Source: Candidatus Nanoarchaeia archaeon | GTDB taxonomy: Archaea > Nanobdellota > Nanobdellia > Woesearchaeales > UBA10216 | Reading direction: 5' to 3' | DNA: 46,646 bases | Assembly: GCA_028279045.1 (NCBI GenBank) | Contig: JANQSZ010000013.1 | Coordinates: forward strand, 1-46,646 | Part shown: in pieces, positions 1-46,646 of the stretch | Position numbering within the stretch: the stretch's first letter is position 1 | Layout of the letters: every line of letters begins with the position of its first letter | The notes under the pieces: generated by a model | What the model was told of the DNA's origin: nothing | Databases searched by the model: none | Seen by the model: only the letters and a program-made list of their open reading frames with translations | Translations under genes and position numbers: made by a program

Positions 1-1
1 C

Positions 2-643
2 GCTGTGCTCTCAGCAAACACTTGTAACGATGAATACCTAATGGGGAAGGAGTTGCAAATGAAGTTGACAAAAAGCACATCGCGTTTCCTAAAAAAATCA
101 GGCCAGCCGCCGTTAAGCACGCATGATTTCCACGACGAGGGCAACGAGCAAATTCTCCAATTGCTCCAATCAGCTGGGCTAACAAACAAAGAAGAAGACA
201 AAGTAAAGGTAATCTACTTTCCTGCATATCTTAACGGCGCAGACGGTTTACTCGACCTTGATTATTATGAAGGAATTAGTGCCGGCAATCTTGGAGTTTT
301 CCCATCTTACTACGAACCATATGGCTACACACCATTGGAAGCAGGTGCGCTCGGCGTACCAGCAGTAACAACGGACTTAGCAGGTTTCGGTCGATACATT
401 TGCAATGAATGTACTCCCTCTGAAAACAAAGGAATCCGCGTCATCAAACGAATGGGAAGGACCGACGACGACGTAATTCGTGATCTCGCACATTATCTTG
501 GCGTATTTGCTAATTACCAACGCCACGAACGTGCGCAAGAAAGTATAGCAGCAAAACAGTTATCCCAGAAAGCAGATTGGGAACATTTGGTGAAGAATTA
601 CTTTAAAGCTCATGAGGAATCGGTGAAGAGACAATGGAACTAA
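2..643 (+). CDS. Glycogen synthase-like glycosyltransferase, C-terminal part (5' truncated by window edge)
   Basis: Frame is open to the window edge. Motif GISAGNLGVFPSYYEPYGYTPLEAGALGVPAVTTDLAGFGRY is typical of the GT3/GT5 C-terminal nucleotide-sugar binding region. Overlaps the next gene by 10 nt. Confidence 0.8.
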   Translation, partial: AVLSANTCNDEYLMGKELQMKLTKSTSRFLKKSGQPPLSTHDFHDEGNEQILQLLQSAGLTNKEEDKVKVIYFPAYLNGADGLLDLDYYEGISAGNLGVFPSYYEPYGYTPLEAGALGVPAVTTDLAGFGRYICNECTPSENKGIRVIKRMGRTDDDVIRDLAHYLGVFANYQRHERAQESIAAKQLSQKADWEHLVKNYFKAHEESVKRQWN

Positions 644-1578
644 GAAAAGATTATGTACTCAATCGATGGAGTTACATTGCAGAAGGTCGCGGCAAGCGTC
701 CAATGAATTTTTCGAAGCCTATCGATGGAGATCCAAAAAAGCATGAACTTTTTGCTCCTGGCAATGAGCACATGACTCCTCCTGAAATTGGGCGCCGAGA
801 AAGAGACGGTAAATGGTACTTGCGTTGGTTTGCAAACAAATTCCCCGCTGTAAGCACAGACGGCGATCCAACAATCCATACCGCAGACGGCAACTACACG
901 TGGTCGTGGTCCTACGGTTATCACGAAATTCTCGTCGAGACTCCTGATCCAAAACAAAGAAGCTGGGACTTTGATGTTAATCAGGTTCATGAAGTACTTC
1001 AAGTGTATAACGAACGCACCACCGAACTGCTCAGCAAAGATCACATTAATTTTGTTTCTGTCTTCAAAAACAGCGGACGAGAAGCAGGTGCAAGCCTTCC
1101 GCATTCCCACTCACAACTAATAGCACAGTCAATCATCCCACCGTTAATCGCTGAAAAGCTTGAATTCGGTGCAAAAGATGGCGTCTGCGCATACTGCAAT
1201 GTTGTCCAGCGCGAGAAAGACGGCGTACGAAAGTGTTTCGAAAACAATTCTGTTGTTGCCTTCACTCCTTACGCACCTCGTTCGAACTGGGAAGTTCAGA
1301 TATTCCCAAAGCGATGTGTCAATAAATTTACAGAACTTTCCGACGAGGAGTTACGCGATACTGCAGAGGCACTCCATTTCATTCAAACGCGATTAAAGAT
1401 AATGAGCGCTCCTTACAATTACCACTTACAATATTCACCATCCGACAAAAAATTGCATGCACATATTGAAGTCATTCCTCGGATGAACAGCTGGGCTGGG
1501 TTTGAATTGTCGACAGGAACCTACATCAACACTATTTCTCCCGAGCAAGCTGCTGAATTTTATCGTACAGGAGAATGA
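634..1578 (+). CDS. galT: Galactose-1-phosphate uridylyltransferase-like (HIT superfamily) protein
   Basis: SVFKNSGREAGASLPHSHSQLIAQ (GalT HxHxQ active site), paired Cys CAYCNVV, second half HLQYSPSDKKLHAHIEVIPR. Confidence 0.85.
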   Translation: MELRKDYVLNRWSYIAEGRGKRPMNFSKPIDGDPKKHELFAPGNEHMTPPEIGRRERDGKWYLRWFANKFPAVSTDGDPTIHTADGNYTWSWSYGYHEILVETPDPKQRSWDFDVNQVHEVLQVYNERTTELLSKDHINFVSVFKNSGREAGASLPHSHSQLIAQSIIPPLIAEKLEFGAKDGVCAYCNVVQREKDGVRKCFENNSVVAFTPYAPRSNWEVQIFPKRCVNKFTELSDEELRDTAEALHFIQTRLKIMSAPYNYHLQYSPSDKKLHAHIEVIPRMNSWAGFELSTGTYINTISPEQAAEFYRTGE

Positions 1579-3320
1579 AAGTAACATACCGTTGGGGGAA
1601 GCATCACGCAGCAGGAGATGTAGATTCACCTTCATTCTTTCTTTCCAACAAATCAGAAGGGTTCTGTAATTTTTCTGTTGTTCCCAAGAGTGTATACAAC
1701 GGTTTGTTTTTCTCCGACGGACTTGATACTTATAGAACGATTGAAAACATCAGCGTTCGCAATAACAACATCCACACCATCAATCAAAAGTTTCTTTTTG
1801 TAGAGCGTGAAGGAAGCGAACGCACGGAAACATTTTTTATGCCGAACGGCAAAGATGCACTTCTTTACGAGCTAAACGAAGCAGCTCCAATAACATTAAC
1901 TCTTGACGTAAAACGCGCGTACGATGGTAGGGTGTGGGGAAGGAATTACAAGGTTTCTCGACGGAAAGATTGCACCGTAATCAAATTTACTAAAACATCA
2001 GACAACCGAGAAGACAAAGCGAGTGACGAACACGAATACACATTATACATCGCAATCAAACACGATGGTAAACTCGAAAAGAATATGCATTGGATCGAAC
2101 GCATGTACGATGACGATGCTGCTCGAGGAGAAACAGCATCACGATGGGTATTAGATGCCTGCACAATCATTGGTAGAAAGCTAGCAATTGCAACCGCAAA
2201 GAAAGAATCAGAGGCAATTGCACAAGCAACCTATACATTTCGTAACGCTGCAAGATTAAAAGCAGCAAAAAGCAAAGAAAAACATGCGTTACCACACCGT
2301 TCGCTTGAGCAATTTGCGGCGTACAATGCAATTGACATGCTCACCACAGCACACGGAATTCACGCAGGCCATCCTTGGTTCTTCCAGTACTGGAGCCGAG
2401 ATTCACTAATCAGCGCAAAGGCACTTCAACCGGCAGCGCGCCAAAAACTACTCATTCCATTCCTGAAACAAATCCAACAAGATGGAAACATTCCAAATCG
2501 AATTCCCTCGTCGGAAATCGGTGCTGCCGATTCAGTCGGCTGGCTGTTTTTCCGTGCTTTTGAACTATACAATGCCAAAAAATTAAGCAGCACAGCAGAG
2601 CACAAAGTACTGCAGGCAATTGTAAAGAGTATCGAATTGCTTCGCGTTCACAGGACAAGTAAAGATATCATCTACAATAAACCACAAGAAACCTGGATGG
2701 ACACCTTGTACAACGATGATGGTCGTTTCGGAGCAAGAATTGAAATCCAAGCTCTTCTGCTAGCAATGTATCGTTTCGCAGCAGAGCTCAGCACGAAAAG
2801 ATATGAAAAGTACGAGCAACAACTCAAGAAGAAAGTGCTTAAGTTCTTTTTCGAGCACAACCAACTAAAGGACGGTATCGACGATGATACGATTCGTCCA
2901 AACATTTTCATTGCATACTATGTCTACCCAGACCTCTTAACAAAAGGAGAATGGAAACGCGTTTTCAAGCACGCTCTCGACAATCTGTGGTTAGATTGGG
3001 GCGGTCTATCAACGCTCGATAAGAGACACCCGAACTTTTTTCCCGAAGATTCTGGTAACGATAGCCGTTCCTATCACCACGGAGATTCCTGGTATTGGAT
3101 GAACAACCTTGCAGCAATCTGCCTCCACAGGCTAGACAAAGACGAATTTAAGCCGCAAATCGAGAAGATTAAGCAGGCATCTATCCACAACCTTCTCTGG
3201 CAGAATAGCCTCGGTACGCCTGCAGAAGTAAGCTCAGCATCCCATCAAACAAGTGCTGGCTGCCAAAATCAGGCATGGAGTGCAGCATTACTTATTGAAC
3301 TTCTAGAAATTAGTAAATAA
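1575..3320 (+). CDS. Glycogen debranching enzyme (amylo-alpha-1,6-glucosidase family)
   Basis: Sequence resembles archaeal GDE: HPWFFQYWSRDSLIS, ETWMDTLYNDDGRFGARIEIQALLLAMYRFA. Start overlaps the galT stop (ATGA). Confidence 0.8.
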   Translation: MKVTYRWGKHHAAGDVDSPSFFLSNKSEGFCNFSVVPKSVYNGLFFSDGLDTYRTIENISVRNNNIHTINQKFLFVEREGSERTETFFMPNGKDALLYELNEAAPITLTLDVKRAYDGRVWGRNYKVSRRKDCTVIKFTKTSDNREDKASDEHEYTLYIAIKHDGKLEKNMHWIERMYDDDAARGETASRWVLDACTIIGRKLAIATAKKESEAIAQATYTFRNAARLKAAKSKEKHALPHRSLEQFAAYNAIDMLTTAHGIHAGHPWFFQYWSRDSLISAKALQPAARQKLLIPFLKQIQQDGNIPNRIPSSEIGAADSVGWLFFRAFELYNAKKLSSTAEHKVLQAIVKSIELLRVHRTSKDIIYNKPQETWMDTLYNDDGRFGARIEIQALLLAMYRFAAELSTKRYEKYEQQLKKKVLKFFFEHNQLKDGIDDDTIRPNIFIAYYVYPDLLTKGEWKRVFKHALDNLWLDWGGLSTLDKRHPNFFPEDSGNDSRSYHHGDSWYWMNNLAAICLHRLDKDEFKPQIEKIKQASIHNLLWQNSLGTPAEVSSASHQTSAGCQNQAWSAALLIELLEISK

Positions 3321-6300
3321 AATCCATTACTCGTACAACATTTCCTGTTGGGCTTCCGCCAATCAAATCATCAAAGAAAGCAATAATTCTCGCAAACAGT
3401 CCTGCTTCAACACACTGATCAGCAGCACAGATGTTGCTGTTACATTCATAATTGTTAATGCAAGCAGCACCATCTCCCTTCATATCTTCGATCGTACCGC
3501 CAATTTCGCAGTATGATCGCTCACCATCGTGAGTAAATCGTGTCGTCGTTGGAATGCATTCTCCGTTCGACGTACATCCACTACAATCAGGAAGTGGTTC
3601 TTCAGCACCTGCGCAAGGGTTCTCAAAGTAGCTAATCGTCACACATTCTCCTTCAACACACGTAGCGCGTAAATGATCGCTTCCATCTGCACATTCGTAC
3701 AATCCGCAATCTGCGTGAGCTGAACATTCTTCAGGGTATTCTTCATCATCCATAGCAGGCTCTTCAACAATAATATCTGTGAACGACGTACCAGCAATTT
3801 CTATTTCAGTTCCTACCAAGTGATAATCTTCATAGTTAGCAAGGACACGTGCTGCTCGTCGTGTATCTAAGTCACCGTAACCATCTACAAGCAAGCCCCA
3901 GAATCCGTTTCCATGTTCAAACAACTTAATACGTCCTTTGTCTTCTTGCGTACCAGCATGACAGTCAACAGGATTGCCCATCAATTCAAGCGTTGCATGA
4001 TTGTTACAACCACTGCCAACAACTATTGCGTTTTGTGCTCGTATGTCAGGAACTTCTGAAGCAAGTTTGGCAGAACCAACTTCAATTGGCCCGGTTTCAT
4101 AGTAAACAATGCCGTCTTCTCCTTCAACAGCAACTCTTGCTGCAAATTGCAACGAAGTGGCAATATCAACTGAAGCAATCACGTCACTTGGAGACGCTGT
4201 ATCACCAACAACAATGATTGCATTAAACTCTCCTTCATCAACAAATGGTTCAGGATAGCTAGAAAGGTCATAACCTGTCATTGCTTCTTCCTCACATTCA
4301 TAAAATTGACAATCATTTGATGGATCTCGTGCAACGTAGCTACCGTCCGGACACAATTTCAAATCTTCAGTACAGTAAGACTCTTCAGGAACTTCTTCTT
4401 CTGGAACAGTGGTGACATCAGGCAGTTCTGCGTAAGGGCTTGCGACATACACCATTGGGTTTTGTTGTCTGTAAGGGTGTCGAACATTAAATGCGTCAGA
4501 GGAATCAGATTCTGATTCGGTGTATCGTGCTCCGCTCGAAGCGTAGTGTCTCAGCCCTTCCCTGTCATTTGGATCATGTACACCTATAATCGGGCTATAC
4601 ATGTCAAGGTCAATATGATCGTTCTCTCCTTTGAATATAACAAATGTTTTTGTTGTTGCAAGATCTTCTTTGTGTCGCGGACTCCACATACCGAGACCAG
4701 GTTTGTTTTTGTATTCTGCTGGAATGGCATAGAAATTAACTCCTTCAGGTCCGAGGAAGTCAATGTGTAAGCCCGAATGGGTTATTATCCAAGGCCATCC
4801 ATCAGAAAGTTTGCCGTCGCCAGTTCGGTCAACAAAAATCTCAAAATCATCTGTTGATGGAGCAAGGTGTCCTGAATAGTATACTTGAAAAGTGTTGCCA
4901 CCAATGTTAATAGTGCCAACACGTCCGTTTGATCCAAAAACAATTGCTCTTTCAATTATCTGGCCGCTTCCCAAATTCTTGAACTTCAGAACAGCGTCCT
5001 CTTGGTTTGGGCTGTCTGCTCCTTTGTACTGCATGATGTAGCTGTTTGCAGTTCCGTCTCCATCAGCAGTGAGCGAAAAGTAGTCATTCTTTGCAATAGA
5101 GGCAAGTTCATTAGCGACATATCTTCTATCGTCATCCCCAAACGTTATTTGTTCTCCGTCAGCACTTCCCGATAAACCGGTTTGTGCAAAAAGGACAAAG
5201 TCATCAGGATCTCCTCCTGCAGCGGAGTGAAATCGATATGTAGTTCCGCCCAGGGTCAATGTTGTAGTATACCGCATAGTAATTATTCCAAGTGGGCGTT
5301 CGACTATCTCTCCGTTAATGAGTTTGAATTTTGCAACAGCATCCTCAGTGTAAGGATTGTCTGTTCCTTTGTACTGAACGCGATATACCACTTCCCCATC
5401 AGATAGCTGGAAGTATTGATCTTTGTGAATGGGTTGATTTTGTGCGATAATTGGATCACTCGATGTTCCTGCAGCAAATCCGGGTCGATAATGTGCGATA
5501 GGCAGTGAAACTCTCTTGCCATCAGCATCCAAGAAGTTTAAGTTGTATTGGTCTTTTCCGCGAGAATCAATATACACAAGTTCGTGCTTTTGTTTCTCCA
5601 ATCCACCATAGTAAATATCCCACGAATCAAGCAATGCTTGTGGTTCATCAAGAGCAAGGCTCAGCAAATCTCCTGGTTGGAGGTAGATGTCATCCTCAGC
5701 ATACACATCAATAATGATTTTGTTAATGGAAACGCGTTCCCCGTTATCATTACCAGTTATGGTAACTGTCGCATCGTCAATAAGTTCACTATTTACTACA
5801 AGGTTTTCTGATCCGTCAGCGCTACCGCCGATGTTTGTATCGTGAAGGATTACTTTGTGCGCTCCCAAGTAGAATTCTACTTTTCGTACGCCGCCTGCAA
5901 TGTCTTGAACCAAGGTTTCCCGAACGCCAACGTGAGATCCATCAGCTAGTCCGTCTGTGGATCCATCAACAAGATTATCAGTAAATTCCCCGTTGACATT
6001 GAATTTAACTACCGTGTCACTAACAAAAGTAGCAGTAACCTCGTAATCCCTACCACTTACAGTATATGTTTTAGTTTCTCCTTCGTCTAAAACATCCTCT
6101 ATTGCTCCCCGCATTAATGTAAGTTTAACATCGTTTTTAGCAGCTCGTTCTGCTTTTACAATCGAATATGATCTATCCATGATGGTTATTCTCTCGTCTT
6201 CAAAGTCTTCCAAACGAGTTCCCACAATATCAGATTGTGCAAGTTCATCAAAGTTCAAAATGTATTGTCCGATGTTATTTCCGCTTGCGATATACAAGAA

Positions 6301-7632
6301 TGTTTCAGCAAGGCCATATTCATTCTCCATGTACGCAACGTATTCTGTGAGTTCATTGTTGAAAAGGATGCGTTGTTGGTAGTTGAACGTTCCAATGTCG
6401 TTGTCAAACTGCTGATCTCCAAGGAAACCAAGTATTTTCGCACCAATTGCATCTCTGACATCTCTGATGTTCTCGTACTGCACACCAGGTTCTGACAATT
6501 CAAGTCTATTTTCTCCGTTCTTCACTAGCCAAAGATCTTCTCTGGATGGATTGTACACACAACGGTATGCTTTACATCCGTCGGCGTCAATATATAATTG
6601 TCTAAAGTAGCCGTCCTCATGACAATGTAGTTCTTCAGGGTCTCCACAGCCTTCTTCCATAGGCTCTTCTTCCTCTTCCTCCTCTTCGACTACATCACTC
6701 ACAACACTAAAGCTAACCGTCTTTGATTGTCCTACTTCGCCATTACGGTTTGATTGGGTAAACGGTGTTGCTGTCAATTCATGTTGGCCAAGTGATGGTG
6801 TCCATGCATTGTAATCTCCGTTGCTGTCTCCAGCAATTACATAAGGGAAGATGTTTTCCGTGTGAAAGTTAGTTACTCCGTCTAAAGAAAATCGTACGCT
6901 TCCAACGGTTTCAGGATCAGTTACCGCCTTTATACTAATGTCATCAGTACCAAGTTCTGCAAAATTAATAACATCGCCGTTTTCTAATTCACCAATAACA
7001 TCGTCAGTATCTGCATTGATAAGCATAAATTTTACAATTTCTTGTTCTTCAGGTTCTTCTTCTCCATCGAGTCCAAGATAAGTAAACTTGAGTTTGTCAA
7101 CACGTGCAAATGTCGACCCAGATCCTCTGTCTCCAAGCAGCGATAAACTATCTCCTTGTTCGAGTTCAATTTCGCTAACTTGTGTTTTCCATGCTTGTGT
7201 ACCACCGCTTGTGGATGTCCAGGTATCAAGCGCGCCATCTTGAGTGAAAAGTCCGTAGGAGTCAACAGCGCTGCTGTCGTCATTTTCATCGCAGTACGTT
7301 ACTTCCACTTTCCATATTCCTTCGGTTTGCACACTGTCTGTAATGAGTATTTCTCCATCTTGACCGACTGTACCTTCATGCCTTGCACAAATACCATCAG
7401 AAGGATTTGGACACACACAATTTGTTGAAGAAACATAGCCCTCACTCATATCTAAAGCTTCAGCTTCCACTGTTGTTTGATATCCAACCGCAACCTGATT
7501 GCCGGAAATGAGGTTCGATCCAGCTAAAAAATCACTTGGAGAAGCTAGCCAGTCAGCGAAGGAAGCAGAAGTAATGGATACACTAAGTAGTACAAACACG
7601 CTTAGCATTGCCAGTAATGCGACTCTTCGCAT
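3310..7632 (-). CDS. Large S-layer-like / cell-surface protein (1440 aa) with Cys-rich modules
   Basis: N-terminal signal peptide (MRRVALLAMLSVFVLLSVSITSASFA). S-layer-like block AIVVGSGCNN...WGLLVDGYGDLDTRRAARVLANYEDYHLVGTEIEI. Glu-rich linkers and several Cys-rich segments. TATA-like box just upstream of the start. Confidence 0.75.
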   Translation of the reverse strand: MRRVALLAMLSVFVLLSVSITSASFADWLASPSDFLAGSNLISGNQVAVGYQTTVEAEALDMSEGYVSSTNCVCPNPSDGICARHEGTVGQDGEILITDSVQTEGIWKVEVTYCDENDDSSAVDSYGLFTQDGALDTWTSTSGGTQAWKTQVSEIELEQGDSLSLLGDRGSGSTFARVDKLKFTYLGLDGEEEPEEQEIVKFMLINADTDDVIGELENGDVINFAELGTDDISIKAVTDPETVGSVRFSLDGVTNFHTENIFPYVIAGDSNGDYNAWTPSLGQHELTATPFTQSNRNGEVGQSKTVSFSVVSDVVEEEEEEEEPMEEGCGDPEELHCHEDGYFRQLYIDADGCKAYRCVYNPSREDLWLVKNGENRLELSEPGVQYENIRDVRDAIGAKILGFLGDQQFDNDIGTFNYQQRILFNNELTEYVAYMENEYGLAETFLYIASGNNIGQYILNFDELAQSDIVGTRLEDFEDERITIMDRSYSIVKAERAAKNDVKLTLMRGAIEDVLDEGETKTYTVSGRDYEVTATFVSDTVVKFNVNGEFTDNLVDGSTDGLADGSHVGVRETLVQDIAGGVRKVEFYLGAHKVILHDTNIGGSADGSENLVVNSELIDDATVTITGNDNGERVSINKIIIDVYAEDDIYLQPGDLLSLALDEPQALLDSWDIYYGGLEKQKHELVYIDSRGKDQYNLNFLDADGKRVSLPIAHYRPGFAAGTSSDPIIAQNQPIHKDQYFQLSDGEVVYRVQYKGTDNPYTEDAVAKFKLINGEIVERPLGIITMRYTTTLTLGGTTYRFHSAAGGDPDDFVLFAQTGLSGSADGEQITFGDDDRRYVANELASIAKNDYFSLTADGDGTANSYIMQYKGADSPNQEDAVLKFKNLGSGQIIERAIVFGSNGRVGTINIGGNTFQVYYSGHLAPSTDDFEIFVDRTGDGKLSDGWPWIITHSGLHIDFLGPEGVNFYAIPAEYKNKPGLGMWSPRHKEDLATTKTFVIFKGENDHIDLDMYSPIIGVHDPNDREGLRHYASSGARYTESESDSSDAFNVRHPYRQQNPMVYVASPYAELPDVTTVPEEEVPEESYCTEDLKLCPDGSYVARDPSNDCQFYECEEEAMTGYDLSSYPEPFVDEGEFNAIIVVGDTASPSDVIASVDIATSLQFAARVAVEGEDGIVYYETGPIEVGSAKLASEVPDIRAQNAIVVGSGCNNHATLELMGNPVDCHAGTQEDKGRIKLFEHGNGFWGLLVDGYGDLDTRRAARVLANYEDYHLVGTEIEIAGTSFTDIIVEEPAMDDEEYPEECSAHADCGLYECADGSDHLRATCVEGECVTISYFENPCAGAEEPLPDCSGCTSNGECIPTTTRFTHDGERSYCEIGGTIEDMKGDGAACINNYECNSNICAADQCVEAGLFARIIAFFDDLIGGSPTGNVVRVMDFIY

Positions 7633-7651
7633 CTCTAATCTTATAAACTCA

Positions 7652-7661
7652 GTATATAAAA
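7652..7661 (-). promoter_or_regulatory. TATA-like promoter element of the S-layer-like gene
   Basis: gtatataaaa on +, i.e. TTTTATATAC on the minus strand, about 20-30 nt upstream of the start at 7632. Implies a very short leader. Confidence 0.6.
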
Positions 7662-7683
7662 AGGTATCCTAGTTTAGACAGAA

Positions 7684-8679
7684 CTACGCCGCAGCAACCA
7701 TATAGAGTGCTTGCGACCACGCAAGAGGCGAGTTCTCGTTGTGTTCCTCGCTTTTTGCAAAGTACAACTCCGGCAATTCGCCTTCCTTGTTCATTGCGTC
7801 TTGCGTCTTCTTCATGTAATAATCATACTTTGCTTTATCTCCAAGTCCCTTGAAAATAATCGCTAACCAGGGAAAGCCGAATGTCCATTCTGCTTCTCCG
7901 CCTTTGTTATAATATTGATCACCAACATAGCGGATAACACCTTTCTCCCTAACCAAGTATGTTTCAACGTTGTGTAAAATTTGTGATCGTTGTGACTCGG
8001 AAACAACACTGTACGGGTAAATCAAGGAAAGCAATGCCAAGTCTATTGGCTTTGTTACCGATTCCCATGGAAGCAAGTTGTTCAATGCGTCTTGTCCTTT
8101 CTCAATCAGTTCTTCAGGAACATCAACAACATCACGAACAGCTTTCAATCCTGCAAGGCATGCACCGACGGAACTTGCGTGAACTTCTTCGTTCTCTTCC
8201 CACATACCATTGTCCTTATCATGCCAGTATTCAATACTTGCAAGATAGTGCACAAGTTTTTGCAAGATACGAACGTCATTTTCATCGCGGATAACTTTGT
8301 ATCCCTGCCGCTTGAGCTTTGCAATGTTAAACAACACTTGCCCAACAGCATCGTTCTGCATATTACCCCATTCATCCCAGAACTCTTCTAGTGTAATAGG
8401 ATGGTAGCGCGCATGAATGTATTGATACCGGTGCTCTGGTTTCTTTTCAATAGCGTGATCAATCTTGAATTCGTGTTTCAAAAGAATGTTAAGAATAGCA
8501 TGATGAGTCTTCACTAACTGCTTGCTGTCTTGCACAGCCGCAAAACCCAGTGCACTATACAAGTTATCCCGCAGCCAAGCTTTGTCATAGCCTGTATCCA
8601 CCTTTTTAGAAGCCGCAGACAACAGTCCTGTCGGATGTGCCATACTCTTCAAAATGCGGTGACTGTGTTGTATCATCAT
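7684..8679 (-). CDS. Glycoside hydrolase family 15 (glucoamylase)-like protein
   Basis: GYDKAWLRDNLYSALGF, EFWDEWGNMQNDAVGQVLFNIAKL, GGEAEWTFGFPWLAIIFKGLGD, typical of GH15/(alpha/alpha)6 barrel proteins. Confidence 0.7.
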   Translation of the reverse strand: MMIQHSHRILKSMAHPTGLLSAASKKVDTGYDKAWLRDNLYSALGFAAVQDSKQLVKTHHAILNILLKHEFKIDHAIEKKPEHRYQYIHARYHPITLEEFWDEWGNMQNDAVGQVLFNIAKLKRQGYKVIRDENDVRILQKLVHYLASIEYWHDKDNGMWEENEEVHASSVGACLAGLKAVRDVVDVPEELIEKGQDALNNLLPWESVTKPIDLALLSLIYPYSVVSESQRSQILHNVETYLVREKGVIRYVGDQYYNKGGEAEWTFGFPWLAIIFKGLGDKAKYDYYMKKTQDAMNKEGELPELYFAKSEEHNENSPLAWSQALYMVAAA

Positions 8680-8789
8680 ATCCCCCTAGTGGATCTGTGA
8701 TACTTCTCCTATTTAAATATTACTATTTTCACCACTGTCAAGTAACGATAGCACAAAACCTTTATAAAGCAGATACTTATAGCAGACTC

Positions 8790-9293
8790 ATGCAAGAACG
8801 ACTCCAATACTTCGCAGAACTAGAGAAATTGCGTTATTTATATATGGCCTGGCTATTCAATCCAGAAGCATTTGATGAGCAAGCCAACCCCATATACGAC
8901 CTCTTTGAAACATTAGCGTCACCTCCTTTCAATGGCCCTCTTGGGCCAACAGTGTATGCAGCAAGATCCTGGATGAGCTGGGACCAAGCCCATGAAGATC
9001 GAAAAGGCGAAGGTGATCACGAAGTAGAGTATGCTACAGGGCAACCTTTTTATGCAGGTCAAGAACCAGAAGAATTCGATGCAGATGTTGAAAAAGTTGT
9101 TGCAGAAACACTAAAACCAGGTTATGAACGAGAGGAAAGTACTCGAATGGAACTTCCAAAGCCCGCAGAACTGTTTCCAATAGCAACATCTGAAGAAGCT
9201 GAAGTCTTTGGCCCTTTGATGGTTGAAGCGATCAGCCAAGGGTTAGGTGAAACAATTAATCGGCTATATGGGTTAGCCAACAGAGACAAATGA
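8790..9293 (+). CDS. Hypothetical protein (168 aa)
   Basis: In-frame ATG at 8790 is preferred over the ORF-track start because TATA-like tttataaa lies at 8760-8767. Ends in a 4-nt ATGA overlap with dph5. Confidence 0.6.
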   Translation: MQERLQYFAELEKLRYLYMAWLFNPEAFDEQANPIYDLFETLASPPFNGPLGPTVYAARSWMSWDQAHEDRKGEGDHEVEYATGQPFYAGQEPEEFDADVEKVVAETLKPGYEREESTRMELPKPAELFPIATSEEAEVFGPLMVEAISQGLGETINRLYGLANRDK

Positions 9294-10066
9294 CACTCTA
9301 CGTTATCGGCATCGGATTATTTGACGAGAAAGACATCTCAGTCCGCGGTCTAGACTTTGTTAAACAATGTGACTATCTCTATTTAGAGAACTACACCAGT
9401 TTGATGAAAGCAACCAAAGAAGATCTTGAAAAATTCTACGGCAAAGAAATAATCAGCGCAGAACGCGAGTTGGTCGAGCAGTCAGATGAAATTGTCGAGC
9501 GTGCAAAAACAAAAAACGTCGGCGTGTTAGTCATGGGCGATCCGCTAACAGCAACGACTCACCTTGCTTTGCTAATGACAGCAAAAGAAAACAACGTCGA
9601 AACGATTGTTGTCCACAACGCATCTGTTATTTCAGCAGTTGGCGCAACCGGATTGCAGCCATACAAATTCGGTAAGATGGTAACCGTCCCTTTTCCCGAT
9701 TATAATTACCGTCCCGAGTCATATTACCACGTCATTAGACAGAATCAAACACTCGGCTTACACACGTTACTTTTACTCGATCTCAAACCCGTCGATAAGA
9801 AGTTCATGTCCGTTACCGAAGCTATTGATTTGCTCGAGCAAATCGAGTCCAATCAAAATATAGGCGTCATTACGCCGCAAACAATGTTGATTGCCTGCGC
9901 TCGGTTAGGTTGGCCAGACCAAAAAATCGTGTACGGCACTCCGTCCCAGATCAAGAACATGGATTTACCATCTCCACCTCACGCACTCGTTGTGCCAGGC
10001 CAGCTCCATTTCTCTGAAGAAGACGCTCTGAAGGAATTTCTCGTCGAGCCTCCTCGGAATTCTTGA
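9290..10066 (+). CDS. dphB: Diphthine synthase (diphthamide biosynthesis methyltransferase)
   Basis: MTLYVIGIGLFDEKDISVRGLDFVKQCDYLYLENYTS, GDPLTATTH, SVISAVGATGLQPYKFGKMVTVPFP are Dph5 hallmarks. Confidence 0.95.
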   Translation: MTLYVIGIGLFDEKDISVRGLDFVKQCDYLYLENYTSLMKATKEDLEKFYGKEIISAERELVEQSDEIVERAKTKNVGVLVMGDPLTATTHLALLMTAKENNVETIVVHNASVISAVGATGLQPYKFGKMVTVPFPDYNYRPESYYHVIRQNQTLGLHTLLLLDLKPVDKKFMSVTEAIDLLEQIESNQNIGVITPQTMLIACARLGWPDQKIVYGTPSQIKNMDLPSPPHALVVPGQLHFSEEDALKEFLVEPPRNS

Positions 10067-10131
10067 AAGCAAAAGCTTTATATATACCCTGGAAACTGTA
10101 TTTTCCTGCGTATAGCTTACAGGTGCAATTA

Positions 10132-10401
10132 ATGGATAACGACGAAATTTTCAACGTGTTTTTTAGAGAGAAGCCAGCTATGATGCTGATCGGCTTGAAG
10201 AATGCAAAAGGTGCAGTCTATGCGTCTTCCCTCGCTAAGTCTGTCGATTGTACGTATTCTCATGTTGTAAAAATTCTGCAAGAGATGCAGAAAGCCGGCT
10301 TGGTAAATTTCGAAAAGCAAGGTCGTCTCAAGCTCCTTACCTTAACCAAGAATGGTCAAGATGTTGCTGAGCACATGGATCAGATCCGAAATCTTCTGTA
10401 G
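10132..10401 (+). CDS. Small winged-helix (MarR/ArsR-like) DNA-binding protein
   Basis: MLIGLKNAKGAVYASSLAKSVDCTYSHVVKILQEMQKAGLVNFEKQGRLKLLTLTKNG. Start chosen at 10132, downstream of the TATA-like element at about 10075-10087. Confidence 0.75.
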   Translation: MDNDEIFNVFFREKPAMMLIGLKNAKGAVYASSLAKSVDCTYSHVVKILQEMQKAGLVNFEKQGRLKLLTLTKNGQDVAEHMDQIRNLL

Positions 10402-10436
10402 ATACCTTTATTAAGCGATATTCTCATTATCACTCT

Positions 10437-11147
10437 ATGGCTCGTGATTCCAAACTTTTGGGCAAAGTCGATAAGCTTCTCAAGAAAGGCTATTTGGTTT
10501 CTGCATTATTGCATGAAATCCTCAAGAGCATTCCTTTAACAGAAATTAACGACAAATACCGAGAGGAATATTTCGAGATCGAGCAAGGCGTAACCAGATT
10601 CGCAGCAGAATGGGATCGCTATCATGAATTATTCTACGCCGATATCCAGCTAGACTCCGACATCAAGAAACATGTCAAGCACCTCAAGTCAGTCTTTAAC
10701 GAGTACAGAAGAAAAGGCCGTCATTTCGGATTTACACCAGCAAGCGTGGACGAGGATGAAGAATACCTGACTAAATACCGAGAAACACTTAAGCAAGAAA
10801 TCCAGCAGGAAGACGAACTTATCGTCGAGATTCAATATGTCTACAGAATTTTCGTCCAGCCAGGACCGTCTGATTATCACAATTGGTTGCAACGTACTGT
10901 CTACGTAACCAGTTCACTTCCAAAAGAACAACGCGACCAGTTCGATCACTGGATGCGCGAACTTATCGGTGTGCTCAAGCAACTAATCGACGCGCTTCGC
11001 GCAGATAGGGACGTAGAATCAGATCTCTACAATAAAATTGATGATCTTTTTGAGCGCCTTGATCACGCAAAGGATGTTCCTGAAGATACAACAAACGATA
11101 TTGTGCAAGCCATAAAGGATCTTGGCGACATCTCTCATGAACTGTAA
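10437..11147 (+). CDS. Hypothetical helical protein (236 aa)
   Basis: Intact ORF rich in charged helical segments; no recognised family. Overlaps the next gene start. Confidence 0.6.
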   Translation: MARDSKLLGKVDKLLKKGYLVSALLHEILKSIPLTEINDKYREEYFEIEQGVTRFAAEWDRYHELFYADIQLDSDIKKHVKHLKSVFNEYRRKGRHFGFTPASVDEDEEYLTKYRETLKQEIQQEDELIVEIQYVYRIFVQPGPSDYHNWLQRTVYVTSSLPKEQRDQFDHWMRELIGVLKQLIDALRADRDVESDLYNKIDDLFERLDHAKDVPEDTTNDIVQAIKDLGDISHEL

Positions 11148-12012
11148 AATTTTCATCGCAGTTTTGTGCTTACTCTTACTTCCAGTAGCGAGTGCTCAAC
11201 TTTCTAACGCAGAAATCGACATTATCATTATCGAGGATAAAGCCGTCGTCACAAAAGAGTATCGTTTTACTCAAGCTGTTGACTTTGAAGAGTTGCTTCC
11301 AGAGGATGCTGTCGGTGTTGAAATCAAAGCAGACAGCACACGTATCACGTCAGATTCCAATCCTGTTCAAATTCCTGGCTCACTCCATGTTACCATTTCC
11401 TATGTAACAAAAGAACCTATCCAAGAAGACAACAGCATGTTCTTCATTGAAGATAACGCGCTTCCGTTTGTTGCGGATTCCATTGACTTGTCAATCACTC
11501 TCCCTGAAAACGTCCGCCTTACAGAGCCACTTTCCTCACCAACCGCTTCAATTATTCCCAAGCCGTCAACATCACAAACAGACGGCCAGTTCCTTATCTT
11601 TACCTGGCAACGTGAGGACATATCTGAACTTCCAGTGTTCATTTCCTATAAGCGCGTAGAAGAGCAGAGCACGCTTGGGTTCCTCATTATTCTCGGAATC
11701 ATCTTTGCAGTAGCAGCAGTAGTCATCAGTTTCATACTCCGCGACAGCGATAAGTCAAAAAAGCCTGATTTTATCTCTTCTCACCTCAAAGAGGATGAAA
11801 TAGTCGTTTTGAACGCATTAAAGATGAAAGAAGGCCAAACTACTCAAGCAACGCTCCGTGTTGTGACCGGTTACTCCAAAGCGAGTTTAAGTCGAATTCT
11901 AAAGGAGCTAGAAGAACGAAATATTGTTCATCGCGAGCAGCAAGGGAATAAGAACATCGTTACCCTCCGAGAAGCGCAATGGAACAAGATTGAACAGAAA
12001 GAAGCCGATTAG
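11137..12012 (+). CDS. Membrane-anchored winged-helix regulator (signal peptide, extracytoplasmic domain, TM, C-terminal HTH)
   Basis: MNCKIFIAVLCLLLLPVASAQ signal; TM TLGFLIILGIIFAVAAVVISFIL; C-terminal DEIVVLNALKMKEGQTTQATLRVVTGYSKASLSRILKELEERNIVHREQQGNKNIVTL wHTH. Confidence 0.75.
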   Translation: MNCKIFIAVLCLLLLPVASAQLSNAEIDIIIIEDKAVVTKEYRFTQAVDFEELLPEDAVGVEIKADSTRITSDSNPVQIPGSLHVTISYVTKEPIQEDNSMFFIEDNALPFVADSIDLSITLPENVRLTEPLSSPTASIIPKPSTSQTDGQFLIFTWQREDISELPVFISYKRVEEQSTLGFLIILGIIFAVAAVVISFILRDSDKSKKPDFISSHLKEDEIVVLNALKMKEGQTTQATLRVVTGYSKASLSRILKELEERNIVHREQQGNKNIVTLREAQWNKIEQKEAD

Positions 12013-12111
12013 GACCCATTCTAACCGCTAGAAACGTCTTGTTTCAGCCCTAACAAATATTGCAGTTCCTGCATTACCCATCCCATCAAGTTACAACGGG
12101 AGGTATCCACA

Positions 12112-13629
12112 ATGAAGATGAAACAATTGATCAGTGTGCTTCTAATGGCGCTAATGGTGCTAAGCTCGCTTAGTGTTGCGCTTGCTCAGGAAGATACTGA
12201 ACTTGTCGATGATGCTGCAGCCGATGAGTTAGCAGATGAATTGACAGAAGATGAATTAGCAGAACTTGAAGAAGAGCTTGAAGATGAAGAGCTTGAACAA
12301 GAAGCTGCAGATGAAATAGTTGACGAAGATCCTGGCGCTGTTTCTGGCGTTGGCCTTGGCTTAAAGAAATTCTTTGAACGTGTTGATGTTGCTCTTACCG
12401 CAGACCAGCGGGAAAAAGCAGAGAAAGAACTTGAGTTCGCACGTCGGAGAATTTTGGAAGCGCGAAAAGCTGCAATGGACGGAAAAGACAATGCCGCTGA
12501 ACGTGCACGGAAAGCTCACGAAGATGCTCTTGCAAAGTGGCAAGAAAGATTCGGTGATGAAAACACCGAAGATTCGTTGACCGCTCGTGAAAGATTGCGA
12601 AAACATCTTGCTCTTGTTCGTGCTGCAAACAACGATCTGGACGAAGATGATCAGATCGATACAGCAACAATCGAAGACAGAATTGAAGCTCGTTTAGAAC
12701 GTGCACGTGCTCGATTGAAAGCTGCTGGTGAATTGACCGACGAGGAAATCGAAGCTGAGATTGATTTACTCGAAGCTGAAATCAATGATAAGATCGACGA
12801 TGTTTCTGACAACATTGCTGAACGTTTAAGCAACTATGCAGATCACGTGCAGGAAATAATCGATAAAAATCGTGCTCGGCTTCGCGAATTTGCTGACGAT
12901 GCAGACGCAGATGACGAACTTGCTCAAAAAAAGATCGAAATCGCAACAGAAAGCTTGAACAAAGCTGAAGAACTTGTTGACGAAGCTCGCAGACACATTG
13001 AAGCTGAAGAGTACCGGCAAGCGCGAACAAAACTATTACGTGCAAAGAAACTTGCGCAATCTCCACTTTTGCGTGCTCGTCTCCGTGCTGCACTAGCAGA
13101 TGCTGAAGACAGACTACGCGACAGAATTCTTGAGGAGAAAGAAGATCTTCGAGAGAAATGGGAAGAGCGCAAGGGCCAGATCAAAGAGGAACTTGATCGT
13201 GTTCGTGTCCAGATAGGCGAGGATCTTGACGGTGAACAGCTTCGAAGACGATTATCTGCTGCTCGTGCTGACGATGTTGACGAAATCATCAAGAGACATC
13301 GTGTACGTCTTGTTGATCGAGATGGTGACGGTGAAGTTGACGGCCGCGTAGTAACTGATGTCCGCATTAAAGGCGATGATGCACTGATTCGAAGAAATGT
13401 TCGTGGTGAGAACGAAGACGGTGACAAAATACATCGTCAAGTTGGTGTCCGCGTTCATGACGGAGAAGTCGTTGACGTCAAAACCCGAAGCAAAATCCGT
13501 GATGCCGCAGGAAACGAAGTAGAGGAAGAGGAAGAATCCGATGATACGGATGAATCAGACAGCACTGATGATTCCGATGACTCAGGCGATTCCAACACCG
13601 ACGCAGCAGGAAACACAGACGACAACTAA
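12112..13629 (+). CDS. Secreted, highly charged coiled-coil protein with acidic C-terminus
   Basis: Signal peptide MKMKQLISVLLMALMVLSSLSVALAQ; long E/K/R/A-rich helix; DRDGDGEVDG Ca-loop-like motif; D/S-rich tail. Upstream GGGAGGT Shine-Dalgarno-like sequence. Confidence 0.7.
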   Translation: MKMKQLISVLLMALMVLSSLSVALAQEDTELVDDAAADELADELTEDELAELEEELEDEELEQEAADEIVDEDPGAVSGVGLGLKKFFERVDVALTADQREKAEKELEFARRRILEARKAAMDGKDNAAERARKAHEDALAKWQERFGDENTEDSLTARERLRKHLALVRAANNDLDEDDQIDTATIEDRIEARLERARARLKAAGELTDEEIEAEIDLLEAEINDKIDDVSDNIAERLSNYADHVQEIIDKNRARLREFADDADADDELAQKKIEIATESLNKAEELVDEARRHIEAEEYRQARTKLLRAKKLAQSPLLRARLRAALADAEDRLRDRILEEKEDLREKWEERKGQIKEELDRVRVQIGEDLDGEQLRRRLSAARADDVDEIIKRHRVRLVDRDGDGEVDGRVVTDVRIKGDDALIRRNVRGENEDGDKIHRQVGVRVHDGEVVDVKTRSKIRDAAGNEVEEEEESDDTDESDSTDDSDDSGDSNTDAAGNTDDN

Positions 13630-13653
13630 GTCGTCTTTTTTCTTATTTTTTTA
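13617..13653 (+). terminator. Terminator-like hairpin plus U-tract, stop codon in loop
   Basis: AGACGAC-AACTAA-GTCGTCT (7-bp arms), followed by a T-rich run. The TAA of the upstream CDS (13627-13629) is in the loop. Confidence 0.6.
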
Positions 13654-13704
13654 TTTTTCATTAACTTTATATACTAAAACTTATTCTATAATACACCTAA
13701 GAAA

Positions 13705-14616
13705 ATGTTTGTAGTGGACGATTCAAAGGGAAAATTGCAATCTCTTCCTGCTTTTGCTATCAAGCCAGGCGAAGCAGGTAACTTTAGTTCTGATCTCGCA
13801 CAGAAGATCATGAAACTACTTGTTAAGAAGCCAATGTACCCTATTGAAATCACCAAAGAACTCAAGGTGCATGAGCAGAAGATATACTATCACATTCGCA
13901 ATCTAGAAAAGATGGGCGCAATCAAGGTTGTGAAGTCAGAACAACGCCAAGGCGCAACTGCAAAGTATTATGCAGCAGTACAACCAGCATTTGTTATTTC
14001 TTTCAAGGATCTAGAAACAGCAACCAAACCATTACACGCCAAGGAACAAACCCCTTTACACCCATTTATCGAAGATGGCTTGTTGAAAGCAAAGATTATT
14101 GTTGGTAGCCCAGATCCGCACGGTCCTGAAAAAGCTCGTGCAAAGGATGGCTACTTTGGCGTCGATCTCGGCTTGTTTCTCGGTACATTTTTGCAGTACA
14201 CTCCACAACTCTCTGTCAAACTCGACACCGAAACACGCGAAGAAGATTTGCAAGACAATCTCATTTTGATCGGCGGCCCTGTCGTAAATCAAGTTACCGG
14301 TAAAGTAAACGCAAAACTCCCAGTGAAGTTTGACGCAAACAACACTATAACGTCAACATTGTCAAAAAATTCCTATCCAGAAGAAGAGATTGGCATTATT
14401 GTGAAAGCAAAGAACCCATTCAACCAGGATAAAGAAGTTCTTGTTGTCGCTGGCAAGCGCCATTCAGGAACGCGCGCAGCTATTCTTGCGTTCATGCGTC
14501 ACTACGATGAATTAATGAAAGGCAACATCCATAAACGTTCCACCCTTGCAAGAGTTGTCGAAGGAATCGATCTCGACTCCGACGGCATTGTCGACGACAT
14601 CGAGTTCAGGGAATAA
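13705..14616 (+). CDS. Winged-helix DNA-binding domain fused to an S-layer-like domain
   Basis: N-term LAQKIMKLLVKKPMYPIEITKELKVHEQKIYYHIRNLEKMGAIKVVKSEQRQGATAKYYAA (wHTH). C-term NLILIGGPVVNQVTGKVN...VLVVAGKRHSGTRAAILAFMRHYDELMKG...VVEGIDLDSDGIVDDIEF resembles archaeal S-layer protein domains. No signal peptide. Confidence 0.7.
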   Translation: MFVVDDSKGKLQSLPAFAIKPGEAGNFSSDLAQKIMKLLVKKPMYPIEITKELKVHEQKIYYHIRNLEKMGAIKVVKSEQRQGATAKYYAAVQPAFVISFKDLETATKPLHAKEQTPLHPFIEDGLLKAKIIVGSPDPHGPEKARAKDGYFGVDLGLFLGTFLQYTPQLSVKLDTETREEDLQDNLILIGGPVVNQVTGKVNAKLPVKFDANNTITSTLSKNSYPEEEIGIIVKAKNPFNQDKEVLVVAGKRHSGTRAAILAFMRHYDELMKGNIHKRSTLARVVEGIDLDSDGIVDDIEFRE

Positions 14617-14646
14617 TTTTTATATCTACTCTTCTTAGCAAGACTT

Positions 14647-15204
14647 ATGTCTCTCGAAGAACAAATTGAAACCGATGATGTTCTAGCGTATCAAATAGCT
14701 GATCGTCTCGGCGGCGTTTTCGATTCACTTACTGCAGATATGGTTTTCGGCGCTATTACCGTTGGCACGATTGCAGTTCTGGTTTACGGAGCAGTGAAAA
14801 TTCAATCATTAATTGCGTGGCGAGATCGCAGGCGCGTTGAATATCTTGACAACAGAACTCCCTTTGTTGCGTTAACAGGATATTCTGCTGTAAACCTTAT
14901 CAGCAAAGCAAAAAGATCGCGCACAGTAGATGCAGGAAGGGTTCGAGGGATAGTCAATCACGAAATAGATTTCACAATGGAAGTTGAAATGTCTGAGCGA
15001 GGGATTGTTGAAATTCCTCTCCCAAAAGATACTTCAGATTTCTACAAAGCATATGGAATCAGAAATCGGAGCGGACTTGTAGGGAAAGATGTCGCAGTGT
15101 ATTTTGATGGAAACAGACCTGCAGCTGTAATCCCGCTAAACATCGGCGCTACCTATACTTCTGCAGATATAGAATTTATTGAAAGAATTACAAAAGATTT
15201 CTAA
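14647..15204 (+). CDS. Hypothetical single-TM protein
   Basis: One hydrophobic segment FGAITVGTIAVLVYGAVKIQSLIAW followed by a soluble domain; no family recognised. Confidence 0.55.
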   Translation: MSLEEQIETDDVLAYQIADRLGGVFDSLTADMVFGAITVGTIAVLVYGAVKIQSLIAWRDRRRVEYLDNRTPFVALTGYSAVNLISKAKRSRTVDAGRVRGIVNHEIDFTMEVEMSERGIVEIPLPKDTSDFYKAYGIRNRSGLVGKDVAVYFDGNRPAAVIPLNIGATYTSADIEFIERITKDF

Positions 15205-15656
15205 CCAATCAACAACTTAATCTTTTCTGGGTCGTATGTCCAGTCCTGCGGTAACTTACCAGTTTTCTTGTAGTATTTTGTAAGTCGTCGGATTTTAGAT
15301 TGTGTTAATTCGTAGCCACGCTTTCCAGGTTGGTCTTGTTTATTTGTTTCAAGGTGTTTCTGGATAAGCAGTGCTTTCTTAATCAATGCAAGAAGATCAT
15401 CAGGTACTTCTGGAGTCAATTTATTAGCGTCCAACACACCAGAAATGCTTTTTCCCGTAACTGCTTTAACATTTGGAATACCATAACTGTCTCGCAAGAT
15501 CATTCCGATCTGTGCAGCGTTATTTCCTTCCTTAGCCAATTTTGTTACCAGCAAAGAAACTTCTTTATCAGAAAGCGAAGACCAGCTAGGCTTTCCGCTA
15601 CGCGTAGGAATGTTACTTCCAGCTTTTCCTTTCTTACGTGAATATCGTCTTGCCAT
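15201..15656 (-). CDS. rps15: 30S ribosomal protein uS15 (archaeal/eukaryotic type)
   Basis: MARRYSRKKGKAGSNIPTR...KPSWSSLSDKEVSLLVTKLAKEGNNAAQIGMILRDSYGIPNVKAVTGKSI...KRGYELTQSKIRRLTKYYKKTGKLPQDWTYDPEKIKLLIG. Start refined to the MARRYS methionine. Confidence 0.95.
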   Translation of the reverse strand: MARRYSRKKGKAGSNIPTRSGKPSWSSLSDKEVSLLVTKLAKEGNNAAQIGMILRDSYGIPNVKAVTGKSISGVLDANKLTPEVPDDLLALIKKALLIQKHLETNKQDQPGKRGYELTQSKIRRLTKYYKKTGKLPQDWTYDPEKIKLLIG

Positions 15657-15787
15657 TGTAGTATTGGAAGAATTCTCTTCCGGAGTAGAGGAGCCGTAAC
15701 CACTCTGCCCTATCATGCTGGAATCCCAGGCCCTTTATAAAGCTTACGTCCAGTTAACTATAAATAAGGCCACCCTACAGCAAGCCT

Positions 15788-16429
15788 ATGGATTCCATTA
15801 CCGCTTCTGAAATGGCCGAGCTTGATAGAGTAATGATCGAGGAGCTGGGTATTGATGTTCCTATCATGATGGAGCACGCAGCCCTTGCTGTAGCTAAATT
15901 AGCAGCTACTCTAACAGAAGGCCACATCACCATCCTTGCTGGCCACGGTAACAACGGTGGAGACGGCCTGGCAGCTGCACGCCATTTGCATATTTGGGGC
16001 TATGATGTTGATGTCTACTGCGCAACATCCCGAGATGCACTCAAGAAAGATCCTGCAAAGCAAGCAGCTATCCTAGAAAGGATGAAAGTTCCTGTACATT
16101 ACAACGCTTCCTTTTTCGAACCAGAAACAGATCTCATTATCGATGCCTTACTTGGTTACAATCTAGAAGGAAACCCCAGAGAAAACTACGCAGCACTAAT
16201 CGAGAAAGCAAATCAGTCAGGAGTGAAGATTCTTGCTGTAGATATCCCTTCTGGTTTGAACGCAACAACCGGCGAAAGTGCAACGCCGTGCATCAAAGCT
16301 ACAGCAACACTCACGCTAAGCGTCGCCAAGTCAGGATTGCTCAAAGCGCCATCGGTAGTTGGCGATATCTCTGTTGGTTACATGTCTGTACCCAAAGAAG
16401 TGTTTGACCGGTTTAACGTGAATCCCTAA
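15788..16429 (+). CDS. nnrE: NAD(P)H-hydrate epimerase (YjeF N-terminal domain)
   Basis: ITILAGHGNNGGDGLAAARHL and ILAVDIPSGLNATTGE motifs. Confidence 0.9.
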   Translation: MDSITASEMAELDRVMIEELGIDVPIMMEHAALAVAKLAATLTEGHITILAGHGNNGGDGLAAARHLHIWGYDVDVYCATSRDALKKDPAKQAAILERMKVPVHYNASFFEPETDLIIDALLGYNLEGNPRENYAALIEKANQSGVKILAVDIPSGLNATTGESATPCIKATATLTLSVAKSGLLKAPSVVGDISVGYMSVPKEVFDRFNVNP

Positions 16430-16555
16430 CTATTCTCCGCCAGAACCTTCATCAGTGCTTTCGGTATCGCCGCCATCAGCGTGTTCAAAGTCCATATGTT
16501 CTTGTAGTTGTTCAGGGTCTTCAAACTCTGTGCCGCATTTCTCGCATGTCGTCAT
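16430..16555 (-). CDS. 41-aa C2H2-type zinc-finger microprotein (not in the ORF track)
   Basis: Hand translation: MTTCEKCGTEFEDPEQLQEHMDFEHADGGDTESTDEGSGGE*. C-X2-C-X12-H-X4-H. Minus-strand TATA-like ATTATATAG at about 16579-16587. Confidence 0.75.
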   Translation of the reverse strand: MTTCEKCGTEFEDPEQLQEHMDFEHADGGDTESTDEGSGGE

Positions 16556-16654
16556 AGTACTGATTAGCCATCTGCACTATATAATTTTACTGCTTCAACC
16601 AGAGTTTAATCCACCATCACAATCCTTAATAAGCAAAAGACTTTCCAAAACAGT

Positions 16655-18283
16655 ATGAAAGCATCTGACTTGATGGTCCGGTGCCTGGAAAAAGAAGGTG
16701 TGCAGCATGTCTTTGGTGTTCCAGGCGAGGAGAATGAAGATCTTCTTTTTTCGTTGCAAGATTCTAAAGTGCAGTTTATACCAACACGGCACGAGCAAGG
16801 AGCTGCGTTCATGGCAGACGTCTACGGACGACTAACCGGGAGAGCAGGTGTGTGCTTAGCAACTCTCGGTCCAGGCGCAACAAACCTTATTACAGGTGTA
16901 GCAGATGCTCATCTCGACAAAAGCCCTGTCGTTGCTATAACAGGACAGGGCGGAGTTGACCGCTTGCACAAAGAAAGCCATCAGTTTATTGACGTTGTCA
17001 ACATGTTCAAACCAATTGTGAAATGGAACGCTTCCATAACACGACCAGAAATCATTCCCGAAGTAGTAAGAAAGGCATTCAAACTTTCTGAATCTGAAAA
17101 ACCCGGTGCAACACACTTCGAACTTCCCGAAGACGTTGCAAAACTAGAAACCGATTCTCCCCCAATGGAGCGAGAACGCGTTCGGAGGCCAGCTGCAGAT
17201 TACAAAGCAGTGGAAAAATCATTCAACATTATAAAAAATGCAAAACGCCCTGTTATTCTTGCAGGTAACGGTGCAATCCGAAAGCTTGCATCGAAGCATT
17301 TGCGCGAGTTCGTAGAAAAAACAAACATTCCTGTTGCATCCACGTTTATGGGAAAAGGTGCAATCTCCGACAAAGCACCACAATCCTTACTCACCCTCGG
17401 TTTGAAGGGAAACGATCACGGCTTGTGCGTCATGAAAGAAGCTGACGTCGTGATCACAATTGGCTACGACATCGCAGAGTACGATCCTGATTTTTGGAAC
17501 ATTGGTGTAGCAAAACAAATCATTGATGTTGATTTTCTTCCAGCAGAAGTATACCAACACTACCAACCTACCGTGGAGGTTGTCGGCGATATCTCTTCTG
17601 CGTTATGGGAGTGGAATAAACGTCTTGACCTCGAACCAATAAAATGCGAAAATTGGTATGGGAAAACTCGAGCAGCAATCCTGGAAGATATTTCTTCGTA
17701 CAGCAACGACGAAGTGTTAACTGTTCCCGGCTCACTAAATGTATTACGAGAAGTAATGCACGATGATGACATTCTTTTATCTGATGTTGGTAGTCACAAA
17801 ATGTGGATTGCCCGCAACTATCCTGCGTATGAGCCCAACACTGTTATTATTTCAAACGGGTTTGCAAGTATGGGTATTGCACTTCCAGGAGGAATCGCTG
17901 CTAAGCTAGCGCACCCTGGCAAGCGTGTGGTTGCGGCAATGGGCGACGGCGGATTCTTGATGAATTCGCAAGAGTTGGAAACTGCAAAGCGGCTCGGTTT
18001 AGGTTATGTCGTTCTTGTCTTCAACGACAACAACTACGGCCTCATCACATGGAAACAAGAAAATCACACCGGTAAATCATTCGGCACAGAATTGACCAAT
18101 CCAAATTTCAAGCAATACGCAGAAAGTTTCGGCATCAAAGGATACGAGCCAAAATCTTATGCAGAACTGAAACAGAATCTTGAGGAAGCAATCAATAGCA
18201 ACGAAGTAACACTTATCGGCGTCAACATCGACGCAAGCGTCAATGCAGCACTATCGAAACGCTTAGCTAACCTAAGCTGTTAG
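16655..18283 (+). CDS. Acetolactate synthase-like thiamine-diphosphate enzyme
   Basis: VFGVPGEENEDLLFSL, RHEQGAAFMADVYGRLTGRAGVCLATLGPGATNLITGVADAHLDKSPVVAITGQ; C-terminal ThDP motif MGDGGFLMNSQELETAKRLGLGYVVLVFNDNNYGLI. Confidence 0.9.
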   Translation: MKASDLMVRCLEKEGVQHVFGVPGEENEDLLFSLQDSKVQFIPTRHEQGAAFMADVYGRLTGRAGVCLATLGPGATNLITGVADAHLDKSPVVAITGQGGVDRLHKESHQFIDVVNMFKPIVKWNASITRPEIIPEVVRKAFKLSESEKPGATHFELPEDVAKLETDSPPMERERVRRPAADYKAVEKSFNIIKNAKRPVILAGNGAIRKLASKHLREFVEKTNIPVASTFMGKGAISDKAPQSLLTLGLKGNDHGLCVMKEADVVITIGYDIAEYDPDFWNIGVAKQIIDVDFLPAEVYQHYQPTVEVVGDISSALWEWNKRLDLEPIKCENWYGKTRAAILEDISSYSNDEVLTVPGSLNVLREVMHDDDILLSDVGSHKMWIARNYPAYEPNTVIISNGFASMGIALPGGIAAKLAHPGKRVVAAMGDGGFLMNSQELETAKRLGLGYVVLVFNDNNYGLITWKQENHTGKSFGTELTNPNFKQYAESFGIKGYEPKSYAELKQNLEEAINSNEVTLIGVNIDASVNAALSKRLANLSC

Positions 18284-18291
18284 GAGGGAAA

Positions 18292-19650
18292 ATGAAAGTA
18301 GTCAATCCAGCAACAAACGAACAAGTAAAGGAATATCCTGATCATTCTGAAGACGATGTAAATGAATTGCTAGAAAAAGCAGAAGCAACATTCCAGACTT
18401 GGAAAGATGTTCCTCTCTCCCAGAAAAAGGAACTCATGCTGAAAGCTGCAGACTTGCTACGAGAAAGAAAAGCACAGTATGCAGAAATAATGACTATTGA
18501 AATGGGGAAACCAATTTCTCAAGCAGAATCAGAAGTAGAAAAGTGTGCATGGGTCTGTGAGTATTACGCAGAGAACGCAGAACAATTTCTCGAAGACGAG
18601 ATCGTAGATGCAGATACAACAAAGAGTTTTGTCGCCTTCGAACCGATCGGCGTTGTTCTCGCAGTCATGCCTTGGAACTTCCCATTCTGGCAAGTGTTTC
18701 GATTCGCAGCTCCTGCATTGATGGCAGGGAATGTCGGTGTGCTCAAGCATGCAAGCAACGTTCCTGGTTCAGCATTAGCAATTGAAGAAGTGTTCCGCGA
18801 CGCAGGTTTCCCCGATAATGCATTCACAACATTGCTTATTTCATCAAAGCTTGTTGACAACGTTATCAATAACGACATTGTAAAAGCAGTTACTCTAACC
18901 GGATCTGAATACGCCGGTAGCAAAGTTGCTGAATCCGCAGGTAGAAACATCAAGAAAACCGTTCTTGAGCTGGGCGGAAGCGATCCTTTCATTGTATTAG
19001 CTGATGCTGACATGCCAACCTGTGTGCAAACAGCAGCAAATGCCCGCATGATTAACACCGGGCAAAGTTGTATTGCCGCAAAAAGATTCATTGTCGTGAA
19101 GTCCCGCTTGCAAGAGTTCGAGCAAGCGTACGTTGACTTGTTCAGCAAGTACAAAGTAGGCGATCCAATGGATGCTGAAGTTGATGTAGGTCCGATGGCA
19201 CGTTCTGATTTGGTAGATGAGCTAGACAAACAAGTGCAAGATTCTGTTTCTCAAGGTGCGCGAGTGCTCATCGGCGGTAAACGGCCCGATATGCCTGGTG
19301 CGTTCTACGAGCCAACTATCGTCACCGATGTTACTCCCGACATTACTATTGGCCACGAGGAAACATTCGGCCCTGTAGCAGCAATCATTCCTGTTGAAGA
19401 TGAAGAAGAAGCGATTAAAGTTGCGAACTCTTCTCGTTTCGGATTAGGAGCCAGCCTATGGACAAAAGACAAAGAGAAAGGAGAGCGCCTTGCAAGAAGG
19501 ATAGAGTCCGGCTCAGTGTTTGTAAACAGCATGGTAAAGTCTGATCCCCGTCTTCCATTCGGCGGAATTAAGAAATCTGGATACGGTCGTGAACTTTCTT
19601 ATTACGGTATGAAGGAGTTTCTGAATATCAAAACGATCTGGATCAATTAG
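18292..19650 (+). CDS. NAD(P)-dependent aldehyde dehydrogenase (succinate-semialdehyde dehydrogenase-like)
   Basis: PIGVVLAVMPWNFPFWQ, LELGGSDPFIVLADAD, NTGQSCIAAKRF catalytic Cys, HEETFGPVAAI. Strong SD-like taggaggg just upstream. Confidence 0.9.
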   Translation: MKVVNPATNEQVKEYPDHSEDDVNELLEKAEATFQTWKDVPLSQKKELMLKAADLLRERKAQYAEIMTIEMGKPISQAESEVEKCAWVCEYYAENAEQFLEDEIVDADTTKSFVAFEPIGVVLAVMPWNFPFWQVFRFAAPALMAGNVGVLKHASNVPGSALAIEEVFRDAGFPDNAFTTLLISSKLVDNVINNDIVKAVTLTGSEYAGSKVAESAGRNIKKTVLELGGSDPFIVLADADMPTCVQTAANARMINTGQSCIAAKRFIVVKSRLQEFEQAYVDLFSKYKVGDPMDAEVDVGPMARSDLVDELDKQVQDSVSQGARVLIGGKRPDMPGAFYEPTIVTDVTPDITIGHEETFGPVAAIIPVEDEEEAIKVANSSRFGLGASLWTKDKEKGERLARRIESGSVFVNSMVKSDPRLPFGGIKKSGYGRELSYYGMKEFLNIKTIWIN

Positions 19651-19877
19651 GGTTTCATATGCACGTGAAACGGTTCTTCGTATTCTGAAGTAGGTCGCAG
19701 CCCAACCATTCTGAATAAGAAATTAGTCATGACAATGAACGCCGAAGCAATCAGTATGAATTTCGCAACGTCTGGCCTGCCGGTGAAGTACAGCATGAAC
19801 CCAAACATCATCAACAGCACGCCGAACATCATGCCAAACAGCGTTCGCATGTTGACAGCCATGGTATACGATCCCAT
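19647..19877 (-). CDS. Small two-TM membrane protein (76 aa)
   Basis: Internal methionine of the 125-aa ORF: MGSYTMAVNMRTLFGMMFGVLLMMFGFMLYFTGRPDVAKFILIASAFIVMTNFLF. The upstream part of that ORF is a tRNA gene. Confidence 0.55.
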   Translation of the reverse strand: MGSYTMAVNMRTLFGMMFGVLLMMFGFMLYFTGRPDVAKFILIASAFIVMTNFLFRMVGLRPTSEYEEPFHVHMKP

Positions 19878-19927
19878 ACCACTATCACCACAAAGAGACA
19901 ATTTAAAGGTATCGTTGAAAGAAAAGC

Positions 19928-20038
19928 TAGCCCCGCGCGGATTCGAACCGCGGTCACCACCTTTCTCCAATCGGAGAGCTTCGAGGCTCTGCCGAGAATG
20001 CCAAAGGGTAGTATGATTGGCCACTACACCACGGGGCT
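19928..20038 (-). tRNA. tRNA-Gln (anticodon UUG) with 38-nt intron at 37/38 (intron 19963..20000)
   Basis: Minus strand AGCCCCG...CGGGGCT acceptor stem with discriminator A, T-arm CGCGG-TTCGAAT-CCGCG, anticodon stem CTACC/GGTGG, loop CUUUGG^...^A. Removing 38 nt leaves 73 nt. Confidence 0.9.
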
Positions 20039-20129
20039 GTACTTCTAAAAGAGTTAGGAGCCTTTTTTAAAGGTTATGCACTCGCCAGGTGCAGACAAGG
20101 TTTATATCGCTTGAAATCTTTCATTGAGC

Positions 20130-21353
20130 ATGGCTTCCAGGCTCGCAAAATGTCTTACGTGTGCAAACACGTTCATTGTCAAGCATATCGGCGAGACTAT
20201 GTGCCAGGATTGCTTGGCAAGTCTCGTCTCGTTCAAAAACACGAAACTAAAGGAGAATTTCTTTGGTGATTCACCAGCCCCTTTCATCGGCCGCTTTGGC
20301 TACCCAAACGTAAACGTAGGCGTTTTATCTCCTGGTATGTCTGAAGAAAATTCTTGGCAGTATGATTCTCCGTCACACTGGGTTTCCTCTCACAAGTCAA
20401 TTCCTGAAATAGCCAGGATGCGTGCCGGCCTCATTAATTCCAGAACAAAAGTTGATATCAAAAGCCATCAAAAGATGACCGACATCGCTCAGGAGGTTGC
20501 AATGGCTTCCAAGCCAGTAGAAATCGAAGTCGGACTAAAAAAGAAACCAACATTCAAGATGAACTGGGAGCAGTACAGCGCTCCAATGGGGCCTGCTGCA
20601 CAAATTAAGAAAGTTGACATCACTTCCAATCCAAAAATCCACACAAAAGTCGAAAAAGTTTTCTCAGATACAGATCTGAAAGCTGCTGAGGGAGTAAATT
20701 ATCTCTATGGTTCTGGTTTCGAGCCATACAATTTAAGTCGCATGTTATCCGTCGGTACGATGGGCATTGGAAAGAACCGTAAGCTAGTGCCAACGCGCTG
20801 GTCCATTACCGCAACTGACGACATCATCGGAAAACAAATAATCAAAGAAGTCAAAGACTATCCTGAAGCTGATTATCAAGTTTTCACTGGAAATTACTTT
20901 GGTAACTACTACGTTATCATGTTGTTTCCAGAAAAATGGAGTTATGAACTCTATGAGACATACGCCAAACCAGGTCAGCAGCACGAAATCTGGTCTGATT
21001 ACGAGCCGTACCAAGGCAGAAAGAACTATGCTGATAATACTGCAGGCGGTTACTACGCAGCGCGCATCTCAATTCTCGAGCAGCTCCAAAAAATGAAACG
21101 CCAGGCATCAGTACTAGCTCTGCGTTTTGTTACCGACGAGTATTCTATGCCCCTAGGCGTATGGGTAGTTCGAGAAGCAGCGAAGAAAACAATGCAGCAG
21201 AAGCCGATTGCGTTTGCTAGTAGAGAATTAATGCTGAAGTTCGCAGAAAACTACGCAAAGAAGAAGTTCGGCTACGACATCATTCCTTTCTTCAAGAAAA
21301 GTTACTTACTCAAGTACGTTACTCAGCAGAAGAAGCTGTTTGAGTACGCGTAA
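20130..21353 (+). CDS. nreA: Archaeal DNA repair protein NreA-like (N-terminal zinc finger, C-terminal PIP-like motif)
   Basis: CLTCANTF...CQDC; FGDSPAPFIGRFGYPNVNVGVLSP; GSGFEPYNLSRMLSVGTMGIGKNRKLVPTRWSITATDDIIGKQ; C-term QKKLFEYA. TATA-like tttatat at about 20101. Confidence 0.85.
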   Translation: MASRLAKCLTCANTFIVKHIGETMCQDCLASLVSFKNTKLKENFFGDSPAPFIGRFGYPNVNVGVLSPGMSEENSWQYDSPSHWVSSHKSIPEIARMRAGLINSRTKVDIKSHQKMTDIAQEVAMASKPVEIEVGLKKKPTFKMNWEQYSAPMGPAAQIKKVDITSNPKIHTKVEKVFSDTDLKAAEGVNYLYGSGFEPYNLSRMLSVGTMGIGKNRKLVPTRWSITATDDIIGKQIIKEVKDYPEADYQVFTGNYFGNYYVIMLFPEKWSYELYETYAKPGQQHEIWSDYEPYQGRKNYADNTAGGYYAARISILEQLQKMKRQASVLALRFVTDEYSMPLGVWVVREAAKKTMQQKPIAFASRELMLKFAENYAKKKFGYDIIPFFKKSYLLKYVTQQKKLFEYA

Positions 21354-21657
21354 ATTCTACGTTAACAGAGATGAGCAAGGTATCTCCATCATATGATTCA
21401 AAAGTGTATGAATGTCTGCCTTCGTCTTCACCGTGGTAAGCAACACACCTGTTTCTTTTAGGTAAGAGGTTTTCAGCAACGAAAGTGTGCGGTGACCAAC
21501 CGAATCCTGTTCCGAAATCCATGAAATACCCTTTTTCCGGGTCAAATATCTGATATTGCGCTTCTAATCGAGGTTCTGCGCGAAGATGTGCCAAGAAATC
21601 ATCCAGTGCTTCTTCAAAACCCACTTCAACTTGTCCTATGTTCTGGCTACTTTGCAT
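21319..21657 (-). CDS. Hypothetical protein (112 aa)
   Basis: Intact ORF between convergent nreA and upstream alaS; overlaps both. No recognised family. Confidence 0.5.
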   Translation of the reverse strand: MQSSQNIGQVEVGFEEALDDFLAHLRAEPRLEAQYQIFDPEKGYFMDFGTGFGWSPHTFVAENLLPKRNRCVAYHGEDEGRHSYTFESYDGDTLLISVNVEFTRTQTASSAE

Positions 21658-24145
21658 TTTCCAATTCTTCCTTAAACCGCTTCACCGTCTTCACAAGGTG
21701 TTCCGGCTGCGTCTTCAGAATTTCTGCAGTTCGAGCAAGAACGTCGCCGTCAAATTCTGAAACAGATTCCAATTCGTAGCTATCAATTTGTTTTTTCTTC
21801 TTGACAGCTTTCTTCCACTTACCAAATAATTCTTCAGCTCGTGCTGGTATTTGTGCTGGCTCGCAATTCAGCAGTTCAGCAAGTTCTTTAACCAAGTCAT
21901 CTTGGCCAGCAGCAACCTTCTCTGCTGCGTCTCCTGCCGTATATTCAATACGTACAATACCATCTTGTACTTTGCTACTCTTCAAAATAGTGATCGTTCC
22001 GGTCTCTCCTGTTCGATTCAGGTGTGTTCCCCCACACGCTTCAACATCTTCACCTTCAATATTCACAATACGCAGTTCTTTTCCCGGTACTACAGGTCCT
22101 TGATACACCGTAAATCCATATTCATCCTCAACTTCGTTCCTCGGAATGAATGATTTTGTAATCGGAACATTTTTCTTCACAATTTCATTACTTCTGCGTT
22201 CAATTTCTCGCAGTTGTGTTTCCGAGAGCGGCTCATAATGCGTAATGTCAAGTCGAGCTTTCTCTGGGAACTTTGCAGCACCAGCTTGCCACGCATGGTT
22301 TCCTAAGTATTCACGTACAACTCCATTCACAATGTGCGTTGCCGTGTGATTCTGTGTCAATTGCTTCCTTCTTTCAGCATCAACCAGTCCTTGCACAGCA
22401 TCTCCAACACCAAACTTTGGCTCATCTTCAAGTTTATGCAGCACAACGGCTCCTTGTTTGATAACATCAACAACTTTCTGGCCATTAAGCGTTCCAGTGT
22501 CATGCTGCTGTCCTCCGCTCGTCGGGAAAAAGTAGCTCTGATCAAGTGCAACCCAAGTATCAACAATGCCAAGAACCACAGCTGTAAATTCGGGCGCTTT
22601 CCAGTCTTGATAGTAAAGTGATTTTGTTGCATCTACTTCGATAGGAATCTTCTCTTTCTTCTTTGTTTGCGTAGCTTGCTCTAACTGTTCATGTCTCTCA
22701 GCTACCAATGCATAAAAATTGTCAGGAACATCAACTTTCACTCCTTGTTTTGCTCCTTCATCCTTAATGACATCAGGACTAATACCGTTGCTATCATACA
22801 ATTCTACGAGCATCTCGTTCGTAATTTCTTTCTGAACAACTCTCTTGACAAGATCTGCTCCGCGTCGTCGAGTTTCAGCAAACTTCTTCTCCTCAACACC
22901 AATAATTTTCCGAACATCGTCAAGGTTCAAGCTCAATTCTGGGAAAATTGGTTTCAAATAATCAGCATGCCATTCGCACACATCAGATAAATCAACATCC
23001 CAGTTGTTCTTCTGAATGAATTGCAATGCTCTTCTCAGCAGCATTCTCAAATTATATCCGCCGCCAGTATTACTCGGCAATAATCCATCAGATAACGCAA
23101 CCAGCAACGTTCGTGCGTGTTCTCCAACAGAATATACTTGCGAAAGAGGCAGTACTTGTTGTCTCAAATCTTCAACAGGCATGTTCATTTTCCGAGCCAC
23201 TTCTTGCCAAGTCTTGTTAATGTCATCAACTTCATCCACATTCAGGTAAGATGAGTACGGTAAGAATTTGCGGATAACAGCGTCATCCGGTTTAACACCA
23301 GTAATATCATACAGTTTCTTTGATACCGTCGGGAATGTGCTTTCATAACTTGTACTTGCTCCTTTCGTAAACCAAGCGTTTCGTTCGTGCCCCATTCCCA
23401 TGTCCAGCACTTTCAGTTTCAATTCCTTGTAAGAATCCCCAGTAACTTCATAACGCGTGTACACTTGATTACCAAGCTCTAACCCGCGGCTAAAATATTC
23501 CATGCACGGTCCGAAGTTTCCTCCGCCAGCCCACGCATCTTCGTGATACTTGACTTCGTCTCTCGGTAACCCTAGACCTTTAATCAACCAATGATGAATA
23601 TCCTCGAAATATTTGCGCTGATCCCATTTCTCCGGCGGCATAAATGCATGCTGCCCAATCATAACAAAACCAGTGTAGTGAGCTCCAGTAATACCTACAT
23701 TATCAATATCGTTAAAGCGCAAACTAAATTGCGGTACAACCAAAGGATTTGCAGGCGGCGCTACCTCTCCTGAAACAACATAGGGTTGAAAGTTGTAGAT
23801 ACTTGCCTGCACAAAATCAGTGTCTTCACGCCATCGCGCAGCAACAGGATAACGTTTGATCGGTTCGTATCCGCGTTGCTCAAAAAATTTAGCAAACGTC
23901 TTCCATGTCTGAATATAATCAAGTTCGTTCTTAGCAGGGCTGTCTCCAATAAACCCAAAGCCACCGCTACAAGATGGATCTCCGCACACATCGGTGTCTT
24001 CAATACTCCAGAAGTACGTGTCGCAGTTCTTGCACGTGTGTCGAGAATACCCTTCCTGCTTCAAAACATCCACAGCAAAGTATTCTTCAGGATTCTTCGA
24101 TGCTTTCTCCTTCAGCATCTTCTTCAGTTCTTTATCAGTTGGCAT
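21647..24145 (-). CDS. alaS: Alanyl-tRNA synthetase (archaeal type)
   Basis: CGDPSCSGGFGFIGDSPAKNELDYIQTWKTFAKFFEQRGYEPIKRYPVAARWREDTDFVQASIYNFQPYV; FPTSGGQQHDTG; QNHTATHIVNGVVREYLG; EDVEACGGTHLNRTGETG. Confidence 0.97.
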   Translation of the reverse strand: MPTDKELKKMLKEKASKNPEEYFAVDVLKQEGYSRHTCKNCDTYFWSIEDTDVCGDPSCSGGFGFIGDSPAKNELDYIQTWKTFAKFFEQRGYEPIKRYPVAARWREDTDFVQASIYNFQPYVVSGEVAPPANPLVVPQFSLRFNDIDNVGITGAHYTGFVMIGQHAFMPPEKWDQRKYFEDIHHWLIKGLGLPRDEVKYHEDAWAGGGNFGPCMEYFSRGLELGNQVYTRYEVTGDSYKELKLKVLDMGMGHERNAWFTKGASTSYESTFPTVSKKLYDITGVKPDDAVIRKFLPYSSYLNVDEVDDINKTWQEVARKMNMPVEDLRQQVLPLSQVYSVGEHARTLLVALSDGLLPSNTGGGYNLRMLLRRALQFIQKNNWDVDLSDVCEWHADYLKPIFPELSLNLDDVRKIIGVEEKKFAETRRRGADLVKRVVQKEITNEMLVELYDSNGISPDVIKDEGAKQGVKVDVPDNFYALVAERHEQLEQATQTKKKEKIPIEVDATKSLYYQDWKAPEFTAVVLGIVDTWVALDQSYFFPTSGGQQHDTGTLNGQKVVDVIKQGAVVLHKLEDEPKFGVGDAVQGLVDAERRKQLTQNHTATHIVNGVVREYLGNHAWQAGAAKFPEKARLDITHYEPLSETQLREIERRSNEIVKKNVPITKSFIPRNEVEDEYGFTVYQGPVVPGKELRIVNIEGEDVEACGGTHLNRTGETGTITILKSSKVQDGIVRIEYTAGDAAEKVAAGQDDLVKELAELLNCEPAQIPARAEELFGKWKKAVKKKKQIDSYELESVSEFDGDVLARTAEILKTQPEHLVKTVKRFKEELENAK

Positions 24146-24181
24146 CGTAACACAAATCAGAACACGATTTATATAGGTTTC

Positions 24182-24541
24182 TTAGGAATTCAGCGTTTGT
24201 TCAACAAGAGCACCGATTTCTCCAAGGTCAGTCGGTTTCTCATAAAAGGGAACTCCAAGGCTGGCAAACTCTTTTGCAGCTGCCTCATTGGCAGAAGTCC
24301 AGGCCATAATGGGTGGGTGATTTTCTTGCGCCACAACATAAGTCGCGAATTCAACGCCTCCCATTCCCGGTGGCATACTAACATCAGTAACAATAACGTC
24401 AAAAGTTCCTGATTCGAGTTCGCTAATGCCTTCGTCGCCGTTTCTCACTCGTGTAACGTCATATCCTTCTCCTCTGAGAACAATTGAGAAGCTACTTGCA
24501 ACATAGTCAACGTCTTCCAATAAGAGCACTCGTTTCATCAT
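24182..24541 (-). CDS. Stand-alone response-regulator receiver (CheY-like) domain protein
   Basis: RVLLLEDVDYVASSF, phospho-Asp FDVIVTDVSMPPGMGGVEF, AWTSAN, Lys in YEKPTDL. Confidence 0.85.
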   Translation of the reverse strand: MMKRVLLLEDVDYVASSFSIVLRGEGYDVTRVRNGDEGISELESGTFDVIVTDVSMPPGMGGVEFATYVVAQENHPPIMAWTSANEAAAKEFASLGVPFYEKPTDLGEIGALVEQTLNS

Positions 24542-24589
24542 AAAAGGTAACCAACCACGCTTTAAATAATTTGAGAATAGACACGATTG

Positions 24590-24609
24590 AGCACTGGCAA
24601 GCCAGTGCT
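24590..24609. repeat. Perfect inverted repeat/hairpin AGCACTGGC-AA-GCCAGTGCT
   Basis: 9-bp arms, extended by CACGA/TCGTG (24582-24586 / 24611-24615). A third copy of GCCAGTGCT is at 24687-24695. Confidence 0.7.
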
Positions 24610-24693
24610 GTCGTGCTAGGGGGTGTTAGGTGTACTCATTTCCATTAACCTCCCAAATAAAAAGGCTTACGAGCTCCTGTCCAGTGGCCAGTG

Positions 24694-25071
24694 CTACAAC
24701 AGTTCTAGAACAATCTCCTTAATCTGATCCCGCGCACTTGCCAAGGATCCCATCGCATGATACGGATCATCCACATGCTTCACAACGGTTTTTTCTTTCG
24801 GCAGTTGGTCTGCGATTCCTTCATCAAAGCAAACAATCACGTCTGCCATGTCTGTCATCTCCTGTGTGATCTGATCCGAAGAATGATGCGAAATGTCGAT
24901 ATCAATATCCTGCATCGTATGAATCACTTCTGGGATCACGTATCCATGCCGCTGCACACCAGCGCTGATTGCCTTCTTACTCTCATCAGTATTGTAGTGA
25001 TTGAAGAACCCTTCAGCCATTTGGCTCCGCATCGCATTGCCGATACACACAAACAGGTAGATCATACACAC
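24694..25071 (-). CDS. Low-molecular-weight protein-tyrosine-phosphatase / arsenate reductase-like protein
   Basis: CIGNAMRS (CX5R P-loop) near the N-terminus and VDDPYHAMG general-acid Asp motif. Confidence 0.8.
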   Translation of the reverse strand: MCMIYLFVCIGNAMRSQMAEGFFNHYNTDESKKAISAGVQRHGYVIPEVIHTMQDIDIDISHHSSDQITQEMTDMADVIVCFDEGIADQLPKEKTVVKHVDDPYHAMGSLASARDQIKEIVLELL

Positions 25072-25140
25072 ATCTCACGCTCAGGCATATATAAGGATTG
25101 CCGCTGAAAAGCTTTTAAATGAGAAATCTTTCCACAGCGT

Positions 25141-26865
25141 ATGAAGAACAAAGAGGTGGCTGATCTTCTCGAGCAGATTGCTGACATTCTAGAGATACAA
25201 GGCTCCAAATTCAAGCCTATTGCATACCGCCGCGCAGCTAATCAAATAGAGCGTTTGCAAGAGCCGATTGAAGAAATTGCAAAGCAAGGCAAGCTCAAAG
25301 ACTTGCCAGGTGTTGGCGTTGCGATCGCTGAAAAAACCAGTGAGTTTCTCGAACTCGGCCGTTCACCCTATCTCGAGGATTTGAAAGATGAAGTTCCTGC
25401 AGGCTTACTCGATTTGCTGGAAATCCCAAGTCTCGGCCCGAAGCGCGTCAAACTTTTACATGATAAGCTCAAGATTAAAGATCTTCACGATTTAGAAATT
25501 GCGTTAGAAAAAAACAAGATAAGAAAACTTGCTGGTTTCGGTGAAAAGTCCGAAGCAGACATCAAGAGCGGGCTTGAACTTGTTCAACAAGGAACCGACA
25601 GAACGCTCTTCGGTTACGCATTACCAATCGCAGAAGAAATCAAAGAATTCTTACAAAAGCGTAAAGACATTGCTGCCGTCGACATTGCCGGCTCATTGAG
25701 AAGAAGAAAAGAAACCATCGGCGATATCGACATTCTTGTTTCCGCTCTAAAATCAGAGCAGATTATGAAAGCATTCTGCGAAAGGAAAAACGTTCAGCGT
25801 ATTCTGGCAAAAGGTAAAACAAAGTCCAGCGTACTTCTAGACAACAACATGCAGGTTGATTTACGCGTCGTCTCTCCAGAAAGTTACGGCGCAGCGCTGC
25901 AATACTTCACCGGCAGCAAAGAACACAACGTTGTCATGCGCGAAATAGCCAAAGAGAAAGGATTCAAGCTCAACGAGTATGGTTTGTTCAAGAAAACAAA
26001 CGATAAAGTTGTGGCTGGCAAGACAGAAGAAGAGATTTATGAAAAGCTTGGCCTTCCGATTATACCGCCGGAGATTCGTCAAAATTCAGGTGAATTCCTT
26101 GCTGCAAAACGAAAGAAACTCCCAAAACTCATCGGCTACGGCAGCGTCAAAGGAGATTTACACACCCACACGAGTTTAACTGACGGCGCCAACACGCTAA
26201 AAGAAATGGTTGCTGCTGCAAAGAAACTCGGAAGACAATACATCGCAATCACAGATCATTCTCCTTCAGAACGCGTTGCTAACGGTCTTCCGGTTGAAAA
26301 ATTACTACAGCACGTTAAGAACATACGCGCGCTCGATAAAAGAGAAAAAGGAATTAGAATCTTGGCAGGAGCCGAAGTCAACATTCTTGCCGACGGACAA
26401 CTTGATTATGATAACGATGTGCTCCGCAAGCTCGATATTGTCATCGCATCTGTCCATTCGCGTTTCAAATCGGCAGAAGATGAAATGACAGATCGTATTA
26501 CGAACGCTCTCGAAAACAAATACCTTGATATTCTCGCGCATCCTACAGGAAGACTAATCTACAAACGCGAACCATACCAAGTAGATATGCGTCGTGTGTT
26601 TGATGTTGCAACAGAACGCGATGTTTATCTTGAAATCAACGCAAGTCCTGAACGTACTGATTTGAAAGATGTTCATATTCGTCAAGCTAAAGAACATGGT
26701 TGTAAATTCGTTATTAACACAGATTCGCATTCAACTGCATCCCTTGCTAATATTGAGTTTGGCATTGGCACTGCACGTCGAGGATGGTGCGAGCAAAAGA
26801 ACGTTGTAAACACTGCAACCGCTGCTCAATTACATAAGCACTTTAAGAAGATCGATGAAGAGTAG
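25141..26865 (+). CDS. polX: PolX-type DNA polymerase/3'-5' exonuclease (PolX + PHP domains)
   Basis: Hh[31 protein letters not shown] and VDLRVV catalytic Asp; PHP motifs [44 protein letters not shown]. Confidence 0.95.
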
Positions 26866-26898
26866 GATTTATATAGAATCAGCGTTGAGCTCTACCAC

Positions 26899-27624
26899 AT
26901 GGTAAAACCGTTACCTCTTGCAAGCCAGACAATTGGTGTAGCAAATAAACAAATTGCGCAATCTTGGGAGAAGTTCTGCATTTTTATTGGTTCAAAAGAG
27001 CTTGATAGAAGAAAAAACTGGTTGACCAAGGAAGACCTTGACAATTTGCGTAAGGTTGTCAAGAAAGGCGACATTATTCTTACAGCACAATACCGAACAA
27101 TTGGTTGGGCCACATTAATTCGTGACATTACCAATCACGCAACGTACTATGCAGGTAATGACGAGATTATACACGCACGCCACGGCGGCGTCCAAGCACA
27201 GTCTCTAGAGTGGCTCGCTGGATACTACGACGGTTTCTTTGTTCTCCGGATGAAAGATTACGAGAAGAATAAAGAGCTCATTCCAAAGATTGATGAATGG
27301 ATTCGGGATCGTTTAGGAGCAGATTATAATTACGCATTCAAAGAACGTGAAGATAGTTTTGTCTGCACCCAGTTCATTAACGATGCATATCGCCAAGCAG
27401 GCTATGATACGAACTTAACGTCGTTCGAACGCCCACAAAAAATGAAAAAAGTGCCCCTTCTCGGCATACTCAAAGCTGCAAAGTTTCTCACCGAGGGAGA
27501 ATTCGATGTTATTTTGATGTCACACAGCTACATCAAGGACAAAAAAGAGATTCTTATTCAAGTTCCTCAACAGAAAAAACGATTAAAACGGTTCTTGTTC
27601 AGAGCAAACCTTCAACTAAAATAA
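26899..27624 (+). CDS. Permuted NlpC/P60 (YiiX/YebB-like) papain-fold putative hydrolase
   Basis: GDIILTAQYRTIGWATLIRDITNHATYYAGNDEIIHARHGGV (His) and EREDSFVCTQFINDAYRQAGYD (Cys) in circularly permuted order. Confidence 0.7.
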   Translation: MVKPLPLASQTIGVANKQIAQSWEKFCIFIGSKELDRRKNWLTKEDLDNLRKVVKKGDIILTAQYRTIGWATLIRDITNHATYYAGNDEIIHARHGGVQAQSLEWLAGYYDGFFVLRMKDYEKNKELIPKIDEWIRDRLGADYNYAFKEREDSFVCTQFINDAYRQAGYDTNLTSFERPQKMKKVPLLGILKAAKFLTEGEFDVILMSHSYIKDKKEILIQVPQQKKRLKRFLFRANLQLK

Positions 27625-28157
27625 GCGCTGCCTGCTTTTTTGATTTCCGCTGCTAACTTTTTCGTTCTCCTAACAACTGCGCTCCCAAGTTCTTTTTCAT
27701 AGCGATCATAAACATCCTGCAATGTTCTCTCGTCATATCCAAACACCAAACTATCTGCTAAGCAGACGATCTTTTGTTCGATTGTTCGCGGCATGTATTC
27801 TTTCGCTGGCATGCCAAGTTTCTTTGCTTCGCCTTTGGTAATACCCGATCCGGTATGCCGTTCGCAAACAAGCGCATGTTTAGGAAGTTTTTCTTCTCGA
27901 AGCAAGTCAGCGCCGTAATTTCCATGCAATATTCCTGCTCTCGGCCTGGACGGTGGATATTCTAGCCGACCAATGTCATGCAGAATACTTGCTGTTGCTA
28001 AAAAAGTTGTATCGGCTTTGGTGCCTTTCGCCAGTTTCAGCGCTACGTCTTTGACAGCAAGTCCATGTCGCAATACTACGCGATATGAAACCATGTTAGG
28101 AGAATATTTCTTCAAAACGCGTTGTGCACGTGCCTCAGTAAGATGTTCGGTAACCAT
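27612..28157 (-). CDS. HD-domain phosphohydrolase
   Basis: VSYRVVLRHGLAVKDVALKLA...FLATASILHDIGRLEYP...RAGILHGNYGADLLRE...CERHTGSG. Confidence 0.85.
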   Translation of the reverse strand: MVTEHLTEARAQRVLKKYSPNMVSYRVVLRHGLAVKDVALKLAKGTKADTTFLATASILHDIGRLEYPPSRPRAGILHGNYGADLLREEKLPKHALVCERHTGSGITKGEAKKLGMPAKEYMPRTIEQKIVCLADSLVFGYDERTLQDVYDRYEKELGSAVVRRTKKLAAEIKKAGSAYFS

Positions 28158-28335
28158 AGAAAAAGAAGAAAGAGGCTCCCAGTGGGTGTGTGGTTAGGGG
28201 GGTTAGGGGAAAGAATACTCGGGAGCCGGTTATTCTTCTAATAGCTCAATGAGTAAACAAATATATAAATGTTACTATTTAGTATACCAGCAAGTATGTA
28301 CTAATTCATCACTATCAAGTGAACTCTGAATAAAA

Positions 28336-30201
28336 TCAGGAAAAGAACTCTGAAATGTTCTCGCGTAGGCTTCGCGTAACAGTAAGTTGGTAGTCTGCAG
28401 GAAAGAGTTTCGAGTATCGTGGCCAACCGTACCGCTCATCTAAAAACACAAGCACGCCCCGATCAGTTTCACTTCGAATGCATCGTCCTGCATTCTGCAG
28501 TACTTTGTTGAACGCAGGGAAAATATAGCCGTAGTCCCATCCTTTGCCAAATTTCTTGTCATAGTACTCAATAACAGCCTTACTTTCCAGATTAGGTGTC
28601 TGCAACGGCAATCCGACAACAACGACGCATTTCAACACATCTCCTGGAAAATCAACACCTTCCCCAAAGCTTCCACCAACAACTGCTAACAAGACTGCTC
28701 CTGTTTCGTGATACGCCTTGAATTTCTCAAGTAGCTCATGCTTTTCATCCTTGCTCATGCCCGGATGCTCAACAAACACCGTCTTATCACACAAATCATG
28801 AAAGTATTTGTGAATATTATCCCGTACCGAATAGCTTGGAAAAAACACCACAGTATTTCCGGGTACCGTATTTGTAGTTTCTGCCATTGCTTTTGCAATG
28901 CGTTCGTATTCTTGCGGGCTCCTCCGTGAATATTTTGTCGTCACGTTCGGATACACCAACGCAATTTTGTTTTCCGAAGGAAACGGACTGCGAAACTGCG
29001 ATTCTATAGTATTTTCTCCGAATCCGAGCAAGTCTTTGTACATGTTTGTCGGTGTTAACGTTCCGCTCATCAAAACAGTTGCATGCGCAGCTTCGATCAC
29101 TGCTTGCGTAGCTATCGACGGATCCAAACAGCGGTACGACACCGACACAATAGGTTTCTTTGCTCCTGGTCGCATTTCTAGAATACGAACAAATCCTTCG
29201 TCCTGTCCACCCCAGTTCTCGAGAAATTCTGCTACCGTATTCAGGGAAGTTTGTTTCTGTTTCTCAAGTAATTCCTCGCCGAGGAAAACAAGGTCTGCGA
29301 TAAACTCTTCTACATCACCAAGCTCGGCAAGTTTTTCACTAAATTCATTCTTAGTGATGAGTCTTTCTTTATCGACGTTCGCAGCCAGTTCTGCAAGAAT
29401 CGTTTGCAGTCCAACAATTTTCTCTGCAAGTTCTTCATGCTCTGCTTTGCGTGCATCAGTTAGCGCACGTTCAATCATCACCGAACTCAGCTGCTGCGTC
29501 ATAAGCCCGCGCATTCTCTCCGGCAAGTTATGTCCTTCATCAATAATAAGGATACTTTCATCCAGCGACTTTCCAATTTTCTTCAGAAACGCTTCTCGGA
29601 TTCCTGTATTGAAGATATAATTGTAATCAGCAACAATCGCAACTGCATTTTGCGCAATCAGTGATCCAATTTCATACGGACAAACTCCTTTTTCTTTAGA
29701 CACTGAAACAATTTCGTCAGTGTGTACCGGTTCTGCAAGCGCACGCAGTGCAGCCTTACTTTTGTCACTGACTTTCTCCTTGTTTTTCACGTTCTCATAA
29801 TAGTTACATTGTTTGTTTTCCCGGAGTGTTTTGCAGTAGCTTGCGAATTCGTTTGAAAAGAGTGCTTCAACGCCTTCTTGCGCACACATCCATTTCTTTC
29901 CAACAATATCTGCAACCGCAAATTGCAGGTTATGTTTCTGCCGGATTTCTTTGAGCGTATCAACCGCAAGTCGGTGCTGTGTATGTCTGCTTGTTAAGAA
30001 AAATATGGATTTTTTGTTCTTCAGCGCATTTGCAATTGCTGGCGATAGAGCCGCAGCAGTTTTTCCCAGCCCTGTTGGTGCATGCGCAATCACATCGGTT
30101 CCGTCCTCTAGCGCAGCGGTAAGTTGCTGGACCAACGCAGATTGTATTGGTCGGACAGCATCATAAGGAAAGTAGATGTTCTCGAGCGCTTTAGAATCCA
30201 T
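28336..30201 (-). CDS. XPD/Rad3-like (DinG-like) superfamily 2 DNA helicase
   Basis: APTGLGKTAAALSPA Walker A, ILIIDEGHNLPERM DEAH-like box, Cys cluster WMC/YC/QC/VCPYE for a possible Fe-S cluster, QNAGRCIRSETDRGVLVFLDERY motif VI. Confidence 0.9.
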   Translation of the reverse strand: MDSKALENIYFPYDAVRPIQSALVQQLTAALEDGTDVIAHAPTGLGKTAAALSPAIANALKNKKSIFFLTSRHTQHRLAVDTLKEIRQKHNLQFAVADIVGKKWMCAQEGVEALFSNEFASYCKTLRENKQCNYYENVKNKEKVSDKSKAALRALAEPVHTDEIVSVSKEKGVCPYEIGSLIAQNAVAIVADYNYIFNTGIREAFLKKIGKSLDESILIIDEGHNLPERMRGLMTQQLSSVMIERALTDARKAEHEELAEKIVGLQTILAELAANVDKERLITKNEFSEKLAELGDVEEFIADLVFLGEELLEKQKQTSLNTVAEFLENWGGQDEGFVRILEMRPGAKKPIVSVSYRCLDPSIATQAVIEAAHATVLMSGTLTPTNMYKDLLGFGENTIESQFRSPFPSENKIALVYPNVTTKYSRRSPQEYERIAKAMAETTNTVPGNTVVFFPSYSVRDNIHKYFHDLCDKTVFVEHPGMSKDEKHELLEKFKAYHETGAVLLAVVGGSFGEGVDFPGDVLKCVVVVGLPLQTPNLESKAVIEYYDKKFGKGWDYGYIFPAFNKVLQNAGRCIRSETDRGVLVFLDERYGWPRYSKLFPADYQLTVTRSLRENISEFFS

Positions 30202-30233
30202 GTCAAAGCAGGAATGCTGCCTCGTTATATAGT

Positions 30234-30986
30234 TTACTTCTTTTTCTCCTTGGATTTTGCGGGGCCGCGCTTCTTCTTGCCCCGTTCTTCCAGGTCTTTC
30301 CGGAATTGTTCAGTTTTCTCTTTCAGTCGTTCTCCTAGTTTCTTGCGTTCTGTCCGGGTTGATTTCTCCATATCATCGTATCCTTCCTTACCAAAGTCAA
30401 TGAGTTTGTTCATGACCCGGAAATTCCACAGCGTAGCGTCAAGGTCTCCTACACGACCGATGCCACCCCAACTTTCTAAGCGTACAACATTCTCAAGCGT
30501 TGATCGTGTTGGCGCCGTTGGTTTTTCATCCGCGTATCCGATTGGAATAACAACTTGTGCTTTCGCATCTCCAGGTATGTTGAAAATACGCGCAATCATT
30601 TCTTCATCGAACGACGAGATAAAGCACGCTCCCAGTCCCAGTGCGTCTGCAGCCAACAGCATGTTCTCTGCAGCAACAGCAGCGCTCTGTACAGCGTATA
30701 TTTTTTCTCCTCTCACACCATAATGAGATTTATAGCGATGGTTGTCAGTAGCAATAACAATAATGTACGGTGCTTGTGAAATCCAATGTTGTTGCAAGCA
30801 TGCTTCTGCAATCGCTCTTCGTTTTCCCAAGTCTTTAGTAATCAGAAAGTGCCAGGCTTGCAAGTTTCCTGGTGTAGGTGCAACTCGCCCTGCATCGAGT
30901 ATCACACCAATTTTATCCCATTCCACCGGTAGATCCTGGAACTTCCGTACGCTCCTTCTATGGTGGATGGTTTCGATTACATCCAT
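30234..30986 (-). CDS. Nitroreductase-family protein with Lys-rich C-terminal extension
   Basis: MDVIETIHHRRSVRKFQDLPVEWDKIGVILDAGRVAPTPGNLQAWHFLIT; LGLGACFISSFDEEMIARIFNIPGDAKAQVVIPIGYADE. Confidence 0.85.
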   Translation of the reverse strand: MDVIETIHHRRSVRKFQDLPVEWDKIGVILDAGRVAPTPGNLQAWHFLITKDLGKRRAIAEACLQQHWISQAPYIIVIATDNHRYKSHYGVRGEKIYAVQSAAVAAENMLLAADALGLGACFISSFDEEMIARIFNIPGDAKAQVVIPIGYADEKPTAPTRSTLENVVRLESWGGIGRVGDLDATLWNFRVMNKLIDFGKEGYDDMEKSTRTERKKLGERLKEKTEQFRKDLEERGKKKRGPAKSKEKKK

Positions 30987-31063
30987 ACACTGTTTTTAGG
31001 ACGCCGGCTTAATAAACTTAACCCTTGCAAAGCTATATAAATGCGGCGTGCAGCCAGCAACGT

Positions 31064-32770
31064 ATGGAATATGCCGATCTTGTAGCTGTATACGAAGCAC
31101 TTGACAGCACATCAAAACGTCTGGAGAAGACGGAAATTCTTGCAGAACTTCTACGCAAAACTCCTGCTGCTGAAATGGAGCGCGTAGTCCTCTTGCTGGA
31201 AGGCCGCGTCTACCCTGCAGGGGATGATCGCGAGCTGGGAGTTGCTAAGCAGCTTATGCAACGTGCGATCGCAACAGCAAGTGGCATGTCTCCTTCAAAA
31301 GTTGAATCTGAGTGGAAGAAGACGGGCGATCTAGGGGAGGTTGCAGAAAACTTTGCAAAGAAAAAACGCCAGCAAACGCTTTCCCAGCAAGAATTGTCTG
31401 TAAAAAAAGTATTTGACAACTTGCAAAAGCTTGCAGGCATGGAAGGACAGGGAAGTGTTGAAAGAAAAATGCAACTTCTTTCAGAATTGCTCATTTCTGC
31501 GTCTCCAAAAGAAGCGCGATACATAACACGAACCACGCTCCAACAACTCCGCATTGGATTAGGTGCAGGTACAATGCGAGACGCCATTGCGCTTGCGTTT
31601 TTTGAAAAGGAAATCACTGATATCGCATCAAAAAAAGAAATTCAAGAGATTGTCCAGGAAGGATATGATTTGAGTAATGATTTCGCTCTCGTCGCTGCCG
31701 CAGCCAAGAAAGGAAGAAAAGGATTAGCAGAGATTGAACTTCGGATCAGTATCCCGATTAAAGTGATGCTCGCCATTAAAGCCGAAACCGTTGAAGCAGC
31801 TCTAGAAAAAACAGGCAAGCCAGCAGAAGCAGAGTTCAAGTTTGATGGATTCCGCGTGCAAATTCACAAAGATGGGGACATCGTAAATGTGTTTACTCGC
31901 CGGCTCGATAATGTAACCCAGCAATTTCCAGAAATCGTTCACCACACAAGAGAGTTTGTAAAAGCAAAGTCATGTATTCTTGATGCAGAAGCCGTCGGCA
32001 TTAATCCAAAAACAAAGAAGTATGTCGCATTCCAAGATATTTCACAGAGAATCAAGCGAAAGTATGATATTGCCCGCCTTGCTAAGGAACTTCCAGTGGA
32101 AGTAAATGTGTTTGACTGTCTTTCTTACAATAAAAAGAGTTACGTCAAGGAGCCGTTCAAGAAACGGCGCGCAGTTATTGAAAAAATCATACCAAGCAAG
32201 AAGGGGAAAATTCTTCCTGCGCGCAGAATCGTTTCTTCTGATCCAGGAGAGATTGAAGATTTCTTCAAATTAGCAAAGCAATCTGGTACAGAAGGACTTG
32301 TAATCAAAAACCGAGAAGCCCCATACAAACCCGGTGCCCGCGTTGGTCACATGATCAAGTACAAGCGCACGTTAGAAAATCTTGATCTTGTTATCGTCGG
32401 TGCAGAGTGGGGAGAAGGAAAGCGTTCCGAGTGGATGAGCAGCTTCACGGTTGCGTGTCGCGACGGCAAGAAATACGTTGAGCTTGGTAAAGTCGGTACC
32501 GGCATCAAGGAAAAAGAAAAAGAAGGGCTAAGTTTCAAAGAACTTACCGAAATGCTCACTCCGCTAGTCACAAAAGACAAAGGAAAGGAAGTGGAACTCA
32601 AGCCAAAAGTTATTGTCGAAGTAGCGTACGAGGAAATTCAGAAAAGTCAGACATACTCATCAAAGTATGCACTTCGCTTCCCAAGAGTGTTGCGTCTGCG
32701 TGACGATAAATCGCTTTCTGACGTCTCATCAATACATCTAGTAGAACAAATCTATCAAGAACAACGCTAA
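31064..32770 (+). CDS. lig: ATP-dependent DNA ligase
   Basis: Nucleotidyl-lysine motif AEFKFDGFRVQIHKDGD, LDAEAVGINPKT, EGLVIKNREAPYKPGARVGHMIKYK. ATG at 31064 preceded by TATA-like ctatataaat at about 31032. Confidence 0.95.
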   Translation: MEYADLVAVYEALDSTSKRLEKTEILAELLRKTPAAEMERVVLLLEGRVYPAGDDRELGVAKQLMQRAIATASGMSPSKVESEWKKTGDLGEVAENFAKKKRQQTLSQQELSVKKVFDNLQKLAGMEGQGSVERKMQLLSELLISASPKEARYITRTTLQQLRIGLGAGTMRDAIALAFFEKEITDIASKKEIQEIVQEGYDLSNDFALVAAAAKKGRKGLAEIELRISIPIKVMLAIKAETVEAALEKTGKPAEAEFKFDGFRVQIHKDGDIVNVFTRRLDNVTQQFPEIVHHTREFVKAKSCILDAEAVGINPKTKKYVAFQDISQRIKRKYDIARLAKELPVEVNVFDCLSYNKKSYVKEPFKKRRAVIEKIIPSKKGKILPARRIVSSDPGEIEDFFKLAKQSGTEGLVIKNREAPYKPGARVGHMIKYKRTLENLDLVIVGAEWGEGKRSEWMSSFTVACRDGKKYVELGKVGTGIKEKEKEGLSFKELTEMLTPLVTKDKGKEVELKPKVIVEVAYEEIQKSQTYSSKYALRFPRVLRLRDDKSLSDVSSIHLVEQIYQEQR

Positions 32771-33789
32771 ACCTTCATTGCTTTTCTAAAGTCTGCAATA
32801 AACTGTTCGAAGTTAGCACGGGGTATGCTTCCGCCGCAGGCATATTCATGTCCTCCCCCATATCCACCATGCTTCGCAGCTAATTCTTTAACAGCATCCC
32901 GGACAACATTCTTCCCGTCTCCTCGAAAACTCATCCGCATCTCGTCGTCTTTTGGCCGTGCAATGATAACAACACATCCTTTATTTCGATACAACAATTC
33001 ATTACTCAAATCACTGCTCAAACTAAAACTATCACTGTACTCGTAAAGCAAGAAATTCTTATCACGGTGTTTCTCTGCATTCTTCACATGTCGAACATAG
33101 TGTTTGTTGACTTTTTCGTATCTCTTAAGCAAGAATTTTGCTCTCGCAGTCGTTCCATCCAACAATTCTTCCGGCGTCTCAATTCTCGTCAAGATACGTA
33201 CCGCTTTCATGATGTCTTCGTTCTTTCCTTTCAAATTAAATGAGATAATTCGAACAAGTTTACCAACCGGTGTTCCATACAGTGCTTCTGGTGGTGTCTT
33301 AACTGGTTTCCATAATTTTGGATATTTTTTCGCAAATGTATTCCGGAATGAAGGTAAATGCCAATCTGCTACTCCGCCAACCATTCCAATCCACATGTTC
33401 TGCTTAACGGTTTTATACGCCATAACCGTTGTTGGCTCCATTTTTCCTTGTGTTCGAGAATTGAAATATTTCACGTTCTCTCGTTCAGCAGGTTCATGAT
33501 GATCGAGCCAATACACAGGAACAGTCATGGCATCCAGAAATTCTTGATCAACATTTGCAATATCTAAAATAAAGATAGCATCTGGCCCGTACTCTTGCAC
33601 ACGCCGTTCATAGTCAAGCGTAATGCGCGGAACCGGCTTGACAGGGATTCCTTTTCCTTTGTCTGCATATCTATACAAGAGCACAAACGAGCACAATCCA
33701 TCAGGATCATCATCAAATAAGAAGAGCGGTTTGTGGCATTTATCCAACGCCGTTCGAATTTGTTTATAGTCAGCAGCAGTCAATCCCAT
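32767..33789 (-). CDS. DHH-superfamily phosphoesterase (archaeal RecJ-like)
   Basis: LFLFDDDPDGLCSFVLLY, AIFILDIANVD, VYWLDHHEP; C-terminal DHHA1-like SFRGDGKNVVRDAVKELAAKHGGYGGGHEYACGGSI. Converges with lig by 4 nt. Confidence 0.88.
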   Translation of the reverse strand: MGLTAADYKQIRTALDKCHKPLFLFDDDPDGLCSFVLLYRYADKGKGIPVKPVPRITLDYERRVQEYGPDAIFILDIANVDQEFLDAMTVPVYWLDHHEPAERENVKYFNSRTQGKMEPTTVMAYKTVKQNMWIGMVGGVADWHLPSFRNTFAKKYPKLWKPVKTPPEALYGTPVGKLVRIISFNLKGKNEDIMKAVRILTRIETPEELLDGTTARAKFLLKRYEKVNKHYVRHVKNAEKHRDKNFLLYEYSDSFSLSSDLSNELLYRNKGCVVIIARPKDDEMRMSFRGDGKNVVRDAVKELAAKHGGYGGGHEYACGGSIPRANFEQFIADFRKAMKV

Positions 33790-33902
33790 AGCAGATCGTG
33801 ACTCTACGCTCTATTTAAGGGTTTAGTGACCAGAGCAGTGTTGTCACTTAACAATAGCAACTCAAGGAAACGTTTATAAACCATCAGAGGGTGCTGCCCA
33901 GT

Positions 33903-34421
33903 ATGAAAGCGCTCACCATACTCGGAATGGCATGCTTCTTTGTAGCTGGCCTACTCATTGGACTAGCCCAGACGGATGATATCTATGTATCAGAATCCAT
34001 TGTTGCAATCGATGCAGCGGTGAATGAAGCATTCCCAATCGGAGGCGCTTCAGAGCAGCCATCTCCAAGAGATCGCATCAAGGACAATCAAGTGCTTGTC
34101 TACGATGACCAAGTCATTCTTGACATCGATAACGCAGAATGGGCAATTTTTACAGATACAAATTCCATGGATCCTGTCATTGATCAAGGTGCTGCTGCAA
34201 TTGAAATCATTCCATCAACACCTGATGAGATTCAGGTTGGTGATATTGTTTCATACAAATCAGAATTCTCAGATGCTGTTATCATCCACCGCGTTACCGA
34301 GATTGGTCAAGATTCCAATGGTTGGTACGCACGTTTGAAAGGAGATAACAATAGCGACCCTGATCCCGGCAAAGTACGCTTCGATCAAGTGCAGCGCATA
34401 GTTGTCGCTATTATTTATTAA
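33903..34421 (+). CDS. Signal peptidase I (archaeal/ER type)
   Basis: N-terminal TM; TNSMDPVIDQG (Ser), VGDIVSYKSEFSDAVIIHRVTEI (His), RLKGDNNSDPDPGKV (Asp). TATA-like tttataaa at 33873-33880. Confidence 0.85.
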   Translation: MKALTILGMACFFVAGLLIGLAQTDDIYVSESIVAIDAAVNEAFPIGGASEQPSPRDRIKDNQVLVYDDQVILDIDNAEWAIFTDTNSMDPVIDQGAAAIEIIPSTPDEIQVGDIVSYKSEFSDAVIIHRVTEIGQDSNGWYARLKGDNNSDPDPGKVRFDQVQRIVVAIIY

Positions 34422-34435
34422 AAATAAAAAAAGAT

Positions 34436-34456
34436 GTGGAACTACTCAAGTTCCAC
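34436..34456 (-). terminator. Terminator-like hairpin with U-tract for the minus-strand surface gene
   Basis: Minus strand GTGGAACT-TGAGT-AGTTCCAC followed by ATCTTTTTTTATTTTT. The TAG stop codon starts at the last loop base. Confidence 0.55.
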
Positions 34457-35293
34457 GTAGAAGTAATAGTTTGTTCCGCCTGCAACCAAACCGTCTTCTG
34501 CAACGATCATTTGGAAGTGGTGGTCAAGACTATCGAATCCAGTTGTTCCGGATGGTTCAAGTATCGTCGTGAACACAAGCGTTCTGTTGTCTGTTACCAA
34601 GAGTAATTCGAGGTAGTCAGTCGACTGTGACGCGTTATCCACATATGTGTATGTTTGTGGACAGTTGTCAGTACTCGAGATGGTGTTACTACCAACTTGG
34701 ATGTCGCCTCCCGAATACTCACCAGTGAACGTTTCTCCGAAACCGTCGTTTTGACCGCTTGTAATGTTAAAGAAATTTTCAAGCAAGGTTTCGTTTTCAT
34801 GATATTCACTTGTGTCATCACCAGTGTTTGTCAAGTTACCACATCGAACAGTTGCCCAGTCACTTACCGAATCATTCGCAGCAAACACTTCTCCGGAAGG
34901 ATCAACGATTGCCCATTCATAGAATGATGCGTTGTTGGCATCTTGAAGCACAATGTTACTTGTTACATTTCCAAAGTAACCTTGCCAAACAGTGGTTGTT
35001 TTGTTGTCACTAATCGCAAGCTCAGTAATGTTTCCAGCTTGCGCAGGGATGGTCTCAGCTGCACCAGCTCCTTTATCTCTTCGCTCTGGAGGATCTGTCG
35101 CACCCAGCGTGTCAGGTCCTGTAGGAGTAGCTTGAGCGTAAACGGTTATTGAGAAAATCATCAGCGCACCCAAAAATAGCGCCATTAGTCGAGATATAGA
35201 AGAGCCTCGGTCATTCATTGAGTAAAACACCCCATTTGTTTCATTTTTCGTTGTCGTTTTCTTCTGAGCTAGCATTTCCAGCCCAGTATACAA
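34442..35293 (-). CDS. Secreted surface protein, paralog A
   Basis: Signal-type hydrophobic segment, then GPDTLG...IPAQAGNITELAISDNKTTTVWQGYFGNVTSNIVLQDANNASFYEWAIVDPSGEVFAAND...NCPQTYTYVD...LVTDNRTLVFTTILEP. Start could be internal (M7 or M26). Confidence 0.75.
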   Translation of the reverse strand: MYTGLEMLAQKKTTTKNETNGVFYSMNDRGSSISRLMALFLGALMIFSITVYAQATPTGPDTLGATDPPERRDKGAGAAETIPAQAGNITELAISDNKTTTVWQGYFGNVTSNIVLQDANNASFYEWAIVDPSGEVFAANDSVSDWATVRCGNLTNTGDDTSEYHENETLLENFFNITSGQNDGFGETFTGEYSGGDIQVGSNTISSTDNCPQTYTYVDNASQSTDYLELLLVTDNRTLVFTTILEPSGTTGFDSLDHHFQMIVAEDGLVAGGTNYYFYVELE

Positions 35294-35301
35294 TTTCGTA
35301 T
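35284..35301. promoter_or_regulatory. Dyad element CAGTATAC-N6-GTAT at the paralog A promoter/start
   Basis: CAGTATAC aatttc GTAT. The same arrangement occurs at 36847-36864 in the ArsR-like gene promoter, similarly placed downstream of a minus-strand TATA-like box. Confidence 0.5.
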
Positions 35302-35449
35302 CTAGAGTCTTTCATGACTATCCTCTTATTTAAACATATGTATACTGCATTAACTATTTAACTACAGTAATTAATCAATTACTTAATTAGTATGTATGAA
35401 AAAAAATAGTTTTTCAATAAACCAAAAAATTCAAAGTTGAAACTCGAAA

Positions 35450-36196
35450 CTATTCGATCTCGATATAGAAGTAGTAGTCCGTTGTAGTTGCGACTTTACC
35501 ATCTTCTGCAACCATCAACTGAAAGTGCCATTGTTGATCTGCAAAACCTTGCGCACCCAGCGGTTCCAGAATTGCAGTGAACACAATTGTTCGATTATCT
35601 GTTGTTAGCATAATATTAGTAAAATCAGATCCATCAGCTTCTGCAAACGTTTGCGGACAGTGATCTGAAGTAGAAATTGTTGTTTGTCCAATCAAAATGT
35701 CCGGTCCTGTATAGTTTCTCAAGAAAGTCTCTGCAATTCCATCGTTTTGATCTCCAGTAATATTGAAGAACTCTTCCAATTTTGTTTCGTTCTCATTAAA
35801 CTCAACCGTGTCATCGCCAATATTTGTTAAATTGACGCATCGTACAGTATCCCAATCAACAACTGTTCCGTTGGCAGCATAAATTTCTCCAGAAGGGTTC
35901 GCTGTTGTCCATTCATACACCGAAGCGTTGTCTGCATTAGCCAAAAGAATCCTACTAGAAACATTTCCGTAGTAACCTTGCCAGACTGTTGTAGAAGAAT
36001 TGTCAAAAATACTCAGCATTGTATTGTTACCCGCTTGCGCAGGAATTATACCGCCAGGGCCGCCAACTGCGTCATTTCGCGTAGTGGAGTTTACTGTTGA
36101 AACTGTATCTGGTCCCGATGGATCTGCTGCGACACCGACGATAAACATCAGTTGCAACAGAACGAGAGTTACCACTAGTACACGTTCTGTTTTCAT
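35450..36196 (-). CDS. Secreted surface protein, paralog B
   Basis: Signal peptide MKTERVLVVTLVLLQLMFIVGVAA. Aligns along its length with paralog A (GPDTVS...IPAQAGNNTMLSIFDNSSTTVWQGYYGNVSSRILLANADNASVYEWTTANPSGEIYAANGT...HCPQTFAEAD...LTTDNRTIVFTAILEP). Confidence 0.8.
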   Translation of the reverse strand: MKTERVLVVTLVLLQLMFIVGVAADPSGPDTVSTVNSTTRNDAVGGPGGIIPAQAGNNTMLSIFDNSSTTVWQGYYGNVSSRILLANADNASVYEWTTANPSGEIYAANGTVVDWDTVRCVNLTNIGDDTVEFNENETKLEEFFNITGDQNDGIAETFLRNYTGPDILIGQTTISTSDHCPQTFAEADGSDFTNIMLTTDNRTIVFTAILEPLGAQGFADQQWHFQLMVAEDGKVATTTDYYFYIEIE

Positions 36197-36202
36197 ATTG
36201 AC

Positions 36203-36814
36203 CTACTTGGCCACGCTGGGTGCGAATTGGCCTTGACTATCGTGAAGTATGATGGGTGTAGACGTGGAGGAGCGCAAAAGTTTTTGACACTCCACCAACG
36301 TTGTAGTGCGGAAAGTGATCCCAGAAGGAGCCCTAACCTTGGATAACGCAGCTTTGAGTTCCTGAGGCTTCGGACCAACAAGAATAAATTCTGCGTGATC
36401 ATCGTGTTCAACAAGTACTAGTGCTTGCATTCTCTTTATCATTGGTTCCAACAATCCATATGCGTGCTCTGCCGCAACATGAAGTTCAGAATTTTTAAGA
36501 AACCAGATCTTAAGCATATTTTTGTGATGCGGTGTTAACTGCAACAGCCGCTTTTCAGCGAAATTGTCCATAACCGTAACAAGATATCCGTATTCATTTG
36601 TCAAACTAAACAGTGTTCTTGGTTTTCCTTTATCACGGTTCTTAATTTTCTCTTTCTTTACCAAGTTAGCAGCTTCCAATAAGCGCAGCTGCTGGCTAAT
36701 GTTCGCCATACTGGTATTAGAGAGTTCAGCAAGTTGCAAAGGAGAATATTTTTCTCGTGCAAGGTGCTGGAGAATATTCCATTTCTGTTCCGCAAATAGC
36801 TTTTCCATTTCCAC
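36203..36814 (-). CDS. ArsR-like winged-helix transcriptional regulator
   Basis: EQKWNILQHLAREKYSPLQLAELSNTSMANISQQLRLLEAANLVKKEKIKNRDKGKPRTLFSLTNEYGYL. Stop lies 6 nt upstream of the paralog B start. Confidence 0.8.
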   Translation of the reverse strand: MEMEKLFAEQKWNILQHLAREKYSPLQLAELSNTSMANISQQLRLLEAANLVKKEKIKNRDKGKPRTLFSLTNEYGYLVTVMDNFAEKRLLQLTPHHKNMLKIWFLKNSELHVAAEHAYGLLEPMIKRMQALVLVEHDDHAEFILVGPKPQELKAALSKVRAPSGITFRTTTLVECQKLLRSSTSTPIILHDSQGQFAPSVAK

Positions 36815-36846
36815 TATCAGTCGCCTTTTTTCTGTTTATTCGCTTT

Positions 36847-36864
36847 CAGTATACTTTTTTGTAT
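36847..36864. promoter_or_regulatory. Dyad element CAGTATAC-N6-GTAT at the ArsR-like gene promoter
   Basis: CAGTATAC tttttt GTAT, about 33 nt downstream of the minus-strand TATA-like element (36884-36893). Matches 35284-35301. Confidence 0.5.
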
Positions 36865-36957
36865 GTTAATTTAGATGCAAGTAATATATAAAGATTACGT
36901 TTTTGATTAATTACTGAAGTTCAATGGATAACTAATTTAGTAATCAGTTAACTAGAG

Positions 36958-38634
36958 CTATCGTTTTCTTCTTCGCCGTACCGCAAGCACGATCAAGAGG
37001 ATCAAGATCAGGATGCCACCAAGAAGGGCATAGGTGATGTAGTCAGGTCCCCGTAATACAAGAGTAAACGTTGCTTCTAATTGCTTAATCAAAGAATTCT
37101 CGCGCGCACCATAAAGTGCTCGAATAAGTACACGTTCATTATCTTCCAAGTCTTCGCCTTCAAGTTCAGCACGAACGCGCAGTTCTCGTGTTTCACCAGG
37201 ATCTAGCTCTGCAATACTCTCCAATCCATAGGTGATTCTCTCGCCAGCAACAATAACATCAATAATTTCCAAATCTACAAAGCAGGTTTGATCAACAAGG
37301 TTTACGGTCTTCACATAGAAGAACGGTCTCCGATATTCCACTCCTTCCAAGTCAATTTCACAGTCATCGCGTACATCAACAACATCGACTTGGCGATCAC
37401 ACGTCAAACAGAAGGATTCTTGCAATGTTCTTTCTAGTGATCCAGGGGATTCACCATAAATAGTAAACGCATCCACGCTCAGTTGATCTGTGGATATACT
37501 TCCGACGTCATACGTCACGGTTTTAATTTCTCCTGCATCAATAAACACAGGATCAACATCACCCACTGTCTGCGTACCGTCAGTAGACGAAAGCGCGAAC
37601 GTACCTCTTGCATACGTTACCAAATCTTCATTGTTTGCGTACGTAACTTCAAGCTGTCCTGTAGCTCTATTATATTGTATAGCATCATAGTCCAAGCTTA
37701 CTGAAACAACAGGCAAATAAAACAAGTCCAGTGCTTCAACTTGCGAGATAGATCCTTGTGGTTGTCGTGCTCCTTGCGCAAACTTAACGAACACGCTGAT
37801 TCCAACTTGTCGCCGGATAAATGTAGCAGTTCCTACAAGTTCGTTTCCAATAAGCACACCAACTTGAATATCGCTATCTTGAATGTAATCAGCAATCACC
37901 GAAGGCACATTATCATTACCAATAAACAGCACCGGCTGTGATCCTGACATCACTTCCTTTTCAATAAACTCTCCATTCGTAAGAATAACTTGTGCAGAAG
38001 GATTAATTGCTTGGTATCGCTTAGTAATCTCCACATTATTACTAAATCGATCTCCATTATCGTTGATAATTTCTGGATTGTACACATCCAGAACACTTCT
38101 TACTTCTCTATCGGTCTGCCCGAAAATAAGAACACTGTCAACTGTCCGAGTTGATAAAAAGTCATCAATTTCCCCGATGTTGTCTTCGTTTGCAAACAAC
38201 ACATAGCTGTTCGAAACAACAGCATACGGAGCTGCAGCAACAGCATTGTACCCGTACCGGTCATCGATGATTACATAGTTTGTGATATCATCAAGTTCTG
38301 CTGCGAGTCCAAGATTAATATTGCTAAAAGTGATTTCGTCTGCTTGGTAGTCACGTGCTTCCACCACAGATTCATATCCAACAAGTTGCGGTACATCTTC
38401 AGAACTCACGATCAATAGGTTCGACCCTGATCGGATGTTGTTCAATAATATAGGACCGTGTCTCTGACTTACTAAAAAGACAGGCGATATTCCCTCGAGT
38501 TGCCCGTACAACATTACTGAGTAGACATCTTTCCAATCTTGAGAATTTGATACAACGTTAGCGTAGGAGTCTTGGGCTGACACAGCACTTGCTAACATCA
38601 GTACAATCACTATGCTTAACAATAGCGTTTTCAT
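36958..38634 (-). CDS. Membrane-anchored surface protein, possibly with a cell-wall-binding-repeat-like N-terminal region
   Basis: Signal peptide MKTLLLSIVIVLMLASAVSA; VVSNSYVLFANEDNIGEIDDFLSTRTVDSVLIFG...QVILTNGEF pattern; C-terminal TM YALLGGILILILLIVLAVRRRRKR. Confidence 0.7.
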   Translation of the reverse strand: MKTLLLSIVIVLMLASAVSAQDSYANVVSNSQDWKDVYSVMLYGQLEGISPVFLVSQRHGPILLNNIRSGSNLLIVSSEDVPQLVGYESVVEARDYQADEITFSNINLGLAAELDDITNYVIIDDRYGYNAVAAAPYAVVSNSYVLFANEDNIGEIDDFLSTRTVDSVLIFGQTDREVRSVLDVYNPEIINDNGDRFSNNVEITKRYQAINPSAQVILTNGEFIEKEVMSGSQPVLFIGNDNVPSVIADYIQDSDIQVGVLIGNELVGTATFIRRQVGISVFVKFAQGARQPQGSISQVEALDLFYLPVVSVSLDYDAIQYNRATGQLEVTYANNEDLVTYARGTFALSSTDGTQTVGDVDPVFIDAGEIKTVTYDVGSISTDQLSVDAFTIYGESPGSLERTLQESFCLTCDRQVDVVDVRDDCEIDLEGVEYRRPFFYVKTVNLVDQTCFVDLEIIDVIVAGERITYGLESIAELDPGETRELRVRAELEGEDLEDNERVLIRALYGARENSLIKQLEATFTLVLRGPDYITYALLGGILILILLIVLAVRRRRKR

Positions 38635-38776
38635 CCCTAACCCAAAGATGCAGCCGTCACATTCCTATTTAAACTTTTGTATCCGACCGTGACATATAAA
38701 TAAGCCCTAGTATAGTGTTTCATAACATTTATATAGCTGGGTGTCCTCCCGCATACTATTGTGGGGTGGTCACTAC

Positions 38777-39190
38777 ATGGTGATCTTATTCGATCAGTTT
38801 CATTTACCTGATGACATATTTGAAGTAATATTTGCAACAAATCAACAAAAAATCGTAGCAAAAGTTCTTATCCAAGGTATGAAGGAAAAGGGCGGCGAGA
38901 TGAACAAGACAGAAATGTCGTACTTCGCTACCAAACTTCATGAAGGCGAGCTCGTTACTGAAATTGACGAACCTGGCTATCAAGGAAAACAAGTAAAACT
39001 CTCCTACAATAAAAGACAATTCTATGATCGTATCCTAACTCCAATGAAGAGCATGGGTTTGATTGATTACGACATGTACAAGAAGACGTACAGAATTTCA
39101 GATTCTTTCAACAAAGTAATGATTAAGATCGGCTTGATGTGGCTACGAGAATTAAAAAAGCCAACGAGCGATTTTGAAGTCAACGCTTAA
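38777..39190 (+). CDS. Putative winged-helix protein (hypothetical)
   Basis: QKIVAKVLIQGMKEKGGEMNKTEMSYFATKLHEGELVTEI...FYDRILTPMKSMGLIDYDMYKKTYRISDSF looks wHTH-like. TATA-like atttatata at about 38729; start refined to 38777. Confidence 0.55.
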   Translation: MVILFDQFHLPDDIFEVIFATNQQKIVAKVLIQGMKEKGGEMNKTEMSYFATKLHEGELVTEIDEPGYQGKQVKLSYNKRQFYDRILTPMKSMGLIDYDMYKKTYRISDSFNKVMIKIGLMWLRELKKPTSDFEVNA

Positions 39191-40362
39191 CGTCGTTTTT
39201 TTCTTCCTAATACAATGAGCCGTACGAGGAAGAGTATGGTTATCGCCATTACTACATACAGAAGCAGTGGCAGGAACGCAAGCTCTGTGCTTTCGCCCAC
39301 TGGCTTAACATTCAGTATACTTCCTCTCTCAAAAGTAATCTTGTTGTTATAATGCACACGACCACTTATCAAGTGCCGTCCTGGCGATTCTGGTGTATAG
39401 AAAAATTCAATATCTTGTCTTGTTCCCGGACCTACTGTAAATTGTTCTGATTCCAGCACTTCGACAACTTGATCATCAATCCGTGCAGTACCTTTGAACC
39501 GTGCAGTAACTGATCGCGCTCCTCCATTCTCAAATTGCGCAATAACCGAAACAGGTTCGCCGACTTCTGCAGCTTTCTTGTTCCGTAAACTAATCAGTTC
39601 TCCCCGATCTGCAATCTGTCCGGGTTCTACAATGGAAAACGTAAATTTCTCTCCAGCACCACATTCTTCAATAACCACGTTTGCCCAATACTGGCCAACG
39701 GCCAATCCCTCGCTCGTTACCGGAATGATTTGATTGTCTTGTGTTGTCGGCAAGAGTGTATCGCCGCTTGCTGTTCTACTAAGCAGTAATGTTTCTTGAA
39801 ATTGATCCCAAATATCAAGTCGAACAGTTGGTGTTAATCGAGTATTCCCATCATTGATAATCGTTGCTTTGACATCTACAGGAAATCCAATTTCTGCATC
39901 GCTTACTCCAAATCCTCCTGCACGACATGCAACAATTTGTTGCCCTGTAAGAGAAAGTGTAATCTGTCCGGTTACCGCAGTTCGAACAAATCCTCCTGCG
40001 CGTCCTTCCAGTTGTTCAGTTGGACTCGGATCTGCAATGAATCGAATGCTTGCATCATAATCACCAATCGGTATATCATCTGGTGGCTCTGCAATAACTT
40101 TGACCTGCAGTGGTTCTGATTCAGAAACTTGTAATGTTCGATTCTCAGCATCAGTAGTAATCCAGTCTGAAGCAGGTCCTTCTACTTCGAACGTAACTCC
40201 CGTAGGTTCAGGGCTATTAGTAGTTAGCGTTACGAGTCGTTCTGCATACCCTCCTCTCAGCACATTATCAAGATTAAGAGTTCCTGGGCTCATTCCTAAG
40301 CTAGCTCCAAGTACAGGGCTCGCAAACAACAATAAAAGCACTAGTGGGAGGAGTATTTTCAT
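39187..40362 (-). CDS. Membrane-anchored surface protein with Ig-like/NEW3-like domains
   Basis: Signal peptide MKILLPLVLLLLFASPVLG; beta-rich repeats (RLVTLTTNSPEPTGVTFEVEGPASDWI); C-terminal TM FLPLLLYVVMAITILFLVRLIVLGRKKRR. Confidence 0.7.
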   Translation of the reverse strand: MKILLPLVLLLLFASPVLGASLGMSPGTLNLDNVLRGGYAERLVTLTTNSPEPTGVTFEVEGPASDWITTDAENRTLQVSESEPLQVKVIAEPPDDIPIGDYDASIRFIADPSPTEQLEGRAGGFVRTAVTGQITLSLTGQQIVACRAGGFGVSDAEIGFPVDVKATIINDGNTRLTPTVRLDIWDQFQETLLLSRTASGDTLLPTTQDNQIIPVTSEGLAVGQYWANVVIEECGAGEKFTFSIVEPGQIADRGELISLRNKKAAEVGEPVSVIAQFENGGARSVTARFKGTARIDDQVVEVLESEQFTVGPGTRQDIEFFYTPESPGRHLISGRVHYNNKITFERGSILNVKPVGESTELAFLPLLLYVVMAITILFLVRLIVLGRKKRR

Positions 40363-41435
40363 TGAGTATTTTCCTCCTTTTTTTGTTTATAAATCTTGTC
40401 GTGCTGTTTATGGTGATGTCTCCACATCAAAAGACCGACAATAAGGATTGCAATCAATGCTGCTGCTTCTGATGCAGCAATCCTCGCTCTCCCACCATTC
40501 ACAACACAGCGATGATCAATTGCATCCTGAAAATAAAGACAATTCAGCGATACACATTCGTGATTCTTTGCTTTCTCATGCGGTTGACAATCCAGCGGAA
40601 CACAATTTCCCTCACCAAGCACTTCGTCTTCTTGACAATTAAGTTCCACGCAACGATGATTAATGATGTGCTGTGTATCGGTACAGTTCAACGCCAAGCA
40701 ACGATGGTCAGCAGCATACTCATCATCTGCACACGCTAGCGGAACACACTGGTGATTCTGCGCAAAATAATCATGCTTACAGTCCAGCTGCTCACAGGTA
40801 TGATTCAGCAAAAATTCGTTTTCTTCGCAGTTCAACTCAACACAATCGTTAGTGATGCATTCTTCATTCAAATTGCAATGACTTGATTCGCAGCATTCAT
40901 AGCTCACACACCGGTTCTCATCAATAAATTGACAACTACCACATTCTAAAGGAGAGCATTTTCCGTCAAGGCAATACAGTCCTTCTGCGCATGCAAATCC
41001 TGGTGCACATTCTAAAATTGGAACAGTGAAAGAGTCCGGTGGGCAGGTTTCGTATTCGAGTCCAAAGAAAATTGTCTCGTAAATGCGTTCGCGTTCATTT
41101 GTCGCTGCAGAAAAACAAGTCCGGTATAAGATAGATCCATTAGCAGACGGTGCAGGTGCAGTACCTTGCACAACAGCGATTGCACTTTTATCACGCCCGA
41201 TGTAAATTCGAGATCCGTTATATCGAGCGAGCACATGATCTGTTCTGTTGTCATAGATCACTGCAGAAACAATCTCCAACACCTCATCACCCTTATTACT
41301 AATATTAAGCGTCCAGTTCAGTTCGCCGCCTCGTACACATTCATTATCCGGGCAGGCATAATCTCCAGAGTAAATCAAGGCGCTCACAGAGCTGAGCAAA
41401 ACAAACAGTGCTGCAAAATACACAACAAGTTTCAT
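40359..41435 (-). CDS. Membrane-anchored surface protein with about seven tandem 16-aa Cys/His repeats
   Basis: CVELNCEENEFLLNHT|CEQLDCKHDYFAQNHQ|CVPLACADDEYAADHR|CLALNCTDTQHIINHR|CVELNCQEDEVLGEGN|CVPLDCQPHEKAKNHE|CVSLNCLYFQDAIDHR|CV, followed by a C-terminal TM. Confidence 0.8.
   Translation of the reverse strand: MKLVVYFAALFVLLSSVSALIYSGDYACPDNECVRGGELNWTLNISNKGDEVLEIVSAVIYDNRTDHVLARYNGSRIYIGRDKSAIAVVQGTAPAPSANGSILYRTCFSAATNERERIYETIFFGLEYETCPPDSFTVPILECAPGFACAEGLYCLDGKCSPLECGSCQFIDENRCVSYECCESSHCNLNEECITNDCVELNCEENEFLLNHTCEQLDCKHDYFAQNHQCVPLACADDEYAADHRCLALNCTDTQHIINHRCVELNCQEDEVLGEGNCVPLDCQPHEKAKNHECVSLNCLYFQDAIDHRCVVNGGRARIAASEAAALIAILIVGLLMWRHHHKQHDKIYKQKKEENTQ
40503..40844 (-). repeat. 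Coding tandem repeat, 48-nt period (16 aa), about 7 copies
   Basis: Direct reading of the 358-aa protein; the repeats are diverged in sequence but constant in length. Confidence 0.7.
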
Positions 41436-43222
41436 CCGGTGATCGCCCCGACAATGATGTTTCCTTCACATCCTCCTGCGACTCCAGTGGGCGTGCGTAC
41501 TCGCCAGTACGTGCTATTGCGATCATTATCCTCTATAACATCATTAATACGTTGATACAATGTAAAATTAACAATCGGTGTTGCCTCTCCTGACAAATTA
41601 GTCATGCCGTCATAATCAGTGGGATCAGTTGTGTTAGTCGCAAATCGCTCAAATCCCACAGAAATGTTTGTATCACGTTGACAGTCAAACGACAAGTTAT
41701 CCCCGGGGTTCGAACCGTATCCTTCAAGGGTGATGTTTGTATTGATATTTCCAAAATTGGTCAGTATCAGTTCAAGTTCCCGTGAAGTATTAGTGAAATT
41801 AATCGTGCCATAGTCGAGCAGATCTGTTGATGCGTTCAGCGCAAGTAATTCATTTACAGTTGTATCGATGTGATTCTGTTGATCGCCGCTACCATTATTC
41901 TCTACAGTATACGTACAGCGCCATGACGCATTGTTTGCGTAATACTGTACTGCAAAATTGCAAGTATAGTTTGCCCATTCAGTGCTATTGACGCTTGTAC
42001 ACGAGCTGTTATGATAATGATCATTGTTGTCATTGTCTCCTCCCGGCGACTTTACCGCTTGATCATACAGTGTTACATTGACAGCAAAAATATCACCGAT
42101 GCTTTCCACGTCTGTAATTGATGCATTGCACATTACAGTCTGCAACCCGCCAGGGTTCAATATAATAGGATCTATAACAGACATAGCAGTAATGCTCACA
42201 GGAACATTACCCAGTATAGATAAATTAAATTTCGAGCTGTTCCCCATACGTACTGAACTTCCTGAATCGCTACAGTTAACACTCCAATTGTACGAGCCGA
42301 CAGTCAGGTCTGCAGTCATATTTATTTCGGTATCGAGCTGAATAGTGCTATCTGTCGTATTAACAGTATCGTTAATTACCAGACTACAGCTGCCTACAGG
42401 TCCTGTGTGTTCGACCATGTATGTAAAGTTGACAACGCCAGCTGTTTCTGCAGTGTTGTTCGCCGGTGTGAGCAACGTGATGAATGGTGGTGTGCTAATT
42501 TCCACGCTATTATTAACACGGAAATCCGTGTTCAATCGTTCAAGGATAACAGAGTCGCTCAAACATCGCACAGTTACGGAGAAGTTACTTACCCCAGTTG
42601 CGTTCGCGAGAATTGTCCAGTCTGTTCTGTTGACAACTCCCTGGGCCAAATTGCCAATGTATCTTGTCACATTATTGCCCGGTTGCAGCACAAAAGATTC
42701 ATTATTGGAAATTGTTAAATGAAACTCACATCCGACGCCATCTTGACGTAATATGTATGTGCGCGCTTCTAGGGTAATATTAGTGCCAATAGAATGCACC
42801 GTATGGTTGTTCGGTTTGATAATGGTTACATTAGGCTCCGACCCTCTACTAAGGTTGAGCGTCACGTTTCCAAACGTCGTTGTAGATTGGAGCGTTCTTG
42901 TTGTGTTACCAAAATGCGTGTCATTCCAAGAGAAAATAATAATGTTATCGCCGTCATCTCCCTCAATGGTTGCCGAGTAACTTCCCCGGAACTGAGGGAG
43001 TGGTGGGGCATTCGTAGATGACATCGCTGTTGTAAGCGAGTCAGTATTGTTGATAAACACAGGATAGCCGTTCGCCACCCCATTTTCATCAGTCCCATTA
43101 TGGAAAACGCGGCCAGCGACGTTGTGAGGGCTCGTTTGAGCTAGTACTATCCATGCAAACATCAGCAAGACAAGAAAAACCCCAAGGATGGAAGCAGAGA
43201 CACGCTGAGTCAACGCTTCCAC
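41432..43222 (-). CDS. Secreted surface protein with Ig-like repeats, rich in N-glycosylation sequons
   Basis: Hydrophobic N-terminus ASILGVFLVLLMFAWIVLAQ; many NxS/T sites; repeats such as TPPFITLLTPANNTAETAGVVNFTYMVEHTGPVGSCSLVIND. ATGA overlap with the next gene. Confidence 0.7.
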   Translation of the reverse strand: MEALTQRVSASILGVFLVLLMFAWIVLAQTSPHNVAGRVFHNGTDENGVANGYPVFINNTDSLTTAMSSTNAPPLPQFRGSYSATIEGDDGDNIIIFSWNDTHFGNTTRTLQSTTTFGNVTLNLSRGSEPNVTIIKPNNHTVHSIGTNITLEARTYILRQDGVGCEFHLTISNNESFVLQPGNNVTRYIGNLAQGVVNRTDWTILANATGVSNFSVTVRCLSDSVILERLNTDFRVNNSVEISTPPFITLLTPANNTAETAGVVNFTYMVEHTGPVGSCSLVINDTVNTTDSTIQLDTEINMTADLTVGSYNWSVNCSDSGSSVRMGNSSKFNLSILGNVPVSITAMSVIDPIILNPGGLQTVMCNASITDVESIGDIFAVNVTLYDQAVKSPGGDNDNNDHYHNSSCTSVNSTEWANYTCNFAVQYYANNASWRCTYTVENNGSGDQQNHIDTTVNELLALNASTDLLDYGTINFTNTSRELELILTNFGNINTNITLEGYGSNPGDNLSFDCQRDTNISVGFERFATNTTDPTDYDGMTNLSGEATPIVNFTLYQRINDVIEDNDRNSTYWRVRTPTGVAGGCEGNIIVGAITG

Positions 43223-45891
43223 CCGTGAAGTTTTTTTGTGGAACGTACACGTTTTGGTTTATACGGCACCAGTGATGAATAAAACTTCAGGAAAATAAGG
43301 ATAGGGAGGAGCAGAATTGCTATAATGAGCGCAATGAAAAGGAGCGTATCTGTTCCTGTCGGGATAAACTTCTCTTTCTCAAATACAATGAAGTCTCTTC
43401 GTTCTTCTCCTACAGTGATATCCATAGTGAATGTTTTGTCGTGAATATAGAACGTAATTGCATCTTTGCGTTGCGCGTGCAGTACTACAGAATACGTTCC
43501 TGGGCTTGGTCCACCCGTTACTCCTTCAATGGTTTCTCCTGTTCTATTAATAACAACACGATATGGTGTACCTGCTGCTACTTCAAGTCCTTCTTCTAAG
43601 AAGATTCTACCATAAACAATATAGCGCTCCTGCAGTGTTGTTACTCGTGGCGGAGGTACAAGTTTCTCGACGTCAACTGTCCGATTGAGTGATATAGCAA
43701 AGAACGAGAAGCTTCCAGTAACAGCGCTATACGCTGCTTCTCCGTCTTCAACTTGAAGCAGAGTTGTTTCCAGTTGTTCCCATTTATTATTCTTAAAATG
43801 CAGCAGCACAACTTCTTCTGGTGTGGCCTCCAATCCGTCCAGCCACGACATCGGCACACTAAATGATACTATTGCTGATTGTGCTGTCGCACTACCAAGT
43901 AAGTCAAGTTCCAAGTATTTGTAAACAGGAAGGCCGACAGGGATTGTTTCACTCGGTCGTGTTCCGAAGTGCTTCACGATAAGATCTTCGTTGTTAAGGA
44001 TTCCGCGATATGAGACCGCAACAGAGTCAACTGGCGTGTTCAAGTCGCTCACGTCAATAGTTCGTCGGAGTGTTGCAGCTCCACCGCCACCGCCCCCTCC
44101 ATCAGAACCGCCGCCACCGCTCGATGAAGAAGCTGGTTGGGGAGGATCAATAAAGAAGTAGAACGTTTCGTTGATAGTTACATTTGCGTCTGTTATGCTC
44201 ACATTGATTTGATGTGATCCTACGTCTGCCGAGGTTGGTGTCCAGGTAATGACTCCGGTGTTTCGATCAACAGACAAGTCATTTGGCGATTTTGTAAGGT
44301 TAAATATCAGGCTGTCGTTATCCGCATCTAGCACAGGAATTGTATACGTTATCGCGTCTTCTGCAAAGAATGTTGTGTTTACCGAGGGTAGCACAGGTAT
44401 ATCGTTTCTATTGCTAATCAAGACAGTTATGTTGTAAAGATTAGTGTTATTTCCATCAGAGACATTAATGATAAGTGATGTCTCTTGAAGATCATTATAG
44501 CCTACAACATCATCGTTAGGTATCCATGAAATGTACCCTGATGCATTTACAGTTGCTTCTATAGGTCCTGAATAGAGTGTGTAAATAACATCGTCTCCGT
44601 CTGGGTCTGTTGCATTAATCTGATGTGTATACAACACATCTTCAATTCCTTCCCATGGAGCAGTGTTATTCACTGCAGGTGCGTCCGCAAGGTCTAGTAC
44701 GGTTAAATTGTATGTTTGTGTTGTGCTATTCGTTCCGTCATCTACAGTAATAGTGATGTTGTACACGCCGACGTCAGCTCCTTCAGGGAACCAGTTAACT
44801 ACACCAGAACTATCAACTTCAAGTGCTTCTGGTCCTTCTACCAATGTAAAGATCAAATCATCGAATTCTGTGTCTTCATCACTAACCACCATCTGGTACG
44901 TGTAGAAGCTGTCCTGCGATGTAGTAACAATCGGAACAGATACAATAGACGGTGGATCTGGAGTTTCCTCAATGATCAAGGTGTAGTCGTGTTCTACAGT
45001 ATTTGTTCCATCTGACGCTGTCAGGATAATTTCTGTATCGCCAACATCATCTGCGTCTGGGGTGAAGTTAACAACGCCCGTGCTGCTATTAATGGCAAAT
45101 CCTGCTGGTGCTTGTAATACTGCATATACCAACGCAAGTCCTTCTGGGTCAACGGCAACTGCTGTATAAACATATGGCATATCTTCATACGCAGTCTCAT
45201 TTCCTTCTGACGTGAAATCTGGCGGATCATTAATGTCTTCAATCCGCAGCGTATAGTTTTGCGTATCATGCAGCTCTCCATCACTAACATTTATTTCTAC
45301 ACTATAATTACCCGTGGTGACGTATGTAGCGTTCCATTGCACCACCCCGTTGCTGTCAATGGTTAAATTTTCAGGACCTATTGTTATATTATATGTGACC
45401 GCATCATCGTTTCGCTCAAAGATTTGCACTTGATATTCATAAAGATCTTCATTGAATCCTGTTTCGATTGGTGACGATATGATGTTTGGTGCAAAGTTCG
45501 GCAAACTCGTATTCAGTACAAGATGGAAATCATGAATTACACCCGACAAAGTTACATTTCTCTCTACTGAATTGTTCGTGCCCGTCTCCCCGAACAATAT
45601 CCACGATCTAACTTGTATGAGGTCGCTGCTGTTCCCCGCTATTGGCGTAGAATATTTACCAGGGTCTGGTCCCAGTCCAGTGCTACCATTCGCAGTCCAG
45701 CCTGTATCAAGATTAGTAACCGAGAAGTTCATGTTGTTGACTTGCGTTACACCATCCTGTTCAAAGATGATTCCATCTATTGCGTACGGAACAACTTGTC
45801 CTTGTACAGCTACCGCTGCTAAGATGAATAGTATCGCTAGGATACTAATCGTTTTGGGGTTCAACCCGCCACTGAGCATCGCTCGTAACAT
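43210..45891 (-). CDS. Multi-domain surface protein: five cadherin/He_PIG-like repeats, Gly-rich linker, PGF-pre-PGF-like domain, C-terminal TM
   Basis: Repeated units of the form DPPxFTS...EDxxYxYxxxAxDPxG...xSGxVxFTPxxxDVG; SSSSGGGGSDGGGGGGGAA linker; VYKYLELDLLGSATAQSAIVSFSVPMSWL...YSAVTGSFSFFAIS; TM LLFIALIIAILLLPILIFL. Confidence 0.8.
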   Translation of the reverse strand: MLRAMLSGGLNPKTISILAILFILAAVAVQGQVVPYAIDGIIFEQDGVTQVNNMNFSVTNLDTGWTANGSTGLGPDPGKYSTPIAGNSSDLIQVRSWILFGETGTNNSVERNVTLSGVIHDFHLVLNTSLPNFAPNIISSPIETGFNEDLYEYQVQIFERNDDAVTYNITIGPENLTIDSNGVVQWNATYVTTGNYSVEINVSDGELHDTQNYTLRIEDINDPPDFTSEGNETAYEDMPYVYTAVAVDPEGLALVYAVLQAPAGFAINSSTGVVNFTPDADDVGDTEIILTASDGTNTVEHDYTLIIEETPDPPSIVSVPIVTTSQDSFYTYQMVVSDEDTEFDDLIFTLVEGPEALEVDSSGVVNWFPEGADVGVYNITITVDDGTNSTTQTYNLTVLDLADAPAVNNTAPWEGIEDVLYTHQINATDPDGDDVIYTLYSGPIEATVNASGYISWIPNDDVVGYNDLQETSLIINVSDGNNTNLYNITVLISNRNDIPVLPSVNTTFFAEDAITYTIPVLDADNDSLIFNLTKSPNDLSVDRNTGVITWTPTSADVGSHQINVSITDANVTINETFYFFIDPPQPASSSSGGGGSDGGGGGGGAATLRRTIDVSDLNTPVDSVAVSYRGILNNEDLIVKHFGTRPSETIPVGLPVYKYLELDLLGSATAQSAIVSFSVPMSWLDGLEATPEEVVLLHFKNNKWEQLETTLLQVEDGEAAYSAVTGSFSFFAISLNRTVDVEKLVPPPRVTTLQERYIVYGRIFLEEGLEVAAGTPYRVVINRTGETIEGVTGGPSPGTYSVVLHAQRKDAITFYIHDKTFTMDITVGEERRDFIVFEKEKFIPTGTDTLLFIALIIAILLLPILIFLKFYSSLVPYKPKRVRSTKKLHGWKR

Positions 45892-46646
45892 CGAAATAAT
45901 AACCTCGTCCTGGTTGTAGTGTGAGGAAGTCTGGATTCATTCCGCTCGGGAAATATCCAAATCCTGCAAAGTACTGCGTAACTTCAAATCGATCAAGTGT
46001 TTCATTCCATCTATCGATAAATGCAACTGATCCTTCTGGTGATACATTAATAGGCCAAACAGGATCATTCACAGCCGCTGGAAGGATCGTTTCATTCGCA
46101 GAGTACCATCCCTGCACATTCCAACCCGTGTCTAAACTAATATTGAATATTTCTGTAGGTAGTTCTCCTACTACAGTAAGTGAACAACTCTGGTTAAGTT
46201 CAATCCAATAACCAACTCCTCTCTCCAAGCTTGTAAACGATTCCGATCCTGTATCAGGTGTCCAATTACCCTCTATGTTGAACGTTCTCTCAAACAATCC
46301 TGACGTAGTATTGAGTCTATAGATTGAGTGCACACACTGCGGTATCGTAAACTCCAAATTGTATGCGCTGTTCGTTCCATTATTCAATTCGTATTCTGAA
46401 ATATTAAGTGGCAACGTAAACAGGTGGAAGTCCGTACTATTTTCTGGTTCGTACGTCAAATTAATACTCATCTTTCCAATAATCTTTGACGTGCTGGCGT
46501 TTGCTCCGCCTCTCGCAGATGCGATCTTGTAGAAGTGTACTTTATCCCCTGCAGTATCTGTATCAGTATACGTCGGCGTGCTTACCGTTGCGAATGGTGT
46601 GCTGCTAAAATCATCCTGGAAGCTATCTTTTCTGAAAACATAGTAT
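45845..46646 (-). CDS. Surface protein, 3' part (5' end beyond the window)
   Basis: Hand translation upstream of the track's M at 46471 stays open to the window edge (YYVFRKDSFQDDFSSTPFATVSTPTYTDTDTAGDKVHFYKIASARGGANASTSKIIGK-MSINLTYEP...), an FnIII-like end. Overlaps the next gene by 47 nt (35 nt if that gene starts at 45879). Confidence 0.65.
   Translation of the reverse strand, partial: YYVFRKDSFQDDFSSTPFATVSTPTYTDTDTAGDKVHFYKIASARGGANASTSKIIGKMSINLTYEPENSTDFHLFTLPLNISEYELNNGTNSAYNLEFTIPQCVHSIYRLNTTSGLFERTFNIEGNWTPDTGSESFTSLERGVGYWIELNQSCSLTVVGELPTEIFNISLDTGWNVQGWYSANETILPAAVNDPVWPINVSPEGSVAFIDRWNETLDRFEVTQYFAGFGYFPSGMNPDFLTLQPGRGYYFDVTSDAQWRVEPQND

Follow-up and report, generated by a model that had tools for sequence, protein, structure and literature searches.

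The regulator gene and its protein product

The window analyzed here is the whole 46,646-bp stretch of DNA, taken from a 1.0-Mb assembly in 31 contigs. It contains a gene whose product joins a winged helix to an S-layer-type domain (Table 1). The protein begins with MFVVDDSKGK and runs into the winged helix with no hydrophobic leader by reading of the sequence. The absence of a signal peptide claimed in the initial annotation was thereby upheld, and the protein lacks the secretion signal that marks S-layer proteins. The N-terminal winged helix was likewise recovered by two Pfam models at residues 29-94, HTH_20 (29.3 bits; cut-off 27) and TrmB (PF01978, 29.0 bits; cut-off 25.6), which identifies it as a TrmB-type winged helix. 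It includes a conserved HEQKIYYH motif (residues 56-63) and matched PH1932 (PDB 1uly) with E-values of 3.3e-11 by profile and 5.7e-7 by fold. The sugar-binding C-terminal domain of TrmB gave no Pfam match in the regulator, the C-terminal half of which is PF05124. AlphaFold modelled the whole protein with a pLDDT of 85 and the S-layer-type domain alone with a pLDDT of 80.6 and a pTM of 0.81, and a search of viral folds (BFVD) with the regulator returned HTH matches only.

Table 1. Window coordinates of the regulator gene, its promoter elements and protein segments, and of the domain used for comparison
Feature	Position	Strand	Basis
TATA box TTTATATA of regulator gene	13666..13673	+	Sequence; position relative to operator
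Predicted palindromic operator TACTAAAACTTATTCTATAATA	13672..13693	.	14.9 bits; 14.1 with held-out matrix; best in window
Second operator-like site, over start codon	13695..13716	.	12.3 bits; 10.1 with held-out matrix; second-best in window
Regulator gene	13705..14616	+	303 aa; winged helix and S-layer-type (PF05124) domain
Winged helix-turn-helix, residues about 28-92, ArsR/TrmB-like	13786..13980	+	Pfam HTH_20, TrmB; PDB 1uly
S-layer-type domain, residues about 114-274, uninterrupted	14044..14526	+	PF05124; hhalign; 9FSA fold match
GSPDPHGP loop after first strand of S-layer-type domain	14104..14127	+	Regulator alignment; 7-residue gap in secreted proteins (hhalign)
GGPVVN motif (GGPCVN in S-layer proteins)	14272..14289	+	Alignments, hhalign
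AGKRHSGT motif	14449..14472	+	Alignments, hhalign
C-terminal DxDxDG loop (DLDSDGIVD)	14569..14595	+	Conserved in regulators only; outside hhalign match
Homologous S-layer-type domain, residues 1121-1281 of secreted 1440-aa protein (comparator only)	3790..4272	-	Profile match

The C-terminal domain belongs to the S-layer family by profile and fold

We compared the C-terminal domain with curated models and found that S_layer_C (PF05124) matched residues 171-265 with 49.5 bits (cut-off 23.9; E=5e-13) and that S_layer_MJ (NCBIfam TIGR01564) matched residues 172-264 with 40.2 bits (cut-off 25). Both scores exceed their cut-offs, so that similarity in the second half lies well beyond chance. Homology to secreted S_layer_C proteins extends to the first half (HPFIEDGLLKAKIIVG...) as well: when 11 regulator domains were aligned by hhalign with 9 secreted S_layer_C proteins, the match covered both halves (residues about 114-274; 137 columns, 27% identity) with a probability of 98.8 and an E-value of 7.7e-17, which is optimistic as the value of a single comparison. 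The best non-HTH match of the whole-protein AlphaFold model in the PDB was 9FSA (E=6.8e-7), a crystal structure from the S-layer anchor of M. voltae, and 9FSA was again the best match of the domain modelled alone (E=1.1e-7, TM 0.62 on the target). The 9FSA structure comprises aa 24-75 and 484-576 of the anchor and was crystallised as the part responsible for anchor dimerisation (PMC11410804). The further PDB neighbours of the domain, BcsB of cellulose synthase, the N-terminal regions of GH67 and GH115 enzymes and, weakly, GH84 enzymes, are all carbohydrate-linked, at a distant 10-15% identity.

Profile and model comparisons thus confirm that the domain belongs to the S-layer family. The initial annotation had described an S-layer-like block here and had named an unrelated fold or background-level profile similarity as grounds for dropping it; neither was found, because the profile match spans both halves and 9FSA is the top non-HTH structure. 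A chance or compositional match could appeal to the Pfam scan, which reports the second half only, but with two curated models above cut-off, a profile-profile alignment through both halves and the same top structure for both AlphaFold models it is hardly conceivable. Two details of the earlier description were revised. The tail GIDLDSDGIVDDIEF falls outside the S_layer_C match, and the 1440-aa protein with which the blocks had been compared, and which does carry a homologous domain, is encoded on the minus strand (7632 to 3310).

The regulator shares with archaeal S-layer outer or anchor domains (PF05124; 9FSA) the motifs PF(I/V)xxGxLNaxIxVG, GGPxxN and AG...T, and differs from them in its cytoplasmic location, its fusion to a winged helix and its uninterrupted domain. 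Other differences lie in short motifs. The GSPDPHGP loop is nearly invariant among regulators and absent from secreted S_layer_C proteins, and is a candidate ligand-binding loop. Regulators have AGKRxxGT where most secreted S-layer proteins have AGxxxxDT. The DxDxDG tail, also missing from the secreted homologues, has D289, D293, G294 and D297 invariant in the regulator alignment and is a possible metal site. According to the alignment and the AlphaFold model, the invariant residues specific to regulators fall in loops after the strands of a Rossmann-like domain. The ligand site of such domains is usually in loops at the strand ends, and these loops may form a ligand site in the regulator.

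Besides the regulator, the host genome encodes three S_layer_C proteins. The 1440-aa protein of the window is secreted, and in the S-layer protein of a 904-aa frame a large insertion parts the domain, with profile positions 1-51 far from positions 86-175. The third, at L121:5961-6767 (minus strand), is small and secreted and has its S_layer_C domain uninterrupted; similar proteins were noted in relatives (L248-L257), and with the host's own they are about 184-270 aa long. They occur next to large S-layer proteins whose copy of the domain is interrupted by several hundred inserted residues, and the small uninterrupted form is possibly the ancestral form of the S-layer protein.

Regulator genes are linked to glmS, glmM and glmU

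Of 279 genomes sampled from the phylum, 79 had a full-length orthologue of the regulator in a profile search; with the single protein as query, matches were found in 36 of 59 close genomes, in a few of these to the HTH part only. Nearly all genomes compared are metagenome assemblies, and related genomes are not independent. The closest relatives on public contigs (best 80 of 462 loci) were mostly labelled Candidatus Woesearchaeota. Two contigs with Woesearchaeota-like regulator loci were labelled Aminicenantes (L086) and Methanosarcinales (L077), and are probably misbinned or mislabelled assemblies. One relative was found in Naiadarchaeum (Undinarchaeota, another DPANN phylum), with glmS head-to-head with the regulator gene. 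By these sequence comparisons the 303-aa protein is a conserved regulator of DPANN archaea. We found no paper on a fusion of wHTH and S-layer domains in the open-access literature.

We examined the neighbourhood of the regulator genes and found glmS, glmM or glmU within 8 kb in 77 of 118 loci. The pairs formed by the regulator and a glm gene at the 118 loci were divergent in 127 of 128 cases, despite varying gene order. Counted by genome, glmS lay within 8 kb in 47 of the 79 regulator genomes, was divergent in all 47, and this arrangement extended over 24 of 34 families. Clustering of the neighbours of 79 relatives (from the best 80 of 462 loci) placed an opposite-strand glmS close to the regulator in 40; in other relatives glmM and glmU belonged to the same divergent cluster, and 40 further loci, mostly more distant, had the same linkage in changing gene orders. 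The linked enzymes exceed the curated cut-offs as glmS, glmM and Arch_glmU. GlmS itself was detected in 64/79 regulator-positive and 86/200 regulator-negative genomes (Fisher p=5e-9, not corrected for relatedness); the 15 regulator genomes without a GlmS match above cut-off include some that are incomplete or have glmM or glmU beside the regulator.

In the window's own family, unlike these 77 loci, the regulator is unlinked from glm genes. Its neighbours there are dph5, a small HTH gene, a DHH gene and uS15, and the host's glmS is on another contig together with an IMPase-like gene and glmU. The regulator was near dph5 or dph5 neighbours in about 25 of 80 relatives (best 80 of 462 loci), and only at loci without glm linkage. 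We also noted a small winged-helix protein below the Pfam cut-offs (10063-10401, plus strand of the window); in about 25 loci a relative of it follows dph5 and precedes the regulator. The next gene after the regulator (14647-15204, plus strand) encodes a 185-aa protein that has no Pfam match and, judged by eye, a single membrane segment.

A predicted operator is common to regulator and glmS promoters

We searched the sequences upstream of regulator genes at 100 non-redundant loci, the window excluded, with a motif finder of our own and identified a 22-bp palindrome, YATTAwAAA-N4-TTTwTAATR (consensus TATTAnAAAAATTTTTnTAATA). Its log-likelihood was 538 as compared to 51-88 in shuffled sets, and it often starts 22-42 bp before the regulator ATG. 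Among 67 promoters in which a TATA box was clear, 60 have the start of the predicted operator at the box or downstream of it, which is where archaeal repressors typically bind. The two top-scoring sites in the 46,646 bp of the window are both at the start of the regulator gene, the better one directly after the TATA box. With a held-out matrix, trained on glm-linked loci only, both the host's own regulator gene (14.1 bits) and its unlinked glmS operon (15.1 bits) had a site at p about 0.0025; the site of the operon (L120:8241-8262) precedes the first ORF in our annotation of the operon by about 65 bp.

Control of glmS by the regulator predicts that an unlinked glmS carries the operator only in genomes that have the regulator. 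We therefore compared the upstream regions of unlinked glmS genes from 16 regulator-positive and 40 regulator-negative genomes (39 of them long enough), with the held-out matrix and a site threshold of p<=0.01. The operator was present in 10/16 genomes with the regulator and in 0/39 without it (Fisher p=2.7e-7); a strong site was missing from the other six regulator-positive promoters. A matrix built from all loci gave 12/16 and 2/39, respectively, at p<0.02. The operator is thus common to regulator and glmS promoters and is missing where the regulator is missing. Within the host's own family, one genome (G003) has neither regulator nor glmS site, and another (G011) has the site with no regulator seen; since the latter is 89% complete, its regulator may be missing from the assembly.

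Further targets were sought in the host genome. Its own glmM was rejected as a target, with no operator site found, and so was a genome-wide regulon drawn from a relaxed pattern with 2 mismatches, which gave 7 sites as compared to 13 for a control pattern. Since the relaxed pattern is no commoner than the control, pattern matches by themselves do not define the regulon. Two weaker candidates were seen: a good match (14.7 bits) at L243:1501-1522 (C18), about 20 bp before a DUF2090 (PF09863) gene (L243:1542-2438) that is possibly a third regulon member, and a site upstream of a secreted-protein gene (C8).

The protein is proposed to repress UDP-GlcNAc synthesis genes

Comparison of the genomes establishes the domain homology, the glm linkage and the co-occurrence of regulator and operator at unlinked glmS. 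The regulator most likely controls the genes of UDP-GlcNAc synthesis and not the surface coat itself. In our judgement it is quite probably a one-component regulator of that pathway, an autoregulated glm repressor with the S-layer-type domain as sensor and dimeriser. The winged helix would bind the 22-bp palindrome both in the regulator's own promoter, between TATA box and gene start, and upstream of the glmS operon. A dimer would thus sit between TATA box and transcription start and shut off both its own gene and the glm operon. We consider it an autoregulated repressor because it most likely blocks transcription from the operator position, which points to repression rather than activation; binding as a dimer is presumed. 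The S-layer-type domain would dimerise and probably read an amino-sugar metabolite. The domain would alter the DNA affinity of the regulator in response to an abundance or shortage of UDP-GlcNAc or of a phosphosugar intermediate, and expression of glmS, glmM and glmU would be matched to the demand of a glycosylated cell surface. Ligand sensing by the domain is suggested by its regulator-specific loops and its distant carbohydrate-linked PDB neighbours, and UDP-GlcNAc as the ligand is a guess; UDP-GlcNAc and GlcN-6-P are the first candidates because they are the end product and the first product of the pathway.

The S-layer homology also allows the reading of the initial annotation, a factor that senses or tracks S-layer protein; what it reads could be an unexported precursor, and S-layer genes would be its targets. 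Because the homology is real, contact with a precursor is conceivable, and S_layer_C proteins occur in nearly all genomes of the phylum (262/279). However, the regulator is missing from about 70% of these genomes, the genes linked to it are glm and not S-layer genes, and with the all-loci matrix a significant operator was found in 0/20 promoters of S-layer genes from regulator-positive genomes (median 2.2 bits). In the host genome the promoters of two S-layer genes and of the small secreted S_layer_C gene score below zero. We regard an S-layer-sensing role as very improbable; of the initial annotation, the cytoplasmic wHTH protein with an S-layer-family domain stands and the sensing or tracking role is not supported. 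A weaker form of its other suggestion, self-assembly on DNA, would be dimerisation, by analogy with the homologous M. voltae domain.

That analogy, together with a palindromic operator that calls for a dimer, also fits a domain that is a dimerisation scaffold only, in a glm repressor with no metabolite ligand, controlled by its own level or by another protein. Regulators nevertheless keep the near-invariant GSPDPHGP loop, the KR pair and the DxDxDG motif that their secreted homologues lack, and a mere scaffold would not need them; for this reason we find a scaffold alone unlikely. The DxDxDG motif could in turn speak for a different signal, with glm control as one output. Its invariant D289, D293, G294 and D297 form an EF-hand-like loop that could take a divalent metal, and the dph5 and uS15 neighbours in the host's family, as well as the dph5 context of the relatives, could hint at a translation-linked signal. 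Against this, the glm linkage persists across 24 families with shuffled gene orders, while the dph5 context is confined to loci that lost that linkage, and a signal other than an amino sugar appears quite improbable.

Within the preferred reading of a glm repressor, a more specific proposal is that the domain is an amino-sugar nucleotide sensor through which UDP-GlcNAc (or GlcN-6-P) feeds back on its own synthesis genes in DPANN archaea, and that it had a carbohydrate-binding ancestor in common with S-layer anchor domains. If so, the coat domain may bind GlcNAc-containing surface glycans. We put this forward tentatively, as a possibility that is more doubtful than not.

Comparison with known regulators

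The protein resembles archaeal wHTH regulators of the ArsR/TrmB type (PH1932, 1uly; Phr, 2p4w; TrmB) in having a winged helix above the Pfam cut-offs and a predicted operator near the TATA box in repressor position. TrmB proteins sense sugars. The present regulator differs in its putative S-layer-type sensor, in its predicted amino-sugar synthesis targets and in having no match to the sugar-binding domain of TrmB. In bacteria, glmS is controlled by the glmS ribozyme, GlmR/YvcK, NagC and GlmY/GlmZ, with feedback on the synthesis of GlcN-6-P and UDP-GlcNAc. The purpose proposed here, feedback control of that synthesis, would be the same, but the DPANN protein is an unrelated one-component regulator with predicted DNA binding. 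We found nothing on glmS regulation or control of UDP-GlcNAc synthesis in archaea in the open-access literature, where the subject appears little studied. To our knowledge, regulators with predicted targets are rare in uncultured DPANN archaea. The regulator, its predicted operator and its predicted target genes are together open to in vitro testing. They tie an S-layer anchor fold to a putative cytoplasmic regulatory role beside amino-sugar metabolism, and offer a lead on the origin of the anchor domain and on what it may bind.

Elsewhere in the window, a secreted 558-aa protein (36958-38634, minus strand) shows a Rossmann-like pattern in repeats and has a membrane anchor at its C-terminus; it has no Pfam match and by eye recalls cell-wall-binding repeat 2. 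A surface protein (40359-41435, minus strand) in which short Cys motifs recur, and which likewise has a C-terminal membrane anchor, belongs to a cluster of secreted proteins at 36958-46646.
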